Shown here piece by piece: positions 1-64,000 of a DNA stretch of 64,000 nt. Location: the NCBI GenBank assembly GCA_036227345.1, contig CP109468.1:3968001-4032000 (forward strand), given 5' to 3'. Position numbers and translations under genes: made by a program. The stretch's first letter is position 1; each line of letters opens with the position of its first letter. The notes under the pieces are model-generated. The model was not told the origin of the DNA. It saw nothing but the letters and a program-made list of their open reading frames with translations, and searched no databases. The stretch is from Streptomyces sp. NBC_01463. GTDB lineage: Bacteria; Actinomycetota; Actinomycetes; Streptomycetales; Streptomycetaceae.

Positions 1-2685
1 CGCGGCCATGCACATCTTCGTGCGGTTGAACCAGCCCCACTGCGCGTTGTCCGGGTTCGGGGTCCCGTCCGGGTTGACCCCCGAGCACTCCGGAAGCAGT
101 TCCGTGCCGGCGCGCGGTGCGACCGGTGCGGCGTCGAGCCGCTCGGTGACGACCGACGGCTCGGTGGCCGGACCGCCCTTGGACGTACGCGGCTTCAGCA
201 CACCGCAGGAGACGGTTCCGTCACCCCGGTCGGTGCACTTCGGTGCCGTGCTCCTGAGAGCGGCGGTCGCCCATCCGGGGATCTGCTGCCACTCGCCGGT
301 GGCCTTCCACTTGCCGTCGCTGTACGCCGGCTTGTCGGGCAGCGTGATGTCCACGACATGGTTCGTACGGACCTGGCCACCGGCAAGGAACCCGTAGGTG
401 CCCGTGGCACCGACGTTGTCCGCGCGGTCGACCGTCTGCACCTCGACGTGGTGCGCGCCGTCCGCGCCGGGGGTCGCGGTGAACGAGCCGGTGGTGCCGG
501 CCGTCGGCGCGCTCTGCCACTCCGGGGCGACCGCGCGTGCGGTGGGCCGGGTCGGCGGCCTGGGAGAGTCCCCGCCCTCCGCGTCGGGGGACTCGTCGGT
601 GCCGTCCAGCAGGCCGGGGTCGTCGTCCTCGGGCAGTTCGCCGTCGACGCGGTAGCGGATCTGCTGCGCGCCGTCGTCGCCCGTGTCCACGTCGAACGTG
701 CCCTGGACTCCCGTGCCGCCTCCGCGTCCGTCGTCCGGATAGGTCGCGGAGCCGATCGCGGCCGGCTCACCGGGGGCGGTGGTGTCGACGGCGAACTCGC
801 GCCACGGAGACCAGCCGAGGTTGTAGTGGGTGCCGTCGTAGGCGTTGGTGCGGAACTTGTACGTCCTGCCGTCCTTCAGCTGACCGGCCGGGACCTTCAC
901 GCTCGCCCAGGAGCCGGGGGCGACGTAGTCCGAGACGATCGCGCCGTCACCCGCAGGTGTGGTGATGGGCTTGTTCGTCGCGGCGTCGTAGACCTGGAAG
1001 GTCCCGTTGACCTTGTCGCCGTCCGCGTCGGCGAACTTGTCCCGCAGGGTCGGGGTGGTGGAGTTGACGGCCCACACCCCGGCGTAGGACTTGAACGGCG
1101 CACCGGCCTGCTGCGCGCTGCCGTCACCCGGCCGGAAGTTGTAGTTGACCGTGAGCTTGGGCTGGTTGGCCGTCGCGTTGCGGCTGTTGACGCGCTTCCA
1201 GGCCTTGGTGTCGTCGGACACGGCACGCACGCCCATGTGGCCGGCGGTCTGCTTGCCCGATGCCCACACCTTCGCCAGCTCGGTCACATCGGCCTTGATC
1301 CAGCCGTCCGCCGTGGAGGGGCATCCCGCCGGGTATCCGGCGGTCTGGGTGCCGGTGGCGTACTGCTGCATCCACTCGGGCTGCTTCGTCCACCGGGAGG
1401 CGGAGGACCCGGCACCGGTGTTCCACACCGTCCAGCCCTGCGCCTTGCAGTCGGTGGCACCGGAGTGGAAGTTGTACAGCTGCACACTCGCCGAGGAGAC
1501 GAGCGCGTCGGCGAAGGGCGCGGTGTTCCACGTCATCAGCGTCCGCGCGGTACGCGGCGTGCCGTCGGCGTTGACCGTGCCGGGGTTGCCGAAGTCGAGC
1601 TCGGTCTCCGAGCCCAGGTCGGTGGTCTCGCCCTGCTGCACATAGGTGTCGAACGTGTTCCCGAGCGCGGAGGTCGACGGGTCCACGGTGACCGGGTACT
1701 CCGTCGCCGGGTCCGCGAGGAACTCCGCGTCCGGGGTCACGACGAGGTCGATGTTCCCGCCGCCGTTGTCGACGACCTCCATGCCGACCCGGGCACGGTT
1801 CTCGTGCCTGCCGGAGATCTTGTCCACGCTCGCGTCCCACATGACGGGGGCGGGCATGGTGGCCTTGGGCGCACCGGTCCTGGCATCGGTGAACCGCACC
1901 GAGCCGTCCTTCTGCGCCGCCGCCTTGAGGCCCTTCGCCTTCAGCGGCAGCGTGTAGGTGTAGGCGCCGGCCGCCGGCGCGGAGTCGAGCCGCACGAACT
2001 GCTCGAAGCCGGTGCGGGTGGCCTCCACGATCACGTCGGCGCCGGGCACGGCGTCCTTGTACGTGGCGCGGGTGCCCTCCAGGACGGGCTTGGGCAGACC
2101 GCCCTTCCACTGCATCGTCACCTGCTCGGCACCGGTGCCGAGGGTGACCAGGTCACGGCCTGCGGCGTCGTTGGCGGCCTGCAGCGATTTCGCGCGGGTG
2201 CCACCGCCCGGGGCGAGTCGCAGGCCCTCGGGGTGCGCCTTCGCCGCGACCATGCCACCGGTCTCGGTGAGAGTGGCGTCGACGTCGATCCACTTGCCGT
2301 CGCGCTGCATCCGTTCGGGCCCGGTGGTGACCTCTGAGGTCAGCGTCCCGTCGGGGTTGGCGTAGGTGAGGCTGGTGGGTGTGGTCTCGTCCGGGACGAG
2401 GGTCTTCCTGCCCGTCCTCGCGGCCTCTGCCAGCGCCCACGGGATGCCGCCCCTGGAGTGCCGTGCGGCCCAGGCGAGGTCGGAGGCCTCGATGTCCTCG
2501 GCGGCCGGCCGTATCGCCGCGGCCGTGGACCTGGGGCTCTCCGCGGCCGAGGCCCCGGGAGGGGCCACCGCGAGCGGTACCGCGGTGGCCAGTGCTGCCC
2601 CGATCGCGATCAGGGGCACGGTGCTTCGTTTTCCCGCTCTGCTTCTTTTTCCTGTGCCGCTTCTTTTGACTGTGCTGCCGCTCAA
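1..2685 (-). CDS. Secreted DNRLRE domain-containing protein (3' part outside window)
   Basis: The minus frame stays open from a TTG at 2685 to the window edge (895 codons seen, C-terminus missing). TTG is chosen because AGGAG lies 8-9 nt upstream and it gives a proper signal peptide: a basic N-region (KRSGTGKRSRAGKR), a hydrophobic stretch (VPLIAIGAALATAVPLAVA) and an ASA|AES cleavage site. The next start is a GTG at 2619. The middle part has the DNRLRE look: values such as STSALGNTFDTYVQQGE, then GSETELDFGNPG and WIKADVTELAKVW. This family builds large extracellular stalk or wall proteins in Streptomyces, often with Rhs/toxin-like tails. The tail here is unseen, so the role remains open. It appears unrelated to the cluster. 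Confidence 0.8.
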   Translation of the reverse strand, partial: MSGSTVKRSGTGKRSRAGKRSTVPLIAIGAALATAVPLAVAPPGASAAESPRSTAAAIRPAAEDIEASDLAWAARHSRGGIPWALAEAARTGRKTLVPDETTPTSLTYANPDGTLTSEVTTGPERMQRDGKWIDVDATLTETGGMVAAKAHPEGLRLAPGGGTRAKSLQAANDAAGRDLVTLGTGAEQVTMQWKGGLPKPVLEGTRATYKDAVPGADVIVEATRTGFEQFVRLDSAPAAGAYTYTLPLKAKGLKAAAQKDGSVRFTDARTGAPKATMPAPVMWDASVDKISGRHENRARVGMEVVDNGGGNIDLVVTPDAEFLADPATEYPVTVDPSTSALGNTFDTYVQQGETTDLGSETELDFGNPGTVNADGTPRTARTLMTWNTAPFADALVSSASVQLYNFHSGATDCKAQGWTVWNTGAGSSASRWTKQPEWMQQYATGTQTAGYPAGCPSTADGWIKADVTELAKVWASGKQTAGHMGVRAVSDDTKAWKRVNSRNATANQPKLTVNYNFRPGDGSAQQAGAPFKSYAGVWAVNSTTPTLRDKFADADGDKVNGTFQVYDAATNKPITTPAGDGAIVSDYVAPGSWASVKVPAGQLKDGRTYKFRTNAYDGTHYNLGWSPWREFAVDTTAPGEPAAIGSATYPDDGRGGGTGVQGTFDVDTGDDGAQQIRYRVDGELPEDDDPGLLDGTDESPDAEGGDSPRPPTRPTARAVAPEWQSAPTAGTTGSFTATPGADGAHHVEVQTVDRADNVGATGTYGFLAGGQVRTNHVVDITLPDKPAYSDGKWKATGEWQQIPGWATAALRSTAPKCTDRGDGTVSCGVLKPRTSKGGPATEPSVVTERLDAAPVAPRAGTELLPECSGVNPDGTPNPDNAQWGWFNRTKMCMAA

Positions 2686-2979
2686 AGGCTGTTGATCTCC
2701 TGGTTGCAGGGTGTCGCGCCGCCCGTCTGTTTACGGGGAGTTGACATCCGGCAGCAAGAGAAGAAATCAGGAGGATCAGCCGAAGCCGGAGGTTGTGGAC
2801 GTGACGCCCGACACGGCCCTGGAGAGTTGCAGGCCGAATCATCCGAACTGCCGCCTTCAGAAAGGGGATTGCCTGGAGGGGTCGACAAGTCGCCGGGCGA
2901 TTCCACCCCTGATCCGGTAACTTGGCGTCAGATTTCGGGAATGGGGGCTTACCGGCGTCGGCCGTCCTCGCCCCCGGCG

Positions 2980-3252
2980 CTACCGCGGCGCCGGCCGGCC
3001 CTTCGGGCGGCGCAGGCCCGCATCGGTGATCCGGCGGACCAGCTCCTTGGAGCCGATCTGCCGGGCGCCGGCCCGGACCGCGTCCTCGTACCGGGCCTCC
3101 GGCACGTCGTAGTGGTCCCGCTCGAAGGCCCGCTCCGGGCAGCCGATGGACGCGGCGAAGGCGTGCAGCTCCTCGAACGAGACGTCGCTGACCAGGTGCG
3201 ACCAGAGCCGTCCGTGGCCCGGCCAGTCCGGCGGATCGATGTAGACGGTCAC
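2980..3252 (-). CDS. DUF4031 domain-containing protein
   Basis: The 90-aa protein starts VTVYIDPPDWPGHGRLWSHLVSD and contains FERDHYDVPEARY and GSKELVRRITDAGLR. These blocks match the short DUF4031 family common in actinobacteria, whose biochemical role is unknown. The GTG start at 3252 overlaps the TGA of the upstream gene as GTGA, so the two are translationally coupled. A longer in-frame ORF reaches 3489, but its extra N-terminus is arginine-rich antisense-like sequence and overlaps the upstream gene, so it was rejected. The length fits the family. Confidence 0.85.
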   Translation of the reverse strand: MTVYIDPPDWPGHGRLWSHLVSDVSFEELHAFAASIGCPERAFERDHYDVPEARYEDAVRAGARQIGSKELVRRITDAGLRRPKGRPAPR

Positions 3253-3617
3253 GGGCGCGGTATCCCGCCGAGCGATCCGACCGGGGCGACCGCGACGGTG
3301 GCCTTCGTGCAGACCCAGTGCGGGTCGGGACCGAGCTCCGGCTCGACGTCGAGTGCGTGCGGGTCGCCCGCGTCGCAGACCGGGCAGAGCGGCCAGCGGC
3401 CGTACTCCTCCAGCAGCGCGTCCTGGACGTCCTGGGCGACGAGGCCGACGACGAACTCCACCCCCTCCGGCCACTGCTCCACCCACCATCGCCGGTGCGT
3501 CACGGCGTCCTCGACCATCGAGACGATCTGCGCCTCGGCGACGTCTCCGGCGGCCAGGTCGGCCATGACAAGGGCGCGGGCGGTGTGCAGCGCCTGCTCC
3601 AGGGGGTTCGGCTCCAT
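3249..3617 (-). CDS. Hypothetical protein with CPVC...HWVC cysteine pattern
   Basis: The 122-aa protein begins MEPNPLEQALHTARALV and is acidic and helical in its N-terminal two thirds. It ends with a CPVC-x(20)-HWVC segment that could bind a metal. I do not recognise the family. The ATG at 3617 has GGAGGT directly against it, which is too close, so a GTG six codons upstream (VDNGGMEPN) is an equally good start. It is coupled by a 4-nt overlap to the DUF4031 gene, which suggests a joint function. Confidence 0.6.
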   Translation of the reverse strand: MEPNPLEQALHTARALVMADLAAGDVAEAQIVSMVEDAVTHRRWWVEQWPEGVEFVVGLVAQDVQDALLEEYGRWPLCPVCDAGDPHALDVEPELGPDPHWVCTKATVAVAPVGSLGGIPRP

Positions 3618-3701
3618 ACCTCCATTGTCCACCTGCGCACCGGAGCCCCCGCCCGTGCCGCCGGAGGCCGGAAACCGCCAGAGGTCAGGACCAAAGGGGG
3701 G

Positions 3702-3736
3702 TTGACGGACCCCGGGGTTGAAAATATCTTTCAAAG
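3702..3736 (+). promoter_or_regulatory. Promoter of the MurNAc operon, probably giving a leaderless mRNA
   Basis: TTGACG at 3702-3707 and TATCTT at 3725-3730 are separated by exactly 17 nt, a good vegetative promoter. Transcription would start about 7 nt after the -10, at or within 1 nt of the GTG start at 3737. No Shine-Dalgarno precedes that GTG, so the regulator is probably translated from a leaderless transcript. Confidence 0.7.
3718..3734. promoter_or_regulatory. Candidate RpiR/MurR operator palindrome
   Basis: TTGAAA-ATATC-TTTCAA is a perfect 6-bp dyad with a 5-nt centre. It covers the -10 hexamer of the promoter in front of the RpiR-type regulator. Its position fits autorepression, released by a MurNAc-6-phosphate-type ligand. 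The family match is known; the binding is inferred. Confidence 0.6.
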
Positions 3737-4654
3737 GTGACCAATGACCTGAAGGAAAGTTTCAGCGCTGATTCGCCGCCCGCCCCGGCAGCCCTCGCGG
3801 CCAAGGTGCGGACGCTCGCGCCGTCCATGACCCGCTCGATGCAGCGGGTCGCCGAGGCCGTCGCCGGTGACCCGGCCGGCTGCGCTGCCCTGACGGTCAC
3901 CGGTCTCGCCGAGCTCACCGGCACCAGCGAGGCGACCGTGGTCCGCACCGCCCGCCTCCTCGGCTACCCCGGCTACCGCGACCTGCGCCTCGCGCTCGCC
4001 GGTCTCGCCGCCCACCAGCAGTCCGGCCGGGCCCCCGCCGTGACCGCCGACATAGCGGTCGACGACCCGATCGCCGACGTGGTCGCCAAGCTGGCCTACG
4101 ACGAGCAGCAGACCCTCGCCGACACGGCCGCCGGGCTCGACACGGTCCAGCTCGGTGCCGCCGTGGCCGCGGCCGCCACCGCCCGCCGGATCGACATCTA
4201 CGGCGTGGGCGCCTCCTCGCTCGTCGGCCAGGACCTGGCCCAGAAGCTGGCCCGTATCGGCCTGATCGCGCACTCCCACATGGACCCGCACCTCGCGGTG
4301 ACCAACGCGGTGCAGATGCGCGCGGGCGACGTGGCCATCGCGATCACCCACTCCGGCTCGACGGGCGACGTCATCGAGCCGCTGCGGGTCGCCTTCGACC
4401 GCGGCGCGACCACGATCGCGATCACCGGCCGCCCCGACGGACCGGTCACGCAGTACGCCGACCACGTGCTGACCACGTCCACCGCCCGCGAGAGCGAGCT
4501 GCGCCCGGCGGCCATGTCGAGCCGCACGAGCCAGCTCCTGGTCGTCGACTGCCTGTTCATAGGAGTCGCGCAGCGTACGTACGAGACGGCGGCCCCGGCC
4601 CTCGCCGCCTCCTACGAGGCGCTGGCCCACCGCCACAACCCGCGCACCCGCTGA
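3737..4654 (+). CDS. MurR/RpiR family transcriptional regulator
   Basis: The 305-aa protein has an N-terminal HTH_6 domain (about residues 25-100: SMQRVAEAVAGDP, LTVTGLAELTGTSEATVVRTARLLGYPGY). A SIS sugar-isomerase domain follows (about 130-270: IDIYGVGASSLVGQDLAQKLARIG, AITHSGSTGDVIEPL) and would sense a phosphosugar. It is the first gene of a three-gene operon with the MurNAc-6-P etherase and a PTS EIIBC, so it most likely represses MurNAc utilisation. The GTG start sits immediately after the promoter, without an RBS. Confidence 0.92.
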   Translation: MTNDLKESFSADSPPAPAALAAKVRTLAPSMTRSMQRVAEAVAGDPAGCAALTVTGLAELTGTSEATVVRTARLLGYPGYRDLRLALAGLAAHQQSGRAPAVTADIAVDDPIADVVAKLAYDEQQTLADTAAGLDTVQLGAAVAAAATARRIDIYGVGASSLVGQDLAQKLARIGLIAHSHMDPHLAVTNAVQMRAGDVAIAITHSGSTGDVIEPLRVAFDRGATTIAITGRPDGPVTQYADHVLTTSTARESELRPAAMSSRTSQLLVVDCLFIGVAQRTYETAAPALAASYEALAHRHNPRTR

Positions 4655-4715
4655 CCTCACCGAAGCACCCGCACCCGCAGAACCGCACGAGTTCAAGAAA
4701 GCAGAGCCGCTCTCC

Positions 4716-5681
4716 ATGACCTCCCTCACCGACGCCGACGCCACCGCTCCCGACGGATACGGCGAACTTCGCGCCCAGCTCGCCACCCTCACGACCGAGG
4801 CGTTCCGCCCCGAGCTCGCCGAGATCGACCAGCTGCCCACCTCGGAGATAGCCCGGATCATGAACGGCGAGGACCAGACCGTCCCCGCCGCCGTCGCCGC
4901 CCGGCTGCCCGAGATCTCCGCCGCGATCGACGCCACCGCGGCGCGCATGGCCCGCGGCGGACGGCTGATCTACGCGGGCGCCGGCACCGCCGGCCGGCTC
5001 GGTGTCCTGGACGCCAGCGAGTGCCCGCCCACCTTCAACACCGACCCCGCCGACGTGGTCGGCCTGATCGCGGGCGGACCGTCAGCGATGGTCACCGCGG
5101 TCGAGGGTGCCGAGGACAGCAAGGAGCTGGCCGCAGCCGACCTCGACGCGCTGGGCCTGACCGCCGACGACACGGTGGTCGGCATCTCCGCCTCCGGCCG
5201 TACGCCGTACGCGATCGGGGCCGTCGAGCACGCCCGCACCAAGGGCGCGCTGACCATCGGCCTGTCCTGCAACGCGGACTCCGCGCTGGGCGCGGCCGCC
5301 GAGCACCCCGTCGAGGTCGTCGTCGGCCCGGAGCTGCTCACCGGCTCGACCCGCCTCAAGGCGGGCACGGCGCAGAAGCTCGTGCTCAACATGGTCTCGA
5401 CGATCACGATGATCCGGCTCGGCAAGACGTACGGAAACCTCATGGTCGACGTCCGCGCCTCCAACGAGAAGCTGCGCGCCCGCTCGCGCCGGATCGTCTC
5501 GCTGGCCACCGGTGCCTCGGACGCCGAGATCGAGGCCGCGCTCGCCGCGACCGACGGCGAGGTGAAGAACGCCATCCTGACCATCCTCGGCCAGGTCGAC
5601 GGTCCCACCGCCGCGACGCTGCTGTCCGCGTCGGACGGCCACCTCCGGGCCGCGCTCGCCGCCGCCCCGCGCACCACCTGA
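4716..5681 (+). CDS. murQ: N-acetylmuramic acid 6-phosphate etherase
   Basis: The 321-aa protein cleaves the D-lactyl ether of MurNAc-6-P to give GlcNAc-6-P and lactate in cell-wall recycling. The MurQ signatures are clear: LPTSEIARIMNGEDQTVPAAV near residue 45, GGRLIYAGAGTAGRLGVLDASECPPTF at 85-110, GISASGRTPYAIGAVEHA, and GSTRLKAGTAQKLVLNMVSTITMIRLGKTYGNLMVDV at about 210-245. The length is normal for the family. It follows the RpiR regulator by 61 nt and precedes the EIIBC by 42 nt. An AAGAAAG-type RBS lies ahead of the ATG. Confidence 0.95.
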   Translation: MTSLTDADATAPDGYGELRAQLATLTTEAFRPELAEIDQLPTSEIARIMNGEDQTVPAAVAARLPEISAAIDATAARMARGGRLIYAGAGTAGRLGVLDASECPPTFNTDPADVVGLIAGGPSAMVTAVEGAEDSKELAAADLDALGLTADDTVVGISASGRTPYAIGAVEHARTKGALTIGLSCNADSALGAAAEHPVEVVVGPELLTGSTRLKAGTAQKLVLNMVSTITMIRLGKTYGNLMVDVRASNEKLRARSRRIVSLATGASDAEIEAALAATDGEVKNAILTILGQVDGPTAATLLSASDGHLRAALAAAPRTT

Positions 5682-5723
5682 CCCCCTGCTCCACCTCCCC
5701 CGCACAGCAAGGCACCACGCACC

Positions 5724-7268
5724 ATGGCTACAGAAGACAAGAACCGCGCCACTGCCGCCGCGATCCTTCCGCTCGTCGGTGGCGCCGCGAACGTCAGCTC
5801 CATCGCCCACTGCATGACCCGGCTCCGGCTCGGGCTGCATGACCGTTCGCTCGTCCAGGACGAGGCTCTGAAGGCCGTTCCGGCCGTCATGGGTGTGGTC
5901 GAGGACGACACGTACCAGATCGTTCTCGGTCCCGGTACGGTCGCCCGCGTCACCCCCGAGTTCGAGAAGCTCGTCGAGGAGGGGAAGGCCGCGGCCCCGG
6001 CGGCCGCCCCCGCCCCGGCCTCCGCCGCCCCGCTCACCGCGGAGGAGCTGGCCGCTCAGGGCGCCGAGATGAGGGCGGCCCGGAAGGCGAAGAACGCCAC
6101 CCCGTTCAAGCTGTTCCTGCGCCGGATCGCCAACATCTTCGTGCCGCTGATCCCGGCCCTGATCGGCTGCGGCATCATCGCGGGCCTCAACGGGCTGCTG
6201 GTCAACCTCGGCTGGCTGACGTCCGTCACTCCGGCCCTGGCGGCCATGGCGTCCGGCTTCATGGCGCTGATCGCCGTCTTCGTCGGCTACAACACGGCGA
6301 AGGAGTTCGGCGGCACGCCGATCCTCGGCGGCGCGGTCGCGGCCATCATCGTCTTCCCGGGCGTCGCGAACATCGAGGCGTTCGGCCAGAAGCTCTCCCC
6401 CGGCCAGGGCGGCGTGCTCGGCGCCCTGGGCGCGGCGGTGCTCGCGGTGTACGTGGAGAAGTGGTGCCGCCGCTGGGTCCCTGAGGCGCTGGACGTCCTC
6501 GTCACCCCGACGCTGACGGTCCTGATCTCCGGCCTGGTGACGATCTTCGGTCTGATGTACGTGGCCGGTGAGGTCTCCACCGCCATCGGCACGGCCGCCG
6601 ACTGGCTGCTCTCCAACGGCGGCGCGGGCGCGGGTCTGATCCTCGGCGGCTTCTTCCTGCCGCTGGTCATGCTCGGGCTGCACCAGGCGCTGATCCCGAT
6701 CCACACCACCCTGATCGAGCAGCAGGGCTACACGGTCCTGCTGCCGATCCTCGCCATGGCCGGTGCCGGCCAGGTCGGCGCGGCCATCGCGGTCTACTTC
6801 CGTCTGCCGCGCAACGAGTCGATCCGCCGGACCATCAAGTCCGCGCTGCCCGCCGGCTTCCTGGGCGTCGGCGAGCCACTGATCTACGGTGTCTCGCTGC
6901 CGCTGGGCCGTCCGTTCGTCACGGCGTGCGTGGGCGGTGCCTTCGGCGGCGCGTTCATCGGCTTCTTCAACCAGCTCGGTGACGCGGTGGGCTCCACGGC
7001 CATCGGCCCGTCCGGCTGGGCCCTGTTCCCGCTCGTCGACGGCAACCACGGCCTGGGCGTGACCATCGCGATCTACGCGGGCGGCCTGGTCGTCGGCTAT
7101 CTGGCGGGCTTCGTCGCCACGTACTTCTTCGGCTTCAGCAAGGACCTGCTGGCGGAGTTCAACGTCTCGCAGGAGCCGGCCGGCTCCACGGTCGCGGCCG
7201 CCTCCACGGCTCCGGCGGCCTCCGCCACCGGCCCCGACACCCCGATGAAGGAACCCGCGGGCGTCTGA
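5724..7268 (+). CDS. murP: PTS EIIBC permease, probably MurNAc-specific
   Basis: The 514-aa protein has an N-terminal EIIB domain (about residues 1-85) with the phosphorylated cysteine in SIAHCMTRLRL. An Ala/Pro linker and a polytopic EIIC domain (about 120-490) with LIPALIGCGIIAGLNGLLVNL, GYNTAKEFGGTPILGG and GVGEPLIYGVSLPLGRPF follow. No EIIA domain is fused, as in MurP, so a separate EIIA such as Crr must donate phosphate. The operon with murQ points to MurNAc as substrate. A GlcNAc- or glucose-like specificity cannot be excluded from sequence alone. Confidence 0.88.
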   Translation: MATEDKNRATAAAILPLVGGAANVSSIAHCMTRLRLGLHDRSLVQDEALKAVPAVMGVVEDDTYQIVLGPGTVARVTPEFEKLVEEGKAAAPAAAPAPASAAPLTAEELAAQGAEMRAARKAKNATPFKLFLRRIANIFVPLIPALIGCGIIAGLNGLLVNLGWLTSVTPALAAMASGFMALIAVFVGYNTAKEFGGTPILGGAVAAIIVFPGVANIEAFGQKLSPGQGGVLGALGAAVLAVYVEKWCRRWVPEALDVLVTPTLTVLISGLVTIFGLMYVAGEVSTAIGTAADWLLSNGGAGAGLILGGFFLPLVMLGLHQALIPIHTTLIEQQGYTVLLPILAMAGAGQVGAAIAVYFRLPRNESIRRTIKSALPAGFLGVGEPLIYGVSLPLGRPFVTACVGGAFGGAFIGFFNQLGDAVGSTAIGPSGWALFPLVDGNHGLGVTIAIYAGGLVVGYLAGFVATYFFGFSKDLLAEFNVSQEPAGSTVAAASTAPAASATGPDTPMKEPAGV

Positions 7269-7296
7269 CCTCCCGTCCCCACCACAACGGCCGCCG

Positions 7297-7320
7297 GCTC
7301 AGCGCTCCAGATCGCTGAGC
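7297..7320. terminator. Bidirectional hairpin between convergent murP and DUF6059-like gene
   Basis: GCTCAGCG (7297-7304) and CGCTGAGC (7313-7320) form a perfect 8-bp stem with an 8-nt loop. It lies at the end of two convergent genes and overlaps the last codons of the minus-strand one. Confidence 0.5.
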
Positions 7321-7505
7321 TGGCGGTCGAGTGCGATCTCCACCGCGCTCAGCGGAATGTCCGGCCGCAGCCGCTCCAGTTCACACGGGTGCGGCGGTGG
7401 CGGCGGACAATCGGGGATGTGCACCCAGATCCGGCCGGCCGCGATCAGCGCGCGGTAGAAACTGCGCACCAGACGGGCGCCGAATCCGCACAAAGGACGA
7501 CGCAT
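7299..7505 (-). CDS. Small DUF6059-like protein
   Basis: The 68-aa protein starts MRRPLCGFGARLVRSFYRALIAAGRIWVHI and ends RLRPDIPLSAVEIALDRQLSDLER. An amphipathic or membrane-seeking N-terminal helix, a proline run and a terminal LxxxExALxRQL block resemble the short DUF6059 proteins that in Streptomyces sit near RiPP and regulatory genes. The ATG at 7505 is chosen over one at 7640 because AGAGGTGAG lies about 10 nt upstream and the upstream extension looks non-coding. It is divergent from the TOMM precursor. The function is unknown. Confidence 0.6.
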   Translation of the reverse strand: MRRPLCGFGARLVRSFYRALIAAGRIWVHIPDCPPPPPHPCELERLRPDIPLSAVEIALDRQLSDLER

Positions 7506-7633
7506 CGACGGGCTCACCTCTTCTGCCGGCGCGGACGGACTGCCGACGATGCCGCACATGACTTGGATGGCGCTAAAGGGCGTTCGGCCGATCGGCCCCA
7601 TGTGCGTGAGAACTTCACGCTCCACGGATGACG

Positions 7634-7650
7634 GGGCCACTGTCTGGCCC
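7634..7650. promoter_or_regulatory. Inverted repeat upstream of the TOMM precursor
   Basis: GGGCCA-CTGTC-TGGCCC lies about 95 nt before the precursor ATG, in the divergent intergenic region. It could be an operator for the adjacent NarL-type response regulator, but GC-rich 6-bp dyads are common here, so this is only a candidate. Confidence 0.25.
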
Positions 7651-7744
7651 GGAGCGCTTTATCGCAGAATCGTCGCGAAGCAACACCGGCTCACATCTCC
7701 AGCACAGACCCTCATCCCTTAGTAGAGGAAAGGTTCGTGTATCC

Positions 7745-7918
7745 ATGGACAACGTCATATCGACCGGCGTTCGGAACCTGGACGAGATCACCGCACCGCC
7801 CGCCGGCTCCGGCCCCCGGAATCTTGTGATCGAGCATCTCGATCTCTTCTCCGAACAGCACGTCGCGTTGCTGAGCTGGTGCATCCGCACCGAGTCGATC
7901 GAGCCACTCGCGGCATGA
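7745..7918 (+). CDS. Candidate RiPP (TOMM) precursor peptide
   Basis: The 57-aa peptide begins MDNVISTGVRNLDEITAPPA. Its middle (NLVIEHLDLFSEQHVALL) looks like an amphipathic leader segment for an RRE-type leader-binding domain. The tail is SWCIRTESIEPLAA, whose Ser44, Cys46, Thr49 and Ser51 are the only likely cyclisation sites. Its TGA overlaps the ATG of the cyclodehydratase (ATGA), which places it first in that operon. GAGGAAAGG lies 12 nt upstream of the ATG; an in-frame extension to 7628 has no RBS at its start. The core and modification are inferred from position and composition. Confidence 0.7.
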   Translation: MDNVISTGVRNLDEITAPPAGSGPRNLVIEHLDLFSEQHVALLSWCIRTESIEPLAA

Positions 7919-10242
7919 CCGCGCCGGGGGGAAGAGACGTCCTGGCAGCGATGCCGGACGACGCGCTGGTGGGGTTCAAGCGTCATCTGCACCCCACCGT
8001 CGTCCCGGGGGAAGCGACGTACCTGGTGTCCCCCCGGAATGTCACGGCACTCCACGGCGTCCACGCCGAGGTTCTGGTGCCGTTGCTCGACGGCACCCGG
8101 AGTGTGCGTTCGGTGCTGCACGCCGCGGCACCGGCGCTCACCGCCGAGGAGGCCGGCAACTCGTTACGGGAACTGACCGGCTCGGGGCTGCTGAATTTCC
8201 GCCCGGCACCGTCCGGGAATTCCCCCGCGGCCCTTTCCGATCCGGTGGCCGAGGCCTACTGGGACCTGGCCGGCCTCGACGGCGGCCAGGCCTCCGCGGA
8301 ACTGGCGAAGTCCAGCGTGCGGATCGTGACGGTCGGGGATCTGAACGCCGAGTCGGTCGGGGACGCCTGCCGGGACTCCCGGATCACGGTGGCGGCCCCC
8401 GGCGCCCCCGCCGGGTTCTCCCTCGTCCTGTGCGACGACTACCTGGCGCCCGGGCTGCGCGAGGTGGACGCCGAACACCGGGCGAGCGGCACACCCTGGC
8501 TGATCGCGAAGATGTCCGGCGCCGATCCCTGGGTGGGGCCGGTGTTCCGGCCGGACCGGGGCCCGTGCTGGTCCTGCCTCGCGGCCCGGCTGCGCTGCCA
8601 CCGCGGTTCCGAGCGGCCCGTCCGGCGCGCACTGGGCCTGGACGGGCCGCTCGCCCGGCCGACCGCGTCGCTGGCGGCCGGCCGTTCCATCGCCGTCCAC
8701 ATCGCGGTGCTCGAAACGGCCAAGTGGATGGCCGGTATGCGCTACCCCTCGCAGAACCTCGTCCACACCCTGGACACCCTGCTCCTCCAGGTCCGCACCC
8801 ACCCCGTGAGCCGGCTGCCGCAGTGCGCGGTCTGCGGCGACCCGGGCACGGTCGCCCGGACCGTACGCGCCCCCTTCGTACCCGTGTCGCGGCCCAAGGC
8901 CGATCAGGAGCTGGGCGGCGACCGGGCGCTGACCCCCGAGGAGATGCTCGACCGGTACGGACACCTGGTCAGCCCGGTCACCGGGATCGTCAAGGAGATC
9001 CGCCGCGCCCCGCACACCCCGGACTTCGTCAACAGCTATCTGTCCGGCCACAATCTCGCGGTCAGCCCGCACACCCTCGCCGGGCTCCGCTCCGGACTGC
9101 GCGCACTCAGCGGCGGCAAGGGGCTCAGCGGCACGGAGGCCCGGACGAGCGCCCTGTGCGAGGCGGTGGAGCGCTACAGCGGCACCCGGCAGGGCGACGA
9201 GCCGGTGGTACGGGACAGCTACCGTGCGCTGGGCCCGGCGGCCGTGCACCCCAACTCCTGCCAGCTGTACGACGAGCGGCAGTACCGGACCCGGGAGGCC
9301 TGGAACCGGGGCCGCTCCCACTTCCAGTACGTACCCCGGCCGTTCGACGAGGACATGCCGACCGAGTGGACACCCGTGTGGTCGCTGACGGAGCGGACGC
9401 AACGGCTGCTGCCCACCTCGATGCTCTACTTCGGGAACGGGTCGCTCGCCGGCGGCGGCACCGGCGACGGGCTGCTGGCCGATTCCAATGGCAACGCCGC
9501 GGGCAGCAGCCCCGAGGACGCACTGATCCAGGGGTTCCTGGAAATCGTCGAACGGGACGCGGTCGCCCTGTGGTGGTACAACCGCACACGGCAGCCGGCC
9601 GTCGATCTCGACGCCTTCGACGCGCCCTACGTCCGGCGCTTCAGGGACGGCTACCGCAGGATCGGCCGCGAGCTGTGGGTACTCGACCTGACCTCGGACT
9701 TCGGGATTCCGGTCATGGCGGCGCTGTCCCGGCGCACCGACAAGCCCGCCCAGGACGTGATCTTCGGTTTCGGCGCCCACTTCGACCCGCGTGTGGCCCT
9801 GCGCAGGGCACTGACCGAGATGGGGCAACTGCTGCCGGCGGTGTCCATGGCACGGGCCGATGGCTCGGGTTACGCCCTCGACGATCCGGACCTGTGCACC
9901 TGGTGGCACACGGCTACCACTGACAACCAGCCATATCTGCAGCCTGATCCAGGCATATGCGCCCGCACCCCGCGCAGTTGGGTGTACACGCCCCATGCGG
10001 ACCTGCTGGCCGATGTGGAGCACATCACACGGCTCGTGCGCTCCCGTGGCATGGAGCTTCTGGTGCTCGACCAGACACGCCCCGATCTGGCCATGCCGGT
10101 GGTGAAGGTCATCGTGCCGGGCATGCGGCACTTCTGGGCCCGTCTGGGACCCGGCAGGCTGTACCAAGTCCCGGTGGAACTGGGGCGGTTGTCCCGGCCA
10201 ACCGACTACGGCGCACTCAACCCCATTCCGCTCTTCGTCTGA
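7915..10242 (+). CDS. Fused TOMM leader-binding/YcaO cyclodehydratase
   Basis: The 775-aa protein would bind the leader peptide and use ATP to cyclodehydrate Cys/Ser/Thr to azolines. The N-terminal half is the ocin-ThiF-like partner, with zinc ligands CWSC near residue 218 and CAVC near residue 303. The C-terminal half is a YcaO domain with SGTEARTSALCEAVERYSG at about 410 and SSPEDALIQGFLEIVERDAVALWWYN at about 530-550. The C-terminus NPIPLFV recalls the proline-rich tail of azoline-forming YcaO proteins. The start at 7915 is fixed by the 4-nt overlap with the precursor. A start at 7879 lies inside the precursor and lacks an RBS. Confidence 0.9.
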   Translation: MTAPGGRDVLAAMPDDALVGFKRHLHPTVVPGEATYLVSPRNVTALHGVHAEVLVPLLDGTRSVRSVLHAAAPALTAEEAGNSLRELTGSGLLNFRPAPSGNSPAALSDPVAEAYWDLAGLDGGQASAELAKSSVRIVTVGDLNAESVGDACRDSRITVAAPGAPAGFSLVLCDDYLAPGLREVDAEHRASGTPWLIAKMSGADPWVGPVFRPDRGPCWSCLAARLRCHRGSERPVRRALGLDGPLARPTASLAAGRSIAVHIAVLETAKWMAGMRYPSQNLVHTLDTLLLQVRTHPVSRLPQCAVCGDPGTVARTVRAPFVPVSRPKADQELGGDRALTPEEMLDRYGHLVSPVTGIVKEIRRAPHTPDFVNSYLSGHNLAVSPHTLAGLRSGLRALSGGKGLSGTEARTSALCEAVERYSGTRQGDEPVVRDSYRALGPAAVHPNSCQLYDERQYRTREAWNRGRSHFQYVPRPFDEDMPTEWTPVWSLTERTQRLLPTSMLYFGNGSLAGGGTGDGLLADSNGNAAGSSPEDALIQGFLEIVERDAVALWWYNRTRQPAVDLDAFDAPYVRRFRDGYRRIGRELWVLDLTSDFGIPVMAALSRRTDKPAQDVIFGFGAHFDPRVALRRALTEMGQLLPAVSMARADGSGYALDDPDLCTWWHTATTDNQPYLQPDPGICARTPRSWVYTPHADLLADVEHITRLVRSRGMELLVLDQTRPDLAMPVVKVIVPGMRHFWARLGPGRLYQVPVELGRLSRPTDYGALNPIPLFV

Positions 10243-10320
10243 GACGGAATCCGGCCACTGCCCCTCGGTTCCTTCCCATAGGATCCCCAAAAAGCGCACA
10301 CAGTTGCGAAAGAGGAGGCT

Positions 10321-11511
10321 GTGGGAACGGGAACGAGCGACGCGTCAGGCGAGAGAGACAGCCGCCCGGAGGCAATTGCCAACAGGGAAAATCCCCGTAA
10401 ACACAGCAAGAACCTCCCAGGTCCTTTGCTGGCGCGGGTAATCCTCCGGGTGGCTGTGCTGAGTTATCTGGTCATCATCGCACTCAATATCTTCGCCACG
10501 GATCTGCAAGTGGGCGTCAAGGCCCTCGCCGTCGCCGTGCTCGCGGCGGTCTTCGTGATCCAGCTCGTCCACTCCGCACCGGACGCCAACCGGGCGCCGG
10601 CCGCGCGCAAGTGCCTCACCCTGGGCACCCAGGCGCTGCTCACCTACCTGCCGGTCCTGTTCTTCGGGGCGCAGTGGGGGTCGATGGCCGGCTTCCTCGC
10701 CGGTTCGCTCCTCCTGATGCTGCCGACCCGCGCCGGATGGACTCTTTACGGTCTGGTGGGCGTCAGCATGTTCCTGGCGCCGTTCCTGAAGGGCTACCCG
10801 CTCGTCGACACCTTCTACTCGGGGCAGAGCACGCTCCTGACCGGCCTGGTCGTATACGGACTCTCCCGCCTCGCCGAGCTGATCCAGGAGCTGCACAGCG
10901 CCCGCGACGAGGTCGCGCGCATGGCGGTGACCCAGGAGCGGCTGCGGTTCGCCCGGGACCTGCACGACCTGCTCGGGTACAGCCTGTCCGCGATCACGCT
11001 CAAGAGCGAACTCATCCACCGGCTGATCCCGAAGCAGCCCGACCGGGCCATGGCGGAGGTCGAGGACGTCCTCTCCATCTCCCGGCAGTCCCTGGCCGAT
11101 GTCCGCAGGGTCGCCAGCGGCTTCCGGGACATGTCGCTGACCCAGGAGATAGAGATCGCCGAGTCCGTGCTGATAGCGGCTCGCGTGGACGTGGAGGTCA
11201 GGGTCGCGATCAGCGACATCAGCCAGCGGATCGAGAACGTCCTCGCGGCGGTGCTGCGCGAGGCGGTGACCAATGTACTGCGTCACAGCGAGGCCCAGCG
11301 GTGCGTCATCGAGGCGTCGCAGGGGGCGGACCGGGTCCGGCTCTCCGTACTCAACGACGGCACCGACCCCGGGCACCGCGACCCGTCGCCGCACAGCGGG
11401 AGCGGCCTCGGGAACCTGCAGCTGCGGCTGAGCGAGGTCGGTGGCAGCCTCGTATCGGGGCAGAAGAACAACGGCGGGTTCCAGGTACGGGCCGAGGCGC
11501 CCACCGCGTGA
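10321..11511 (+). CDS. NarL-family sensor histidine kinase
   Basis: The 396-aa membrane kinase has several hydrophobic segments between about residues 38 and 185 and a short periplasmic sensor. A HisKA_3 dimerisation domain (ERLRFARDLHDLLGYSLSAITLKSEL, His near 220) is followed by an HATPase domain with LREAVTNVLRHSEA and SGSGLGNLQLRLSEVGG. It starts with a GTG behind a GAGGAGG sequence. It lies 78 nt after the YcaO gene and 98 nt before its response regulator, so it probably controls the TOMM operon, perhaps sensing the peptide itself. Confidence 0.92.
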   Translation: MGTGTSDASGERDSRPEAIANRENPRKHSKNLPGPLLARVILRVAVLSYLVIIALNIFATDLQVGVKALAVAVLAAVFVIQLVHSAPDANRAPAARKCLTLGTQALLTYLPVLFFGAQWGSMAGFLAGSLLLMLPTRAGWTLYGLVGVSMFLAPFLKGYPLVDTFYSGQSTLLTGLVVYGLSRLAELIQELHSARDEVARMAVTQERLRFARDLHDLLGYSLSAITLKSELIHRLIPKQPDRAMAEVEDVLSISRQSLADVRRVASGFRDMSLTQEIEIAESVLIAARVDVEVRVAISDISQRIENVLAAVLREAVTNVLRHSEAQRCVIEASQGADRVRLSVLNDGTDPGHRDPSPHSGSGLGNLQLRLSEVGGSLVSGQKNNGGFQVRAEAPTA

Positions 11512-11609
11512 GCGGGAATCCGCCCCGGCTCACCGTCGGGAACCGGCCCGGATGCCGTACCATCGCCCCGCGTGCGGCGCGGGGGCGTGGCCGGAGATCG
11601 GGGGACACG

Positions 11610-12218
11610 GTGATTCGGATTCTGTTGGCCGAAGACATGAACATGGTCCGCGGGGCACTGGTGGCACTGCTCAATCTCGAGGACGACTTCGAGGTCGTGT
11701 GCGAGCTGGAGCGCGGGGACGAGATCGTGGCCGGAGCCGTGGAGCACCGGCCGGATGTCGCGGTCATCGACATCGACCTGCCGGGTATGGACGGACTGAC
11801 AGCGGCGACCGAGCTCCGCGAGCGGCTGCCGCAGTGCCACACGCTGATCCTGACCAGTCTCGGCAGGCCCGGCACACTGCACCGCGCCATCGGAGCCCAG
11901 GTGTCGGGCTATCTCCTCAAGGACGCCCCGCCCAAGGAACTCGCCAACGCGGTACGGCGTGTGGCCGCGGGACACCGGGTGGTCGACCCGCAACTCGCCG
12001 TCTCCGCATGGGGCGTGGGCCCCAACCCGCTGACACACCGGGAGACCGAGGTGCTCAGGCTGGCCGCGAAGGGCGCGGAGCCACCGGAGATAGCGGCCTC
12101 GCTGCACCTGTCGACCGGCACCGTGCGCAACTACCTGACGACCATCCTGGCGAAGCTGAACGCCCGCAACCGGGTCGACGCCATCCTCATCGCCCAGGAG
12201 TCGGGCTGGCTGCTGTGA
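11610..12218 (+). CDS. NarL/LuxR-family response regulator
   Basis: The 202-aa protein has a receiver domain with the acidic pair ED near residue 8, phospho-Asp in VAVIDIDLPGMDG and Lys in GYLLKDAPPKEL. A LuxR-type HTH follows at about 140-200 (PLTHRETEVLRLAAKG, TGTVRNYLTTILAKLNARNRVDA). The GTG at 11610 begins the typical VIRILLAEDMNMVRG; a longer in-frame ORF that starts inside the kinase gene was rejected. It pairs with the kinase upstream. Confidence 0.92.
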   Translation: MIRILLAEDMNMVRGALVALLNLEDDFEVVCELERGDEIVAGAVEHRPDVAVIDIDLPGMDGLTAATELRERLPQCHTLILTSLGRPGTLHRAIGAQVSGYLLKDAPPKELANAVRRVAAGHRVVDPQLAVSAWGVGPNPLTHRETEVLRLAAKGAEPPEIAASLHLSTGTVRNYLTTILAKLNARNRVDAILIAQESGWLL

Positions 12219-12224
12219 CCGGGT

Positions 12225-12905
12225 TCAACCCTCGCCGTCCCACGGCTGGTTGACGGGCGGAGGCGCCGCACGGCCCGGTTGTTCGTCGCCCACCGGGGCC
12301 GCCATGCCGGCCGCCGCCAGATACCCGAGGATGGCCTCCGTCACCTCGGCGGGCAGCGGCAGCGCGGCCGACGCCGCGTCCGGGGTGATGGGCCAGGCGA
12401 GCAGGCCGACGACCCAGACCGCTTCGGGGCGGTGCAGCTGGACCCGGTGCGGTGATCCGGTGGCCTCCAGGACGAACCCCGCCTTCTCCAGGGTGAGGGA
12501 CACTCCCCCGGGCAGCCTCAGCCGCCGCCGGGCCGGCACGCGCACGGGTGCGAACGTGGCGTGCCTGGACGTGGCGGACACCGAAAGCAGCGGGCCGTTG
12601 AGGTCGTCGATCCCCAGGGTCCGCACGATCAGGTGGGAGAGCGGGCGCAACGTCGGCAGCAGCACCAGATACGTACTGCCCTCGCCGTCCGTGTCCTCGG
12701 CCTCTTCCTCGATGTTCGCCAGGAGAACCGGGCCGAGCTCCATCCGCCGCAGGGCCTCCCGGACCAGCGGACCGGGTCTGCTGATCCGCTCCGTGCCCAG
12801 CCGGCCCCGCAGTACGAGCACCTCTCCGGTCTCGTCCGGTTCGACCACGACGTCCTCGCGCAGGGACCACAGATCGACCGTGTGACTGCCGGTGGACCGC
12901 GCCAT
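12225..12905 (-). CDS. Stand-alone SagB-type dehydrogenase N-terminal domain (no flavin domain)
   Basis: The 226-aa protein begins MARSTGSHTVDLWSLREDVVVE and includes VLRGRLGTERI, LVREALRRMELGPVLLANIEEE, SHLIVRTLGIDDLNGPLLSV and EVTEAILGYLAAAGMA. From memory this matches the N-terminal half of Streptomyces SagB/ThcOx peptide dehydrogenases, which sit beside YcaO genes. It ends where the FMN-binding nitroreductase domain would begin, so it cannot oxidise azolines alone. It is convergent with the response regulator and its stop is only 6 nt away. The ATG at 12905 follows a G-rich RBS. It may act as a leader-binding or scaffolding partner. Confidence 0.6.
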   Translation of the reverse strand: MARSTGSHTVDLWSLREDVVVEPDETGEVLVLRGRLGTERISRPGPLVREALRRMELGPVLLANIEEEAEDTDGEGSTYLVLLPTLRPLSHLIVRTLGIDDLNGPLLSVSATSRHATFAPVRVPARRRLRLPGGVSLTLEKAGFVLEATGSPHRVQLHRPEAVWVVGLLAWPITPDAASAALPLPAEVTEAILGYLAAAGMAAPVGDEQPGRAAPPPVNQPWDGEG

Positions 12906-13106
12906 GGCGCCCCCCTTTCGTCAGCTGGAGACACCGTCGATTCTGACTCCGTGCACGGCCGGTTCACAGCCACGAGGCCACGTACCGGGGGTGAAGATCT
13001 CATACCCGGAGGTCGCGCCCGGGCGCTTTGGCAGGTCACAAGTGCACCTTCCTACGGTGCGGTCTGCAGGACGACAAGCCGAGTCGACGGGAGAGGAGGG
13101 CGGCCG

Positions 13107-15020
13107 GTGGCCGTTCACACAGCCGGGGCGCGTGGAGGAGAGCCGCCGCCGCGAAGTCACGTGGCGGGGAAGGAGGTTCGTCGTCTGGATCGGGTGATCA
13201 TCCGTTTCGCGGGTGACTCCGGGGACGGTATGCAGCTCACGGGTGACCGTTTCACTTCGGAGACCGCGTCCTTCGGGAACGATCTCTCCACGCTGCCGAA
13301 CTTCCCCGCCGAGATCCGAGCGCCCGCAGGAACCCTGCCGGGCGTCTCCTCCTTCCAGCTCCACTTCGCCGACCACGACATCCTCACCCCCGGCGACGCC
13401 CCCAACGTCCTGGTCGCCATGAACCCCGCCGCACTGCGGGCCAACATCGCCGACGTACCACGCGGCGCCGAAATCATCGTCAACACCGACGAGTTCACCA
13501 AACGCCCCATGGCAAAAGTCGGCTACGACACCAGTCCGCTGGAAGACGGGTCCCTGGAGGCCTACAACGTCCACCCGGTGCCACTGACCACCCTCACGAT
13601 CGAGGCACTGAAGGAATTCGGGCTCTCCCGCAAGGAAGCCGAACGCTCGAAGAACATGTTCGCGCTCGGACTCCTCTCCTGGATGTACCACCGCCCCACC
13701 GAAGGCACCGAGACGTTCCTGCGCGCCAAGTTCGCCAAGAAACCACAGATCGCCGAAGCCAACGTCACCGCGTTCCGCGCCGGCTGGAACTTCGGCGAGA
13801 CGACCGAGGACTTCGCCGTCTCCTACGAGGTCGCACCCGCCACCCAGGCCTTCCCCACCGGCACGTACCGCAATATCTCGGGGAACCTCGCCCTGTCCTA
13901 CGGCCTGATCGCCGCCGGCCGACAGGCCGACCTACCCGTGTATCTGGGGTCCTACCCGATCACTCCGGCGTCCGACATCCTGCACGAACTCAGCAAGCAC
14001 AAGAACTTCGGCATCCGCACCTTCCAGGCGGAAGACGAGATCGCCGGCATCGGCGCCGCACTCGGTGCGGCCTTCGGCGGAGCGCTCGGGGTGACGACGA
14101 CATCCGGCCCGGGCGTGGCCCTGAAGTCCGAGACGATCGGCCTCGCCGTCTCCCTCGAACTCCCGCTCCTCATCATTGATATCCAGCGGGGCGGGCCTTC
14201 CACGGGGCTGCCGACCAAGACCGAGCAGGCCGACCTCCTCCAGGCCATGTACGGGCGCAACGGCGAGGCACCGGTGCCCATCGTCGCGCCGAAGACCCCG
14301 GCCGACTGCTTCGACGCGGCACTGGACGCCGCCCGGATCGCCCTGACCTACCGCACCCCGGTCTTCCTCCTGTCCGACGGCTATCTGGCCAACGGATCCG
14401 AGCCCTGGCGCATCCCGGAGACCGACAGCCTCCCCGACCTGCGCGTCCAGTTCGCCGGCGGGCCCAATCACGAACTGGGCGACGGCACCGCAGTGTTCTG
14501 GCCCTACAAGCGCGACCCACAAACCCTCGCCCGCCCCTGGGCCGTCCCCGGCACCCCCGGCCTCGAACACCGCATCGGCGGCATCGAGAAACAGGACGGC
14601 ACCGGCAACATCTCCTACGACCCCGCCAACCACGACTTCATGGTCCGCACCCGACAAGCGAAAATCGACGGCATCCAGGTCCCCGATGTCGACGTCGACG
14701 ACCCGGCAGGCGCCAGGACCCTGGTACTGGGCTGGGGCTCCACCTACGGACCCATCACCGCCGCTGTCCGCCGCCTGCGCTCAGCCGGACGCCCCATCGC
14801 CCAAGCCCACCTACGGCACCTCAACCCCTTCCCTCGCAATCTCGGCGAAGTGCTGAAGCGTTACGACAAGGTGGTCGTCCCGGAGATGAACCTCGGACAG
14901 CTCGCCACCCTCATCCGGGCCAAGTACCTGGTGGACGCACACAGTTACAACCAGGTCAACGGCATGCCGTTCAAGGCCGAGCAGCTCGCGACGGCCCTCC
15001 AGGAGGCCATCGATGCCTGA
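13107..15020 (+). CDS. korA: 2-oxoacid:ferredoxin oxidoreductase, alpha/gamma subunit
   Basis: The 637-aa subunit has an N-terminal gamma-type domain (RVIIRFAGDSGDGMQLTGDRFTSE, GDAPNVLVAMNPAAL) and a pyrimidine-binding alpha domain from about residue 245 (SYPITPASDILHEL, TSGPGVALKSETIGLAV, DIQRGGPSTGLPTKTEQ). With KorB it converts 2-oxoglutarate (or a related 2-oxoacid) and CoA to acyl-CoA, reducing ferredoxin. The GTG at 13107 is chosen for GGAGGG 6-7 nt upstream; the longer in-frame ORF overlaps the gene before it. It overlaps korB by 8 nt. Streptomyces usually has a housekeeping copy elsewhere, so this one may serve the cluster. Confidence 0.92.
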   Translation: MAVHTAGARGGEPPPRSHVAGKEVRRLDRVIIRFAGDSGDGMQLTGDRFTSETASFGNDLSTLPNFPAEIRAPAGTLPGVSSFQLHFADHDILTPGDAPNVLVAMNPAALRANIADVPRGAEIIVNTDEFTKRPMAKVGYDTSPLEDGSLEAYNVHPVPLTTLTIEALKEFGLSRKEAERSKNMFALGLLSWMYHRPTEGTETFLRAKFAKKPQIAEANVTAFRAGWNFGETTEDFAVSYEVAPATQAFPTGTYRNISGNLALSYGLIAAGRQADLPVYLGSYPITPASDILHELSKHKNFGIRTFQAEDEIAGIGAALGAAFGGALGVTTTSGPGVALKSETIGLAVSLELPLLIIDIQRGGPSTGLPTKTEQADLLQAMYGRNGEAPVPIVAPKTPADCFDAALDAARIALTYRTPVFLLSDGYLANGSEPWRIPETDSLPDLRVQFAGGPNHELGDGTAVFWPYKRDPQTLARPWAVPGTPGLEHRIGGIEKQDGTGNISYDPANHDFMVRTRQAKIDGIQVPDVDVDDPAGARTLVLGWGSTYGPITAAVRRLRSAGRPIAQAHLRHLNPFPRNLGEVLKRYDKVVVPEMNLGQLATLIRAKYLVDAHSYNQVNGMPFKAEQLATALQEAIDA

Positions 15021-16074
15021 GACCAACGAACTCTTGTCGCTGGTGCCGAAGACCGAGGCCAAGCAGTCCATGAAGGACTTCAAGTCCGACCAGGAAGTGC
15101 GCTGGTGCCCCGGCTGCGGCGACTACGCCGTCCTCGCCGCCGTCCAGGGCTTCATGCCCGAGCTCGGACTGGCGAAGGAGAACATCGTCTTCGTCTCCGG
15201 CATCGGCTGCTCCTCCCGCTTCCCGTACTACATGAACACCTACGGAATGCACTCCATCCACGGCCGCGCCCCCGCCATCGCCACCGGGCTCGCCTCCTCC
15301 AGACGAGACCTCTCCGTCTGGGTCGTCACCGGCGACGGCGACGCACTCTCCATCGGCGGGAACCACCTCATCCACGCCCTGCGCCGCAACGTCAACCTCA
15401 AGATCCTCCTCTTCAACAACCGGATCTACGGACTGACCAAGGGCCAGTACTCCCCCACCTCCGAAGTCGGCAAGATCACCAAGTCCACACCGATGGGCTC
15501 GCTCGACGCGCCCTTCAACCCGGTGTCCCTGGCGATCGGGGCGGAGGCGTCCTTCGTCGCCCGCACCGTCGACTCCGACCGCAAGCACCTCACCAGCGTG
15601 CTCCGCGCAGCGGCCGACCACCCCGGCACAGCACTCGTGGAGATCTACCAGAACTGCAACATCTTCAACGACGGCGCCTTCGAGGTCCTCAAGGACCGCG
15701 AGCAGGCCCAGGAAGCCGTCATCCGACTGGAACACGGCCAGCCGATCCTCTTCGGCACCGACAACTCCAAAGGCGTCGTGCGGGACACCCTGACCGGTGA
15801 CCTGAACGTGGTCGCGGTCACCGAGGACAACAAGTCACAGATCCTCGTCCACGACGCACACGCCCCCAGTCCCACGACCGCGTTCGCCCTGTCGCGCCTC
15901 GCCGATCCCGACACCCTGCACCACACCCCGATCGGCGTGCTCCGCAGCATCGAACGACCCGTCTACGACACCCTCATGGCCGACCAACTCGACACCGCGG
16001 TCGAACAACTCGGCAAGAGCGATCTGGCCACTCTGCTCGCCAGCAACGACAACTGGACCGTGGAGGCTCCATGA
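15013..16074 (+). CDS. korB: 2-oxoacid:ferredoxin oxidoreductase, beta subunit
   Basis: The 353-aa thiamine-diphosphate subunit has WCPGCGDYAVLAAVQ near residue 34, GIGCSSRFPYY, and the TPP/Mg motif GDGDALSIGGNHLIHALRRN ending in LLFNN at about 112-140. GLTKGQYSPTSEVGK follows, as in KorB. It starts inside the last codons of korA and its TGA overlaps the ferredoxin ATG (ATGA), so the three are translated as a unit. Confidence 0.93.
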   Translation: MPETNELLSLVPKTEAKQSMKDFKSDQEVRWCPGCGDYAVLAAVQGFMPELGLAKENIVFVSGIGCSSRFPYYMNTYGMHSIHGRAPAIATGLASSRRDLSVWVVTGDGDALSIGGNHLIHALRRNVNLKILLFNNRIYGLTKGQYSPTSEVGKITKSTPMGSLDAPFNPVSLAIGAEASFVARTVDSDRKHLTSVLRAAADHPGTALVEIYQNCNIFNDGAFEVLKDREQAQEAVIRLEHGQPILFGTDNSKGVVRDTLTGDLNVVAVTEDNKSQILVHDAHAPSPTTAFALSRLADPDTLHHTPIGVLRSIERPVYDTLMADQLDTAVEQLGKSDLATLLASNDNWTVEAP

Positions 16075-16394
16075 CGTACGTCATCGCCCAGCCCTGTGTG
16101 GACCTCAAGGACAAGGCGTGCATCGACGAGTGCCCCGTGGACTGCATCTACGAGGGTCCGCGCAAGATGTACATCCACCCCGACGAGTGCGTCGACTGCG
16201 GGGCCTGCGAGCCCGTCTGCCCGGTAGAGGCGATCTTCTACGAGGACGCGCTGCCCAATGAATGGGCCGGGTACGCGGCCGCCGACCAGGAGATCTTCGT
16301 TCCCCTGGGGTCACCGGCCGGCGCCGCCTCGTTCGGCGTGTTCGCCGAGGACCACCCCACTGTCGGGGCGGAGCCGGTGCGCGAGGCCGGCTGA
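16071..16394 (+). CDS. fdxA: 7Fe-type ferredoxin
   Basis: The 107-aa protein has two iron-sulfur motifs: C-x7-C-x3-CP in CVDLKDKACIDECP (3Fe-4S type) and CVDCGACEPVCP (4Fe-4S). The length and the C-terminal extension are typical of actinobacterial FdxA. It is coupled to korAB and should receive their electrons. It could then feed the cluster P450 or an Fe-S enzyme, but bacterial class I P450s usually prefer 3Fe-4S partners encoded next to them, so that link is only a guess. Confidence 0.93.
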   Translation: MTYVIAQPCVDLKDKACIDECPVDCIYEGPRKMYIHPDECVDCGACEPVCPVEAIFYEDALPNEWAGYAAADQEIFVPLGSPAGAASFGVFAEDHPTVGAEPVREAG

Positions 16395-16552
16395 GCCGCT
16401 GCCGGGACGGGCCGGGGTGTCCGGAGCGCCTCGGCCTCCCGTCCTTCTCCCCTGGTTCTTCAGTGGGAAGGTCCACGGTGGAGGAAGCCATATTGAGCCA
16501 TTTGCTTGACGCCACCGTCGAAGAGCCGTCCGCACACTCGCAAAGGATCTTC

Positions 16553-17620
16553 ATGGACATCGCTTCCCCGACCTCCGCTGTTGGGCAGTCCTCCGGCCCG
16601 CGGACCGGCGGCACCACGCACCCCGCTCCCCTGCCCGCGCCCTCACCTTCGGCGTCGTTTCTCGGCCCCCACCACCTGGTGCACTGCCCGGACACTCCGG
16701 AGGCGTTCGTGCTCGCCTCGACGGTCCCGGTCCGGCAGCACTTCGCCTTCTCCACCGAGATTCCGCAGAGCAACCCGCTGTTCTCCGACGCCACCGCGCC
16801 GTTCCACGACCTGCTGTACCCGGTCGAGTCGTTGAGGCAGACGGCGGTCTTCGCTGCCGGGCGGTACTTCCGGGTGCCGGAGAACCGGCGGACGCTCGTC
16901 TCCTCCGGCGCCGCGGTGATCACGGACGTGGCTCCTTGGCAGCGCTCCCGTCCCAGCGGCCAGCTCACGCTGGACCTCGATCTGACACCGACCGAGGTGG
17001 TGAAGGGCGTGCCGCGCGGAATGCGGTGCCGCGCGGCGGTGAGCATCGACGGTACGCAGTGCGGCACCGCCGAGGCCCGGCTCGTCTTTCTGATGCCGGG
17101 GGTCTACCGCAACCACCGCAAGCAGGGCCGCCGGGAGAGCGAGGGGGCCGGCCGCGGCAACAGCGGGCTCCCGCCGGGCCACAGCACTCCCGCGCCCGAG
17201 CTGGTCGGCCGGGCCTCCGCCCGCAACGTCGTGATCGGGCTGCCCTTCGACGAGTCGGAGGAGCGGCTGACGTTTCCGGTCGACGTGCCCGCGGCCCGGG
17301 AGGTGCTGCCCGACACGGGGCCTGAGGTGCCCGCCTCGCTCTTCCTGGAGGCCTCCCGGCAGGCCGCGCTGTTCGCCGCCGGTGAGCTCTACGGCTTCGC
17401 ACCCTCCTACACCTTGCTGACGAACTGGCGCGCCACGTTCCGCGGTTTCGCGGAGCCCGGACTGCCGCTGCGCTGCTCCGTGCGGCCGCTCGGTGGGTAC
17501 ACCGATTCCGACTTGCGCCGGAACGCGTCCGGGCAGCCCGTCGCGGAGCTTCAGCTGACCTTCTTCCAGGGGTCGCACGTGGTGGCGAGCGTCGCGGCGT
17601 CCGTCCTGCAGATCTGCTGA
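16553..17620 (+). CDS. AfsA/ScbA-type gamma-butyrolactone synthase
   Basis: The 355-aa protein would condense DHAP with a beta-ketoacyl thioester, the first committed step to gamma-butyrolactone or related signals. It has two A-factor hotdog repeats: about residues 45-180 (HLVHCPDTPEAFVLAS, FHDLLYPVESLRQTAVFAAGRYF) and 215-350 (ASLFLEASRQAALFAAGELYG, FFQGSHVVASVAASVLQIC). The ESLRQ and EASRQ blocks carry the conserved Glu and Arg. An AAAGGA RBS precedes the ATG; GTG and TTG starts at about 16479 and 16494 also have RBSs. It is followed 49 nt later by a SARP. No TetR-type receptor gene is visible in the window. Confidence 0.9.
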   Translation: MDIASPTSAVGQSSGPRTGGTTHPAPLPAPSPSASFLGPHHLVHCPDTPEAFVLASTVPVRQHFAFSTEIPQSNPLFSDATAPFHDLLYPVESLRQTAVFAAGRYFRVPENRRTLVSSGAAVITDVAPWQRSRPSGQLTLDLDLTPTEVVKGVPRGMRCRAAVSIDGTQCGTAEARLVFLMPGVYRNHRKQGRRESEGAGRGNSGLPPGHSTPAPELVGRASARNVVIGLPFDESEERLTFPVDVPAAREVLPDTGPEVPASLFLEASRQAALFAAGELYGFAPSYTLLTNWRATFRGFAEPGLPLRCSVRPLGGYTDSDLRRNASGQPVAELQLTFFQGSHVVASVAASVLQIC

Positions 17621-17669
17621 TCGGCCCGTTCCGGCCTCGCGCCGCCGGAGGGCCGCAAGGGAGCACACC

Positions 17670-20309
17670 ATGCGTTTTCATGTGCTGGGCCCGGTCCGGA
17701 TGGAACAGAGAACCCCGTCCGCCGCCAAGCCCAGAATCGTCCTCGCCACGCTTCTGGTCCAGAGCAACAACGTTGTCTCCACCCACAGCCTGATCGACGA
17801 GCTGTGGGGCATGGAGCCGCCGCGCACCGCCGCGACGACGCTCCAGGTGTACGTGTCGCAGTTGCGCAAGGCACTCGTCGACGCCGGCGACGACCGGCAG
17901 CCGTTGCTGACCCGGCCGCCCGGCTACGTGATCCAGGTGCGCCCGGACGAGCTGGACCTCGCGGTCTTCGAGTCGCTGCGCACCCGGGGCCGGGCCGCGT
18001 ACGAGCGGCGTGACTACGAGGCGGCCTCCCGGCTGCTCGGTGAGTCGCTGGCCCTGTGGTCGGGGCCGGCGCTGTCCGGGATTCCGCACGGGCCGTCGCT
18101 GGAGACGAACGCGATACGGCTCAACGAACTGCGCACGGAGGTGCTGGAGCAGCGGATCGCCGCCGATCTCCTGCTGGGGCACCATCAGGAGCTGATCGGT
18201 GAACTGATGGCGCTGGTGCACGAGTTCCCGATGCGGGAGACGCTGCACGCGCATCTGATGGTCGCCCTGTACCGGTCGGGCCGGGAGTCGGACGCCCTGC
18301 AGACCTACCACCGGGCGCGGCGGACGCTGATCGACGAACTGGGGGTCGAGCCCGGTCCGACGCTGACCCGGCTCCTCGACCGGGTGCTGGCCGCCGATCC
18401 CGGGCTTGCCTGGCACGACGCCCCGGTCCGGGAGTCCGGGACGGGTGCGGCGGCCCCGGCGGCCGGGCCGAAGGAGGCCGCGCCGCCGCACCGGCTGCCT
18501 CCGGTGACGGCGCACTTCACCGGCCGTACGGAGGAACTGGCGCGCGGGAGGAGGTTCCTGGCGGCCGGTGGTGCCGCGACGGACCGGGTGCTGGCCATCT
18601 CGGGCAGGCCCGGGGTGGGCAAGACCTCGCTGGCCGTGCAACTGGCACACTCCGCCGAGGGGTTCGCCGACGGCAAGGTGCAGATCGGGCTACGGAACGC
18701 GGCGGGCGCGGCGGTGCCCGCGCCGGCGGCGATGGCGATGCTGCTGCGGCGTCTGTGGGCCGACGGCGCGGACGCGGCCGGGCCTCTCCCGGCGGGCACC
18801 GAGGAGCTCGGCGAGCTGCTGCACCGGCACACCCGGGGGCGTGAGCTGCTGCTCGTCCTCGACGACGTGGTGTCCGAGTCCCAGGTGCGGCCGCTGCTCG
18901 CGTCCGTACCGGACAGCATGGTGGTGCTGACCGGCCGACGCACGCTCGCGGCACTGGACCACGTGCAGCATCTGGTCCTCGATGTGCTCAGTCCCCAGGA
19001 GGCCCGGCGGCTCCTGGTGGACGCGGGCGGGCCGCGCATGGCGCAGGATCCTGCGGCGGTGGCCGAGCTGGCCCGGCTGTGCGGCCGGCTGCCGCTCGCG
19101 CTGCGGGTGGCGGCCGGGAGTCTGACGGCCCGGCCGCACTGGACGGCGGGCGCGCTGGCGAAGCGGCTGGCCGACGAGCGGACCCGGCTGTCCGCGCTGA
19201 CGCTGGGCGATCTGGACGTGCGCAGCGGGCTGCTGGCCGCCTACCAGGATGTCGGGAAGCCCGAGCGCGCGGCGTTCCGGCTGCTCGGCCTCGCCCCGCT
19301 GCCCGACTTCCGGCTGTGGACCGCGGCGGCGCTGCTCGGCCTGGATCCGCCGCAGGCGGAGCGCCGGCTGGAGAGTCTCGTGCGGGCCCATCTGCTGGAG
19401 GCGCGGCAGCAGACCGGGGCGCGGACTCCGGTCCACTACGGATTCCACTCGCTGCTGCGGTCGCTGGCCCTGGAGATACTGGCCGAGGGGCCCGCGTCCG
19501 TGGTGCCCGAGGCGACGGACCGGCTCGGCCGGGCGTGTGTCGAGCTGGCGCGCCGGGCGGACGCGCTGCTCACCCCGGGCCGGGACCGGCTGGCCGCGTC
19601 CGACGGTCTCCCGGTGGCGGGGCCGCCCGGCCTCTCACCGCTGGCGTGGTTCCGGTCGGAGGCCGGCGGTCTGCTGGATGTCGCCCGGCAGACCCATGCC
19701 GCGGGGCTGTGGCGGCTGACGTACGCCCTGGCGTCGGCCATGAGCGGGTACTACGAGGCGTGTGCCCGCTGGGACGACTGGCAGAGCTGCCACGATCTCG
19801 CGCTCGACGCCGCCCGCCGGGCCGAGGACGTGACGGCGGAGGCGGTCGTGGTGCGGTCCCTCGGTGATCTCGCCTGGCAGCGCCGGCGGTACGACCGGGC
19901 CATCGGCTGCTACCGGCGCGCCGGGCGGCTCTTCGCCCGGCAGGGTGACCGGATCGGGGCGGGCCGTTGTTCCTGCGGCGAGGCGGACGTGCTGTTCGGC
20001 CGCGGCAAGGTGGCGGAGGCCGGGAAGCACTACGCGCGGGCGCTGGCCGCGGGCCGGGCGGAGGTTGATGCCCGGGGTGCGGCGGACGCGCTGCGCGGGC
20101 TCGCCTTCGTGGCGCTGTGCGAGGGGCGGGCCGGCGATGCGCGGGGGCTGTTCGCCGAGTGTGCGGATGTGGCGGCCGCGGGGGGCGACGAGCGCTGGCA
20201 CGCCTACGCCCGGCGGACCGCCGCTCTGGTGGCCGCGAACGGTGACGCGTCGTGGGCCCGGCTGGAGGTACGCCCCGGCGTCTGGCTGCTGGATCCGTCG
20301 CTGGGCTGA
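17670..20309 (+). CDS. AfsR/SARP-family pathway regulator with NB-ARC domain
   Basis: The 879-aa protein has an N-terminal OmpR-type winged helix (MRFHVLGPVRM, TLQVYVSQLRKAL), a bacterial transcriptional activation domain (about 100-245; HLMVALYRSGRESDALQTYHRAR, IDELGVEPGPTL), and an NB-ARC ATPase with P-loop GRPGVGKTS near residue 312 and LLVLDDV near 395. A TPR-like C-terminus follows. SARPs activate antibiotic clusters at direct-repeat boxes. It lies just downstream of the AfsA homologue and at the edge of the biosynthetic genes, so it is a probable cluster activator. A good RBS (GGGAG) precedes the ATG. Confidence 0.92.
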   Translation: MRFHVLGPVRMEQRTPSAAKPRIVLATLLVQSNNVVSTHSLIDELWGMEPPRTAATTLQVYVSQLRKALVDAGDDRQPLLTRPPGYVIQVRPDELDLAVFESLRTRGRAAYERRDYEAASRLLGESLALWSGPALSGIPHGPSLETNAIRLNELRTEVLEQRIAADLLLGHHQELIGELMALVHEFPMRETLHAHLMVALYRSGRESDALQTYHRARRTLIDELGVEPGPTLTRLLDRVLAADPGLAWHDAPVRESGTGAAAPAAGPKEAAPPHRLPPVTAHFTGRTEELARGRRFLAAGGAATDRVLAISGRPGVGKTSLAVQLAHSAEGFADGKVQIGLRNAAGAAVPAPAAMAMLLRRLWADGADAAGPLPAGTEELGELLHRHTRGRELLLVLDDVVSESQVRPLLASVPDSMVVLTGRRTLAALDHVQHLVLDVLSPQEARRLLVDAGGPRMAQDPAAVAELARLCGRLPLALRVAAGSLTARPHWTAGALAKRLADERTRLSALTLGDLDVRSGLLAAYQDVGKPERAAFRLLGLAPLPDFRLWTAAALLGLDPPQAERRLESLVRAHLLEARQQTGARTPVHYGFHSLLRSLALEILAEGPASVVPEATDRLGRACVELARRADALLTPGRDRLAASDGLPVAGPPGLSPLAWFRSEAGGLLDVARQTHAAGLWRLTYALASAMSGYYEACARWDDWQSCHDLALDAARRAEDVTAEAVVVRSLGDLAWQRRRYDRAIGCYRRAGRLFARQGDRIGAGRCSCGEADVLFGRGKVAEAGKHYARALAAGRAEVDARGAADALRGLAFVALCEGRAGDARGLFAECADVAAAGGDERWHAYARRTAALVAANGDASWARLEVRPGVWLLDPSLG

Positions 20310-20361
20310 GGCGGGTGTGCCGGGCGGTGTGTGCGGAGCCGCCCGCCTGAGCCCACCCGCC
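20310..20361. terminator. Nested hairpin between convergent SARP and hydrolase
   Basis: An outer stem pairs GGCGGGTG (20310) with CACCCGCC (ending 20361), and an inner stem pairs CGGGCGG (20321) with CCGCCCG (ending 20345). The element lies between two convergent genes and probably ends both transcripts. Confidence 0.55.
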
Positions 20362-20371
20362 GGGCCCGGTC

Positions 20372-21391
20372 CTACTGGGCGGGGCGCAGCACGCGGACCG
20401 CGGGGGCGGCGGCGTCCTCGCCGCGCCGGGGGCTGTGCACGGCCGGCCGGCGGCTGCGGAGCATCTGACGCCACTGCTCGGCGCTGTAGTCGGCGGGTTC
20501 CGTGGTGGCGATGAAGTCGCGTACGACCTGGAGGAAGCGTTCGGGGTCGCTGCGGAACGGGAAGTGTCCCGCGTCCTCGAAGATCTCCAGCCGGCTGCCG
20601 GGCATCGACACATGGCCCAGGCCCGCGTGCAGTGCGGGGACCACCTGGTCGCGTCCGCCCCACAGCAGCATGGTGGGCATGCCCTGGGCGAGGTAGCAGC
20701 GGTCGAGCATGGTGCCGACCTGGCCGCGCCAGTCGACCACCGCGCGCAGGGTGCGGATGAAGGCGTTGCGGGCGTGGGCGTCCGGCAGTGCGTCCACCAC
20801 CCTGAGGAGGTCGGGGGCGTCGACGCCGAGGCCGTTGCCGAGGTGCTGCAGTATCTTGACCGCGATCTCGATCTGCCGGCGCATGGTCGGCAGCCGCAGT
20901 CCCTGGAGCAGGAACTGGGCGCCGGGCAGCGAGGCCGCGCGGAGCAGCGGGGTGACCTGGCGGCCGATGCCGCCGGTGCCGACGAGGACGAGCCGTTCGC
21001 AGCGCTCGGGGAACTGGTAGGCGAACTGCATCGCCACCGCGCCGCCGAGCGAGTGTCCGATGAGGGTGGCCCGTTCGATGCCGAGGACGCCGAGCAGGTC
21101 CCGCATACCGTTGGCGTACGCGGCCAGTGAGTAGTCCGCCCGGGGCTTCTCCGACTCGCCGTGGCCCAGCAGGTCGGGGGCGACGACCCGGTAGGTCCTG
21201 GCCAGGTCCGGCATGATGTCGCACCAGGTCTCGGACGAGGCGCCGATGCCGTGGATGAGCAGGACGGCGTCGCCCTTGCCCGCCATCCGGAACGCCCGCC
21301 GGTAGCCGTGCACCGTGCGGTGGCGGAGCCGGATCGTCGACCCGGTGGCGGCGCGTCCGGGGGCCTTTCTGTGGTCGCTCACGTCGGTCAT
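20372..21391 (-). CDS. Alpha/beta hydrolase (candidate tetronate elimination or release enzyme)
   Basis: The 339-aa protein has the oxyanion segment LLIHGIGASSETW near residue 44, the nucleophile elbow GHSLGGAVAM near 113 and the catalytic His in EDAGHFPFRSDPERFL near 282. It is the last gene of the minus-strand operon and overlaps the 60-aa gene by 4 nt. In agglomerin and related pathways an alpha/beta hydrolase removes acetate from the acetylated tetronate to form the exocyclic methylene. Two hydrolases sit here and I cannot say which one does this. Simple thioester or ester hydrolysis is the alternative. Confidence 0.85.
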   Translation of the reverse strand: MTDVSDHRKAPGRAATGSTIRLRHRTVHGYRRAFRMAGKGDAVLLIHGIGASSETWCDIMPDLARTYRVVAPDLLGHGESEKPRADYSLAAYANGMRDLLGVLGIERATLIGHSLGGAVAMQFAYQFPERCERLVLVGTGGIGRQVTPLLRAASLPGAQFLLQGLRLPTMRRQIEIAVKILQHLGNGLGVDAPDLLRVVDALPDAHARNAFIRTLRAVVDWRGQVGTMLDRCYLAQGMPTMLLWGGRDQVVPALHAGLGHVSMPGSRLEIFEDAGHFPFRSDPERFLQVVRDFIATTEPADYSAEQWRQMLRSRRPAVHSPRRGEDAAAPAVRVLRPAQ

Positions 21392-21570
21392 GCCTCCTCC
21401 GGGCGGGCGGTGCGGCGCTCGGACGCTCTGTGGCCGAACCGTTCGTGGACGGCGGGGGCGGAGAGCGTACGCGTGTGGGTGAGGTCGCTCTCGATCAGGC
21501 CGAGCGAGGCGAGACTGTGCCAGGGGCGTACGTGGGCGACCGAGCTCTTGGAATAGCGTTTGTCCGTCAT
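21388..21570 (-). CDS. Unrecognised 60-aa protein between two hydrolase genes
   Basis: The sequence starts MTDKRYSKSSVAHVRPWHSL and continues with ASLGLIESDLTHTRTLSAPA, ending in a basic Arg-rich tail. I do not recognise a family. It is very likely a real gene: AAGGAGG lies 5 nt before the ATG, its start overlaps the TGA of the upstream hydrolase by ATGA, and its stop overlaps the next ATG in the same way. It has no Cys and no signal peptide. Possible roles are a small subunit or chaperone for a hydrolase, or a peptide substrate. Confidence 0.75.
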   Translation of the reverse strand: MTDKRYSKSSVAHVRPWHSLASLGLIESDLTHTRTLSAPAVHERFGHRASERRTARPEEA

Positions 21571-22715
21571 GACTGCCTCCTTGACTGGTTGGCCGGCCGG
21601 GGACGGCTGGACGTGCGTCGTCGCGTGAGTCGTGCGCGGAGCAGTGATCCGATGAGCCAGCGCCGCATCGGGGCGAGGTGGGCGGGTGAGCCGTGCACGT
21701 CGTCGAAGGTCTTGATCCGCACGTCGGGTGCCGTGCGGAGCAGCAGCCGGTGGTCCGCCTCCGGGATGATCTCGTCGCGGCTGCTGGCCACGTAGCGCAC
21801 CGGGACGGCGACGGCCCGCAGCTGTCCGGCGGTGAGGGCGAAGTCCGGGAGCCGTTCGCGCAGTTCGTCGCGGCCGTCCGACTCGGTGAGCCGGACGAGG
21901 GTGTCCGCGGTGATGCCCGGCACCTTCGGCCACCAGGCCTCGTCGGTGAAGAACTCGGCCACCGGGGCGCCCACGGTCAGTACCCGGCGGATGCGCGGGT
22001 CGTCGGCGGCGGCCCGCAGGGCGAGATGGCCGCTGAAGCTGAGCGTCAGCATGGAGGTGTCGGCGGTGTCGGCCCGGCCGGCCAGCTGGTCCATCAGGAA
22101 GGTGAGCAGCCGCCAGGAGTCGGGCCGGTAGGCGGTGGTGTTCTCGCCGACGCCGGGGAACTCGGTGACGACGGCGGCGAATCCGAGGCGCCGCAGCAGG
22201 GGCAGCAGCCGCGCCCACTGTTCCTTGACGCTGACGATGCCGCCCATCACGACGAGCAGGGGCTTCGGGCGTGCCGCGTCGAGGCCGGAGGCCCAGCACA
22301 TCACGTCTCCGTCGGGGTGCTTCAGCTCCAGCCGTTCGATGTCCCGCTGTCCGCGTCGCCAGGTGTCGAAGGTCCGCACCCCCAGGCGCTGTGCCTCCTG
22401 CCGGGCGGGGTCGCCGTGGTGCGGGAACCGGGCGAGGGCGAAGTGGCTGCAGGCGGAGAGGAGTTCGCCGTCGTCGGCGGCGGCGCGTCCGGCGTCCGTC
22501 CACACCGCCGCCCAGGAGGCCGGGTCGCCGGCCGTGTCATTGGTGATCCGGCCGAGGAGCCGGTCGGTGTGCTGCGGGTCCATGCCCTGGCTGCGGGCGT
22601 GCAGCCGGGCGAACTCTTTCAGTTCCTCTAGGTGGTTCACGTCCCTCACCGTCCCGTCGACGTCGGCTGTCGCCGCTGTTCCTGGTGCCGTGACCGGCGA
22701 TCCGGACTCATCCAA
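21567..22715 (-). CDS. FrsA-like alpha/beta hydrolase
   Basis: The 382-aa protein has a helical N-terminal third (about 1-130) before the hydrolase core, as in FrsA/DUF1100-type esterases. The core shows PLLVVMGGIVSVKEQW, a nucleophile elbow TLSFSGHLALRAA, VRYVASSRDEIIPEADH (acid region) and DDVHGSPAHLAP (His region). This architecture is the one seen in tetronate clusters next to the E2-type acetyltransferase. The start is uncertain: the ATG at 22715 has a weak RBS and GTG codons about 20-30 codons later would also work. It lies 57 nt downstream of the PPTase. Confidence 0.8.
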   Translation of the reverse strand: MDESGSPVTAPGTAATADVDGTVRDVNHLEELKEFARLHARSQGMDPQHTDRLLGRITNDTAGDPASWAAVWTDAGRAAADDGELLSACSHFALARFPHHGDPARQEAQRLGVRTFDTWRRGQRDIERLELKHPDGDVMCWASGLDAARPKPLLVVMGGIVSVKEQWARLLPLLRRLGFAAVVTEFPGVGENTTAYRPDSWRLLTFLMDQLAGRADTADTSMLTLSFSGHLALRAAADDPRIRRVLTVGAPVAEFFTDEAWWPKVPGITADTLVRLTESDGRDELRERLPDFALTAGQLRAVAVPVRYVASSRDEIIPEADHRLLLRTAPDVRIKTFDDVHGSPAHLAPMRRWLIGSLLRARLTRRRTSSRPRPANQSRRQS

Positions 22716-22772
22716 ACGAGGGGCCCTAGCGGCCCGGTTGTGCCTGCGGGCGGGACGGGAGGGGGCCGGGGC

Positions 22773-23651
22773 TCACCACCATTCGTTGTCGGTGGGGGTC
22801 TCCGCGACGTCCTCGCCGAGTGCTTCGGTGAGGACGTCGACGATCATGCCGTCCAGCGTGGTGTGTGCCTGGGTGTCTCCCGTACCGCCGAAACCGGAGT
22901 CCCCGGCGGCGACACTGATGGTGTACTCGCCGTCCAGGTAGAAGGTGCGGAAGGCCCATTCGTTGCCGGTGCCGGGTGTGCCGTCGGGGCGGCGGACCTC
23001 CGTGGGGGTGCCGTCCGTCTCGAAGCCGAAGTCGGTGAAGCGGAACTGCATGCCCAGGCCGATGGCCTTGCTGTACGCCTCCTTGAGCGTCCAGAGCCGG
23101 ATCAGTGCGGCGTCCCGTTCCGACGGGTCCATGGCCTCGACCAGTTCGATCTCGTGCGGGGTGCACAGATGGCGGCCGAGGCCGGGTCCGTAGAGCACGC
23201 GGTCGGAGCGTTCGGCGTCCACTCCGATGACCGCGCCGGTCGCGAGCCCCACCAGGAGCAGGTTCTCGGTGTGGCTGAGGCTGATCTGCACACCGTCGTA
23301 GCCGCGCAGGTACGGCCTGCCGGACGGTGTGTAGCCCAGCTCCACCGCCTGCGGCGGTACGCGGAGCGCCGCGGCGGCCGCGAACTTGAGGAGCACGCGG
23401 GACGAGGCGAACCTGGTGCGTACGTCCGGGTGGGTCAGGTCCAGGTAGCGCGCCCAGTCCCGGCCGAGGAGGGCACGCAGCCGCGGGCCGCCCGCCCGTT
23501 CCGGGCGCCAGTCCTCCAGCCGGGCGTACAGCACCGCGCAGGCGTGTTCCGCCAGGTCGGCTCTGACCCTGTCCCAGTCACCGTCGGGTCCGGAGATCAG
23601 AATCGGCTCGCCGAACGTCCGGCCCGGGGACTGTTTCCCTGGAGCCGTCAT
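22773..23651 (-). CDS. 4'-phosphopantetheinyl transferase (Sfp type)
   Basis: The 292-aa protein activates carrier proteins by adding phosphopantetheine from CoA. Family motifs are visible: QISLSHTENLLLVG, GVDAERSD (Mg ligands) and RLWTLKEAYSKAIGLG (W-KEA-K). The ATG at 23651 has GGAGG 6 nt upstream and lies inside the E2 gene, giving a 74-nt overlap. Its likely substrates are the four free ACPs or ACP domains and the PKS ACP of this cluster. Confidence 0.93.
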   Translation of the reverse strand: MTAPGKQSPGRTFGEPILISGPDGDWDRVRADLAEHACAVLYARLEDWRPERAGGPRLRALLGRDWARYLDLTHPDVRTRFASSRVLLKFAAAAALRVPPQAVELGYTPSGRPYLRGYDGVQISLSHTENLLLVGLATGAVIGVDAERSDRVLYGPGLGRHLCTPHEIELVEAMDPSERDAALIRLWTLKEAYSKAIGLGMQFRFTDFGFETDGTPTEVRRPDGTPGTGNEWAFRTFYLDGEYTISVAAGDSGFGGTGDTQAHTTLDGMIVDVLTEALGEDVAETPTDNEWW

Positions 23652-24429
23652 CGAAGTCCTCCATGGTCTGGTGGAGAGCGCTCAGGACGTCGGCCGCAGT
23701 GGCTCCGTCGATCACTCGGTGGTCGAAGGTGAGGCCGAGCCGCATCATCGGTGCCGGCACGACCCGGCCGTCGCGGACCACGGCACGGTCCACGATCCGT
23801 CCGGCGCACAGCGTGACGGCCGTGCCGCCCGCCGAATGGAAACCGTCGACGGTCCGGTGGCCGAGCGAGCTGACCGACACCGTGCCGAGAATGCCCGGCC
23901 GCTTGCCCGGGTCGCGCAGGGCGGCCCCGAAGGCGAGCCGGCCCAGCGGTGCGGGCAGCCGGCCGAGCATGCGCACTCCCTTGAACTCCGGCAGGTCGGC
24001 GGCCTGATCGCCCCGGTAGCGCTCCACGCGCTCCTGGATCTCGGCGAGGGACGCCGACTCCAGGCCGGGCACGAGCGCCGAGAGCACGCTGCGTTCCCCG
24101 TCGACGGGCCGGTCCAGGGCCAGCTTGGCCGTGACCGACCCGAACCGCATGACGCGCGGGCGGCGCAGGAATCCGGGCCAGCCCGGGGCCATCACCGCGT
24201 TGGCCTCGGGGTGGCGGGCGAGGACGCGCCCCGCGGAGTGCAGCAGATAGCTCACCACGGAGTGGCGCTCGCCGCGCTCCCGGGCGGCGGCGCGGTGTTC
24301 CTGGATCCGGGTCATGTCGATGTCGGTGTCCAGGTGCACCGGCCGCTGGTCGGCCGCCCACTCCAGGAAGTAGAGGGTGTGCCTGCGGCGGCGGACCGTG
24401 CGGGGTCCGCCGCCGGAATCGGTGCTCAT
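23578..24429 (-). CDS. E2-type (2-oxoacid dehydrogenase) acyltransferase lacking a lipoyl domain
   Basis: The 283-aa protein contains only the CAT-like catalytic domain, with the active site DHRVIDGATAADVL near residue 235. Lipoyl and E1-binding domains are missing. Such proteins in tetronate clusters (for example Agg4 of agglomerin) O-acetylate the primary alcohol of the tetronate before elimination. The preceding gene is an ACP (4-nt overlap) and the next upstream a KAS III-like enzyme, the typical tetronate order. A role in normal 2-oxoacid metabolism is unlikely. Confidence 0.88.
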   Translation of the reverse strand: MSTDSGGGPRTVRRRRHTLYFLEWAADQRPVHLDTDIDMTRIQEHRAAARERGERHSVVSYLLHSAGRVLARHPEANAVMAPGWPGFLRRPRVMRFGSVTAKLALDRPVDGERSVLSALVPGLESASLAEIQERVERYRGDQAADLPEFKGVRMLGRLPAPLGRLAFGAALRDPGKRPGILGTVSVSSLGHRTVDGFHSAGGTAVTLCAGRIVDRAVVRDGRVVPAPMMRLGLTFDHRVIDGATAADVLSALHQTMEDFDDGSRETVPGPDVRRADSDLRTRR

Positions 24430-24674
24430 GCCGGAACCGCCAGCTCGTAGATCTCCTTCAGGCTGCGCGCCTCCAGGACCTTGCCGACCGGCACCGGTGA
24501 GCCGGTGGCCTGTTCCACGGCGGTGACGAGCTTGAGCAGGTAGAGCGAGTCCCAGTCGGGCAGTTCGTCGAAGTCCGCGCCGAACTGCGCGTCGGTCAGC
24601 GGCACACCGAGCTCGTCACGGACCGTACGGATGAAGTCGTCGATGCTGTATCCGACGGGGGTGGCGCTGCTCAT
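24426..24674 (-). CDS. Acyl carrier protein, probable glyceryl carrier
   Basis: The 82-aa protein carries the phosphopantetheine serine in PDWDSLYLLKLV near residue 42. DSLYLLK replaces the usual DSLDxVE, as is common in stand-alone specialised carriers. It lies between the KAS III-like gene and the E2 acyltransferase, so it is the best candidate to hold the glyceryl unit made by the FkbH-like enzyme. Confidence 0.87.
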   Translation of the reverse strand: MSSATPVGYSIDDFIRTVRDELGVPLTDAQFGADFDELPDWDSLYLLKLVTAVEQATGSPVPVGKVLEARSLKEIYELAVPA

Positions 24675-24687
24675 TTCTCCTCCAGGT

Positions 24688-25722
24688 TCATATCTTCTCC
24701 AGGGCGAATCCGGCCTTGATCCATTTGCTGGACTCGATGGCGACGGCGAGCGCCTTCTCCCCCGCCGACATCCTCGTCAGCGTCTTCTCGATCTGGAGGA
24801 AGGGCAGTGCGTTGCCGTTGTTGCCGGTGTCGGCGACGCAGGAGATCTCGTGTGCGGTGGGCACGTCGAGCTCCTCGGTGATCTTCCGGGTCATCCGGCC
24901 GGAGAGCTGCGGCGGGAGCAGGTAGTCCAGCTGTTCCGCACCCCAGTCGAGTTCGCCGAGGAGTTCCCAGAGGATCTCCACGGCCATGACCGGGACGTGC
25001 TGCTCGATGGCCTTGTAGTCCTCGGTGAGCGCCTGCCGGTCGTCGTGCCGGTCGGCGAGCCCGAACCATTCGATGACCTGTCCGGGCTTGCGGCCGAGGC
25101 CGGTGAACCGGTTGAGGACGTGGCGCAGGGCCACCCGCTGGCCGCGCGGTTCGGCACTGACGACGGCGGCGCCCGCCCCGTCCCCGAACAGGACGAAGTT
25201 CACCAGGTCGCTCGGTGCCGCTCCGGTCAGGTCGCGCTGGACGTCGAGGTGCTTGCTGCACACGTCACCGCCGATGACCAGGCCGGTGCGGTACTGCCCC
25301 GACGCGATCATGGTCTGGGCCAGGCCCAGCGCCTGGACGGCGCCGGCACAGCCCGACTGGAGCTGGAAGGTGGGCACCTGGTCGAGGCCGAGCTGGTCGG
25401 CGACGTTGTTGACGGTGGCGGGCATCAGGGTGTCGGGGGTGGCGGTGCCGAGCACGATGAAGTCGATCTCGCCCGGGTCGACGTCCGATGCGGCCAGCGC
25501 GCGCTCGGACGCCTGGGCGCACAGGTCCGCGAGCGACCAGCGGACCTCACCGGTTCCGAGGTCACGGGCGAAGTACCGGGTCCTGGTGCCGATGAACACC
25601 TCGATCCATTCCTCGTTGACGCCGAGCACCTTGGCGAGCTGGGCGTTGTCCACGGGTTCGCCCGGCAGGGCGGTGCCGACCGACACGATGTACGTCGTCG
25701 GGGTGGTGGTCTCCTGGGTCAT
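24688..25722 (-). CDS. KAS III-like tetronate-forming enzyme
   Basis: The 344-aa protein has the KAS III fold: N-terminal YIVSVGTALPGEPV, IDFIVLGTATPD, and the active-site Cys in LQSGCAGAVQALGLAQ near residue 120. The catalytic His of FabH (PHQAN) is replaced here by PPQLS, while an Asn remains in DTGNNGNALPF. In RK-682 biosynthesis RkD joins a beta-ketoacyl thioester with glyceryl-ACP in two ring-forming bonds; context suggests the same here. Its ATG overlaps the PKS stop (ATGA), linking it directly to the chain-making module. Confidence 0.88.
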   Translation of the reverse strand: MTQETTTPTTYIVSVGTALPGEPVDNAQLAKVLGVNEEWIEVFIGTRTRYFARDLGTGEVRWSLADLCAQASERALAASDVDPGEIDFIVLGTATPDTLMPATVNNVADQLGLDQVPTFQLQSGCAGAVQALGLAQTMIASGQYRTGLVIGGDVCSKHLDVQRDLTGAAPSDLVNFVLFGDGAGAAVVSAEPRGQRVALRHVLNRFTGLGRKPGQVIEWFGLADRHDDRQALTEDYKAIEQHVPVMAVEILWELLGELDWGAEQLDYLLPPQLSGRMTRKITEELDVPTAHEISCVADTGNNGNALPFLQIEKTLTRMSAGEKALAVAIESSKWIKAGFALEKI

Positions 25723-28700
25723 GCGGTCCTCTCCTCGATGCCGGAGCCGGCGGCGGAGGCGTCACGTGCGCGCAGGTAGTTCACGAGGTCGCCGACCGAG
25801 GACAGGACGGGAAGCAGGTCCTGCACGGTGAGCGGGCCGATGCCCGTCAGCCGTTCCTCGATCCGGTTCTTGAGCTCCATGATCATCACGGAGTCGAAGC
25901 CGAGTTCCTCGTAGAGCCGCAGGTGCGGCGCGAGTTCGGCGGTCTCGTACCCGCCCACCTGCCCGATCGCCTCCAGCACGGCCTCGGACACGGGGTCCGG
26001 GGCGGCCGGGCGGTTCAGTGTGAGTACGGCGGTGGCCCGGTCCCTGCCCGGGGCGCCGGCGGTCTCCGGGACGGCCAGCACCGCCGGGCCGTACGGGAAG
26101 TCGTCCCGCGGGGTCTCCACGGCCCGGATCGGGCCGCGGGTCCAGTAGCGGTGTTCGTCGCTGAAGGCGTACAGGGGCAGGCGCTGCGGGGTGCGTTCCC
26201 GCTCGGTGTAGACGGCGTCCCAGTTCGGGTCGAGGCCGCCGCGGTAGAGATCGGACAGTGCCTGGGCCAGGTCCCGGCCGCCGGACTCCGCGCCCCGTAC
26301 GGGCAGGACGAAGGCGGGGCGCGGTCCCTGCCGGGGCGGGCCGAGCTTGCGTGCCATCGAGGCGAGGACCGGCGAGGGGCCGATCTCGACCGCCTGGTTC
26401 GCGCCGTCGTCGAGCAGCCCGGTGGCGGCGTCCGCGAACAGCACCGGCTGCCTGATGTGCGCCACCCAGTAGTCGGCGTCCATCGCCTCGCCGTCCAGCC
26501 GGCGGCCGTGCACGGTGGAGTACACGGGGAGGTCGGGGACCCCGCCGCCCACCTCGTCGGCAACCTTGGCGAATCGTTCCAGCATCGGGTCCATCAGATA
26601 CGAGTGGAAGGCGTGCGAGACCGTCAGCATCCGCGTGCGGACCCGGTCGCGGCCGAGGTCCTTCTCGATCCGGCGCAGCGCCGACAGATCCCCCGACAGC
26701 ACCACGGCCCGGGGGCCGTTGATCACCGCGATGCCCACCTGGTCCTCGCCCGCCAGCCGGTCGGCGAGCTCCTCGCGGCCGGCCAGCACGGCCAGCATGC
26801 CGCCGCCCTCGCGGAGTTCCTGCATCAGGGCGCCCCTGGCCGTGATCAGCCGGGCCGCGCCGTCCAGCGGGAACACCCCGGCCAGGCAGGCGGCGGCGTA
26901 CTCGCCGACGCTGTGGCCGAGCAGCGCGCCGGGCTGGACCCCGAGCTCCTGGAGGGTGCGCCCGAGGGCGTACCCGACGGCGAACAGCGCGGGCTGCGCC
27001 CACGCCGTCCGGTGCACCGCCTCGTCGCCGTCCAGGATCAGATCGCGTACGGACCGGCCGGTGTGCGGCAGGAGCGCCGCATCCGCCTCGTCGAGGAACC
27101 GCCGGTAGAGCGGGGCGTCCTCGTACAGCCCCGCGGTCATCCGCGGGAACTGGGACCCCTGGCCGGTGAAGAGGAACGCGGTGCGCGGCCGGCCGGTGGG
27201 CGCTCCGGTGAGACGCGCCAGCAGATCCGGGTCGGCGGCGGCCTCGCGCAGCCCGCGCACCAGCTCACCGGTGTCCCCGGCCGGCACCGCGAACCGGTAC
27301 CGGTGACCGGACTTGACCCGGTTCCCGGTCCAGCTCAGCGGGCCGACCGGCACCCGCCGGCCCGACAGCGCGTCGGCCTGGCTCAGCAGGTTGCGGCGCA
27401 GCGCGTCCGGGGTGGGCGCGGTCAGGGTGAAGACCGCGGAACCGATGCCGGTGTCCGCCTCTCCTCCGGGAGGGGCGGACCGGGGGCGGACCGCGTGGGC
27501 GGGCGCGGACTCCAGCACGGCATGCGCGTTGGTGCCGCCCATGCCGAAGCTGCTCAGGCCGGCCAGCGTCGGCGTGTTCGCCAGTTTCAGCGGTGCCTTG
27601 AGCAGCCGCAGACCGTGCTCGCGTAGCTTCAGCTGCTGGTTCTCCTTGGCCGAGAACCGGCTGGGGGGCACGGTGCGGTGGTGCAGGGCGAGCGCCACCT
27701 TGATGAGCCCGGCGATGCCGGCCGCGCCTTCGGTGTGCCCGAGGTTGCCCTTGACCGAGCCGAGGGCCATGGGCTTGCCGGTGCGGCCCGCGTGGTGGTG
27801 GCCGAGCGCCTTGACCTCCATCATGTCGCCGAGCGCGGTCCCGGTGCCGTGTCCCTCGGTGAACACGACGTCGGCGGCCTCGACACCGGCCCGTTCGTAG
27901 GCGGCCTCCAGCACCTCCTGCTGGGCCCAGCGGTTGGGGGCGGTGAGCCCGTTGCTGCGGCCGTCCTGGTTGACGGCCGTGCCCCGGATCACCGCGTACA
28001 CCTGCTGGCCGTCGGCCAGCGCGTCCTCCAGCCTGCGCAGGACGACGGCTCCGACGCCCTCTCCCCGGCCGATCCCGTTCGCCTCGGAGCTGAACGGCTT
28101 GCACCGGCCGTCCGGTGCCGACAGACCGGCCTGGGTGTAGAAGATCGACAGGGCGGGGGTGAGGGCGACGTTGACGCCGCCCGCGATCGCGTGGTCGCAC
28201 TCCCCCGCGAGCAGCGCGTTGGCCGCCAGGTGCACGGCGACCAGCGAGGAGGAGCAGGCCGTGTCGACGGCGAGGCTCGGTCCCTTGAGGTCCAGGTGGT
28301 ACGAGATCCGGTTGGCGGTCATGCAGTAGCCGTTGCCGGAGCCCACCTGGGCGGTGACCCGGGCGTAGTCGGTCAGGTGCAGCTGCGCCCATTCGTTGCC
28401 CATGATGCCGACGAAGACACCGGTGCGGGTGCCCGCCAGCCGCTGCGGCGGCAGTCCCGCGTCCTCGACGGCCCGCCAGGCGCACTGGAGCAGCAGCCGC
28501 TGCTGGGGGTCCATGGCGGCCGCCTCGCGCGGCGAGATGGTGAAGAACTCGTTGTCGAAGGCGTCCGGGTCGTCGATGAACCCGCCCTCGGTGGTGTTGG
28601 AGTGCCCCTCGGCTCCGGTGGGCGAGTGGAAGTCGGCGGCGTCCCAGCGCTGTCCCGGGACGTGACCGACCCCGTCCCCCGACCGCATCAGGAGCTCCCA

Positions 28701-28766
28701 GTAGGCCCCGGCATCGGGCGCCTGCGGGAACCTGCAGTCGATCCCGACAATGGCGATCTCGTTCAT
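25719..28766 (-). CDS. Single-module type I PKS (KS-AT-ACP)
   Basis: The 1015-aa protein holds a KS at about 1-430 (VDTACSSSLVAVH, TEGHGTGTALGD, GSVKGNLGHTEGAAG), an AT at about 540-840 (FLFTGQGSQFPRM, GHSVGEYAAACLAG, HAFHSYLMDPML) and an ACP near the C-terminus (LRLYEELGFDSVMIMELKNRI). HAFH predicts malonyl-CoA. There is no KR, DH, ER or TE, so the product of one cycle is a beta-ketoacyl thioester, exactly the partner a tetronate synthase needs. The start is fixed by a TGATG overlap with the upstream ACP gene; a longer in-frame ORF to 29051 was rejected. Whether it acts once or iteratively is not visible. Confidence 0.95.
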   Translation of the reverse strand: MNEIAIVGIDCRFPQAPDAGAYWELLMRSGDGVGHVPGQRWDAADFHSPTGAEGHSNTTEGGFIDDPDAFDNEFFTISPREAAAMDPQQRLLLQCAWRAVEDAGLPPQRLAGTRTGVFVGIMGNEWAQLHLTDYARVTAQVGSGNGYCMTANRISYHLDLKGPSLAVDTACSSSLVAVHLAANALLAGECDHAIAGGVNVALTPALSIFYTQAGLSAPDGRCKPFSSEANGIGRGEGVGAVVLRRLEDALADGQQVYAVIRGTAVNQDGRSNGLTAPNRWAQQEVLEAAYERAGVEAADVVFTEGHGTGTALGDMMEVKALGHHHAGRTGKPMALGSVKGNLGHTEGAAGIAGLIKVALALHHRTVPPSRFSAKENQQLKLREHGLRLLKAPLKLANTPTLAGLSSFGMGGTNAHAVLESAPAHAVRPRSAPPGGEADTGIGSAVFTLTAPTPDALRRNLLSQADALSGRRVPVGPLSWTGNRVKSGHRYRFAVPAGDTGELVRGLREAAADPDLLARLTGAPTGRPRTAFLFTGQGSQFPRMTAGLYEDAPLYRRFLDEADAALLPHTGRSVRDLILDGDEAVHRTAWAQPALFAVGYALGRTLQELGVQPGALLGHSVGEYAAACLAGVFPLDGAARLITARGALMQELREGGGMLAVLAGREELADRLAGEDQVGIAVINGPRAVVLSGDLSALRRIEKDLGRDRVRTRMLTVSHAFHSYLMDPMLERFAKVADEVGGGVPDLPVYSTVHGRRLDGEAMDADYWVAHIRQPVLFADAATGLLDDGANQAVEIGPSPVLASMARKLGPPRQGPRPAFVLPVRGAESGGRDLAQALSDLYRGGLDPNWDAVYTERERTPQRLPLYAFSDEHRYWTRGPIRAVETPRDDFPYGPAVLAVPETAGAPGRDRATAVLTLNRPAAPDPVSEAVLEAIGQVGGYETAELAPHLRLYEELGFDSVMIMELKNRIEERLTGIGPLTVQDLLPVLSSVGDLVNYLRARDASAAGSGIEERTA

Positions 28767-29044
28767 CAGGCAGTCCTCACCCCGTCGGCGAACGTCTCCA
28801 TCAGGTGCCCGGCCAGCGCCGCCACGGTCGGGTAGTCCCAGGCCACGGTCGGTTCCAGTACCAGGTCGAAGTCCTCCTCGATGTCGCCGCACAGGCTGAG
28901 TGCGGCCACCGAGTCCAGGCCGTACTCGGCGAGCGGCACGGCCGGGTCGATCTCGCCCGGCTGCCGCTTCAGGTACAGGGCGATGCGCTCGGCCAGCCAC
29001 GTGGTCAGCTCTTCGGTGGTGTGTCCGGTGGTCGGAACGGGCAT
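28766..29044 (-). CDS. Acyl carrier protein preceding the PKS
   Basis: The 92-aa protein has the attachment Ser in PLAEYGLDSVAALSLCGDIEE near residue 44. Its stop and the PKS start form TGATG. It lies between the two acyl-CoA dehydrogenase-like genes and the PKS, so it likely holds the FAAL-activated fatty acyl chain during desaturation and then primes the KS, by analogy with the MbtM/MbtL/MbtN trio of mycobactin biosynthesis. Confidence 0.9.
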   Translation of the reverse strand: MPVPTTGHTTEELTTWLAERIALYLKRQPGEIDPAVPLAEYGLDSVAALSLCGDIEEDFDLVLEPTVAWDYPTVAALAGHLMETFADGVRTA

Positions 29045-29101
29045 GGTGCACTCCTCGGCGAGGGACGGACGGTGCGGCGGTTGCCGACCGGGCTCCGGCT
29101 G

Positions 29102-30886
29102 TCAGCCGGCCAGCGGGGTGTTGTACAGGTCGTAACTGCGGTTCTCGTGGAAGCGGTGGAGCACCTCTTCGTGCACCCTGCGCTCACAGGATTCGGGCAG
29201 GTCGGGCAGTGGCCGGCCCAGGCGCCGGCCGAGCCGGTGCAGGGCCGCTGCGGCCCATGCGGGGTCGGCGAGGAACGGGTCGTCACCGTCGCGGGCCTGC
29301 TGCCAGACGCCGATCACCGAGGCAGCTGCCAGCAGCACGGCGTACCGGTCCGCCAGGGCGAAGCTGCCCGGGCTCGCCAGGGCCGTGCGGTCCTGCGGCT
29401 CCAGGCCCCGGCTCTGCTCCTGGATCTGGCGGAGCTCGTCCATCATCCGCAGCGCCGAACCGTGTACGGCCCGCTCCTCGGGCGTACTGCTGGGCAGTTC
29501 GTCCACGGCCGCGACGAGCGAGGCGCTGAGGGAGTCCCGCCCGCTGGCGAGCGTCAGCCGGTCGAACGGGATGGGCGGCAGGTCCTCCCGGAACCGGAAC
29601 AGGGTGGGCGGCGCCGGGTCGCCGGCGAACCAGGCGCGCTTCGCGAGCCGGGACAGCTGCGGGATGATGGTGGCCTGGCAGGCCGCGGACCCGGCGTGGC
29701 CGAGGCTGAGCACCGGCAGGTCCCGGACGTGCTTCTGGAAGATCCCGAACTCGCCCTCGCGGACGTAGAAGCGGGCGCCGAGGACGATCGAGAGGTCGTA
29801 CATGGCGTCCGTGAGCATCTTCGGGACCAGGTACTTCACCGCTGCCGCGTAGACGCTGGTCTCCTCCGGCAGCACGTGCACGGCGCGGGTGGCGGCGAGC
29901 GAGAGGCTGTCGCAGATCAGCAGGTCGAGGAACGCTGCGGACAGGGTGGCCCTGGCGTGCGGGATCTCCATGGCCGAGCGCCGGTACAGCTGCCGGCCGA
30001 GCGCGAAGCCGACGACCGTACGCAGGTTGGTGTCGGTCGCCCCGAGCGCCATGCCGGGGACCGCGCTGCGGGTGATCTGGAAGGCGCGCAGGGCGAGTTC
30101 GACGCCCTTGCCCTGCTCCCCGACGAGCGCGGAGGAGGGCACCTGGCAGCCGTCGAAGTCCAGGCCGGACAGATGGCAGCCGCGCACCCCCACCGCGTCG
30201 TAGCGGGGCAGGACGCGGTAGCGGTCCTCGTCGAGGCCGTCCCGCTCGGCGAAGAGCACGGAGTGGCTGCGGCTGCCGGGCGCGGGGTCGGTCCGGCTGA
30301 ACAGCACCCAGGCCCTGGCCCGGTCGGCGTTGTTGATGACCTGCTTGGCGCCGTCCAGGCGGTAGCCCCCGGGCACCGGCTCGGCCCGGAACTCGTTGCG
30401 CACGAAGTCGTTGCCGTGGGCCAGCTCGTGGTAGGCGACGGAGACCTTGCCGCCGTCGAGCAGCAGCCGGGCGAGCCGTGAGCGCTGTTCGTCGTCGCCC
30501 GAGGCCCAGACGTTGACGCCCGCCATGAAGGAGGTGACTCCGTAGCCGAGCCCGAGGGCGATGTCCCGGCGGAAGACCTGGCGCATCACACGCACCAGCG
30601 TGTCGATCCGCTCCAGCCTGCCGCCGTGCGCCCGCGGCACGAAGTCGGCGTTGAGGACCAGTTCGTCGAGTGCCCGCTCGCCCGGCTCCGACAGCTCTCC
30701 GGCCTCGTCGGCCTCCAGGAGCCGGGCGTGGGAGACCTCGCCCCGCTCGTCGGTCGGGTCGCCCAGGCGCTGTTCCAGCTCGGCGACGCGGGCGACCACC
30801 CTGGCTTCCTGGCCGGCGTCGTGGGTCTCGTCAGGGGCGCCGGAAGACGCTCCATACGCTCCCGAGGCCGAAGTACCGATCAGCAT
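29102..30886 (-). CDS. Long acyl-CoA dehydrogenase-like flavoprotein (ACAD 1)
   Basis: The 594-aa protein is a divergent acyl-CoA dehydrogenase with about 200 extra residues compared with the usual 390. Recognisable parts are VSVAYHELAHGNDFVRNEF, YRLDGAKQVINNADRARAWVLFSRTD, VRGCHLSGLDFDGCQVP and VKYLVPKMLTDAMYDLSIVLGARFY. It probably oxidises a carrier-bound acyl chain to an alkene. It is a paralogue of the next gene (INN and FQKxxRD motifs shared) and lies 57 nt upstream of the free ACP. The catalytic base could not be assigned by eye. Confidence 0.8.
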   Translation of the reverse strand: MLIGTSASGAYGASSGAPDETHDAGQEARVVARVAELEQRLGDPTDERGEVSHARLLEADEAGELSEPGERALDELVLNADFVPRAHGGRLERIDTLVRVMRQVFRRDIALGLGYGVTSFMAGVNVWASGDDEQRSRLARLLLDGGKVSVAYHELAHGNDFVRNEFRAEPVPGGYRLDGAKQVINNADRARAWVLFSRTDPAPGSRSHSVLFAERDGLDEDRYRVLPRYDAVGVRGCHLSGLDFDGCQVPSSALVGEQGKGVELALRAFQITRSAVPGMALGATDTNLRTVVGFALGRQLYRRSAMEIPHARATLSAAFLDLLICDSLSLAATRAVHVLPEETSVYAAAVKYLVPKMLTDAMYDLSIVLGARFYVREGEFGIFQKHVRDLPVLSLGHAGSAACQATIIPQLSRLAKRAWFAGDPAPPTLFRFREDLPPIPFDRLTLASGRDSLSASLVAAVDELPSSTPEERAVHGSALRMMDELRQIQEQSRGLEPQDRTALASPGSFALADRYAVLLAAASVIGVWQQARDGDDPFLADPAWAAAALHRLGRRLGRPLPDLPESCERRVHEEVLHRFHENRSYDLYNTPLAG

Positions 30887-30897
30887 GGCGTCCTCTC

Positions 30898-32673
30898 TCA
30901 GCTCGTTCCGGCAGTTGCGCCGGTGTGGTTCAGCGGGAGCCGTCCCGGCAGCTGCTGGGGCAGCAGCGAGAACAGCTCTCCGGTCCGGCGGCCGGCCCGC
31001 AGATGCGCCAGCAGCCCTTCGTACGCCTCGGGGTCACCGCTGCCGGGCTCACCGAGACGTTCGAGGATCCGGTCGAGCGCGGCACGCAGCCACAGGCCGT
31101 CCTGCCACAGCGCGGCGGTGGCGCCGCCGGCCGCCAGGCCCGAGCTGTGCACCCACAGTCCGATGCAGGCCGCCGCCGCGTAGCAGAGCGTGTACCGGCG
31201 CGCCAGGTCGAAGACCTCGGGCGGCACATCACCGATCAGGCCCTGCCGGCTCTCCATCTCGGTGTGCACCCGGCGCTCCACGGCGACCAGCCGCTCGGCG
31301 GACTCGACGGCGCCGCGCAGGGCCGGGTCGTCCTCGGCGCGCCGGCGCAGCTCGGCGACGGACGCGTCCAGGCCGGCCAGTACGCCGCTGCCGTGCCGGG
31401 CCACCAGGGAGAGCCGGGCCGGGTCCAGCGGCGGGACCGGCACCGAAAGGTCGTAGGCGGCCACCGCTCCCGCCTCGTCTCCGGTGCCGCGCCGCCTGCC
31501 GCGTACCAGCGAACGGAACTGGTTGACCAGAGAGTTGAGGTTGACCAGGGTGTTCCCGTCGAAGAGGCCGACGATCCGGTGGTCGCGCTCGATCTTCTGG
31601 AACATCCCGCCCGCGTACACGCCCTTGAGGAAGGCGCGGGCGCCGAGCACCCGGGTCAGCGCGGAGAGCACGCCCTCGGTGCCGCTGGGCAGCAGGTACT
31701 TGGTGACGGCCGCGGTGACGCTGAGCTCGTCCGTCTGGGTGTGCACGGCCCGGGCCGCGAACACGGCGAGCGCCTCGTGCAGCAGCACGTCGGCGGCCGC
31801 GGCGCTCAGCACCGACCTGGCCTGCGGGAGGTCGATCAGACGGCGTCCGTACAGCTCACGCTCCTCGGCGAAGTCCGCGGCGATCCGCAGCCCGTGGTCG
31901 GCGGCGCCGAGCGACAGGGACGCGCACATGGTGCGGGTGAGCTGAAGAGCCTTGAGGACCGTCTCCAGGCCGCCGCCCTCGGTGCCGACCAGGTCCTGCC
32001 GGTCCACCAGGGCGCCGTCGAAGGCGATACCGGAGATGTCGGCCCCCCGGATGCCGTGGGTGCGGACCTTGGGGAGGTGGCGGTAACTGCCCTTGCCGAG
32101 CTTCCTCTTGTCGACCAGGAGCACGCTGAACCCGCGCGGGCCGCCCGCCGGATCGGTGCGGGTGAGCAGGGAGAGCAGGCTGCCCCGGGTGGCGTTGTTG
32201 ATCAGCCACTTCTCGCCGCTGACCAGCCAGCCCGCCTCCTCGCCCGTACCCGCCACGTCACCGGCCAGCAGGTCGCTGCCGTGGGCCCGCTCGGTGAGCC
32301 CGAGCGAGACCGGCACACCGGCCCGGACGTCCGCACCGAGCCGGCGGGCCTGCTCGGGCGTGCCCGACACCCATACGCACACCCCGCCGAGGTAGGTCTT
32401 GCCGTGGCCGACGGCCACGGTCAGATCCCGGCGGGCGACGGTCCGCATGAGCTGCAGCACCTGTTCGTAGCTGTGCAGCCGCCCGCCGTGCTCGGCCGGG
32501 ACGTAGTAGTCGGTGAGACCCCATTCCTCCAGCAGGCGGCAGATGTCGGCGGGGAACTCCTCCTTCTCGTCCAGCTCCACACAGCGCACGTGGGAGAACG
32601 GGCCGGCGGGGTCGCCGGGGTCGCCGAGGAAGCGGTCGAGCTCCTCGGCGAGCCGGTAGGGCGGATGCTCCAT
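30898..32673 (-). CDS. Long acyl-CoA dehydrogenase-like flavoprotein (ACAD 2)
   Basis: The 591-aa protein shares the layout of ACAD 1: SLGLTERAHGSDLLAGDV, WLVSGEKWLINNATRGSLLSLLTRTD, IRGADISGIAFDGALVD and AVTKYLLPSGTEGVLSALTRVLGARAFLKG. The ATG at 32673 is chosen because it lies 1 nt after the FAAL stop; a longer ORF to 32709 would overlap that gene. The pair of unequal paralogues suggests either two successive desaturations of the acyl-ACP or a heteromeric enzyme. Confidence 0.8.
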   Translation of the reverse strand: MEHPPYRLAEELDRFLGDPGDPAGPFSHVRCVELDEKEEFPADICRLLEEWGLTDYYVPAEHGGRLHSYEQVLQLMRTVARRDLTVAVGHGKTYLGGVCVWVSGTPEQARRLGADVRAGVPVSLGLTERAHGSDLLAGDVAGTGEEAGWLVSGEKWLINNATRGSLLSLLTRTDPAGGPRGFSVLLVDKRKLGKGSYRHLPKVRTHGIRGADISGIAFDGALVDRQDLVGTEGGGLETVLKALQLTRTMCASLSLGAADHGLRIAADFAEERELYGRRLIDLPQARSVLSAAAADVLLHEALAVFAARAVHTQTDELSVTAAVTKYLLPSGTEGVLSALTRVLGARAFLKGVYAGGMFQKIERDHRIVGLFDGNTLVNLNSLVNQFRSLVRGRRRGTGDEAGAVAAYDLSVPVPPLDPARLSLVARHGSGVLAGLDASVAELRRRAEDDPALRGAVESAERLVAVERRVHTEMESRQGLIGDVPPEVFDLARRYTLCYAAAACIGLWVHSSGLAAGGATAALWQDGLWLRAALDRILERLGEPGSGDPEAYEGLLAHLRAGRRTGELFSLLPQQLPGRLPLNHTGATAGTS

Positions 32674-32674
32674 G

Positions 32675-34465
32675 TCAGACCGCCGCTTCCAGTGGGCGGT
32701 CGGTGGCATCGGCGACGACCTCCCGGACGGCGGGTTCGAGCACCTCGTAGAGCGGGGTGATCGCGCCCTGCAGGAACAGCTTGCGCATCAGGGTGCGCTG
32801 GATCTTGCCGCTGGTGGTCTTGCGGATGGTGCCGGGCCGCACCAGCATCACGTTGCCCGCGGAGACGTTGAACTCCTTGCCGATCAGCGCCTGGGCGCCG
32901 GTGGCGACCGCGCGCAGGTCGGTGCTGACGGCGCTGGCCCGGACCTCCTGGACGATGATCAGGTGCTCCCGGTCGGTCTCCACCGAGAACACCGCGCCCG
33001 AGCCGAGGCCCAGCGAGGAGTCGCTGGACTGGACGGCGCGTTCGACGTCCTGCGGGTAGAGGTTGCGGCCGGCGAAGATGACGATCTCCTTGAGCCGGCC
33101 GGTGACGTACAACTGCCCGCCCTCCAGGGCGCCGAGGTCACCGGTGCGCAGCCAGCCGCCCTCGTCGGGGCTGCCGTCGGCGCCGGTGATGTGCGCGTCG
33201 AAGATCTCCTCGTTGGTCAGCGGGCGCTTCCAGTAGCCGCTCGCGACACTCTCGCCCTTGACCCAGATCTCCCCGACGCCGCCTGCCGGCTGCTCCAGGA
33301 AGGTCTCCGGATCGACGATCCGCACCTCGAAGTCCTCGGCGTGCACCACGCCGCTGCTGACCAGGGTCCGGGAGCGGCCGTCGTCCGCCGGGTCGGCGAG
33401 CCGGCCCTGCTCCAGGGCGGCCGGGTCCACGGCCCGGTTCACCGGGCTGAGGCCGAGCGGGGTGCCGGACACCAGCAGTGTCGTCTCGGCCATGCCGTAG
33501 CAGGGGAAGAAGGACTCGGCCCGGAATCCGGCCGGCGCGAAGCGCTCGGTGAAGGCCTGCACCGTCTCGCGCCGGATGGGCTCGGCCCCGTTGGCCGCGG
33601 TCACCCACCGGGACAGGTCCAGGGTGGACAGCTGCTCGTCGCTGATGCGGCGCACGCACAGGTCGAAGGCGAAGTTGGGCCCGCCGCCGATGGTCACGCC
33701 GTGGTCGTCGATCATCCGGAGCCAGCGGTAGGGCCGCCTGAGGAAGGACGTCGGGGACATCAGGGCCGCCGAGCCGCCGATGTAGAGCGGGTGCAGGATG
33801 TGCCCGATGAGTCCCATGTCGTGGTAGAAGGGCAGCCAGCCGCCGAAGCGGGACTCGGCGGTGGTGCCGGCCGAGCGCTGGATCGCCGCCTCGTTGGCCA
33901 GCAGGTTGGCGTGGCTGACCATGACGCCCTTGGGCTCACTGGTCGATCCCGATGTGTACTGCAGGAACGCCAGGTCCTGCGGCGTCACCGTCGTCTCGGT
34001 GTAGGCACCGGCGTCGCCGGCCGACACGTCGTCGGTGGCCAGGCAGACGACGTCCGTCATGCCCTCGGCCGCCAGCCAGGCGGATATCTCCGGGGCGTTG
34101 GCGGAGTCGGTGAGCACCGCGCGCACCTCGGCGTCCCGCAGGATGCCGGAGACGCGGGCGAAGTGCTGGCCCTGCTCGGTGGGGAGCGTGGCGGGCACCG
34201 CGACGGCCCCCGCGTACAGGCACGCGGTGAACGCCTTGATGAAGTCGGTGCCCGAGGGGTAGAGCAGCAGCACCTGGCGGCCGGCGGCCCCGCTGTCCTG
34301 CAGCCACGAGGCGATCCGGCGCGCTTCCCGGTCGAGTCCGGCGTACGTCAGGTGCTCCGGGGCCGAACCGCCGGCGTCGTCCCGCAGGAAGATGAAGGCG
34401 TCCTCGGCACCGAGCTCGGCGGTGCGCGTCAGGACGAGTTCCGTAAAGGTTCGGAAGCGTGTCAA
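32675..34465 (-). CDS. Fatty acyl-AMP ligase (FAAL 1)
   Basis: The 596-aa protein should adenylate a free fatty acid and load it on an ACP. Motifs are LAFLQYTSGSTSEPKGVMVSH (P-loop), GWLPFYHDMGLIGHIL, FFPCYGMAETTLLVSG, GWLRTGDLGALEGGQLYVTGR and KTTSGKIQRTLMR. The FAAL rather than CoA-ligase assignment rests on YHDMGLIG and close kinship to the second copy at 61.0-62.8 kb. It starts with TTG behind a weak AGGGAAAG; no better start is near. It heads the operon that runs to 20.4 kb, after a terminator that separates it from the FkbH gene. Confidence 0.9.
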   Translation of the reverse strand: MTRFRTFTELVLTRTAELGAEDAFIFLRDDAGGSAPEHLTYAGLDREARRIASWLQDSGAAGRQVLLLYPSGTDFIKAFTACLYAGAVAVPATLPTEQGQHFARVSGILRDAEVRAVLTDSANAPEISAWLAAEGMTDVVCLATDDVSAGDAGAYTETTVTPQDLAFLQYTSGSTSEPKGVMVSHANLLANEAAIQRSAGTTAESRFGGWLPFYHDMGLIGHILHPLYIGGSAALMSPTSFLRRPYRWLRMIDDHGVTIGGGPNFAFDLCVRRISDEQLSTLDLSRWVTAANGAEPIRRETVQAFTERFAPAGFRAESFFPCYGMAETTLLVSGTPLGLSPVNRAVDPAALEQGRLADPADDGRSRTLVSSGVVHAEDFEVRIVDPETFLEQPAGGVGEIWVKGESVASGYWKRPLTNEEIFDAHITGADGSPDEGGWLRTGDLGALEGGQLYVTGRLKEIVIFAGRNLYPQDVERAVQSSDSSLGLGSGAVFSVETDREHLIIVQEVRASAVSTDLRAVATGAQALIGKEFNVSAGNVMLVRPGTIRKTTSGKIQRTLMRKLFLQGAITPLYEVLEPAVREVVADATDRPLEAAV

Positions 34466-34602
34466 CGTCTTTCCCTGGCCTCTCCGAGATCCGTCGGCAA
34501 AGTGCCGGCGAAGGGTGTTCGGACAGGTCCGATCGTGCGTGTCCGCACTAAGGCATCGCTTGTGTCACCTGCGAGTTCGCCCGCTCGTCCGGGCATGCGG
34601 GA

Positions 34603-34640
34603 GCCTGCCGTCCACCCCGGGGGATGGGCGGACGGCAGGC
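34603..34640 (-). terminator. Terminator of the FkbH/hemerythrin transcript
   Basis: GCCTGCCGTCC (34603-34613) and GGACGGCAGGC (34630-34640) form a perfect 11-bp stem with a 16-nt loop. It lies 16 nt past the FkbH stop, so the FAAL 1 operon downstream needs its own promoter within about 135 nt. Confidence 0.65.
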
Positions 34641-34655
34641 GGTCTGGGGTACCCG

Positions 34656-36587
34656 TCAGCCGGGGCCGGGCCGGAAGGAGACGTCGAGGGTCACATGGCC
34701 GGGGGCCTGGGGGATGACGGCCAGCGAGTGGCGGAAGGCGAGGTGCCCTTCGGCGTTCTCGTCCGTGGTCTCGAAGCCGAGCGAGGGGAGGAAGTCGCGC
34801 ACCTTGTGGTTCTTGGCGGTCGGCAGGTAGCTGCCGTGCACGGCCGGCGCCCCGGTCTCCCTGGCGTGGTCCAGCAGTGCGGCGAGCGCCGCCTGCTCGA
34901 TGCCGCGGGCGAAGACGCGGCAGCTCAGCAGGACGTTGTCGAGGTGCAGGCCGTCCTCGTCGCGGTGCGCGAACAGGGCCCCGACGACGCCGTTGTCCCC
35001 GAAGCGGTCGCCGGTGCGGATGGCGAGCACGAGATGGTCCGGGGAGTCGAGCCGCTGCTGGACGTCGGCCTTCTGCAGCCGCTGGGTGGTCAGGTTGAAC
35101 TGGTTGGTGCGCAGGGTGATCTGGGCGATCCGGGCGAGTTCGTGGGGGCGCACCGGCGAGACGTCGACGCGCACGTCCAGCTCCCGCAGGTAGTCGTCCA
35201 TCGACCCCGTGCTGTCCAGGAGGTCCCGGCGCCCGGCGTCGGCCCGGTACTGACCGGCCCGGTCCCGGTCGGCGTCGGTCAGCTCGCGGGTGTCGAACCA
35301 GCCGTCGGCGAGCAGCCGGCCGATGTGCAGGGCGGGCTCCTCGTCGAGGCGGACCACGGCGGTGTCGGGCAGGTTCGCGGCGACGAGCCCGCATTCGAAG
35401 GGCGAGTCGTCGGCGAAGACCAGACTGTCCACGCCCAGGTTGAGACGCTCGGCGATGGCGCGGAGATTGCCGTCCTTGGGCTCCCAGTTGGCGCTGACCG
35501 CCACGAAGTCGGCCTCGCGCAGCCGCATGTCCGGGTGGTCGCGCAGTACGTCGATGACGGCGTCCCGGTCGTTCTTGCTGCAGACGGCGAGCAGGACGCC
35601 CTGGGAGCCGATCTGCTTGACGACCTGCTGGAAGGCGCCGAACGCCGCTCCGCGGTAGGTCGTCGCCGCCGCGATGCCGCCCGGTCCGTCGTCGCCGAGT
35701 ATCCCGTCCCACAGGGTGTTGTCGAGGTCGACGACCAGCACCTTCTTGGTGCGGCCGCGCACGGCCCGGGCCAGGTGGCCGATCTCCCGGGCGTACCGGG
35801 CCAGCAGTTCCTCGCCGAGGTGCACACCGGCGTACGCGGCGAGCCGGCTGTCGCGCACCGGTCCGGACTCGGCGATCAGCGGGTCGAGGTCGATCACGTG
35901 CACCCGCGGGTGATCGAGCGCGAGCCGCAGCAGCCCCGTGTTGAACTCGCGCCATTTCAGCGAGAGTTCCGTACGGGAGCGGTGGTCGACGAGCTGCCGG
36001 GTGTGGACGGTCAGGAGCGGCAGGGTGTTGAGCACCAGGACTCCGGAGCCGTGCCGCATGTACTGCTCGACGAGTCCGGTGAGGAGCCGGAGCTTGGCGT
36101 CCAGGACCTCGGACACATCACCGGGGCCCCACGGCGCGGGGAGTTCGTCGAAGACGATCTGGGCGTCGAGCAGGCAGAGCGCGAGCTCGGTGTCCGGCGC
36201 GTACAGCGGGCTGCCGGTGTCGCGCAGGTCCCGCAGCCAGGAGTCGTGCTCGCCCCGCAGCAGCCGCAGCGGCACGCCGTGCCGGGCGAGCTCCGCGGTG
36301 AGCGAGGCGCCGAGCGCGTCCAGGGTGCCGTGGCCGGTGACGGCGGCGGTCAACGGGACCGCGCCGGGGTGGAGTTCACGGACCGCCCCGGGCTCGGTCC
36401 TGGCGAGCAGTCCGCCGGCCCGGGACAGGCCCCGCCAGCCGTCCTTCGCCTGCGCGATCTCGGCGAGCAGCCCCGGGACCCGGGGGTACTCCGCCGCGAT
36501 GCGGCCCTCGTCGTGCAGGGCGCGCAGCCGCTCCGCCGCATCGGCCCGGGTGGTCTGCGCGGTCCTCGGTGCTGTGGGTGCCGTCAC
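34656..36587 (-). CDS. FkbH-like HAD-IIIC glyceryl transferase/phosphatase
   Basis: The 643-aa protein has the HAD motif VLVVDLDNTLWDGILGDDG near residue 280, CSKND near 330 and a C-terminal GNAT-like part (ITLRTNQFNLTTQRLQ, DNVLLSCRVFARGIEQAAL). Proteins of this type take 1,3-bisphosphoglycerate, dephosphorylate it and transfer the glyceryl group to an ACP, giving the three-carbon unit of tetronates (RkE) or of methoxymalonyl extenders. No methoxymalonyl genes are seen, whereas the KAS III, ACP, E2 and hydrolases are, so the tetronate role is preferred. The start is GTG with a strong purine-rich RBS. Confidence 0.92.
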   Translation of the reverse strand: MTAPTAPRTAQTTRADAAERLRALHDEGRIAAEYPRVPGLLAEIAQAKDGWRGLSRAGGLLARTEPGAVRELHPGAVPLTAAVTGHGTLDALGASLTAELARHGVPLRLLRGEHDSWLRDLRDTGSPLYAPDTELALCLLDAQIVFDELPAPWGPGDVSEVLDAKLRLLTGLVEQYMRHGSGVLVLNTLPLLTVHTRQLVDHRSRTELSLKWREFNTGLLRLALDHPRVHVIDLDPLIAESGPVRDSRLAAYAGVHLGEELLARYAREIGHLARAVRGRTKKVLVVDLDNTLWDGILGDDGPGGIAAATTYRGAAFGAFQQVVKQIGSQGVLLAVCSKNDRDAVIDVLRDHPDMRLREADFVAVSANWEPKDGNLRAIAERLNLGVDSLVFADDSPFECGLVAANLPDTAVVRLDEEPALHIGRLLADGWFDTRELTDADRDRAGQYRADAGRRDLLDSTGSMDDYLRELDVRVDVSPVRPHELARIAQITLRTNQFNLTTQRLQKADVQQRLDSPDHLVLAIRTGDRFGDNGVVGALFAHRDEDGLHLDNVLLSCRVFARGIEQAALAALLDHARETGAPAVHGSYLPTAKNHKVRDFLPSLGFETTDENAEGHLAFRHSLAVIPQAPGHVTLDVSFRPGPG

Positions 36588-36611
36588 GGCCTTTCCCCTC
36601 CTCGCTGTCGC

Positions 36612-37313
36612 TCAGGCGCGGCCGGCCGACCGCGTCCCGTGAAGTCCGGCCCTCGCACGGCGGTGCAGCCCCTTGCCCGCGACCCGCCACAGCAGCCGCA
36701 CGGGTCCGGGCAGCCGGCCGAGGAACTCGTCGTAGTGTTCGGGACCGGCCGCGGAGGCCATGGCGCCGAGCATGTAGAGCCGGTATTCCTTGGGCACGGC
36801 GTCGCGGCCCCGCTCGCTCAGCCGTCCCCACTCCTCGGCGGTGAACCGGCCGGGCACCAGCGGAAGGATGTGCCGCTCCTCGTCCGCGAGGTGTTCGTCC
36901 AGGGCCGGCAGGAGGTCGGTGCAGGCCTTGACGAGTACGTCACGCAGCGCCGGATCCGCCGAGTCCCGCCAGCGGGGCAGCACGTCGGCAACCTGTCCCA
37001 GGGATCCCGCGATCCGCTCGTGCTGCTGTTCCATCCGTAACAGCAGAGCGGGGTCGACCTCCGGGTCCCCCTCCAGCCTGGGCCATACGAGCTCGTCCTC
37101 GGCAAGGTGGTGTTCCTCCAGCATCGAGTCGAGTGCGTCGAGGTGGGATGCCACGGTCCTGCTGCGCCGGGTGTCCCCGGCGTCGACCGCCTCCACCAGA
37201 CCGACCGCTGTGCGGTACTCCTGCTGGAAGAGCCGGTGCACGACCACCATCTCGCCGGTGTCCGGCTCGCTCGATCGCCGCTTGGCCGCCATTTCCTTCA
37301 CCCTGGCCTTCAT
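36612..37313 (-). CDS. Hemerythrin domain-containing protein
   Basis: The 233-aa protein has hemerythrin-like helices with spaced His/Glu ligands: VVHRLFQQEYR, ASHLDALDSMLEEHHLAEDELVWPRL, RMEQQHERIAGSLGQV, and LLPALDEHLADEERHILPLV. The C-terminus is Arg-rich. It is 24 nt upstream of the FkbH gene and likely co-transcribed. Such di-iron helical-bundle proteins bind oxygen, NO or iron; a biosynthetic role is unproven. The ATG at 37313 has no clear RBS, and the ORF continues further upstream in a frame antisense to the next gene, so the start is uncertain. Confidence 0.8.
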   Translation of the reverse strand: MKARVKEMAAKRRSSEPDTGEMVVVHRLFQQEYRTAVGLVEAVDAGDTRRSRTVASHLDALDSMLEEHHLAEDELVWPRLEGDPEVDPALLLRMEQQHERIAGSLGQVADVLPRWRDSADPALRDVLVKACTDLLPALDEHLADEERHILPLVPGRFTAEEWGRLSERGRDAVPKEYRLYMLGAMASAAGPEHYDEFLGRLPGPVRLLWRVAGKGLHRRARAGLHGTRSAGRA

Positions 37314-37403
37314 GATCGGTTCGTTGCACCCGGAGCTTGGCCGGGTGCTCTTAAGGGGTACTTGTGCGGACCGCACCGGGACCCGGACCGGCGCCCCCGG
37401 AGC

Positions 37404-37420
37404 GTTTAGCCGGGCTGAAG
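37404..37420. promoter_or_regulatory. Cluster palindrome copy 1 (GTTTAGCCGGGCTGAAG)
   Basis: It lies between the divergent hemerythrin and SRPBCC genes, about 85-90 nt from each start. It matches the consensus CTTTRGC-N3-GCTRAAG except for its first base. See the findings for the full set. Confidence 0.55.
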
Positions 37421-37502
37421 CGGAGGACCGCAGAGTGCGGCAGGGGCCGGATGCCCCGATTTCCGCCCGACCCCGCCGCCGTGAAAAGGAGTGCACCCTC
37501 CC

Positions 37503-37949
37503 ATGCGCCGTATCTCGTCCGAGGTCCACATCGTCGCCGATCCCGGCCGGGTGTGGGACGTACTCACCGATTTCGCCCGCTTCGAGGAGTGGAACCCGTT
37601 CCTGGTCTCCGCCGCCGGGCGGGCCGATCCCGGCGCCCGGCTGGCGCTGCGCTTCCGGCTGCCCGGCGGCCGCGAGATGGACTTCGCGCCGACCGTGCTG
37701 GCCGCCGAGCCCGGCCGGCTGCTGCGCTGGCGCGGCCGGCTCGGGATTCCGGGGATCTTCGACGGTCTGCACAGCTTCGAGCTGACCGCCCGGGACGGCG
37801 GCACCCACGTACGGCAGAGCGAGCGGTTCAGCGGGCTGCTGGTCCCGTTCTGCGGCTCGCTCGTCCGGGAGAGCGGTGAGGGTTTCGCCACCCTGACGGA
37901 TGCCCTGAAGACCCGGGTGGAGGCGCAGATCCCGCAAGGACGCCTTTAG
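37503..37949 (+). CDS. SRPBCC (polyketide cyclase/START-like) protein
   Basis: The 148-aa protein begins MRRISSEVHIVADPGRVWDVLTDFARFEEWNPF, the standard start of SRPBCC folds, and ends in a long helix (GFATLTDALKTRVEAQ). The ATG at 37503 is preferred over a GTG at 37491, because AAAAGGAG lies about 11 nt before the former and touches the latter. It lies 54 nt before the FAD monooxygenase. It may act as a cyclase or lipid/polyketide-binding protein; many relatives are uncharacterised. Confidence 0.82.
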   Translation: MRRISSEVHIVADPGRVWDVLTDFARFEEWNPFLVSAAGRADPGARLALRFRLPGGREMDFAPTVLAAEPGRLLRWRGRLGIPGIFDGLHSFELTARDGGTHVRQSERFSGLLVPFCGSLVRESGEGFATLTDALKTRVEAQIPQGRL

Positions 37950-38003
37950 CTCCCCGCTGGAGCATCCGACCCGACCGTGGCTCCCCAGAGAGGCAGGACG
38001 ACG

Positions 38004-39254
38004 ATGACAGCAGAGCTGACCGCCCAGGTGTGCGTGGTGGGCGGCGGGCCGGCCGGGCTCGCCCTCGCGGTGGAGCTCGCCCGGCGCTCCGTCTCCGTGG
38101 TGGTGCTGGAGCAGAGCGGCCACTTCGACCGCTCCTTCCGCGGCGAGTCGGTGTCGCCCGACTCGGTGTGGCTGCTGGACCGGCTGGGGCTGCTGGACCG
38201 CCTGGAGGGCTCCTACCAGCGGATGCACCACATGGAGATCATGGACGGCGGACGGACCGTCATGCGCGCCGACTTCGAGCGCTTCCCCTACCCGAACCCC
38301 TACCCGGTGGAGCTTCCGCAGCCCGCGCTGCTCTCCGCACTGGCCGAGGTGGGCGAGGACCTGCCCGGCTTCACGCTGCTGCGCCGCGGCACCGCGGTGG
38401 GACTGCTGCGTGACGACGACGGCCGGATCACCGGGGCACGGGCCCGCACCCCCGACGGTGAGGTCGCCGTGCGGGCCGCCCTGACCGTGGCCGCCGACGG
38501 ACGCTTCAGCAAGGTCCGCGAGATGTCCGGACTGCCGTACGAGAAGGTGCCGCTGGACCGCGACGTGGTGTGGCTGAAGCTGCCGTTCCCCGCCGAGTGG
38601 GACGACCGCACCTACCGCATCCGCATCCGGGGCGACCAGCACGGCCTCTTCATCCCCACCCACCCCGACAGCGTCCGGGTGGGTTTCAACATCCCCAAGG
38701 GCGGGCTGAAGGAGCTGCGCGCCAAGGGCCTGACCGCGCTGTACGAGCGGCTGGACCTGCTGGCGCCCGAGTTGTCCGGCGCGGTCCGCCAAGAGGTCAC
38801 CAGCTGGTCGGACACCTCGATGCTGGACATCTTCACCAGTGTGGTGCCGCGCTGGTCGATGCCCGGTCTGGTGCTGGTCGGGGACGCCGCGCACACCCTG
38901 ACCCCGATCCTGGGGCAGGGCGTCAACCACGCCATCATCGACGCCGTCACGCTGGCGCCGCTGCTGGAGCGGGCGTTCGCGGCCGGCGACGCAGGCGCGG
39001 TGGAGCGGGCCACCGAGGAGTTCCAGCGCTCCCGGGAGAAGCCGGTGAGCCGCTCCCGCCGGCTCCAGCTGCGCCAGGAGAAGCTGTTCGAGCTGCACAG
39101 CCCGCTGGGCGGCGCGCTGCGGCGCTCGCTCTACCGGGTGATGGATCGCAGCCCGCGGCTCAAGCTGCGGGTTCTGGCCGGGGCCTACTTCCAGCTGCAG
39201 AAGCCCGGTCCGGTCGCCGACCGCCGTACCACGCAGCCCCGCGCCGGGGCCTGA
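38004..39254 (+). CDS. FAD-dependent monooxygenase (aromatic hydroxylase type)
   Basis: The 416-aa protein has the FAD motif VCVVGGGPAGLALAVELARRSVSVVVLEQ at the N-terminus, the DG-like segment LTVAADGRFSKVRE near 165, and GLVLVGDAAHTLTPILGQGVNHAIIDA near 290. This is a PHBH-type class A flavin monooxygenase or a related halogenase-free oxidoreductase. Halogenase motifs (WxWxIP) are absent. It is likely a tailoring enzyme that hydroxylates or epoxidises the polyketide. It is followed by two strong hairpins. Confidence 0.9.
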   Translation: MTAELTAQVCVVGGGPAGLALAVELARRSVSVVVLEQSGHFDRSFRGESVSPDSVWLLDRLGLLDRLEGSYQRMHHMEIMDGGRTVMRADFERFPYPNPYPVELPQPALLSALAEVGEDLPGFTLLRRGTAVGLLRDDDGRITGARARTPDGEVAVRAALTVAADGRFSKVREMSGLPYEKVPLDRDVVWLKLPFPAEWDDRTYRIRIRGDQHGLFIPTHPDSVRVGFNIPKGGLKELRAKGLTALYERLDLLAPELSGAVRQEVTSWSDTSMLDIFTSVVPRWSMPGLVLVGDAAHTLTPILGQGVNHAIIDAVTLAPLLERAFAAGDAGAVERATEEFQRSREKPVSRSRRLQLRQEKLFELHSPLGGALRRSLYRVMDRSPRLKLRVLAGAYFQLQKPGPVADRRTTQPRAGA

Positions 39255-39256
39255 GG

Positions 39257-39328
39257 GTCCGGCGACGCACGGCCTGCACCCTCCCACCGGTCGCCCGGTG
39301 GGAGGGCGCAGGCCGTGCGTCGCCGGAC
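39257..39328. terminator. Exceptionally long bidirectional terminator hairpin
   Basis: Two 34-nt arms (39257-39290 and 39295-39328) pair with a single G:T mismatch around a 4-nt loop. The element begins 3 nt after the FAD monooxygenase stop codon and lies between it and the convergent P450 gene. Confidence 0.85.
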
Positions 39329-39332
39329 ATGT

Positions 39333-39367
39333 CACTGCCCGGGCCTCCGTCGGAGGTCCGGGCAGTG
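39333..39367. terminator. Second hairpin of a tandem terminator pair
   Basis: CACTGCCCGG...CCTCCG and CGGAGG...CCGGGCAGTG pair over about 16 bp with a tight loop. It sits 4 nt after the long hairpin, on the P450 side. Confidence 0.75.
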
Positions 39368-39392
39368 GCGTGGAGCGGTCCGTACCGGGTCG

Positions 39393-40613
39393 TCACCAGG
39401 TGACCGGCAGCCGCTCCAGGCCGTGGACCATCATCCCGGTGGTCATCCGCAGGTTGTCCACGTCGTCGGCGAGGGCGAGGTCCGGGAAGCGGCGCAGCAG
39501 TGTGGAGAGCGTGATCTGGAGCTCCGCCCGGGCCAGCGCGGCGCCCAGGCAGAAGTGCGCGCCGTGGCCGAGGGCGAGGTGCCCGGTGGCCGAGGGGCGG
39601 GTCGGGTCGAAGCTGTCCGGGTCGCCGTCCGTGAAGCGGTCGGCGTCCCGGTTGGCCGAACTGGTCGCCGCGATCACGCCGCTGTTCTTCGGTATCAGGG
39701 TGCCCCCGATCTCGACGTCCTCCAGGGTGATCCGGTACGGGCCGCCGTCGCCGATGGGGTTGATCCGCATCAGCTCCTCGACGGCGTGCACCATCAGCTC
39801 CGGCCGCTCCCGCAGCGCCGCCGTGTGCTCGGGGTGGCGGAGCAGCGTCAGCACACAGGTGCCGATCATGCTGACCGTGGTCTCGTGGCCGGCGACCAGC
39901 AGCGTGATGCCCATGACGATGAGCTCCATCTCGCTGAGGCTGCCCTCCTCGTCGTGGGCGTTCACCAGCGCGCTCATCAGGTCGTCGCCGGGCTCCTCGC
40001 GCTTGCGCTGCACGAGCTGGCCGAGGTAGCCGAACAGCTCCATGCGGTTGGTGTTCATCTCCTCCGGCGACATCGACGTCAGCGAGACGAACGCGTCCGA
40101 CCAGCCCCGGAACTTGTCGCGGTCCTCGAAGGGCACTCCGAGCAGCTCGCAGATCACCATGACCGGCAGCGGGAAGGCGAAGACGGTGTTGAGGTCGACC
40201 GGACCGTCCATCTTCTCCATCTCGTCCAGCAGCTCGTCGGTGAGCTCCTGGATGCGCGGGCGCAGGTTCTCCACCCGGCGGGCGGTGAACTCGCGGGACA
40301 CCAGCCGGCGCAGCCGGGTGTGCTCGGGCGGGTCCATGGTGAACAGGCTGGCGGGCATGGGCGGCAGGTTGGTCAGCTTCGGCGCGTCCGGCTCCACGGT
40401 GGCCGCGCGGCTGAAGCGCGCGTCGCCCAGCACCGCACGGACGTCCTCGTGGCGGCTCACCACGTAGCCCTCGTCCCCGCTGGGGAGCCGGACCTTGGCC
40501 ACCGGGCACTGGGCGCGCAGTTCCTCGTAGACGGGGGGAACCTGCACCGCCGAGGGGCGGCGGAAGGGGTACTGAAGCTCGTCTTGGCCGACGGAGGACG
40601 CGGTGCTGTCCAT
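39393..40613 (-). CDS. Cytochrome P450
   Basis: The 406-aa P450 has the I-helix AGHETTVSMIG near residue 240, a K-helix ELMRINPI (with an ExxR-like EELMR), RDADRF, and the heme motif LALGHGAHFCLGAALARAEL near 345. The ATG at 40613 follows AAGGAG by 10 nt; a longer in-frame ORF to 41177 crosses the next gene antisense and was rejected. It probably hydroxylates or epoxidises the cluster product. No ferredoxin gene is adjacent; the nearest is at 16.1 kb. Transcription is isolated by hairpins on the downstream side. Confidence 0.94.
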   Translation of the reverse strand: MDSTASSVGQDELQYPFRRPSAVQVPPVYEELRAQCPVAKVRLPSGDEGYVVSRHEDVRAVLGDARFSRAATVEPDAPKLTNLPPMPASLFTMDPPEHTRLRRLVSREFTARRVENLRPRIQELTDELLDEMEKMDGPVDLNTVFAFPLPVMVICELLGVPFEDRDKFRGWSDAFVSLTSMSPEEMNTNRMELFGYLGQLVQRKREEPGDDLMSALVNAHDEEGSLSEMELIVMGITLLVAGHETTVSMIGTCVLTLLRHPEHTAALRERPELMVHAVEELMRINPIGDGGPYRITLEDVEIGGTLIPKNSGVIAATSSANRDADRFTDGDPDSFDPTRPSATGHLALGHGAHFCLGAALARAELQITLSTLLRRFPDLALADDVDNLRMTTGMMVHGLERLPVTW

Positions 40614-40671
40614 GGGCTGGATACTCCTTCTGTGGGTGACGGTCGATCGGCACCCACGCTCCCAGCCGGGG

Positions 40672-40688
40672 CTAGTGGCCCGGTAAAG
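40672..40688. promoter_or_regulatory. Degenerate cluster palindrome upstream of the P450
   Basis: CTAGTGGCCCGGTAAAG keeps the GGCCCGG-TAAAG part of the 17-nt palindrome but has a one-base deletion and a changed left arm. It lies 59 nt upstream of the P450 start. Confidence 0.3.
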
Positions 40689-40718
40689 GACGCCGCGGAC
40701 TGCGCGGGTCCGGACCCG

Positions 40719-40756
40719 CGAAGGGCCCGCGGCCTGGGGTGGCCGCGGGCCCTTCG
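40719..40756 (-). terminator. Terminator after the small membrane protein gene
   Basis: CGAAGGGCCCGCGGCC (40719-40734) and GGCCGCGGGCCCTTCG (40741-40756) form a perfect 16-bp stem with a 6-nt loop. It lies 18 nt past the stop of the gene at 40775. Confidence 0.8.
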
Positions 40757-40774
40757 GGTGGCGCCGGTGGTCCG

Positions 40775-41137
40775 TCAGGCCGTGGGAATCCCGTGTCCCA
40801 GGGCGCGCCTGAGCGCGAGGTGGGTCAGCCAGGCCATCCCGAAGGTGAAGGGGGCCGCGGTGTCCTCGGCGGGGCCCGGAATGGCGGAGCAGACCAGCAT
40901 GATGGCGAGCGGGATCCAGACGCGCAGCACCAGGTTCTGGACGGCCGCCGTGCCCGGCGCGAGCCTGGCGAGTAAGGGCACGAGCAGCCCGGCCACCGCG
41001 AGCGGGATGGTGAGACCGGTGTGCTTCACCGCCTCGAAGACCGTCCAGACGAGCAGGAAGAGCCCGAGCACTCCCCAGGCGACACGTACGGCAGCGGACG
41101 CGGACTTCGGCTCGGTGTCGGTGCTCTCTGGAGTCAT
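40775..41137 (-). CDS. Small four-helix membrane protein, unknown function
   Basis: The 120-aa protein has a charged N-terminus and about four hydrophobic segments (VAWGVLGLFLLVWTVFEAV, IPLAVAGLLVPLLARL, LVLRVWIPLAIMLVCSA, FTFGMAWLTHLALRRAL). I do not recognise a family. It forms a separate transcription unit between the P450 and the KAS III-like gene, bounded by a strong terminator. It may be a membrane accessory such as an immunity protein, but nothing in the sequence shows this. Confidence 0.7.
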   Translation of the reverse strand: MTPESTDTEPKSASAAVRVAWGVLGLFLLVWTVFEAVKHTGLTIPLAVAGLLVPLLARLAPGTAAVQNLVLRVWIPLAIMLVCSAIPGPAEDTAAPFTFGMAWLTHLALRRALGHGIPTA

Positions 41138-41240
41138 GTCGTCTCTCTTTCCGTGTCATTCGGCGTAGCGGTCGCACTACAGACCGTCAGTATGCAGGGT
41201 GGGGACGGGACTTGCCGGTGACTCGGATGCCGCGCGCCCG

Positions 41241-42296
41241 TCAGGCGGGCACGGCCTCCCCGAGGCCGACCGGCGCCCAGTCCGGCTGCTCGGTGATCTC
41301 GAGCACCGCGCAGGTGCAGCTGAAGCCCGATCCCCCGCCGACCATCAGCACCCGGTCGCCGACCGCCAACTGACGGTGCTCCAGCAGGTGGTTGAGGGCG
41401 GCGATCTGGTCGCCCGCGCCGAGGTGGCCGACCCGGCGGGCGAAGTCCCAGGTGGACTTCTCGAACGGCAGCCCCAGCAGCTGCGGCACCTGCCACTGCA
41501 TCCGGCTGCGGCCGCTCGCCAGCACCACGACCCGCGCGACGTCGTCCCGCCCGATGCCCGCGTCGGCCAGGGCGTGGTCCACCACCTCCTTCACCACGGC
41601 ACCGACCCGCTGCGTCGCCGCGCGGAAACCGCCGGCGTTGGTACGCATGTAGTGACCCACCCGGCCGAGCAGGTCGAGAGGTTCACCGGTCGGAACGGCC
41701 TTCAGCTCGGCGCCGCGCACCACGGCCTCCATGGCGTTGTCCGAGCCACTGGCGGTGGACAGCAGCCGGGCGACACCGCCCCGGCCGGACAGCACGAGCG
41801 CGGTCGCCCCGTCGCCGTAGACGAAGCCGGGCTCGCTGCTCCAGCGCTTGATCAGCGGTGCGCCGAACCGGTCGGCGGTGGTGACCACGGCCGCCTTCTC
41901 CGGCTGCGCGTCCACCTGGCGGGCGGCCAGCTCCAGCGCCCCCAGGGCCGCGTTGCACTCCTGCTGGAAGCCGAACGCGGTCGCGTCCCGGCCCAGCGCG
42001 TGGCCGGCGACGTACGACGCGGCCGGCCACATCTCCACGCCCTGGAACCAGATGCCGGAGTGGATCAGCAGCCCCACGTCCGCGGCGTCCAGACCGGACC
42101 GCTTGACGGCGGTGGTGGTGGCCTGGACCGCCATGTCGGGCGGCGCGGTGCTCTCGTCGGCCACACAGACCGAGATCAGGTCGTCCTGCTCGGCCTGTTC
42201 CGCGTCGTACCGGCCGTCCTCCACGGCGGTGCGAGCCTGCTCGGGCTCGGCCAGCCACACTCCCGTTCCCGCCACATAGACGTTCTCCCAGCGCAT
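41241..42296 (-). CDS. KAS III-like acyltransferase (CerJ/DpsC-type triad)
   Basis: The 351-aa thiolase-fold protein begins MRWENVYVAGTGVWLAEP and has the active-site Cys in GFQQECNAALGALELAAR near 113. The FabH PHQAN motif is lost (ASGRSRMQW), and the Asn of GNTSAAS is replaced by His in DFARRVGHLGAGDQIAAL near 290. That Cys/His pattern is like CerJ, which transfers acyl groups to hydroxyls instead of making C-C bonds, so an esterifying or priming role is likely. AAAGGAG lies 7 nt before the ATG. A deleted copy of this gene sits at 59.1-59.2 kb. Confidence 0.85.
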   Translation of the reverse strand: MRWENVYVAGTGVWLAEPEQARTAVEDGRYDAEQAEQDDLISVCVADESTAPPDMAVQATTTAVKRSGLDAADVGLLIHSGIWFQGVEMWPAASYVAGHALGRDATAFGFQQECNAALGALELAARQVDAQPEKAAVVTTADRFGAPLIKRWSSEPGFVYGDGATALVLSGRGGVARLLSTASGSDNAMEAVVRGAELKAVPTGEPLDLLGRVGHYMRTNAGGFRAATQRVGAVVKEVVDHALADAGIGRDDVARVVVLASGRSRMQWQVPQLLGLPFEKSTWDFARRVGHLGAGDQIAALNHLLEHRQLAVGDRVLMVGGGSGFSCTCAVLEITEQPDWAPVGLGEAVPA

Positions 42297-42345
42297 GGGA
42301 CAGCTCCTTTCGACACGGACGTTGCCAGGATCATCGGCACAACGC

Positions 42346-42362
42346 CTTTGGCCCGGCTAAAG
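42346..42362. promoter_or_regulatory. Cluster palindrome copy 2 (CTTTGGCCCGGCTAAAG)
   Basis: It lies 50 nt upstream of the KAS III-like ATG and is identical over 17 nt to the copy at 59334. The arms CTTTGGC and GCTAAAG flank a 3-nt centre with one G:T mismatch. Confidence 0.65.
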
Positions 42363-42397
42363 AGCGGGGCCGGCGCCGGTTCCCGGACACGGCGCCG

Positions 42398-42426
42398 CCC
42401 GGGACCCCTGTCACCCGGGTCCCGGG
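42398..42426 (-). terminator. Terminator after the MMPL transporter gene
   Basis: CCCGGGACCC (42398-42407) and GGGTCCCGGG (42417-42426) form a perfect 10-bp stem with a 9-nt loop, 38 nt past the MMPL stop. Confidence 0.6.
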
Positions 42427-42463
42427 CCGCGCCTCCGCCGGTGAGGCGGCGGTCAGGAGGCGG

Positions 42464-44668
42464 TCAGGAAGCGCTCGCCGCGGGCTGCTCCGCCTTCTTC
42501 TGCGCGGGGGCCGGCTCCTGCGCGGACGGTCCGGCGTCCGGCGGTTCCATCCGGTCCAGGCGCAGGGCCCGGTGCAGTCGCCGCAGGGGGGCCGGGGCCC
42601 ACCAGTTGGCGCTGCCGAGCAGGGCCATCAGCGAGGGCACGAGCAGGGCCCGCACCACGGTCGCGTCGACCAGCACGGCGAACGCGGTGCCGAGGCCGAG
42701 CTCCTTGATGAAGACCAGCCGGGAGAGCGCGAGGGCGCCGACCGCGAGGCAGAACAGGGCCGCCGCCGACGTGACGACGGGACCGGTCCTGGCGAGCCCC
42801 TCGGCCACCGCCGCCCGGTCGTCGAGACCGGCCGACCTGCCCTCCTTGATCCGGCCGAGCAGGAAGACGTTGTAGTCCGTGGACAGGCCGAAGGCGAGCG
42901 CGAAGACCAGCACGGGTGTGGTGACCTCGATGCCGTTCTGGGCGGCGAAGCCGAAGTGGCCGTCCTGGAAGACCCAGACCAGGAAGCCCATGGCGGCTCC
43001 CGTGGACAGCAGGTTCATCACGAGCGCCTTGAAGGGCAGGATCAGCGATCCGCAGAACGCGAAGAGCAGCAGCAGCGTGACGACGGTGAGGATGCCCGCC
43101 GCGAGCGGCAGTTTGTCGCCGATGCTCTCCTTCTGGGCCAGGAAGTCCGCGGTCAGTCCGGTGTAGCGGGACGGGTGCGGCGCCTGGACGTCCTGGACCG
43201 CCGCGGCGGCCTCCTTGGCCCCGGTGCTCAGCGGCGCGCCGCCGAGCACGGCGTCGATCTCCCAGTGCCCGTCGTCGAGACGGAACGGGGCGCCGACCGA
43301 CTCGACGCCCGGGACCGAGCCGATCTGCCGGGCGTACGAGGCGAGCGCGGCCCCGTCGCCGTTCGTGTCGAGGACGATCTGGAGCGGCGAGGCGGGCGGC
43401 TTCGCGAAGTCCTTCTCCAGGCTCTGGGCCACCTTGCCGGCGCTGGTGTCGGCGGGCAGCGTGGAGGCGTCCGCGCCGGTGAACTTGATGCCGAGCACCG
43501 GCGACGCGACCAGCAGCAGCACCGCCGTGGCGGCCACCGCGACGACCGCGGGCCGGTGCATGACGGCCGAGGCCAGCTTGTGCCAGCGGTTGCCCGCCGC
43601 CTCGCCCGCCGAGATGTCGCGCTGCCAGCGGCGCGGCGCGAGGGAGTTGACCCGCCGGCCGAGGACCGCGAGCAGCGCGGGCAGCCCCAGCAGGGCGAAC
43701 AGGGCGGCCGACACGACGGTGATGACGCCCGCGAGGCCCATGGAGCGCAGATACGGGTGCGGGAAGGCGATGAGGGCGGCCAGTGCGGCGGCCACGGTCA
43801 GCGCGCTGAACAGGACGGTGCGCCCGGCGGTCGCCACCGTGCGCCGGACCGCCTCGCTGCCCGCGCCGTGCACCGCGATCTCCTCGCGGTAGCGGGACAC
43901 CATCAGCAGCCCGAAGTCGACCGAGAGACCGAGTCCCAGCGCGAAGGCGAGGTTGAGCGCTCCCGTCGAGACGCTGGTGAACAGTGTGGCGAGCCGCAGC
44001 CCGGCCAGGGTGAGCAGCAGGGAGACGATCGCGCCGACGAGCGGCACCAGTGCGGCGACCACTCCGCGGAACACCAGGAACAGCAGGATGAGGATGAACG
44101 GCAGGGCCAGCGTCTCGGCCTTGGCGAGGTCGGTGTTGGACACGTCGGCGACCTGGACGTGTCCGGGGGTCGGACCGCCGAGCCAGACGTTGCCCCGGAG
44201 TGCCGGGTCGTCCTCGATGGCCTTCTGGAGGGCCTTCTCGGCGTCGATGGTGGCCGACTCCTTCATCGGGCCGACCGAGCCGATGACGAGGGTGCTGCGG
44301 GAGTCGTCCGAGATCAGGGACGGGTTGGACGCGGAGGCGTAGTCGAGGACCTGCTCGACCTCGGGCCGTGCGTCCAGCAGCGCGGCCGCGGCCGCCACCC
44401 GGGCCGGCTTCGGGGTCTTCGCGTCGAGGGGCGCGTCGGTGCGGACGAGCAGGGCGTACCCCTGCTGGGCGTCGATGCCGGTGGCCTTCTCGATGACGTG
44501 CCGGGCCGCGACGTTGGCGCCGCCCGGATCGTCGTAGTCGGAGAGCCCATTGGTCAGTTTGCTCTGCACCGTGCCGCCGAAGAGTGCGGCCAGCACAGTG
44601 GCGAGCACGGCCAGTAAGAGGCTGGCACGCCGCCTGGTATGCAGCGCTGAGCCCAGGGCAGAGAACAT
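42464..44668 (-). CDS. MMPL/RND-family exporter
   Basis: The 734-aa protein has the MMPL arrangement: one N-terminal helix, a large extracytoplasmic domain, then five helices, repeated twice. Typical parts are LTNGLSDYDDPGGANVAARHVIEKATG, GLSVDFGLLMVSRYREEI and the second-half copy FGLSTDYNVFLLGRIKEG. Such proteins export lipids, polyketides or glycolipids, which fits an acyl-tetronate. Alternatively it gives self-resistance. The RBS (GGAAGGTGAGG) is good. It is monocistronic and divergent from the amidohydrolase, sharing the intergenic palindrome. Confidence 0.93.
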   Translation of the reverse strand: MFSALGSALHTRRRASLLLAVLATVLAALFGGTVQSKLTNGLSDYDDPGGANVAARHVIEKATGIDAQQGYALLVRTDAPLDAKTPKPARVAAAAALLDARPEVEQVLDYASASNPSLISDDSRSTLVIGSVGPMKESATIDAEKALQKAIEDDPALRGNVWLGGPTPGHVQVADVSNTDLAKAETLALPFILILLFLVFRGVVAALVPLVGAIVSLLLTLAGLRLATLFTSVSTGALNLAFALGLGLSVDFGLLMVSRYREEIAVHGAGSEAVRRTVATAGRTVLFSALTVAAALAALIAFPHPYLRSMGLAGVITVVSAALFALLGLPALLAVLGRRVNSLAPRRWQRDISAGEAAGNRWHKLASAVMHRPAVVAVAATAVLLLVASPVLGIKFTGADASTLPADTSAGKVAQSLEKDFAKPPASPLQIVLDTNGDGAALASYARQIGSVPGVESVGAPFRLDDGHWEIDAVLGGAPLSTGAKEAAAAVQDVQAPHPSRYTGLTADFLAQKESIGDKLPLAAGILTVVTLLLLFAFCGSLILPFKALVMNLLSTGAAMGFLVWVFQDGHFGFAAQNGIEVTTPVLVFALAFGLSTDYNVFLLGRIKEGRSAGLDDRAAVAEGLARTGPVVTSAAALFCLAVGALALSRLVFIKELGLGTAFAVLVDATVVRALLVPSLMALLGSANWWAPAPLRRLHRALRLDRMEPPDAGPSAQEPAPAQKKAEQPAASAS

Positions 44669-44711
44669 GGATCCTCACCTTCCGTCGTTGCACCGAGTCT
44701 GGACGCGCGCG

Positions 44712-44728
44712 CTTTAGCCCCGCTGAAG
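44712..44728. promoter_or_regulatory. Cluster palindrome copy 3 (CTTTAGCCCCGCTGAAG)
   Basis: It lies between the divergent MMPL and amidohydrolase genes, 44 nt and 74 nt from the two starts. Both arms fit CTTTRGC and GCTRAAG. Confidence 0.6.
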
Positions 44729-44801
44729 TCCGCTGCCGGACACTCGCCCCGGCCGCATCCCGAACCGTAGCGGCCGGCAACCGCTGTGACGGGAGATCCA
44801 G

Positions 44802-45920
44802 TTGATCGACAATATGTTCGTCATTGATGCCACCGTCCATCCCTACAATGTCGCGGACAGCAATCTCAGGAAAGACGGCGAATTCCCGAACCTGCACGCA
44901 TTCGCGCTGCGGGAGATGCTCTGGGGCATGCACGAGCGCTTCGCGACGAAGGGTTCGTCGATACCGCGCGAGGCGTTCTGCACCGACTGGCCACCGGAGT
45001 TGCTGGCCTGGACCCTGTTCTCCGAGTCCGATGTGGACATGGCCGTCAACCACCGGCTGCGCATCGACAGCGTCTTCGAGGACGGTCTGTGCAATGGCGA
45101 GAAGAACCGGGTCCTGGCCGAGAAGTGGCCCCAGCGGATCGTCCCGTACGCGGGTATCAATCCGCTGCTCGGCGTCGACGCCTGTATGCGCGATCTGCGC
45201 GAGCAGGTGGAACTCCTGCCGGGCACCATCGGCATCAAGGTCTATCCCAATGCAGGTTCGCCCGACCACAGCTGGCGGCTCGACGATCCGGAGTTCACCC
45301 CGTTCTTCGAACTCGCCAAGGAACTGGGCATAAAGATCATCGCCGTTCACAAGATCGTCCCCAATGGGCTTGTCCCGCTGGGGCCTTTCGGAATCGACGA
45401 CCTCGAGAACGTCGCCATCCGCCACATCGATCTCTCCTTCGAGATCGTGCACGCGGGACTTCCCCCCTTCGTGGAGGAGGTGGCGATGGCCCTCATGCGG
45501 CTGCCCAACGTCTACGCCAACCTGGAGATCACCTCGGCGATCCTGGCGCACGGCATGGGATACGTGGAGGAGGCGCTGGCCCAGCTCATCTCGCTCGGCG
45601 GCGCGGAGAAGATCATCTACGCCTCCGGGGCCCTGCACTTCCACCCGCAGCCGGTGCTGGAGAAGATGGCGCGGCTCACCTTCTCCGACCGGATCCTGGA
45701 GCGGTACGGCCTGGAGCAGATCACCCAGGAGCAGCGCGCGGCGTTCCTGGCCGGCAACTACGCCCGCATCGCGGGGATCGACCTGCCGGCGGCGGCCGAG
45801 CGGATCCGCGACGACGAGTTCGCGGCCTACCGCGCGGAGCACGGCACGCGCCCGATGTGGTCCTACTGGCGGGAGACGCAGCCCCAGCTGTGGACCCCCG
45901 AGTCCGAGGCCGCGGCATGA
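44802..45920 (+). CDS. Amidohydrolase-superfamily (TIM-barrel metal-dependent) protein
   Basis: The 372-aa protein shows VIDATVHPYNV (a first metal-binding H, where the canonical motif is HxH), IGIKVYPNAGSPDHSW, KIIAVHKIVP and EIVHAGLPPFVEEVAM. This is the amidohydrolase_2 layout, which includes decarboxylases such as gamma-resorcylate and ACMS decarboxylase as well as hydrolases. The start is a TTG with GGGAGA upstream; an ATG four codons later is possible. It is coupled by ATGA to a DUF59 protein, a pairing found repeatedly in actinobacteria. Metal sites look partly altered, so the reaction is open. Confidence 0.8.
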   Translation: MIDNMFVIDATVHPYNVADSNLRKDGEFPNLHAFALREMLWGMHERFATKGSSIPREAFCTDWPPELLAWTLFSESDVDMAVNHRLRIDSVFEDGLCNGEKNRVLAEKWPQRIVPYAGINPLLGVDACMRDLREQVELLPGTIGIKVYPNAGSPDHSWRLDDPEFTPFFELAKELGIKIIAVHKIVPNGLVPLGPFGIDDLENVAIRHIDLSFEIVHAGLPPFVEEVAMALMRLPNVYANLEITSAILAHGMGYVEEALAQLISLGGAEKIIYASGALHFHPQPVLEKMARLTFSDRILERYGLEQITQEQRAAFLAGNYARIAGIDLPAAAERIRDDEFAAYRAEHGTRPMWSYWRETQPQLWTPESEAAA

Positions 45921-46300
45921 GCCCGCAACCGCCCGTCGGTGAACGGGTGCACGCGGCGCTCTGCGAGGTGTACGACCCCTGCAGCCAGTCCTGGCAGCGC
46001 CCCATGAGCCTGGTCGATCTCGGCCTGGTGCGGGACGTGGCGGTGGGCGACGACGGCCACGCCACGGTACGGATCAGCCTCACGGCCCCGTTCTGCATGG
46101 CCGTGCCGACGATCATGCAGTCGGTCGAGCAGAAGGTGGGCGTCGTGCCGGGCATCACCGGGGTGAAGGTGGAGCTCGACGGCGGCACGATCTGGCGTCC
46201 CGAACTGATGACGGACAAGGGGCGCGAACTGCTGGCCGCCGCGCGCGCCACCGACCGTCGCAGCCTGCCGCTGGTCAGCGTCAACGAGAACTGCGACTGA
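45917..46300 (+). CDS. DUF59/MIP18-family (SufT/PaaD-like) metal-sulfur assembly protein
   Basis: The 127-aa protein contains MSLVDLGLVRDVAVGDDGHATVRISLTAPFCMAVPTIMQSVEQKV, the DUF59 core with its conserved DLGLV and Cys in FCM. These proteins help mature Fe-S clusters. It starts on the stop of the amidohydrolase (ATGA), which suggests it services that enzyme's metal centre. A free-standing house-keeping role is less likely inside a cluster. Confidence 0.85.
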   Translation: MSPQPPVGERVHAALCEVYDPCSQSWQRPMSLVDLGLVRDVAVGDDGHATVRISLTAPFCMAVPTIMQSVEQKVGVVPGITGVKVELDGGTIWRPELMTDKGRELLAAARATDRRSLPLVSVNENCD

Positions 46301-46329
46301 GCGGGACGCCCGGGCGCGCGGGGCGCAGT

Positions 46330-46369
46330 GGAAGGGGCCGGGCATCCTGGGGGATGCCCGGCCCCTTCC
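46330..46369. terminator. Bidirectional terminator between DUF59 and FMN reductase genes
   Basis: GGAAGGGGCCGGGCATCC (46330-46347) and its exact complement (46352-46369) give an 18-bp stem with a 4-nt loop, followed by GTTTCCCC. It ends both convergent operons. Confidence 0.9.
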
Positions 46370-46380
46370 GTTTCCCCGTG

Positions 46381-46983
46381 CTACAGCGACGCGCCGGCCG
46401 GCTCCCGTCCCTGCACCACGGCCTCACGGCCCTGCCGCATCCGGGCGAAGTCCAGTACCTGGCCGGTGAGGATGTCCAGGCGCCGGGCGGTCCGGGGGTC
46501 GGCGCAGCCGGTCTCCGTGAACTCCGTGCCGGCCGGCACGACCACGCCCATCGGGACGGTCCAGCCGCGCAGCGACTGGGCACTGGCCCGCAGTCCGGCC
46601 AGCGCGGACGCCCCGGCCACGTCGTTCCAGGCGACCGTGAGGCATCCCACCGCCCGCCCGTCCAGATAGCCCGGGGTGTCCCCCGCCAGGTCCTCGGTGT
46701 GGTCGAGGGCGTTCTTGAGGAGACCCGACATCCCCCCGTGGTAGGTGGGGCTGGCCAGCAGTACGCCGTCGGCGTTCCGCAGCACCTCCAGCAGCCGCAG
46801 CGCCGGTCCGGACCGGGTCACCGCGTCCGGGTCGTACAGCGGCATCACGAGGTCGGGGCCGGACAGCAGCGTGACGCGGGCGCCGGCCAGCCGGGCCCGT
46901 GCGGCACAGTCCCGCAGCACGGCCGCGGAGACCGAGGTGGAACGCAACGAGCCGCCGATGGCGGCGATTCGGATCGGGCGCAT
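46381..46983 (-). CDS. NAD(P)H-dependent FMN reductase
   Basis: The 200-aa flavodoxin-like protein has RIAAIGGSLRSTSVSAAVLRD (phosphate-binding loop), VLLASPTYHGGMSGLLKNALDH and a long C-terminal helix. It reduces free or bound FMN. CGGAG lies 5 nt ahead of the chosen ATG; an ATG 14 codons earlier has none. As the last gene of the 13-kb operon it could supply reduced flavin to the two ~400-aa acyl-CoA dehydrogenase-like proteins, if these act as flavin-dependent monooxygenases. Confidence 0.9.
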   Translation of the reverse strand: MRPIRIAAIGGSLRSTSVSAAVLRDCAARARLAGARVTLLSGPDLVMPLYDPDAVTRSGPALRLLEVLRNADGVLLASPTYHGGMSGLLKNALDHTEDLAGDTPGYLDGRAVGCLTVAWNDVAGASALAGLRASAQSLRGWTVPMGVVVPAGTEFTETGCADPRTARRLDILTGQVLDFARMRQGREAVVQGREPAGASL

Positions 46984-47021
46984 GACGACTCCGGAAGGGT
47001 CTCGGTCGGATCGGAGCGGAC

Positions 47022-48293
47022 TCACAGCCGGGCGGCCGCCTCCCGCGCGGCCCGTACCCCGCTCAGCACACCGGCGTCCGCGAGCAGCCCGTGCGGGCCC
47101 ACCCAGTCGCCGGCCAGGAAGACACCCGGCTCACCGGCCACGGCGGGCCCCGGCCGGCCGGTCAGACCGCCGAGCCGTGACTCCGGCAGGGCGGTCATGG
47201 TGGTGATCCTGGGGAGGAACCTCTCGTGCACCAGGACGTCGCGCCAGCCGGGCTGGCAGGTGTCGAGCAGGGCGTACAGCCGCTTCCGCACCTCGCGGGC
47301 GCCGGGCTCCGTCCCGTCGTCGTACCGCGCCAGGTGCAGCACGGCACCCCCGTCGGGTGCGAGCCGGGCGGTGCCGGAGAAGACGGAGAGGTACAGCGGC
47401 TCGTCGACGCCGAAGACGAGGGACCGGGACGGTTCGGGCAGCCGGCTCAGCGCCACGTCCAGGCAGGCCGTGTGCAGCGGGCGGCCCGCCGTGCCCGCGA
47501 GGCCGGGCTGCTGGAGCAGCCGTCCGGCGGCTCCCGGGGACAGCCCGGCGACGATCACCGACCGGGCCCGGATGCCCGGGCCGCCGGCCGTGGTGACGTG
47601 GGCGTCCGGCCCGCCCCGCACCGACTCGGCCCTGACGCCGGTGCGCACGTGCACGCCCAGCGCCGCGGCCCGCGCCAGGAGGGCGTCGACCACCGTGCGC
47701 CAGCCGCCGTCCACGTACCGCACACCGCGCCGCGCCTCGGCGAAGTGCGAGGCCAGGGCGTTGGCCCCGATCATGTCGGGGCGGCCCACGTAGGAGCTGA
47801 TGCGCAGCACCGCGAAGGCCGCCTGGCGGGCGCGCTCGGTGGGGAGCCGGCCGGCCAGCCACTGCGCGGCGTCGCTCCCGTCCGTTCCGGAGCGGCGGCC
47901 GGACAGGGCCAGCAGCCGGGCGACGGACACCCGTTCGCGTACCGAGAGGAGCCCGGTGCGCAGCAGCGGTCCGGCCGCGGCGTATCCGGGATGCAGCTGC
48001 CCGTCGCGCAGCGCCAGGGCGCCGGCGAGGTCGGGTGCACGGCCCGGGACGCGGACGCCCAGGGCCTGGAGCTGTCGCTGCGTGCCCCGGTACAGGGCGC
48101 GCGGGCCGAGCCCGAGCCGGTAGCCGTCGTGCTCGGTGGTGCGGGCCCGGCCGCCCGCCTCACCGCCCGCTTCGAGCAGCACCACACGGCGGCCGGGGCC
48201 GGCGGTGGCGGCCAGCGCCACCGCGGCGGCGAGGCCGGTGAGCCCGGCGCCGACGACGACCGCGTCCGCCCACTCGTCCGGCCCCCCGCTCAC
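47022..48293 (-). CDS. FAD-dependent amine oxidase/phytoene desaturase-like oxidoreductase
   Basis: The 423-aa protein starts with the dinucleotide fold VVVGAGLTGLAAAVALAA and has LLEAGGEAGGRARTTEHDGYRLGLG, the typical desaturase/amine oxidase signature, and a C-terminal FLAGDWVGPHGLLADAGVLSGVRAA that closes the FAD site. GTG at 48293 overlaps the aminotransferase stop (GTGA). It could oxidise an amine, form a double bond or isomerise the product. A carotenoid role is unlikely because no other carotenoid gene is near. Confidence 0.88.
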   Translation of the reverse strand: MSGGPDEWADAVVVGAGLTGLAAAVALAATAGPGRRVVLLEAGGEAGGRARTTEHDGYRLGLGPRALYRGTQRQLQALGVRVPGRAPDLAGALALRDGQLHPGYAAAGPLLRTGLLSVRERVSVARLLALSGRRSGTDGSDAAQWLAGRLPTERARQAAFAVLRISSYVGRPDMIGANALASHFAEARRGVRYVDGGWRTVVDALLARAAALGVHVRTGVRAESVRGGPDAHVTTAGGPGIRARSVIVAGLSPGAAGRLLQQPGLAGTAGRPLHTACLDVALSRLPEPSRSLVFGVDEPLYLSVFSGTARLAPDGGAVLHLARYDDGTEPGAREVRKRLYALLDTCQPGWRDVLVHERFLPRITTMTALPESRLGGLTGRPGPAVAGEPGVFLAGDWVGPHGLLADAGVLSGVRAAREAAARL

Positions 48294-49786
48294 TGCTGTC
48301 CGGCCCCGGGGAGGATGAACGGGAAGCCGTGCTTGTCCAGTTCGAGCGCCGAGTCGGTGACGGCCGTGACGAGCGCCTCCAGGTCCTCGGTGCTGTGCGC
48401 GCCTCCGGTGAACAGCATCGGAAGGCTGAGGGTGTAGAAACCGCGCTTGCGCAGCATGAGGGTCAGCAGGAAGAACGCGATCGGGTTGACCGAGCCGGCG
48501 AACGAGCGGTAGTCGTCGTAGCTCTCCTTCTCCAGGAAGCCGAACGAGCCGATGAAGTCGCCGAAGCCGACCAGCCGCAGCGGGATGGCGGTCCGGGACC
48601 GGAAGTCCGCCAGCCGCTGCTGGACCATGGCGACCTTGGCGCGGGTCTCGGTGTAGTAGGTGTCGCGCTGCTCGTGCAGCAGTCGCAGGCTCGCGTACGA
48701 GGCGGAGAGCGCCAGGTGGTTGCCGGCGTGGGTGGTCTGGACGCAGGTCTTGCGCCCGATGTCGGTGAGCGGCAGCCCCGAGGTCTGGGTGTGGTCGAGC
48801 AGGGCGGCCCGGCCGCCGACGGCGGAGAGCGGGATGCCGAGGCCGCTGATGACCTTGCCGTAGCAGTACAGGTCGGCCTCGATGCCGAAGTGCGCGGCGG
48901 CGCCGCCCGGTCCGTAGCGGAATCCGGTCAGCACCTCGTCGAGGACGAACGGGACGCGCGCCCGGCGGCACGCCTCGGACACGGCCTTGAGCAGCGGCAC
49001 CGTGTGCTCGACGAACGGGAAGGAGGAGGAGGCCGCCTCGGTCAGCACACAGGCGAGCTCGTGCTTGTGGCGCTCGATCAGCTCCAGTGCGCGCACCGGG
49101 TCGTTGGGCAGCACCAGCAGGTCGCGCGGATCGGCGACCGGGACCCCGGTCAGTGCCGACTGGCGCTCGATCCCGCCCTCGGGCGTCTCGCCGGGGAAGG
49201 GCTGCGTGGGGTGCCCGTGGTACCAGAAGGCGGTGTTGTGCATCCCGAGGTCGTGCACGCCGTGCAGCGAGCCCTCGAACTTGGCCACCATCCGGCGGCC
49301 CGTGTGCGCCCTGGCCAGCCGGATCGCGGCAGCGGTCGCGTCGGTGCCGGAGTTCAGGAAGGCGAACTTCTCGACGTGCGGCACGAACTCGTGCAGCAGA
49401 TCGACCAGCTGGGCCTCGACCGGGTGGCAGTAGCCGTTGCCGGTGGTGGCTCCGAGCTGCTCCTTCACGAACTCCACGACCGGTTCGGGGCTGTGCCCGT
49501 GCAGGGCCTGGGCGCCGAACCCGAGATGGCAGTCGATGTAGTCGTTGCCGTCCAGGTCGGTGATCCGGCTGCCGTGCGCCTCGGTCACCACCAGCGGGAA
49601 CTGCGGTGAGTGGAAGGGCCAGAAGACATGGGTGGACGCGTCCACCTCACGCAGCCGCCCGGTGGCGGCCACGGAGCGGGTCTGTCGTTCGGTGAGCTCG
49701 GTGAACAGGTCGATCAGCCACTGCTGCGAGAGCAGATCACCGACCAGTGACTCGACTGACGTCGCCTCGGCGGCGGTTGTGGTCAT
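48290..49786 (-). CDS. Class III PLP aminotransferase (GSA aminomutase-like)
   Basis: The 498-aa protein contains LDGNDYIDCHLGFGAQALHGHSPE, FLNSGTDATAAAIRLARAHTGR (PLP phosphate contacts), PFVLDEVLTGFRYGPGG (Asp for the pyridine N) and YCYGKVISGLGIPLSAVGG with the Schiff-base Lys. The closest type is the glutamate-1-semialdehyde aminomutase-like subgroup used in polyketide pathways. The ATG at 49786 has GGAG 6 nt upstream; the GTG just before is also possible. It would aminate an aldehyde or ketone intermediate. Confidence 0.92.
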   Translation of the reverse strand: MTTTAAEATSVESLVGDLLSQQWLIDLFTELTERQTRSVAATGRLREVDASTHVFWPFHSPQFPLVVTEAHGSRITDLDGNDYIDCHLGFGAQALHGHSPEPVVEFVKEQLGATTGNGYCHPVEAQLVDLLHEFVPHVEKFAFLNSGTDATAAAIRLARAHTGRRMVAKFEGSLHGVHDLGMHNTAFWYHGHPTQPFPGETPEGGIERQSALTGVPVADPRDLLVLPNDPVRALELIERHKHELACVLTEAASSSFPFVEHTVPLLKAVSEACRRARVPFVLDEVLTGFRYGPGGAAAHFGIEADLYCYGKVISGLGIPLSAVGGRAALLDHTQTSGLPLTDIGRKTCVQTTHAGNHLALSASYASLRLLHEQRDTYYTETRAKVAMVQQRLADFRSRTAIPLRLVGFGDFIGSFGFLEKESYDDYRSFAGSVNPIAFFLLTLMLRKRGFYTLSLPMLFTGGAHSTEDLEALVTAVTDSALELDKHGFPFILPGAGQQ

Positions 49787-49820
49787 CACGTTCTCCAGGA
49801 AGGGTCGGGCGGGGCATCGG

Positions 49821-50699
49821 TCACAGCGGCCGGGTGGCGCGGAGCACGCCGTAGCGCATCACGTCGCGCTCGTACGCCTGCTTCATCAGCGGTACGGAGT
49901 TGAGGAACCGGAAGATGTCCATCCCCTTGGCCCGGACGAGCTTCCAGATCATGGAGGGGTCGCGGACCACGGGCTTCACGATGTCCGTGGAGAGCTTCCA
50001 GGTGTCCTGCACCCGGTCCGACCAGTCGACGGTCCGGACGTCCTCGAAGCCGAGCTCGCCCGCGATGTCGCGGTACTGGTCCAGGGGCAGCACGTGCGAG
50101 ACGACGAAGTCCCGGTAGATGCGGTCCAGCAGCCGGGACTCGTCGGGGGTGAGCCGGTCGTCGCGGGCGCACCAGGTGGCGACCAGCAGCGTGCCGCCCG
50201 GCTTGAGCACCCGGAAGCACTCCGCCAGGAACGCCGGCTTGTCGGGCATCAGCTCGCAGCTCTCCAGCGCCCAGACCACGTCGAAGGAACCGTCGGGGTA
50301 GTCCGTGTGCATGGCGTCCATCAGCCGGAAGGCGGTGCGGTCGCTCACCCCCGCCTCGGCGGCCTTCGTCTCGGCGCGCCCGATCTGCTCCTCGCTGATG
50401 GTGATGCCGTCCACCTCGCAGTCCAGCTTCGCCGCGAGGTGGGCCGAGGAGGCGCCGATGCCGCAGCCGGCGTCCAGGACGCGTGACCCCTTCGGCACCG
50501 GGGCGAAGGAGATCAGCTCCTCGACCAGCCGCACCTGGGCCGCGTGCCGGCCCGGGTCGGGCTCGCCGTCGGCCCAGTAGCCGTGGTGGATGTGCTCGCC
50601 CCACAGGTCCTCGTACAGCTCGATCAGGCCGTCGTAGTGGTCCTTGATGGCGGCGTGCAGATCCGGCGTGGACCAGCGGGGTTTCAGTGCGCTCGTCAT
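49821..50699 (-). CDS. SAM-dependent methyltransferase (class I, tocopherol/sterol-MT-like)
   Basis: The 292-aa protein has the SAM motif I VLDAGCGIGASSAHLA near 70, ISEEQIGRAETKA, FDVVWALESCELM and RVLKPGGTLLVATWC. The N-terminal HYDGLIELYEDLWGEHIHHGYW is typical of the gamma-tocopherol or sterol C-methyltransferase group. An in-frame ATG five codons upstream is also possible; neither start has a strong RBS. It follows the type III PKS by 49 nt and may methylate its product on carbon or oxygen. Confidence 0.9.
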   Translation of the reverse strand: MTSALKPRWSTPDLHAAIKDHYDGLIELYEDLWGEHIHHGYWADGEPDPGRHAAQVRLVEELISFAPVPKGSRVLDAGCGIGASSAHLAAKLDCEVDGITISEEQIGRAETKAAEAGVSDRTAFRLMDAMHTDYPDGSFDVVWALESCELMPDKPAFLAECFRVLKPGGTLLVATWCARDDRLTPDESRLLDRIYRDFVVSHVLPLDQYRDIAGELGFEDVRTVDWSDRVQDTWKLSTDIVKPVVRDPSMIWKLVRAKGMDIFRFLNSVPLMKQAYERDVMRYGVLRATRPL

Positions 50700-50748
50700 G
50701 GCGTGATGTCCCATCGGAGTCGGGATCGGAACGGGAGGCGGGAGGGGG

Positions 50749-51852
50749 TCAGAAGCGGATGAGCGCAGACTCCATGGTCAGCCCGGGGCCGAACGCCATG
50801 ATCACGCCGTGCTCGCCCGGCGCGGGGCGGGCCTCGCGCAGGATGCGGTCGAGGATGAGCAGGATCGTGGCGGACGAGCAGTTGCCGTTCTCCGCGAGCA
50901 CCGCCCGGGAGGGGGCGAGCTGCTCGGCGCCGAGCTCCAGCTTCTCGCCGACGAAGTCGATGATCTTCGGGCCGCCCGGGTGGACGCCCCAGTGCCGTAC
51001 GTCGGAGGCTTCCAGGCCGTGCGGGGCCAGCAGCCGTTTGACGAACGGTTCGATGCTCTCGGCCAGGTAGAACGGAACATACGGGGAGAGCGTCATCCGG
51101 AACGCCGAGTCCTCGATGTGCCAGCTCATGGCGTGCATGGTCTCGGGGTGGGTCTCGGTGTGCGTGCCGAGGACGACGGGGCCCGGTCCGCCGTCGTCGG
51201 CGCCGAGCAGCATCATCCCGCCCGCGTCACCGAACAGGGCGTTCACGACGGCCTGTTCGGCCGTGTACTCGGGGCGCAGATGGACGGAGCACACCTCGGC
51301 GGAGCCCGCCAGCACCAGTTCGTCGGGGCGGGCGGCCACCGCGTCGAGCGCGGTCTTCAGCACGTTGAACGCGGCGTTGCAGCCCATGTGCCCGATGAAG
51401 GTGCGGCGCAGGTCCTGGCGGAGCTCGAACTCCTTGGCCAGCAGGATGTCGGGGGTGGGCCCGGCGTACCCGGTGCAGCTGGCCAGCACGAGCGAGCCGA
51501 CGCGCTCCCGCACGGCACCGCCGGCCGCCTCGTCGAGGACTCCGCCGACGGTGCGGCGGCTCATGGCCAGGACGTTCTCCTCCCAGGCCAGCATCCGGGT
51601 CTTGATGGGCGGGAAGCCGTCCAGGTAGGCGGTGCGCGGGTCCCACGCCATGTGACGGCTGCGCACCCCCGAGCCCCGGAAGATCTCCTCGGCCTTCGGC
51701 ACGTCCCGGAACATCTCCCGGTAGTACTCGTCGAAGGCGCTCTGCTGCGGCACCACGTTCTCCGGTGCCGTCGTGCGCAGGGCGAGCAGTCTCGCGGCCC
51801 CGCGGGTGCCCGCCGCACCGGACCCGGCGGCGGCCTCGGTGACGGCGTTCAT
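50749..51852 (-). CDS. Type III polyketide synthase (chalcone synthase-like)
   Basis: The 367-aa protein has the full Cys-His-Asn triad: GHMGCNAAFNVLKTALD near 180, HWGVHPGGPKIIDFV near 295 and LAENGNCSSATILLILDRI near 325. The family C-terminal loop AFGPGLTMESALIRF closes the protein. It makes short polyketides from malonyl-CoA and a starter, often resorcinols, pyrones or THN. It is coupled by ATGA to an SRPBCC protein and followed by a methyltransferase, so an aromatic or pyrone moiety is likely. Confidence 0.93.
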   Translation of the reverse strand: MNAVTEAAAGSGAAGTRGAARLLALRTTAPENVVPQQSAFDEYYREMFRDVPKAEEIFRGSGVRSRHMAWDPRTAYLDGFPPIKTRMLAWEENVLAMSRRTVGGVLDEAAGGAVRERVGSLVLASCTGYAGPTPDILLAKEFELRQDLRRTFIGHMGCNAAFNVLKTALDAVAARPDELVLAGSAEVCSVHLRPEYTAEQAVVNALFGDAGGMMLLGADDGGPGPVVLGTHTETHPETMHAMSWHIEDSAFRMTLSPYVPFYLAESIEPFVKRLLAPHGLEASDVRHWGVHPGGPKIIDFVGEKLELGAEQLAPSRAVLAENGNCSSATILLILDRILREARPAPGEHGVIMAFGPGLTMESALIRF

Positions 51853-52337
51853 CCCACGTTCTCCAGGACCGCGGCCGGGGACTCCAGCCGGTCCTTGATC
51901 GCGTCCAGGAATCCCTCGGTCACCTGGTCGCTCTGCTGCCTGGCGAACGGCTCGACGAGCGGCAGCACGACGGGCGCGATGTCCACGTCGGCCTCCGAGC
52001 GGGTGTCGATCTCCAGGTAGGTACTGCCCGGGGTACTGCCTTCCGAGGTGCGGAACTCGCCCCAGGAGCGGAAGTTGTGGCTGCCGACCGGCTCCCAGCG
52101 GATCCGTCCCGGGTCGGTCGTGTCGAACCTGGACCGGTGGTCGGGGGTGTGGCTGACGGCGCCGTTGGAGATGGTGGCCAGCACGTAGTGGTAGACGTCG
52201 TCGCCTTCGGCGGTGAGCGTTTCGACCCCGGGCATCAGCACGCCGCAGCCGACGATGTCGAGGAGCAGCGCGCGTACGGTGTCCGGCTCGGCCCGGACTT
52301 CGGTGGCTACCGCACTGGCAGAGCGTATGGAGACCAT
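51849..52337 (-). CDS. SRPBCC-type cyclase/binding protein
   Basis: The 162-aa protein includes ATEVRAEPDTVRALLLDIVGCG, YHYVLATISNGAVSHTPDHRSRFD and a C-terminal helix FARQQSDQVTEGFLDAIKDRLE. The pattern fits a START/SRPBCC fold. AAGGA lies 4-5 nt before the ATG at 52337. The 4-nt overlap with the type III PKS points to cyclisation or binding of its product. I place it in no finer family. Confidence 0.75.
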   Translation of the reverse strand: MVSIRSASAVATEVRAEPDTVRALLLDIVGCGVLMPGVETLTAEGDDVYHYVLATISNGAVSHTPDHRSRFDTTDPGRIRWEPVGSHNFRSWGEFRTSEGSTPGSTYLEIDTRSEADVDIAPVVLPLVEPFARQQSDQVTEGFLDAIKDRLESPAAVLENVG

Positions 52338-52372
52338 GGTGTCCTTCACAGGTGTGAGTACCGGCGCCCGGT

Positions 52373-53173
52373 TCAGCGTTCGGACGGGCCGGGCTTGGTT
52401 GCGTATCCGATGTAGCTGGCCGACAGGTCGTCGCCGACGGCGAACCTGCCGAGCCGGCGGTGCAGCAGCAGTCCCGGCAGGACCGCGGGCAGGGCGCGGG
52501 CCGGGCCGAGGCCGCGGGTGTCGGCGAGCCGCATCCCGCGGTCCGCCAGCAGGCCGCTCAGCTCGGCGGGGCGGATGAACATCCGCCAGTTGTGGGTGCC
52601 GGGCTTGATGATGCGCACCAGCTTCTCGGCCACCAGGATCAGCAGCAGGTAGCTGCGGACCGTCCGGTTGACCGTGTCGAAGAGCAGCACACCGCCGGGG
52701 ACCAGCAGCCGCTGGATCTCGGCCAGCGCGGCGGGCAGGTCCTGGAAGTGCTCCAGCACGTCGGAGGCGACGACGGCCTCGGCGCAGCCGTCCGGCAGCT
52801 CGGTGCCGTACGCCGAGCCGACGCGGTACGTCACCTGGACCCCGGTGGCCGCCGCGTGCCGCCGGGCCGCCTCCACGGTGCCGGCCGACAGGTCGATGCC
52901 GGTCACCGGGTAGCCGCGGGAGGCGAGGTCCTCGGAGACCAGCCCGCCGCCGCAGCCGAGGTCCACGACCCGGATCTGCCCGGGCGTCCGTCCGGCGAAC
53001 CGGTTGCGCAGGATCGTGTCGAAGTAGCCGGTGCGCGCCGGGTTCATCTCGTGCAGGACGCGCAGCGGGCCCTCGGTGTTCCACCAGTCGTCGCCGACCT
53101 CGTCGTAGTACTCGTTGTCGATCGGCACCGGACGCGCGTCGGCCGTCCGGGTCCGGCCCGTGGTCGCGGACAT
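52373..53173 (-). CDS. SAM-dependent O-methyltransferase (UbiG-like)
   Basis: The 266-aa protein begins with the UbiG-like IDNEYYDEVGDDWWNTEGPLRVLHEMNPARTGYF. It carries VVDLGCGGGLVSEDLASRGYPVTGIDLSAGTVEAA and VVASDVLEHFQDLPAAL. UbiG types methylate phenolic hydroxyls, which agrees with a type III PKS aromatic product. The start overlaps the upstream stop as TGATG. Confidence 0.92.
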   Translation of the reverse strand: MSATTGRTRTADARPVPIDNEYYDEVGDDWWNTEGPLRVLHEMNPARTGYFDTILRNRFAGRTPGQIRVVDLGCGGGLVSEDLASRGYPVTGIDLSAGTVEAARRHAAATGVQVTYRVGSAYGTELPDGCAEAVVASDVLEHFQDLPAALAEIQRLLVPGGVLLFDTVNRTVRSYLLLILVAEKLVRIIKPGTHNWRMFIRPAELSGLLADRGMRLADTRGLGPARALPAVLPGLLLHRRLGRFAVGDDLSASYIGYATKPGPSER

Positions 53174-54369
53174 CACACCCACCTCGGTGTCTCGACCGGG
53201 CTGATGCCCAGGGTGGCCTTGCCGATGAACTCGCGGGCCATGTCGTTGGTGAAGGGCAGCAGCGGGCCGGCCTTCACGTCCCGCCAGATCTGCCCGATGC
53301 GGGAGCCCTCCCGGATGCCCGATCCGCCGATCACCTCGAACGCGGTCGCCACCACGTGCTCGGCCTCGTTGGTGATGTAGTACTTCGGCACGCAGGTGTC
53401 GGCCACGAACGCGGGCAGGTCGTCGCCCGGCTCCAGGTGGCGGGTCGCGTACTCCGTGAGGAGCGCGTCCATGGTGGCCAGCGAGGACCGCATGCGGGCC
53501 ACCGCGAACTGGATGCCCGGCAGCCGCGCGAGGTCGGTGACCGCGGTGGTGGAGCGTCCCCGGGTGCGCCGCACCGCGAGCTCGTAGGCCTGCTCGGCGA
53601 GGCCCAGGAAGACGGCCGCGAAGCAGTAGTGGCCCCACTGCTGGCGGGCCATCACGAACAGGGGCGTCAGCCCGTCGGGGAACACCGAGTCGTCGGCGTC
53701 GACGTGCAGGGAGTCCAGCTTCAGCGAGTGGGAGCCGGTCATCGGGAGCGCGAATCCGCTCCACCGCGAGACCACCTCGATGCCCTGTTCCGGCTTCTCC
53801 ACGAAGAACGCGGCGAGGTTGAAGGGCGGTTCCAGGTGGTCGTCGTCCAGGCCCGCGGTGATCACCAGGTGGGTGGCCGCGTCGAAGCCGGTCGCGAAGT
53901 GCTTGACCCCGTCGAGGACGAATCCGTCGGGGGTGCGCCGGGCCACGGTCGAGGGCATGACCCAGTTGCCGCCCGATCCCTCGTCGGTGAACGGGCCGAC
54001 GATGAACGCCCCGTCGCGTACCGCGCCGAACATCCGCTCGCGCACGGCCACGCTCAGGTCGCTGCGCATCGAGCCGGTGAGCACGGCGTGGATGGCGAGG
54101 GTGAAGGCGGTGGACCCGCAGCCGCCGGCGATGATCCTCAGCAGCCGGGTGTTCTCCTCCAGCGTGGCCTCGAAACCGCCCATGTCGCGGGGCACGTTCA
54201 CGGCGGTGAGGCCCGAGTCGATCAGGTCCTGGATGTTCCGGCCGATGAACTCGCCCTTGTCGTAACCCTCCTCGGCCCGCTGGGCGAAGCGGTCGGCCAG
54301 CTCCTGCGCCGTGCCGCGCAGCTGCGCCCAGCGGGCGGCGCGCTCCGTGTCGTGTACGGCTGTCGCCAT
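53173..54369 (-). CDS. Acyl-CoA dehydrogenase-like flavoprotein (ACAD 3)
   Basis: The 398-aa protein has a normal ACAD length. Motifs: LIDSGLTAVNVPRDMGGFEATLEENTRLLRIIAGG, FTDEGSGGNWVMPSTVARR, FVLDGVKHFATGFDAATHLVITAG and FEVIGGSGIREGSRIGQIWRDVKAG. It lacks the usual catalytic Glu context and resembles flavin-dependent monooxygenase members (DszC/HpaH-like) of the superfamily. It is a tandem paralogue of ACAD 4, 5 nt away. It could desaturate or hydroxylate an ACP-bound group. GGGAGGG precedes the ATG at 54369 by 9 nt. Confidence 0.85.
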   Translation of the reverse strand: MATAVHDTERAARWAQLRGTAQELADRFAQRAEEGYDKGEFIGRNIQDLIDSGLTAVNVPRDMGGFEATLEENTRLLRIIAGGCGSTAFTLAIHAVLTGSMRSDLSVAVRERMFGAVRDGAFIVGPFTDEGSGGNWVMPSTVARRTPDGFVLDGVKHFATGFDAATHLVITAGLDDDHLEPPFNLAAFFVEKPEQGIEVVSRWSGFALPMTGSHSLKLDSLHVDADDSVFPDGLTPLFVMARQQWGHYCFAAVFLGLAEQAYELAVRRTRGRSTTAVTDLARLPGIQFAVARMRSSLATMDALLTEYATRHLEPGDDLPAFVADTCVPKYYITNEAEHVVATAFEVIGGSGIREGSRIGQIWRDVKAGPLLPFTNDMAREFIGKATLGISPVETPRWV

Positions 54370-54374
54370 GGCGC

Positions 54375-55574
54375 TCAGCCCTCCCATCGGGGTTCGGCGA
54401 ACACCGGCACGCCGAGCGCGTGCTTGCCCGCCCACTCGGCCGTGACGTCGGAGTTCGGGGGTACGAGCAGTCCCGCCACCACGTCGCGGTAGGCGCGCTG
54501 CAGGGGATGGCCGGAGAGCAGGGCGGAGCCGCCCTGCACCTGCATGGCGAGCGTGACGACCTCGTGGGCGAGGCGGCACACGCTGTTCTTCATCACGCTC
54601 ATCTCGATGTAGTGGCCGAGCGGGTCCGCCGCGATCTGACGGTCGTGGTCGGCCCGGACCGCCTGGTACAGATGCGCCTCGGCGGCCGCCAGCCGGGTCT
54701 TCATCTCCGCCACCCTGAACTGCACTCCGGGCAGGTGGGCCACCGTCCGGTCCAGGACGTGCAGGGTGCGGCCGCGCTGTTCGGCCACGACTCCGTCGAG
54801 TGCTCCGCGCGCGATCCCGAGGAAGACGGAGGCGAAGCTGCACCACGCCCAGTGGACCCCCTGCATGAACATCAGCGGCAGGGCTCCCGCCTCGCCGACC
54901 ATCCGGTCCTCCTCGACGAACAGGTCGTCCAGCAGGAGCGAGTGGCTGCCCGTGGCGCGCATGCCGGCCGCGTCCCACTCGGAGGTGACGGTGACGCCGC
55001 GCTCCGGCTTGGGGACGAGGAAGCCGACCGGCTCGGGCAGGCCCCGGTCGTCGGTCCTGGCGGCCGAGAGGAACAGCAGGTCCGCGGCCGGGAAACCGGT
55101 GAAGAAGCCCTTGCGGCCGTTGAGGAGGTATCCGCCCTCCACCGGCTCGGCCTTGGTGGTGGGGTGCCACCAGTTGCCGCCGACGCCGGGCTCGCTGAAG
55201 CCGCCCGCGATGACGGAGCCCTCGTGGGCGATCGCCCGGTAGGCGCGCTCGGCGCCCGGGCCCCCGATGCCCGCGATCATCGCGATGCCGTGGACGTGCA
55301 TGTTGACGGCGAAGGCGGTGTTGGCACAGCCGGCGGCCAGGGTCTCCTGGGCCCGGCAGAGCTCCTCCAGGCTCGCTCCCCCGCCGCCGAACTCGCGGGG
55401 GACGGTCATCGCCGTGTAGCCGGAGTCGACGAGTTCGGTGAAGTTCTCCAGCGGGAAGCTGCTGTCCCGGTCGTGCTCCGCGGCCCGCTGCGCGAACCCC
55501 TTCGCCAGCTCCGCCGCGAGGGCGACGTAGTCCGTTGCCGCGGCGGCCGGGGCCGCCTGGGTGAGAACGCTCAT
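54375..55574 (-). CDS. Acyl-CoA dehydrogenase-like flavoprotein (ACAD 4)
   Basis: The 399-aa protein matches ACAD 3 in layout: LVDSGYTAMTVPREFGGGGASLEELCRAQETLAAGC, FSEPGVGGNWWHPTTKAEP, YLLNGRKGFFTGFPAADLLFLSAAR and VQGGSALLSGHPLQRAYRDVVAG. It overlaps the upstream ACP stop by 4 nt, so an ACP-tethered substrate is likely. ACAD-type enzymes next to AMP ligase and ACP oxidise prolyl-ACP to pyrrolyl-ACP in other pathways; here a decarboxylase is present as well, so the substrate may be a decarboxylated aminoacyl group. Confidence 0.85.
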   Translation of the reverse strand: MSVLTQAAPAAAATDYVALAAELAKGFAQRAAEHDRDSSFPLENFTELVDSGYTAMTVPREFGGGGASLEELCRAQETLAAGCANTAFAVNMHVHGIAMIAGIGGPGAERAYRAIAHEGSVIAGGFSEPGVGGNWWHPTTKAEPVEGGYLLNGRKGFFTGFPAADLLFLSAARTDDRGLPEPVGFLVPKPERGVTVTSEWDAAGMRATGSHSLLLDDLFVEEDRMVGEAGALPLMFMQGVHWAWCSFASVFLGIARGALDGVVAEQRGRTLHVLDRTVAHLPGVQFRVAEMKTRLAAAEAHLYQAVRADHDRQIAADPLGHYIEMSVMKNSVCRLAHEVVTLAMQVQGGSALLSGHPLQRAYRDVVAGLLVPPNSDVTAEWAGKHALGVPVFAEPRWEG

Positions 55575-55879
55575 CGCGGCCTCCCCGCCACCAGCGGGCG
55601 GTGGACGTCGCCCGTCACGGTCGTACTCAGGTAGCGGGTGAGACTGCCGACGGTGTCCCCTTCGGCCCGGGTCGCCATCGCCAGCCAGTCGGCTATGTCG
55701 ACCTCGCCCAGCACGTCCCTGATGCGTTCGAAGAGTTCGGCGAGATCGACCGAGTCGAAGCCGAGGTCTCCGGTGAGACGGGAGTGTTCGGTGACCGGCC
55801 GGTCCGCCGTCTCGGGCCGCACGGCGCTGAGTTGCTCGGTCAGTATCGTCAAGAAGGCTTGCGCCCGGTCGTCCTGCAC
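55571..55879 (-). CDS. Stand-alone acyl carrier protein
   Basis: The 102-aa protein has the attachment Ser in LTGDLGFDSVDLAELFERI. The second-codon-frame GTG at 55879 is chosen because AGGAG lies 5 nt upstream; a GTG at 55885 overlaps that RBS. It sits between the decarboxylase-ACP fusion (99 nt away) and the two ACAD genes. Confidence 0.88.
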   Translation of the reverse strand: MQDDRAQAFLTILTEQLSAVRPETADRPVTEHSRLTGDLGFDSVDLAELFERIRDVLGEVDIADWLAMATRAEGDTVGSLTRYLSTTVTGDVHRPLVAGRPR

Positions 55880-55978
55880 ATTCACTCCTGGAAGCCTGAA
55901 TATCCTCTGTCTGCATGTGCTGCTGCGGTGGCGCCGATGCTGGCACCGGGCCCTGTAGCCACGGTTGCGCCGTACGGT

Positions 55979-57550
55979 TCAGGCCAGGGCCTGGCGCTCC
56001 CGGAGTCCGTCGACCACGGCCCACAGGGTCGCGGGGGAGGTGAAGACCTCGGGCTCCAGCTCCTCGTCGGGGATGCTGATGCCGTACGTGTTCTCGATGC
56101 TGATGACCACCTCGACCATGGCCAGCGAGTCGAGTCCCACCGCCTTAAGGCTGATGTCGGGCCCGACCTCGCCCCGCTCGGCCAGCCTGGGCAGGATCTC
56201 CTTCAGCAGACCCTCGAACGCCTCGTCCCACTGCTCACTCATGTCAGCTCCTTCGCTGCCGTTCTCGGTCGTTGCGGGGGACGGCCGGGTGACCGCCGGG
56301 ATCTGCTGCCGGTGCAGGGCCAGCCGGGTGGCCGAGACGACCTCGTCGCCGTCGACGAGGACCTCGGCGGGGGCCCGGTGCCCGAGGAAGCCGAGCAGGC
56401 TGGCGGAGAGTCCGTACGCGCCGACGTTCGGGAACGCCAGCACGGCCCCGGAGCGCACCCCGGCCAGCTCCACCCCGCGGCCCAGCAGATCGGCCGGCGT
56501 GCACAGCGGACCGGCCAGGGTGACCCGTTCGGTCGCCGCGTCCTGGCCGGTGTGCAGCGGCCGGGCCTTCATCGGCAGCAGCCGGCCGAGGCCGGAGAGG
56601 CCGCCGAGATGGTTGATGCCGGAGTCGAGCACCGCGAAGCGGGATCCGCGGCTGTCCTTGACGTCGGTGACGGTGGTCAGCAGGGTGCCGCTGTCGCCGA
56701 CCAGGTGGCGGCCGGACTCGAAGGCGACCTGCGGCGCGCCCTCGCGCCAGCCGGGCAGGAACTCGTCGAGCGCCTCGCTCACCGCGGCCCGCAGTCCGGG
56801 GTAGCGGGGCCGGTCACCCGGCACCGCGTAGGGGGCGGCGAAACCGCCGCCCAGGTCCACCAGGCGCAGCTCGATGCCGAGCAGGTCGCGCAGTTCGGCC
56901 GCGGTGCGGGCGGACTGGATGATCTCGGCGCACAGCCCCTTCTCGTCGCGGGCGTTGGTCAGCGGGAAGAAGTGCAGCCCGACGATCCGGACCCCTTCGG
57001 TCTTCAGCCGGTGCGGGGCGTCGGTCAGGACGTCCAGGTCGAAGCCGAACTGCGAGGCGCTGCCGGTCATCCGCAGCCCCGCCTCGCCCGGCGCCCCGGC
57101 CGCGTTGATCCGCAGGACGCAGTCCAGGGTCACGCCGTGCGCGACTCCGGCCGCGCCGACGCGTTCGAGGTCGCCGAAGGACTCGGTCGAGTAGGAACGC
57201 ACCCCGAGGCGGACGGCCTCGTCGAGTTCACCCGGCGTCTTGCCGGGGCCCGAGTAGAGCAACTCGTCGCCGGGGCAGCCCGCTTCGAGGGCCGCGGCGA
57301 GCTCGCCCCGGGAGGTGATCTCCGCGCGGGCGCCGGCCCGTGTCAGCTCGGCGACCAGTCCGGGGTGCGGGTTGGCCTTGAGCGAGTAGTAGAGACGGGA
57401 GTTCTCGGGGAGAGCGGCGGTCAGGTCCCGGTAGGCCTCCCGGACCCGGCCCACGTCGTAGACGTACAGCGGGCTGCCGTACTCCTCCAGCAGCCGCTCG
57501 GCCCGCGCGTCGTCGCCGCCCGGCCGCGGGTCCCGCTGTTCAGATGCCAC
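55979..57550 (-). CDS. PLP-dependent decarboxylase fused to an acyl carrier protein
   Basis: The 523-aa protein has a fold type III (alanine racemase-like) decarboxylase at about 1-420. It includes PLYVYDVGRVREAYRD, the PLP lysine in LYYSLKANPHPGLVAEL near 56, FESGRHLVGDSG, and GPLCTPADLLGRG (the second active-site Cys/Asp). A linker leads to a C-terminal ACP at about 440-520 with the Ser in LKAVGLDSLAMVEVVISIE. No stop separates the domains. The relatives BtrK (butirosin) and the exosortase-associated decarboxylases work on ACP-bound substrates, which the fusion makes explicit. GTG start with AAGGAG 9 nt upstream, overlapping the AMP ligase by 11 nt. Confidence 0.9.
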   Translation of the reverse strand: MASEQRDPRPGGDDARAERLLEEYGSPLYVYDVGRVREAYRDLTAALPENSRLYYSLKANPHPGLVAELTRAGARAEITSRGELAAALEAGCPGDELLYSGPGKTPGELDEAVRLGVRSYSTESFGDLERVGAAGVAHGVTLDCVLRINAAGAPGEAGLRMTGSASQFGFDLDVLTDAPHRLKTEGVRIVGLHFFPLTNARDEKGLCAEIIQSARTAAELRDLLGIELRLVDLGGGFAAPYAVPGDRPRYPGLRAAVSEALDEFLPGWREGAPQVAFESGRHLVGDSGTLLTTVTDVKDSRGSRFAVLDSGINHLGGLSGLGRLLPMKARPLHTGQDAATERVTLAGPLCTPADLLGRGVELAGVRSGAVLAFPNVGAYGLSASLLGFLGHRAPAEVLVDGDEVVSATRLALHRQQIPAVTRPSPATTENGSEGADMSEQWDEAFEGLLKEILPRLAERGEVGPDISLKAVGLDSLAMVEVVISIENTYGISIPDEELEPEVFTSPATLWAVVDGLRERQALA

Positions 57551-59096
57551 CGTCGGTCTCCTTCAGATAGGCCACGAGCCGCTTGCGGTCGGTCTTGCCG
57601 TTGGGGGTCAGCGGCAGCGCGGGGACGACGTGGCAGATGTCCGGCACCTTGGCCGGCTCCAGGCGTTCGGCGAGCCGGGTGAGGGTGTCCTGCGCCGTCG
57701 TCGTGCCGGCCACGAACAGGACCATGTCGCGGTCCTTCTCCGGGACGAGCAGCGAGGCCTCCCGGACCCCGTCGACGTCCAGGGCGGCGGCTTCGATCTC
57801 GATGGCGCTCATGCGCAGTCCCCGCCGCTTGAACAGGTCGTCCCTGCGGCCCTGGAAGTAGAGGTGCCCGTCCCCGTCGAGCCATCCGTAGTCGCCCGTG
57901 TGCAGGGTCTTCACGCCGTCGGGACCGGTGCGGTACCGCAGCGCGGTGGGCTCGGGCGCCCGCCAGTAGCCGGCCATGAGGTGCGGCCCGCGCACGGCGA
58001 TCTCGCCCGTCTCCAGCGGCGGCAGCGGCCGGCCCTCCTCGTCCAGGATCAGCACCTGGGTGCCCGGCAGCGCGGGGCCGACCGAGCCGGGCCGGACGAT
58101 GTCGCCGTCCGGTTCCAGGATGGTGATGCGCTTGCACTCGGTGGTGCCGAACATCGCGGCCACCCGCGCGCCGGGGAACTTCTCGCGCAGTGCGGCGATC
58201 AGCGGGGCGTTGAGCGCGGCGCCCGTGTTGGTGAACAGGCGCACCTTCGTCGGCCGGGAGTCCCGGGTGGCCAGCCTGACCAGCAGCTCGCCGAGCGAGG
58301 GGACGAGCGGCACCACGGTGGCACCGTGGTCGTGGGCGTAGCCGAGCAGCCGGGTGTGCTCGTCGGCGTCGGAGAGCAGCAGTTCGGCCCCGGCGAGCGC
58401 GCAGAGCAGCGCCTGGTAGAGGCCGTAGTCGAAGGAGAGCGGCACCGCGGTGAGCACCACGTCCTGCGAGCGGTAGCCGAGCCGGGCGGCGATGGCCCGG
58501 GCCGCGAACGCGATCGGTGCGTGCGGGCAGGCCACGGCCTTGGGGGCGGAGGTGCTGCCCGAGGTGTAGATGAGCAGGGCCAGCCGGTCGGCCGGCACCG
58601 GGCGGGCCGGGCCGTCCGCCGGCCCGGACGGGGTGAGGTCGATCTCGTCGAAGGCCAGTACGGGCGTGCCCGCCGGCCAGGTCACGCCGTCCGCCGCGGT
58701 GCGTTCCGCGGCGTCCACGACGATCAGGGCCGGCTCGGAGTCGGCGAGTACCGGGCCCAGGTGGTACGCCTTCATCGCGGGGCTGACGGGCACCAGCGTG
58801 GCGCCGTGGCGCCAGGTGCCGTACAGCAGCGCGAGGAACTCCCGGACGCTGCCGATCCGGGTGAGCACGCGGTCGCCGGGGCGGACCCCGAGCTCACCGA
58901 GGCGCTGCTCGAACCCCCGGGCCGCGCGGTCGAGTTCGGCGTAGCTCCACTCCCCCCGGCGGTCACGGACCGCACGGGCCGCGGGGGCGGTGGCCACCGC
59001 GGCGCCGAGGAAGGTCTCGGCGGCGTTCTCGACATCGCTGGAGACGAAGGTGGAGGCGGCGAGCGCCTCGGTGGGCGGGGTCGCGAAGGTGGTCAC
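57540..59096 (-). CDS. Acyl/aminoacyl-AMP ligase
   Basis: The 518-aa ANL-superfamily enzyme has LALLIYTSGSTSAPKAVACPH (P-loop) near 175, MFGTTECKRITILEPDG near 305, GDYGWLDGDGHLYFQGRRDDLFKRRGLRM and LPLTPNGKTDRKRLVAYL with the C-terminal Lys. It resembles the exosortase-associated AMP ligases that pair with a PLP decarboxylase and an ACP, the same trio as here. GTG at 59096 has GGAGG 7 nt upstream and overlaps the stop of the 50-aa remnant (GTGA). It should charge the fused or free ACP with an amino acid; specificity cannot be read off. Confidence 0.88.
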   Translation of the reverse strand: MTTFATPPTEALAASTFVSSDVENAAETFLGAAVATAPAARAVRDRRGEWSYAELDRAARGFEQRLGELGVRPGDRVLTRIGSVREFLALLYGTWRHGATLVPVSPAMKAYHLGPVLADSEPALIVVDAAERTAADGVTWPAGTPVLAFDEIDLTPSGPADGPARPVPADRLALLIYTSGSTSAPKAVACPHAPIAFAARAIAARLGYRSQDVVLTAVPLSFDYGLYQALLCALAGAELLLSDADEHTRLLGYAHDHGATVVPLVPSLGELLVRLATRDSRPTKVRLFTNTGAALNAPLIAALREKFPGARVAAMFGTTECKRITILEPDGDIVRPGSVGPALPGTQVLILDEEGRPLPPLETGEIAVRGPHLMAGYWRAPEPTALRYRTGPDGVKTLHTGDYGWLDGDGHLYFQGRRDDLFKRRGLRMSAIEIEAAALDVDGVREASLLVPEKDRDMVLFVAGTTTAQDTLTRLAERLEPAKVPDICHVVPALPLTPNGKTDRKRLVAYLKETDGGI

Positions 59097-59245
59097 GGTG
59101 CTGCCTCCGTGTGTTCCGTGCAGAGGTGGCCGGCCCGGCGTGCGAAGTCCCGGCCGGATTCGGCGAGCGGGGTGCCGGGCAGCGATTCGGCCGGCCCCGG
59201 CGGCCGGGCTCCGGCATCCGCCACGTGAACGCGTTCCCAGCGCAT
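59093..59245 (-). pseudogene. Internally deleted KAS III-like remnant (50 codons)
   Basis: The 50-codon ORF begins MRWERVHVADAGARPPGPAE and continues to ESGRDFARRAGHLCTEHTE. The first part matches the N-terminus of the KAS III-like enzyme at 41.2-42.3 kb (MRWENVYVAGTG), and the second its His block (KSTWDFARRVGHLGAGDQ). About 270 residues, including the active-site Cys, are missing. The reading frame is still open and is followed directly by the AMP ligase through a GTGA overlap, with GGGAGG 3 nt before the ATG. It could be a decaying duplicate or a retained coupling peptide. Confidence 0.75.
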
Positions 59246-59333
59246 GGTCCTCCCATCGTCGTTGCCGCCATCCGCCGGTACGGGTTCGTGACCGCACCCG
59301 GGATGCGCCTGCCGGGAATGGTCGGGGCCCCGG

Positions 59334-59350
59334 CTTTGGCCCGGCTAAAG
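59334..59350. promoter_or_regulatory. Cluster palindrome copy 4 (CTTTGGCCCGGCTAAAG)
   Basis: It is identical in all 17 nt to the copy at 42346. It lies in the divergent region between the KAS III remnant/AMP ligase operon and the MFS exporter, about 90-130 nt from each start. Confidence 0.65.
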
Positions 59351-59428
59351 ACGACGGCGCGGGCCCGGTCCGGAGAGGGCGGGCGCCCGCTGCGCAAGCG
59401 GGGCTTCAGCAGGCGCGGTGAGGATCGC

Positions 59429-59459
59429 GGAGGGAGCGCGCGCACGTGCCGCTCCCTCC
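59429..59459 (+). promoter_or_regulatory. Hairpin in the leader of the MFS exporter gene
   Basis: GGAGGGAGCG (59429-59438) and CGCTCCCTCC (59450-59459) form a perfect 10-bp stem with an 11-nt loop, about 22 nt before the start codon of the exporter. The left arm contains an anti-SD-complementary GGAGG, so it may influence translation or act as an operator. Confidence 0.35.
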
Positions 59460-59481
59460 CGACGGCGACGGAAGGACCCCG

Positions 59482-60987
59482 ATGCAGGAGATGCGTACGG
59501 ACAGGGGCTCGGCGGGCCCGGACCCGCGGCGCTGGACGGTGCTCGGGATTCTCTCGCTCGCCCTCTTCGTGATCATCCTCAACAACGGGCTGCTCCACGT
59601 GGCGCTGCCCAGCCTGATGCGGGACCTGCACGCCGGTGTCGGCCTGACGCAGTGGATCGTCGACGGCTACGCCCTGGTCTTCGCCGCGTGTCTGCTGACC
59701 GCGGGCACGCTGTCCGACCGGTACGGCCGCAAGCGGGCCACCCTGTCGGGCGTCGTTCTCTTCGGCGCCGGATCGCTGGTGGCGCTGTCGGCGGACAGTG
59801 CGGAACAGCTCATCGCGGCCCGGGCGGTGATGGGCGTGGCCGCGGCGTTCGTCATGCCGGGCACCCTGTCGATCCTCGTGGACGTCTTCCCCGAGGAGGA
59901 ACGGCCGCGGGCCATCGCCGTATGGGGCAGCACCTCCGCACTGGGCGTCGCCGCGGGCCCGGTCATCGGCGGGGCGCTCGTCCAGCATTTCTGGTGGGGC
60001 TCGGTCTTCCTGGTGAACCTCCTTCCGGTGGCCGCGGTGCTCGTCGCCGGTGCGGTGCTGCTGCCGGAGTCGGCCGCGCCGGTGCCCCGGCCCGCCGATC
60101 CGGTGGGCGCGGTCCTCGGTTCGGCCGGCATGGTGGGCCTCGTGTACGGCGCCATCCATGCGGCGGGCGGGGGCTGGACGTCCACGGCGGTGCTCGCCTC
60201 GTTCGGCGGGGCGGTGCTGGCGGGGGCGCTGTTCGTGGCCTGGGAGTGGCGGCACCCGTATCCGATGGTGGACTTCGCCCTCCTGCGCAGACCGGCCTTC
60301 CTCGGTGCGAGCCTGGGCAACATGCTGCTGTTCCTGGGGCTGGCCGGCACCTTGTTCGTGCTGACCCAGTACCTGCAGGTCGCCCTCGGCTACGGGCCGC
60401 TGCGGGCCGGACTCGCGATCGCGCCGCTGGCCCTGGCGGTCGGAGCCGGCTCCGCGGCCGCTCCCTGGCTCGCCCGCCGCACGGGGCCGAGGGGCGGCGT
60501 CGCGGCCGGCCTCGCGGTCACCGCCACGGGCATCTGGACGCTCGGAGCGGTGTCCGGCGGCTACCCGCAGCTGCTGGGCGGGCTCTGCCTGTGCGGCATC
60601 GGCGTCGGCCTGGCGCTGGCACCGGCGACGGACACCGTGATGGGCCTCGTACCGCCGGAGCGCTCGGGGAACGCGGCCGCTCTGAACGACACCATGCAGG
60701 AGCTGGGCAACGCTCTCGGCGTGGCCGTGGTCGGCACGGTCCTCGCCCACGGCTACAGCGGACCGGCGGCCGCGGGGCCGATGTCCGGCCGGACCGGCCA
60801 TCTCCTCGAACAGGCCGCGTCCGACGGCTTCCGGGTGGCGGCCGCCATCGTCGCCGCCGGTGCCGTGCTGAGCGGTCTTCTGCTGCCCGGCCCCGCGCCC
60901 GCCGGCCCGGACGAGGACGCGACGGGCGAGGCCGCGGAGGATCACCGCGCACCCGACGCCGACGCCGCCCGCCAGCGAACCCACTGA
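59482..60987 (+). CDS. MFS drug exporter (DHA2, 14-TM EmrB/QacA type)
   Basis: The 501-aa protein has about 14 hydrophobic segments and the MFS loop-2/3 motif GTLSDRYGRKRATLSG; LNNGLLHVALPSLMRDLHAG and QWIVDGYALVFAACLL are the usual TM1/TM2 blocks. ATG at 59482 is preferred (GGAAGGA 5 nt upstream) over an upstream GTG at 59446 that would fall inside a hairpin. The likely role is export of the product and self-resistance. Confidence 0.93.
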   Translation: MQEMRTDRGSAGPDPRRWTVLGILSLALFVIILNNGLLHVALPSLMRDLHAGVGLTQWIVDGYALVFAACLLTAGTLSDRYGRKRATLSGVVLFGAGSLVALSADSAEQLIAARAVMGVAAAFVMPGTLSILVDVFPEEERPRAIAVWGSTSALGVAAGPVIGGALVQHFWWGSVFLVNLLPVAAVLVAGAVLLPESAAPVPRPADPVGAVLGSAGMVGLVYGAIHAAGGGWTSTAVLASFGGAVLAGALFVAWEWRHPYPMVDFALLRRPAFLGASLGNMLLFLGLAGTLFVLTQYLQVALGYGPLRAGLAIAPLALAVGAGSAAAPWLARRTGPRGGVAAGLAVTATGIWTLGAVSGGYPQLLGGLCLCGIGVGLALAPATDTVMGLVPPERSGNAAALNDTMQELGNALGVAVVGTVLAHGYSGPAAAGPMSGRTGHLLEQAASDGFRVAAAIVAAGAVLSGLLLPGPAPAGPDEDATGEAAEDHRAPDADAARQRTH

Positions 60988-60990
60988 GGA

Positions 60991-61040
60991 CCGGCAACGC
61001 CCCGCCCACCACCTCCCGGTGCTGGACGGGGCGTTGCCGG
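60991..61040. terminator. Bidirectional terminator between MFS and FAAL 2 genes
   Basis: CCGGCAACGCCCCG (60991-61004) and CGGGGCGTTGCCGG (61027-61040) form a perfect 14-bp stem with a 22-nt loop, between two convergent genes. Confidence 0.75.
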
Positions 61041-61049
61041 CCGTCGTCG

Positions 61050-62831
61050 TCAGGAGACGGTCACCGGCGTACGTTCCCTCAGCTCCCGCACCGCCGGCTC
61101 GACCACCTCCAGCAGGGGATCGAGCGCTCCGGCCAGGAACAGCCGCCGCATCAGGGTCCGCTGGACCTTGCCGCTCGTGGTGCGCCGTACGGTTCCGGGG
61201 GCGACCAGCAGCACATTGCCCGCCGGCACCCCGAACTCCTCGTTGACCGCGCGCTGCACCCGCTCCAGCAGGTCCTGGTGGTCCGCCGCCTGCGCGTCCG
61301 CGCCCCGGCCCCTGACCTCCAGGACGACGACGAGCCGTTCGCGTACGTCGCCGTGCGGCCGCACGGCGAACACCGCACCCGTGCCCAGCGACGGGTGTGC
61401 CGAGCGGGCGGCGGACTCCACGTCGTGCGGGTAGATGTTCCGGCCGTTGACCACGATCATCTCCTTGAGCCGGCCGGTCACATAGAGTTCGCCGTCGCTG
61501 AGGGCACCGAGGTCCCCGGTCCGCAGCCAGCCGCCCGCTGTCCCGTCCTCCCCGGCGAGCCGCGCCCCGAAGGTCTCCGCGGTCGCCCCGGGGCGGGCCC
61601 AGTAACCGGCGGCGACGCTCGCCCCGCGCACCCAGATCTCGCCGATGCCCTCCTCGCCGAGATCCCGCAGGGTGGCCGGATCGGCGATCCGCACCTCGAA
61701 GTCCTCGGCGTGCGTCACCCCGCTGCTGACCAGGGTGCGCGCGGCCAGGCCCGGGACGGGCCCGGTGAGCCGCCCGGTCTCCAGGGCCGCGGTGTCGACG
61801 GTGCGCGTCACGGCCGGGCGCCCGAGCGGAGTGCCCGAGACCAGCAGTGTCGTCTCCGCCATTCCGTAACAGGGAAAGAACGTCTCGGGCCGGAAGCCGG
61901 CCGGGGCGAACCGTCGGGCGAAGGCGTCGATGGTCTCCGCGCGCACCGGCTCCGCACCGTTGCACGCCTGCTCCCAGCGGGAGAGGTCGAGCGTGAGCAG
62001 CTCCGCGTCCTTCACGCGCCGGACGCACATGTCGTAGCCGAAGTTGGGGCCGCCCCCGATCGTGACCCCGTGGTCACCGATCATCTCCAGCCAGCGCACC
62101 GGCCGGCGCATGAACGTCTCGGGGTCCATCAGTGCGGCCCGCGCCCCCAGCCACAGCGGATGCAGGACATGCCCGATGAGCCCCATGTCGTGGTAGAGCG
62201 GCAGCCAGCTGCCCAGGCAGGAGTCGGCGCCGGAGCCCAGCGAGCGCTGGATGGCCGCCTCGTTGGCCATCAGGTTCCGGTGCGAGACCATCACGCCCTT
62301 GGGCTCGCTCGTCGATCCCGAGGTGTACTGGAGGAACGCCAGGCTGTCGGCGGACGGTTCGGGCTCCCGCCAGTGCGTGGCGTCTCCCACCGGTCCGGTG
62401 TCCGTGGCCAGGCACGGCACGCCGTCCGGCCCGCCGCCCGCCAGCCAGGACTCGGCCACCGGTGCGTGCTCGCCGGTGGTGAGCACCGCGCCGATCCCCG
62501 CGTCGGCCGCGATGCGCGACAGCCGCTGGAAGTGCCGGTCGTGTGCGGAGGGAAGGGGTGCCGGCACGGCGACGGCTCCCGCGTACTGGCAGCCGAGGAA
62601 GGCCTCGACGAACGCCAGGCCCGAGGGGTACAGCAACAGCACCTGCCGGCCCGCCAGGCCGCGCGCCTGCAGCCAGGAGGCGATGTCCTTGGCCCGGGTG
62701 TCGAGCTCCGCGTAGGTCAGCCGCTCCACACGGCGCTGCGCGTCCGTCTCGTGGACGAAGGCGAACGCCTCCGCCGTGCCGCGGGCCTGCGCCCTGGCCA
62801 GCACGCGTTGGGTGAATGTTTCCTGGTTCAT
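61050..62831 (-). CDS. Fatty acyl-AMP ligase (FAAL 2)
   Basis: The 593-aa protein is a clear paralogue of FAAL 1: LAFLQYTSGSTSEPKGVMVSH, GSWLPLYHDMGLIGHVL, FFPCYGMAETTLLVSGTPLG, GGWLRTGDLGAL and RTTSGKVQRTLMRRL occur in the same order. ATG at 62831 is chosen with GGAGTGGAGAG upstream; a start at 62894 was rejected. It lies 28 nt after the type II thioesterase. A second FAAL could load a different acid, for example onto the ACP at 55.6 kb or another carrier. Confidence 0.9.
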   Translation of the reverse strand: MNQETFTQRVLARAQARGTAEAFAFVHETDAQRRVERLTYAELDTRAKDIASWLQARGLAGRQVLLLYPSGLAFVEAFLGCQYAGAVAVPAPLPSAHDRHFQRLSRIAADAGIGAVLTTGEHAPVAESWLAGGGPDGVPCLATDTGPVGDATHWREPEPSADSLAFLQYTSGSTSEPKGVMVSHRNLMANEAAIQRSLGSGADSCLGSWLPLYHDMGLIGHVLHPLWLGARAALMDPETFMRRPVRWLEMIGDHGVTIGGGPNFGYDMCVRRVKDAELLTLDLSRWEQACNGAEPVRAETIDAFARRFAPAGFRPETFFPCYGMAETTLLVSGTPLGRPAVTRTVDTAALETGRLTGPVPGLAARTLVSSGVTHAEDFEVRIADPATLRDLGEEGIGEIWVRGASVAAGYWARPGATAETFGARLAGEDGTAGGWLRTGDLGALSDGELYVTGRLKEMIVVNGRNIYPHDVESAARSAHPSLGTGAVFAVRPHGDVRERLVVVLEVRGRGADAQAADHQDLLERVQRAVNEEFGVPAGNVLLVAPGTVRRTTSGKVQRTLMRRLFLAGALDPLLEVVEPAVRELRERTPVTVS

Positions 62832-62859
62832 CGTCGTCTCTCCACTCCTGAGCGGCGGT

Positions 62860-63657
62860 TCAGACCGGCAGCGGGCCCGCGAGTGCCGGGGCATGGGCGT
62901 AGCGGCGGAGCAGGACGGCGAGTTCGCGCAGGAACGTGTCCTCGTGGGCGCGGATGAAGAAGTGCCCGCCGGGCATCTCCCGCACCTCGCAGCCGCGCCC
63001 GGCGTGCCGCCGCCAGGCCACCACCTCGGGCACCGACACCAGCCGGTCCCTGGCCCCGATGAACAGGTGCAGCGGGATTCTCAGCGGTTCGGCGGCCGCG
63101 GCCACCGGGGAGGTGCACAGCAGCAGGTCGTCACGGGCGACGGGCAGCAGCGCCGCCAGGAACTCCGGGTGGTTCAGAATCACCCGCGGTATCCCGCCCA
63201 GCGCCGCAAGGCCGGCCACCAGCTCCTCGTCGCTCGCTCCCGGGTCAGCGATCCTGGGCGCGGGCAGATGGGGTGCGCGGTAGGAGCTGAGCACGAGCGC
63301 GAGCGGGAGGGTGGCACCGCGCTGCTGGCGGCGGTGGGCCAGGCCGTAGGCGATGAGCGCACCCATGCTGTGGCCGTACAGCACGTACGGGTGCTCCAGC
63401 TCCTCGTCGAGCTGCTCGTCCATGTCGTCGATGAGCGCGTCGAGGTCGGTGAACCTGCGCTCGTTCATCCGGCCCTCACGGCCGGGCAGTTGCACCGGCA
63501 TCACCCGCGTACCGGCTCCGTGCTCGTCGAGGCCGCGCTGCCAGCGCCGGTACGCCGATGCTCCGCCGCCCGCGTACGGGAAGCAGAGCAGCCGCACACC
63601 GGCTCCGGTCGGGTCGGCCGTCGGTATCTGGGGCGTCTGGGACAGGTATTGCGTCAT
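62860..63657 (-). CDS. Type II thioesterase
   Basis: The 265-aa alpha/beta hydrolase has RLLCFPYAGGGASAYRRW at the N-terminus, GHSMGALIAYGLAHR with the nucleophilic Ser near 98, IGARDRLVSVPEV near 210 and the catalytic His in EMPGGHFFIRAHED near 240. These proteins edit stalled carrier proteins in PKS/NRPS systems. The RBS GGAG lies 4-5 nt before the ATG. It follows the SARP gene by about 200 nt, after a hairpin. Confidence 0.93.
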   Translation of the reverse strand: MTQYLSQTPQIPTADPTGAGVRLLCFPYAGGGASAYRRWQRGLDEHGAGTRVMPVQLPGREGRMNERRFTDLDALIDDMDEQLDEELEHPYVLYGHSMGALIAYGLAHRRQQRGATLPLALVLSSYRAPHLPAPRIADPGASDEELVAGLAALGGIPRVILNHPEFLAALLPVARDDLLLCTSPVAAAAEPLRIPLHLFIGARDRLVSVPEVVAWRRHAGRGCEVREMPGGHFFIRAHEDTFLRELAVLLRRYAHAPALAGPLPV

Positions 63658-63733
63658 TCTGCTCCGCCTCGGGTTCGTCCGGCGACTGTGTGCCGGCCGG
63701 GCCCGGCCGCACGGCGCGGCCGACTGCGGCCGT

Positions 63734-63756
63734 CCGGGCGGGCCGCGCCCGCCCGG
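63734..63756 (-). terminator. Hairpin between the SARP and thioesterase genes
   Basis: CCGGGCGGG (63734-63742) and CCCGCCCGG (63748-63756) form a perfect 9-bp stem with a 5-nt loop, about 105 nt past the SARP stop. It probably limits read-through into the thioesterase operon. Confidence 0.5.
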
Positions 63757-63862
63757 CCCTGGCGGACAGGCACGGGCGGTGCGCCCGCCTGCCCGGCGGC
63801 ACACCCCTCGGCCAACGGTGGAGCGGGTCCCGGCCGACACGCGCCAAGAGTGCGGCCCGCCG

Positions 63863-64000
63863 CTAAAAGACGGCCAAATCGTAGGCGGGCGAGGCGAGGG
63901 AGGGATCGTCGGCGAGAATGGCGTGATGCAGTCGCTGGAGCCGCTGCGAGGGCTCGATGCCGATCTCCCTCACGAACGAGGCGCGCAGCTTCCGGAAGAC
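63863..64000 (-). CDS. SARP-family regulator, C-terminal end (cut by window edge)
   Basis: The last 45 codons read VFRKLRASFVREIGIEPSQRLQRLHHAILADDPSL and end in AVF before TAG. EIGIEPSQRLQRLHHAILADDP is the hallmark end of the bacterial transcriptional activation domain of SARPs. The stop soon after shows a small, AfsR-C-less SARP. It should regulate the cluster, perhaps together with the large SARP at 17.7 kb. Confidence 0.85.
   Translation of the reverse strand, partial: VFRKLRASFVREIGIEPSQRLQRLHHAILADDPSLASPAYDLAVF

Follow-up and report, generated by a model that had tools for sequence, protein, structure and literature searches.

A shrunken KAS III gene ahead of an AMP ligase in a Streptomyces gene cluster: a relic and putative translation leader

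A 50-codon open reading frame (ORF) directly upstream of an AMP ligase gene in Streptomyces sp. NBC_01463 is, as comparison with related clusters shows, the real and well-resolved relic of a CerJ-type KAS III gene. The decay of this gene is repeated in related clusters, and a role of the relic as a translation leader is possible. Throughout, the window denotes the whole stretch of 64,000 nucleotides that was analysed, and coordinates refer to it. Among the literature titles and abstract openings listed, none reports this KAS III remnant.

Anatomy of the remnant

The ORF encodes MRWERVHVADAGARPPGPAESLPGTPLAESGRDFARRAGHLCTEHTEAAP and has all the parts that a translation-coupling leader would need: its own start with a ribosome site, an open frame, and a TGA stop that overlaps the GTG start of the AMP ligase as GTGA (59093-59096). 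These features had been proposed in the original prediction and were all recovered (Table 1). The AMP ligase queries spanned 57540-59117, that is, with seven codons added upstream of the GTG. Downstream of the AMP ligase lie genes for a PLP decarboxylase with a carrier domain and for acyl-CoA dehydrogenases. The closest named relatives of genes in the window come from Streptomyces.

Table 1. Features of the remnant, its operon and the paralogous KAS III gene in the window.
Feature	Coordinates	Strand	Basis
Remnant ORF, 50 codons, in frame, of type-1 (AMP-ligase-adjacent) KAS III origin	59093..59245	-	translation, matches to relatives
GGGAGG, putative ribosome-binding site of the remnant ORF	59249..59254	-	read from sequence; similar GGGAG in relatives
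Piece A, KAS III codons 1 to ~17	59195..59245	-	blastn to L007, L008, L009
Piece B, codons ~270 to 293 of the L007 KAS III, including DFARR.GHL	59123..59191	-	blastn: L007 963-1036, L008 982-1035, L009 989-1033
Piece C, last codons and stop, with GGAGG (59104-59108) and GTGA overlap	59093..59111	-	blastn to L007, L008, L009 (short matches, extending into the AMP ligase)
AMP ligase (PF00501), GTG start overlapping the remnant stop	57540..59096	-	domain match, sequence
17-nt palindrome CTTTAGCCGGGCCAAAG, promoter-region element of the KAS III/AMP-ligase operon	59334..59350	-	exact search; core in relatives
Second exact palindrome copy, upstream of the type-2 KAS III	42346..42362	-	exact search
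Intact type-2 CerJ-like KAS III paralogue, 351 aa	41241..42296	-	domain, tree, structure-database matches

Measured on the diagonals of the three retained pieces, the window has lost 753 and 141 bp compared with S. flaveus (L007); the second deletion becomes 144 bp against L008 and 153 bp against L009. Every deletion relative to these three loci is a multiple of three, the sizes being differences worked out by hand from blastn positions. The losses add up to ~298 codons (~251 and ~47) and include the cysteine region. The earlier idea of a deleted core thus stands as far as the Cys region is concerned, with two deletions in place of one, as ~47 codons are also missing between GHL and the final codons. 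The supposed middle loss of about 270 residues shrinks to a first deletion of ~251 codons, because ORF codons ~19-28 are also derived from the KAS III gene.

The active-site Cys is necessary in CerJ-type KAS III enzymes. The intact paralogue at 41 kb (hereafter the 41-kb gene) has its closest solved structure in CerJ (PDB 3s3l; residues 1-339, E 7.7e-78), followed by the daunorubicin–doxorubicin enzyme, which we take to be the KAS III-like acyltransferase DpsC, and then ChlB3. Its Cys114, presumably the active-site residue, falls within the part deleted from the remnant. Compared with functional CerJ-type enzymes, whose full length would be about 340-360 residues, the 50-codon remnant retains the start and the DFARR.GHL block and is without ~85% of the enzyme, the Cys region included. 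Its enzyme function must be lost.

Orthologous loci and the origin of the remnant

The ORF had originally been explained as a recent duplicate of the 41-kb promoter–gene unit that lost its core. The likeness on which this idea was built is genuine. Against the 41-kb gene region, blastn with 59093-59480 gives collinear matches of 32/36 over the DFARR.GHL block (E 1e-9), 49/62 with gaps around the palindrome (E 2e-7) and 24/30 at the start (E 0.001). The proposed pairwise comparison of the products yields a best protein score of 59, far above 2000 shuffled controls (mean 27.4, maximum 47), and both KAS III blocks recognized in the 50-aa product are therefore confirmed. The identical palindrome before the remnant and the 41-kb gene was confirmed as well.

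The same locus in relatives leads to a different origin. Directly upstream of the same AMP ligase, and behind the same palindromic element, relatives carry a full-length KAS III of 348-362 codons. States were counted only in the clade that contains the window, in which the AMP ligases are ~69% identical or more; it comprises 18 loci after genomes under two handles had been merged, as judged by equal coordinates, and L034, whose contig starts within the AMP ligase, was excluded. KAS III is full length in 14/18 loci (L007-L014, L016, L026, L094, L095, L155, L157). Three loci hold in-frame remnants, namely the window, L088 (the genome G244, S. yaanensis according to its protein record) and L156 (the genome G607), while L015 (S. 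acidicola) is without a type-1 KAS III. A short ORF before the AMP ligase in related clusters, as had been anticipated, was thus found in G244 and G607, against a full-length gene in most loci. The neighbouring genes of the window are syntenic with those of G244, L007, L008 and L009, and in the promoter and start region the window agrees with L009 in 82% of 163 aligned positions and with L007 in 80% of 146. The promoter element and neighbours are therefore the same, and the collinear matches to L007, L008 and L009 reach the C-terminal end.

The tree places the 41-kb gene in a distinct type-2 clade of eight rows (support 100/99), which indicates that the duplication into type 1 and type 2 is old, that the 41-kb gene is an older paralogue, and that the remnant is not its copy. 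Together with the full-length KAS III that 14 of the 18 orthologous loci have in this position, comparison of the loci demonstrates that the remnant ORF is a shrunken orthologue of the type-1 KAS III. The shared palindrome and blocks notwithstanding, the duplicate of the 41-kb unit is refuted by orthology and tree and is hardly credible any more.

The genome searches covered 392, 394, 392 and 395 genomes in largely overlapping sets. AMP ligase relatives were the best 80 of 130, and KAS III was looked for in L007-L058, leaving L059-L086 aside. Many of the more distant AMP ligases (e.g., L018-L025) have no KAS III match in the locus and were not counted as losses. In the more distant L027, the KAS III (9150-9990) next to an AMP ligase of 57% identity is disrupted across several frames; L102 holds a partial KAS III resembling that of L027, which is not in the counts.

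The palindrome itself looks like a candidate operator of a cluster regulator. The exact 17-nt element occurs at two sites in the 9.07-Mb genome, both in this cluster, and its 15-nt core is found upstream, with 0-2 changes, in 17/17 relatives of the 18-locus clade. With up to three mismatches there are six matches in the window, two of them the same places on the other strand, a number reached in 0/100 shuffles. Genome-wide, the same threshold adds two further cluster sites (37404 and 44712) and four elsewhere; since a backward control pattern gives more matches (13 and 12), loose sites mean little at this scale. The two looser cluster copies lie at 37404-37420 (+) and 44712-44728 (-), the latter ~44 nt before the start of a gene for an MMPL-like transporter (42464-44668; its family match falls short of the curated cut-off). 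Five type-2 copies retrieved on their own (L137, L179, L118, L139, L141) have no such palindrome within ~1.5 kb, and in L011 and L016 the sole palindrome site precedes the type-1 gene. The copy at 42346 is therefore the odd one: of the type-2 genes checked, only the 41-kb gene of the window has the palindrome in front of it, either gained or alone kept. Between the palindrome and the start of the remnant, at 59287-59308 (-), the window has GCGCATCCCGGGTGCGGTCACG with an inverted repeat, which is common to L007, G244 and the window.

Repeated loss in related clusters

In the AMP-ligase tree, with six more distant rows that have KAS III upstream as the outgroup, G244 and L007 are paired (98/97) and joined by L008 (100/98), whereas the window falls outside this group with modest support (88/85). 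Forcing the window and G244 into one clade costs 48 log-likelihood units and is rejected (AU p=0.0002; this comparison was chosen with the tree already known). A single deletion common to both is thereby ruled out, and their losses are independent, assuming a common history of KAS III and AMP ligase, which is supported by the closeness of the G244 remnant to L007. At least four state changes are needed on the tree of the 18-locus clade. As a shared origin of the losses in G607 and S. acidicola is not rejected (p=0.45), the clade may have seen three independent losses rather than four.

The remnants differ in what is left of the enzyme. That of G244 encodes 47 aa in frame, with deletions of 774 and 132 bp relative to L007, 3 and 2 shared bases at the deletion junctions, and 90% and 94% identity to L007 in the first two pieces. 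The G607 remnant has 88 codons, is in frame and overlaps the AMP ligase as ATGA; it retains roughly the first 11 and the last 17 or more KAS III codons, with an unplaced middle. In S. acidicola (L015, about 8580-8700) the last codons and the AMP ligase come within ~100 nt after the palindrome, KAS III being wholly removed together with its start codon. All the remnants have in common the promoter element, roughly eight initial codons, and the final codons, which include a Shine-Dalgarno-like GGAG and the overlap; these are the parts an expression leader would need. Two different remnants in other species also make an assembly error in the window practically negligible, as do the two separate in-frame deletions with diverged retained codons and the quality of the genome (2 contigs, 99.7% complete); no point in support of such an error was found. 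A protein collection also lists this ORF with a longest contig of 76,506 bases, which would fit a record different from the 9-Mb one.

The loss of type 1 was probably tolerable because the cluster also has an intact type-2 KAS III. Type 2 is also present in G244, G607, L011, L016, the genome of L034, G094 and G187, and is thus intact in all three genomes with a remnant; the G244 gene has 342 codons and two stop codons at and just past its natural end. No type-2 copy was found in the S. acidicola genome. Among genomes in which the type-1 place is readable, type 1 is lost in 3/7 with an intact type 2 present (window, G244, G607; intact in L011, L016, G094, G187) and in 1/11 with type 2 absent (L015; intact in L007-L010, L155, L012-L014, L026, L157), a difference in the direction of redundancy that is not significant (Fisher p=0.245). 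Several of these genomes are drafts, so that absence is only as good as the assemblies, and KAS III matches of at most 41% identity elsewhere in the genomes were not counted as type 2. Essentially, the clusters record repeated gene decay.

Translation leader, plain decay or mini-protein

Two internal deletions, each a multiple of three, took the ~298 codons from the first gene of the operon and spared the promoter, start site, reading frame, stop and AMP ligase ribosome site. In the proposed course of events, the remnant would still be translated, ribosomes ending at GTGA would reinitiate on the AMP ligase, and the ORF would persist as a translation leader and not for its peptide. Translation coupling is a plausible and reasonable reading of the remnant anatomy, with selection for it unproven. 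Passages of PMC12548453 describe the NTGA overlap as the most common spacing, within the range of most efficient coupling. In the remnant, too, the overlap reads GTGA and a Shine-Dalgarno-like GGAGG sits within the upstream ORF; unlike in that system, the upstream ORF is a degraded enzyme gene and the coupling is putative. A comparable setting is the 14-gene tunicamycin operon of Streptomyces, for which parts of PMC6105854 report much apparent translational coupling and several dispensable genes; the words 'remnant' and 'pseudogene' occur 0 times in the main text of that paper.

A second possibility, also put forward originally, is a mini-protein with a new role. Binding to a carrier protein or to the paralogous KAS III would be an example. 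The intact DFARR.GHL block would fit, as would the NCBI record of the G244 counterpart as a hypothetical protein. Against this reading, the three remnants retain different pieces of the enzyme, protein searches with the window or G244 product return the query alone (within the word and length limits of the search), and a single-sequence structure model of the remnant product, made without an alignment and weak for that reason, gives one short helix (mean pLDDT 72.8, pTM 0.30). A mini-protein is therefore very improbable. Since the remnants have nothing in common beyond the start region and the final codons, which carry the AMP ligase ribosome site, a translation leader appears the likelier of the two.

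Plain decay deserves more weight. KAS III would have been dispensable, deletions would have piled up, and the frame would be open by chance in GC-rich DNA, with selection acting on the promoter and the AMP ligase ribosome site only. In a simulation on nine full-length genes, with sizes of the retained pieces chosen by hand, two random deletions leave the frame open to the native stop in 30% of cases. By our own arithmetic, three in-frame remnants among five known losses correspond to a binomial P of ~0.16, and two of four without the window to ~0.35, so that the excess falls short of significance. That the frame is not always kept is further illustrated by the start-less loss in S. acidicola and the broken copy of L027, and the former implies that a leader is not required.

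The retained codons point in the same direction. Over 40 of them, the window differs from L007 at 9/8/10 sites in codon positions 1/2/3 (16 nonsynonymous and 6 synonymous codons), from L008 at 10/7/11 (16 and 8) and from L009 at 11/8/17 (15 and 10). For the same codons, full-length genes differ by 1/1/10 between L007 and L008 (2 nonsynonymous, 9 synonymous), 6/6/13 between L007 and L009 (11 and 9) and 8/5/10 between L007 and L010 (9 and 8); L155 was left out of these counts. The trend suggests relaxed constraint on the retained codons, in a small sample and with no statistical test. On the other side, all four deletions of the window and G244 relative to L007 are multiples of three, for which our arithmetic gives a chance of 1 in 81, bearing in mind that the window ORF was picked because it is open. 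Start, stop and overlap are moreover retained in all three start-bearing remnants of the 18-locus clade. Plain decay remains a serious, if less probable, account of the ORF.

Masking of the ribosome site was considered as a reason for coupling and set aside: the AMP ligase has its own GGAGG, and folding predictions for the surrounding sequence show no clear difference between loci that have the full gene and loci that do not. On the whole, we regard it as fairly probable that this relic of a type-1 KAS III persists as a putative translation leader for the AMP ligase. More tentatively, and with considerable doubt on our part, selection may have reduced the gene convergently, in at least two and probably three lineages, to an in-frame leader of 47-88 codons, the start and the stop/start junction, and not the enzyme, being needed for AMP ligase expression.

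The locus illustrates that an enzyme gene can vanish from the head of an overlapping operon while the start of the next gene survives. Several natural deletion series are available here, in which the dependence on translation coupling could be measured. Hypothetical proteins of small size in such clusters, like the one recorded for G244, may be relics.
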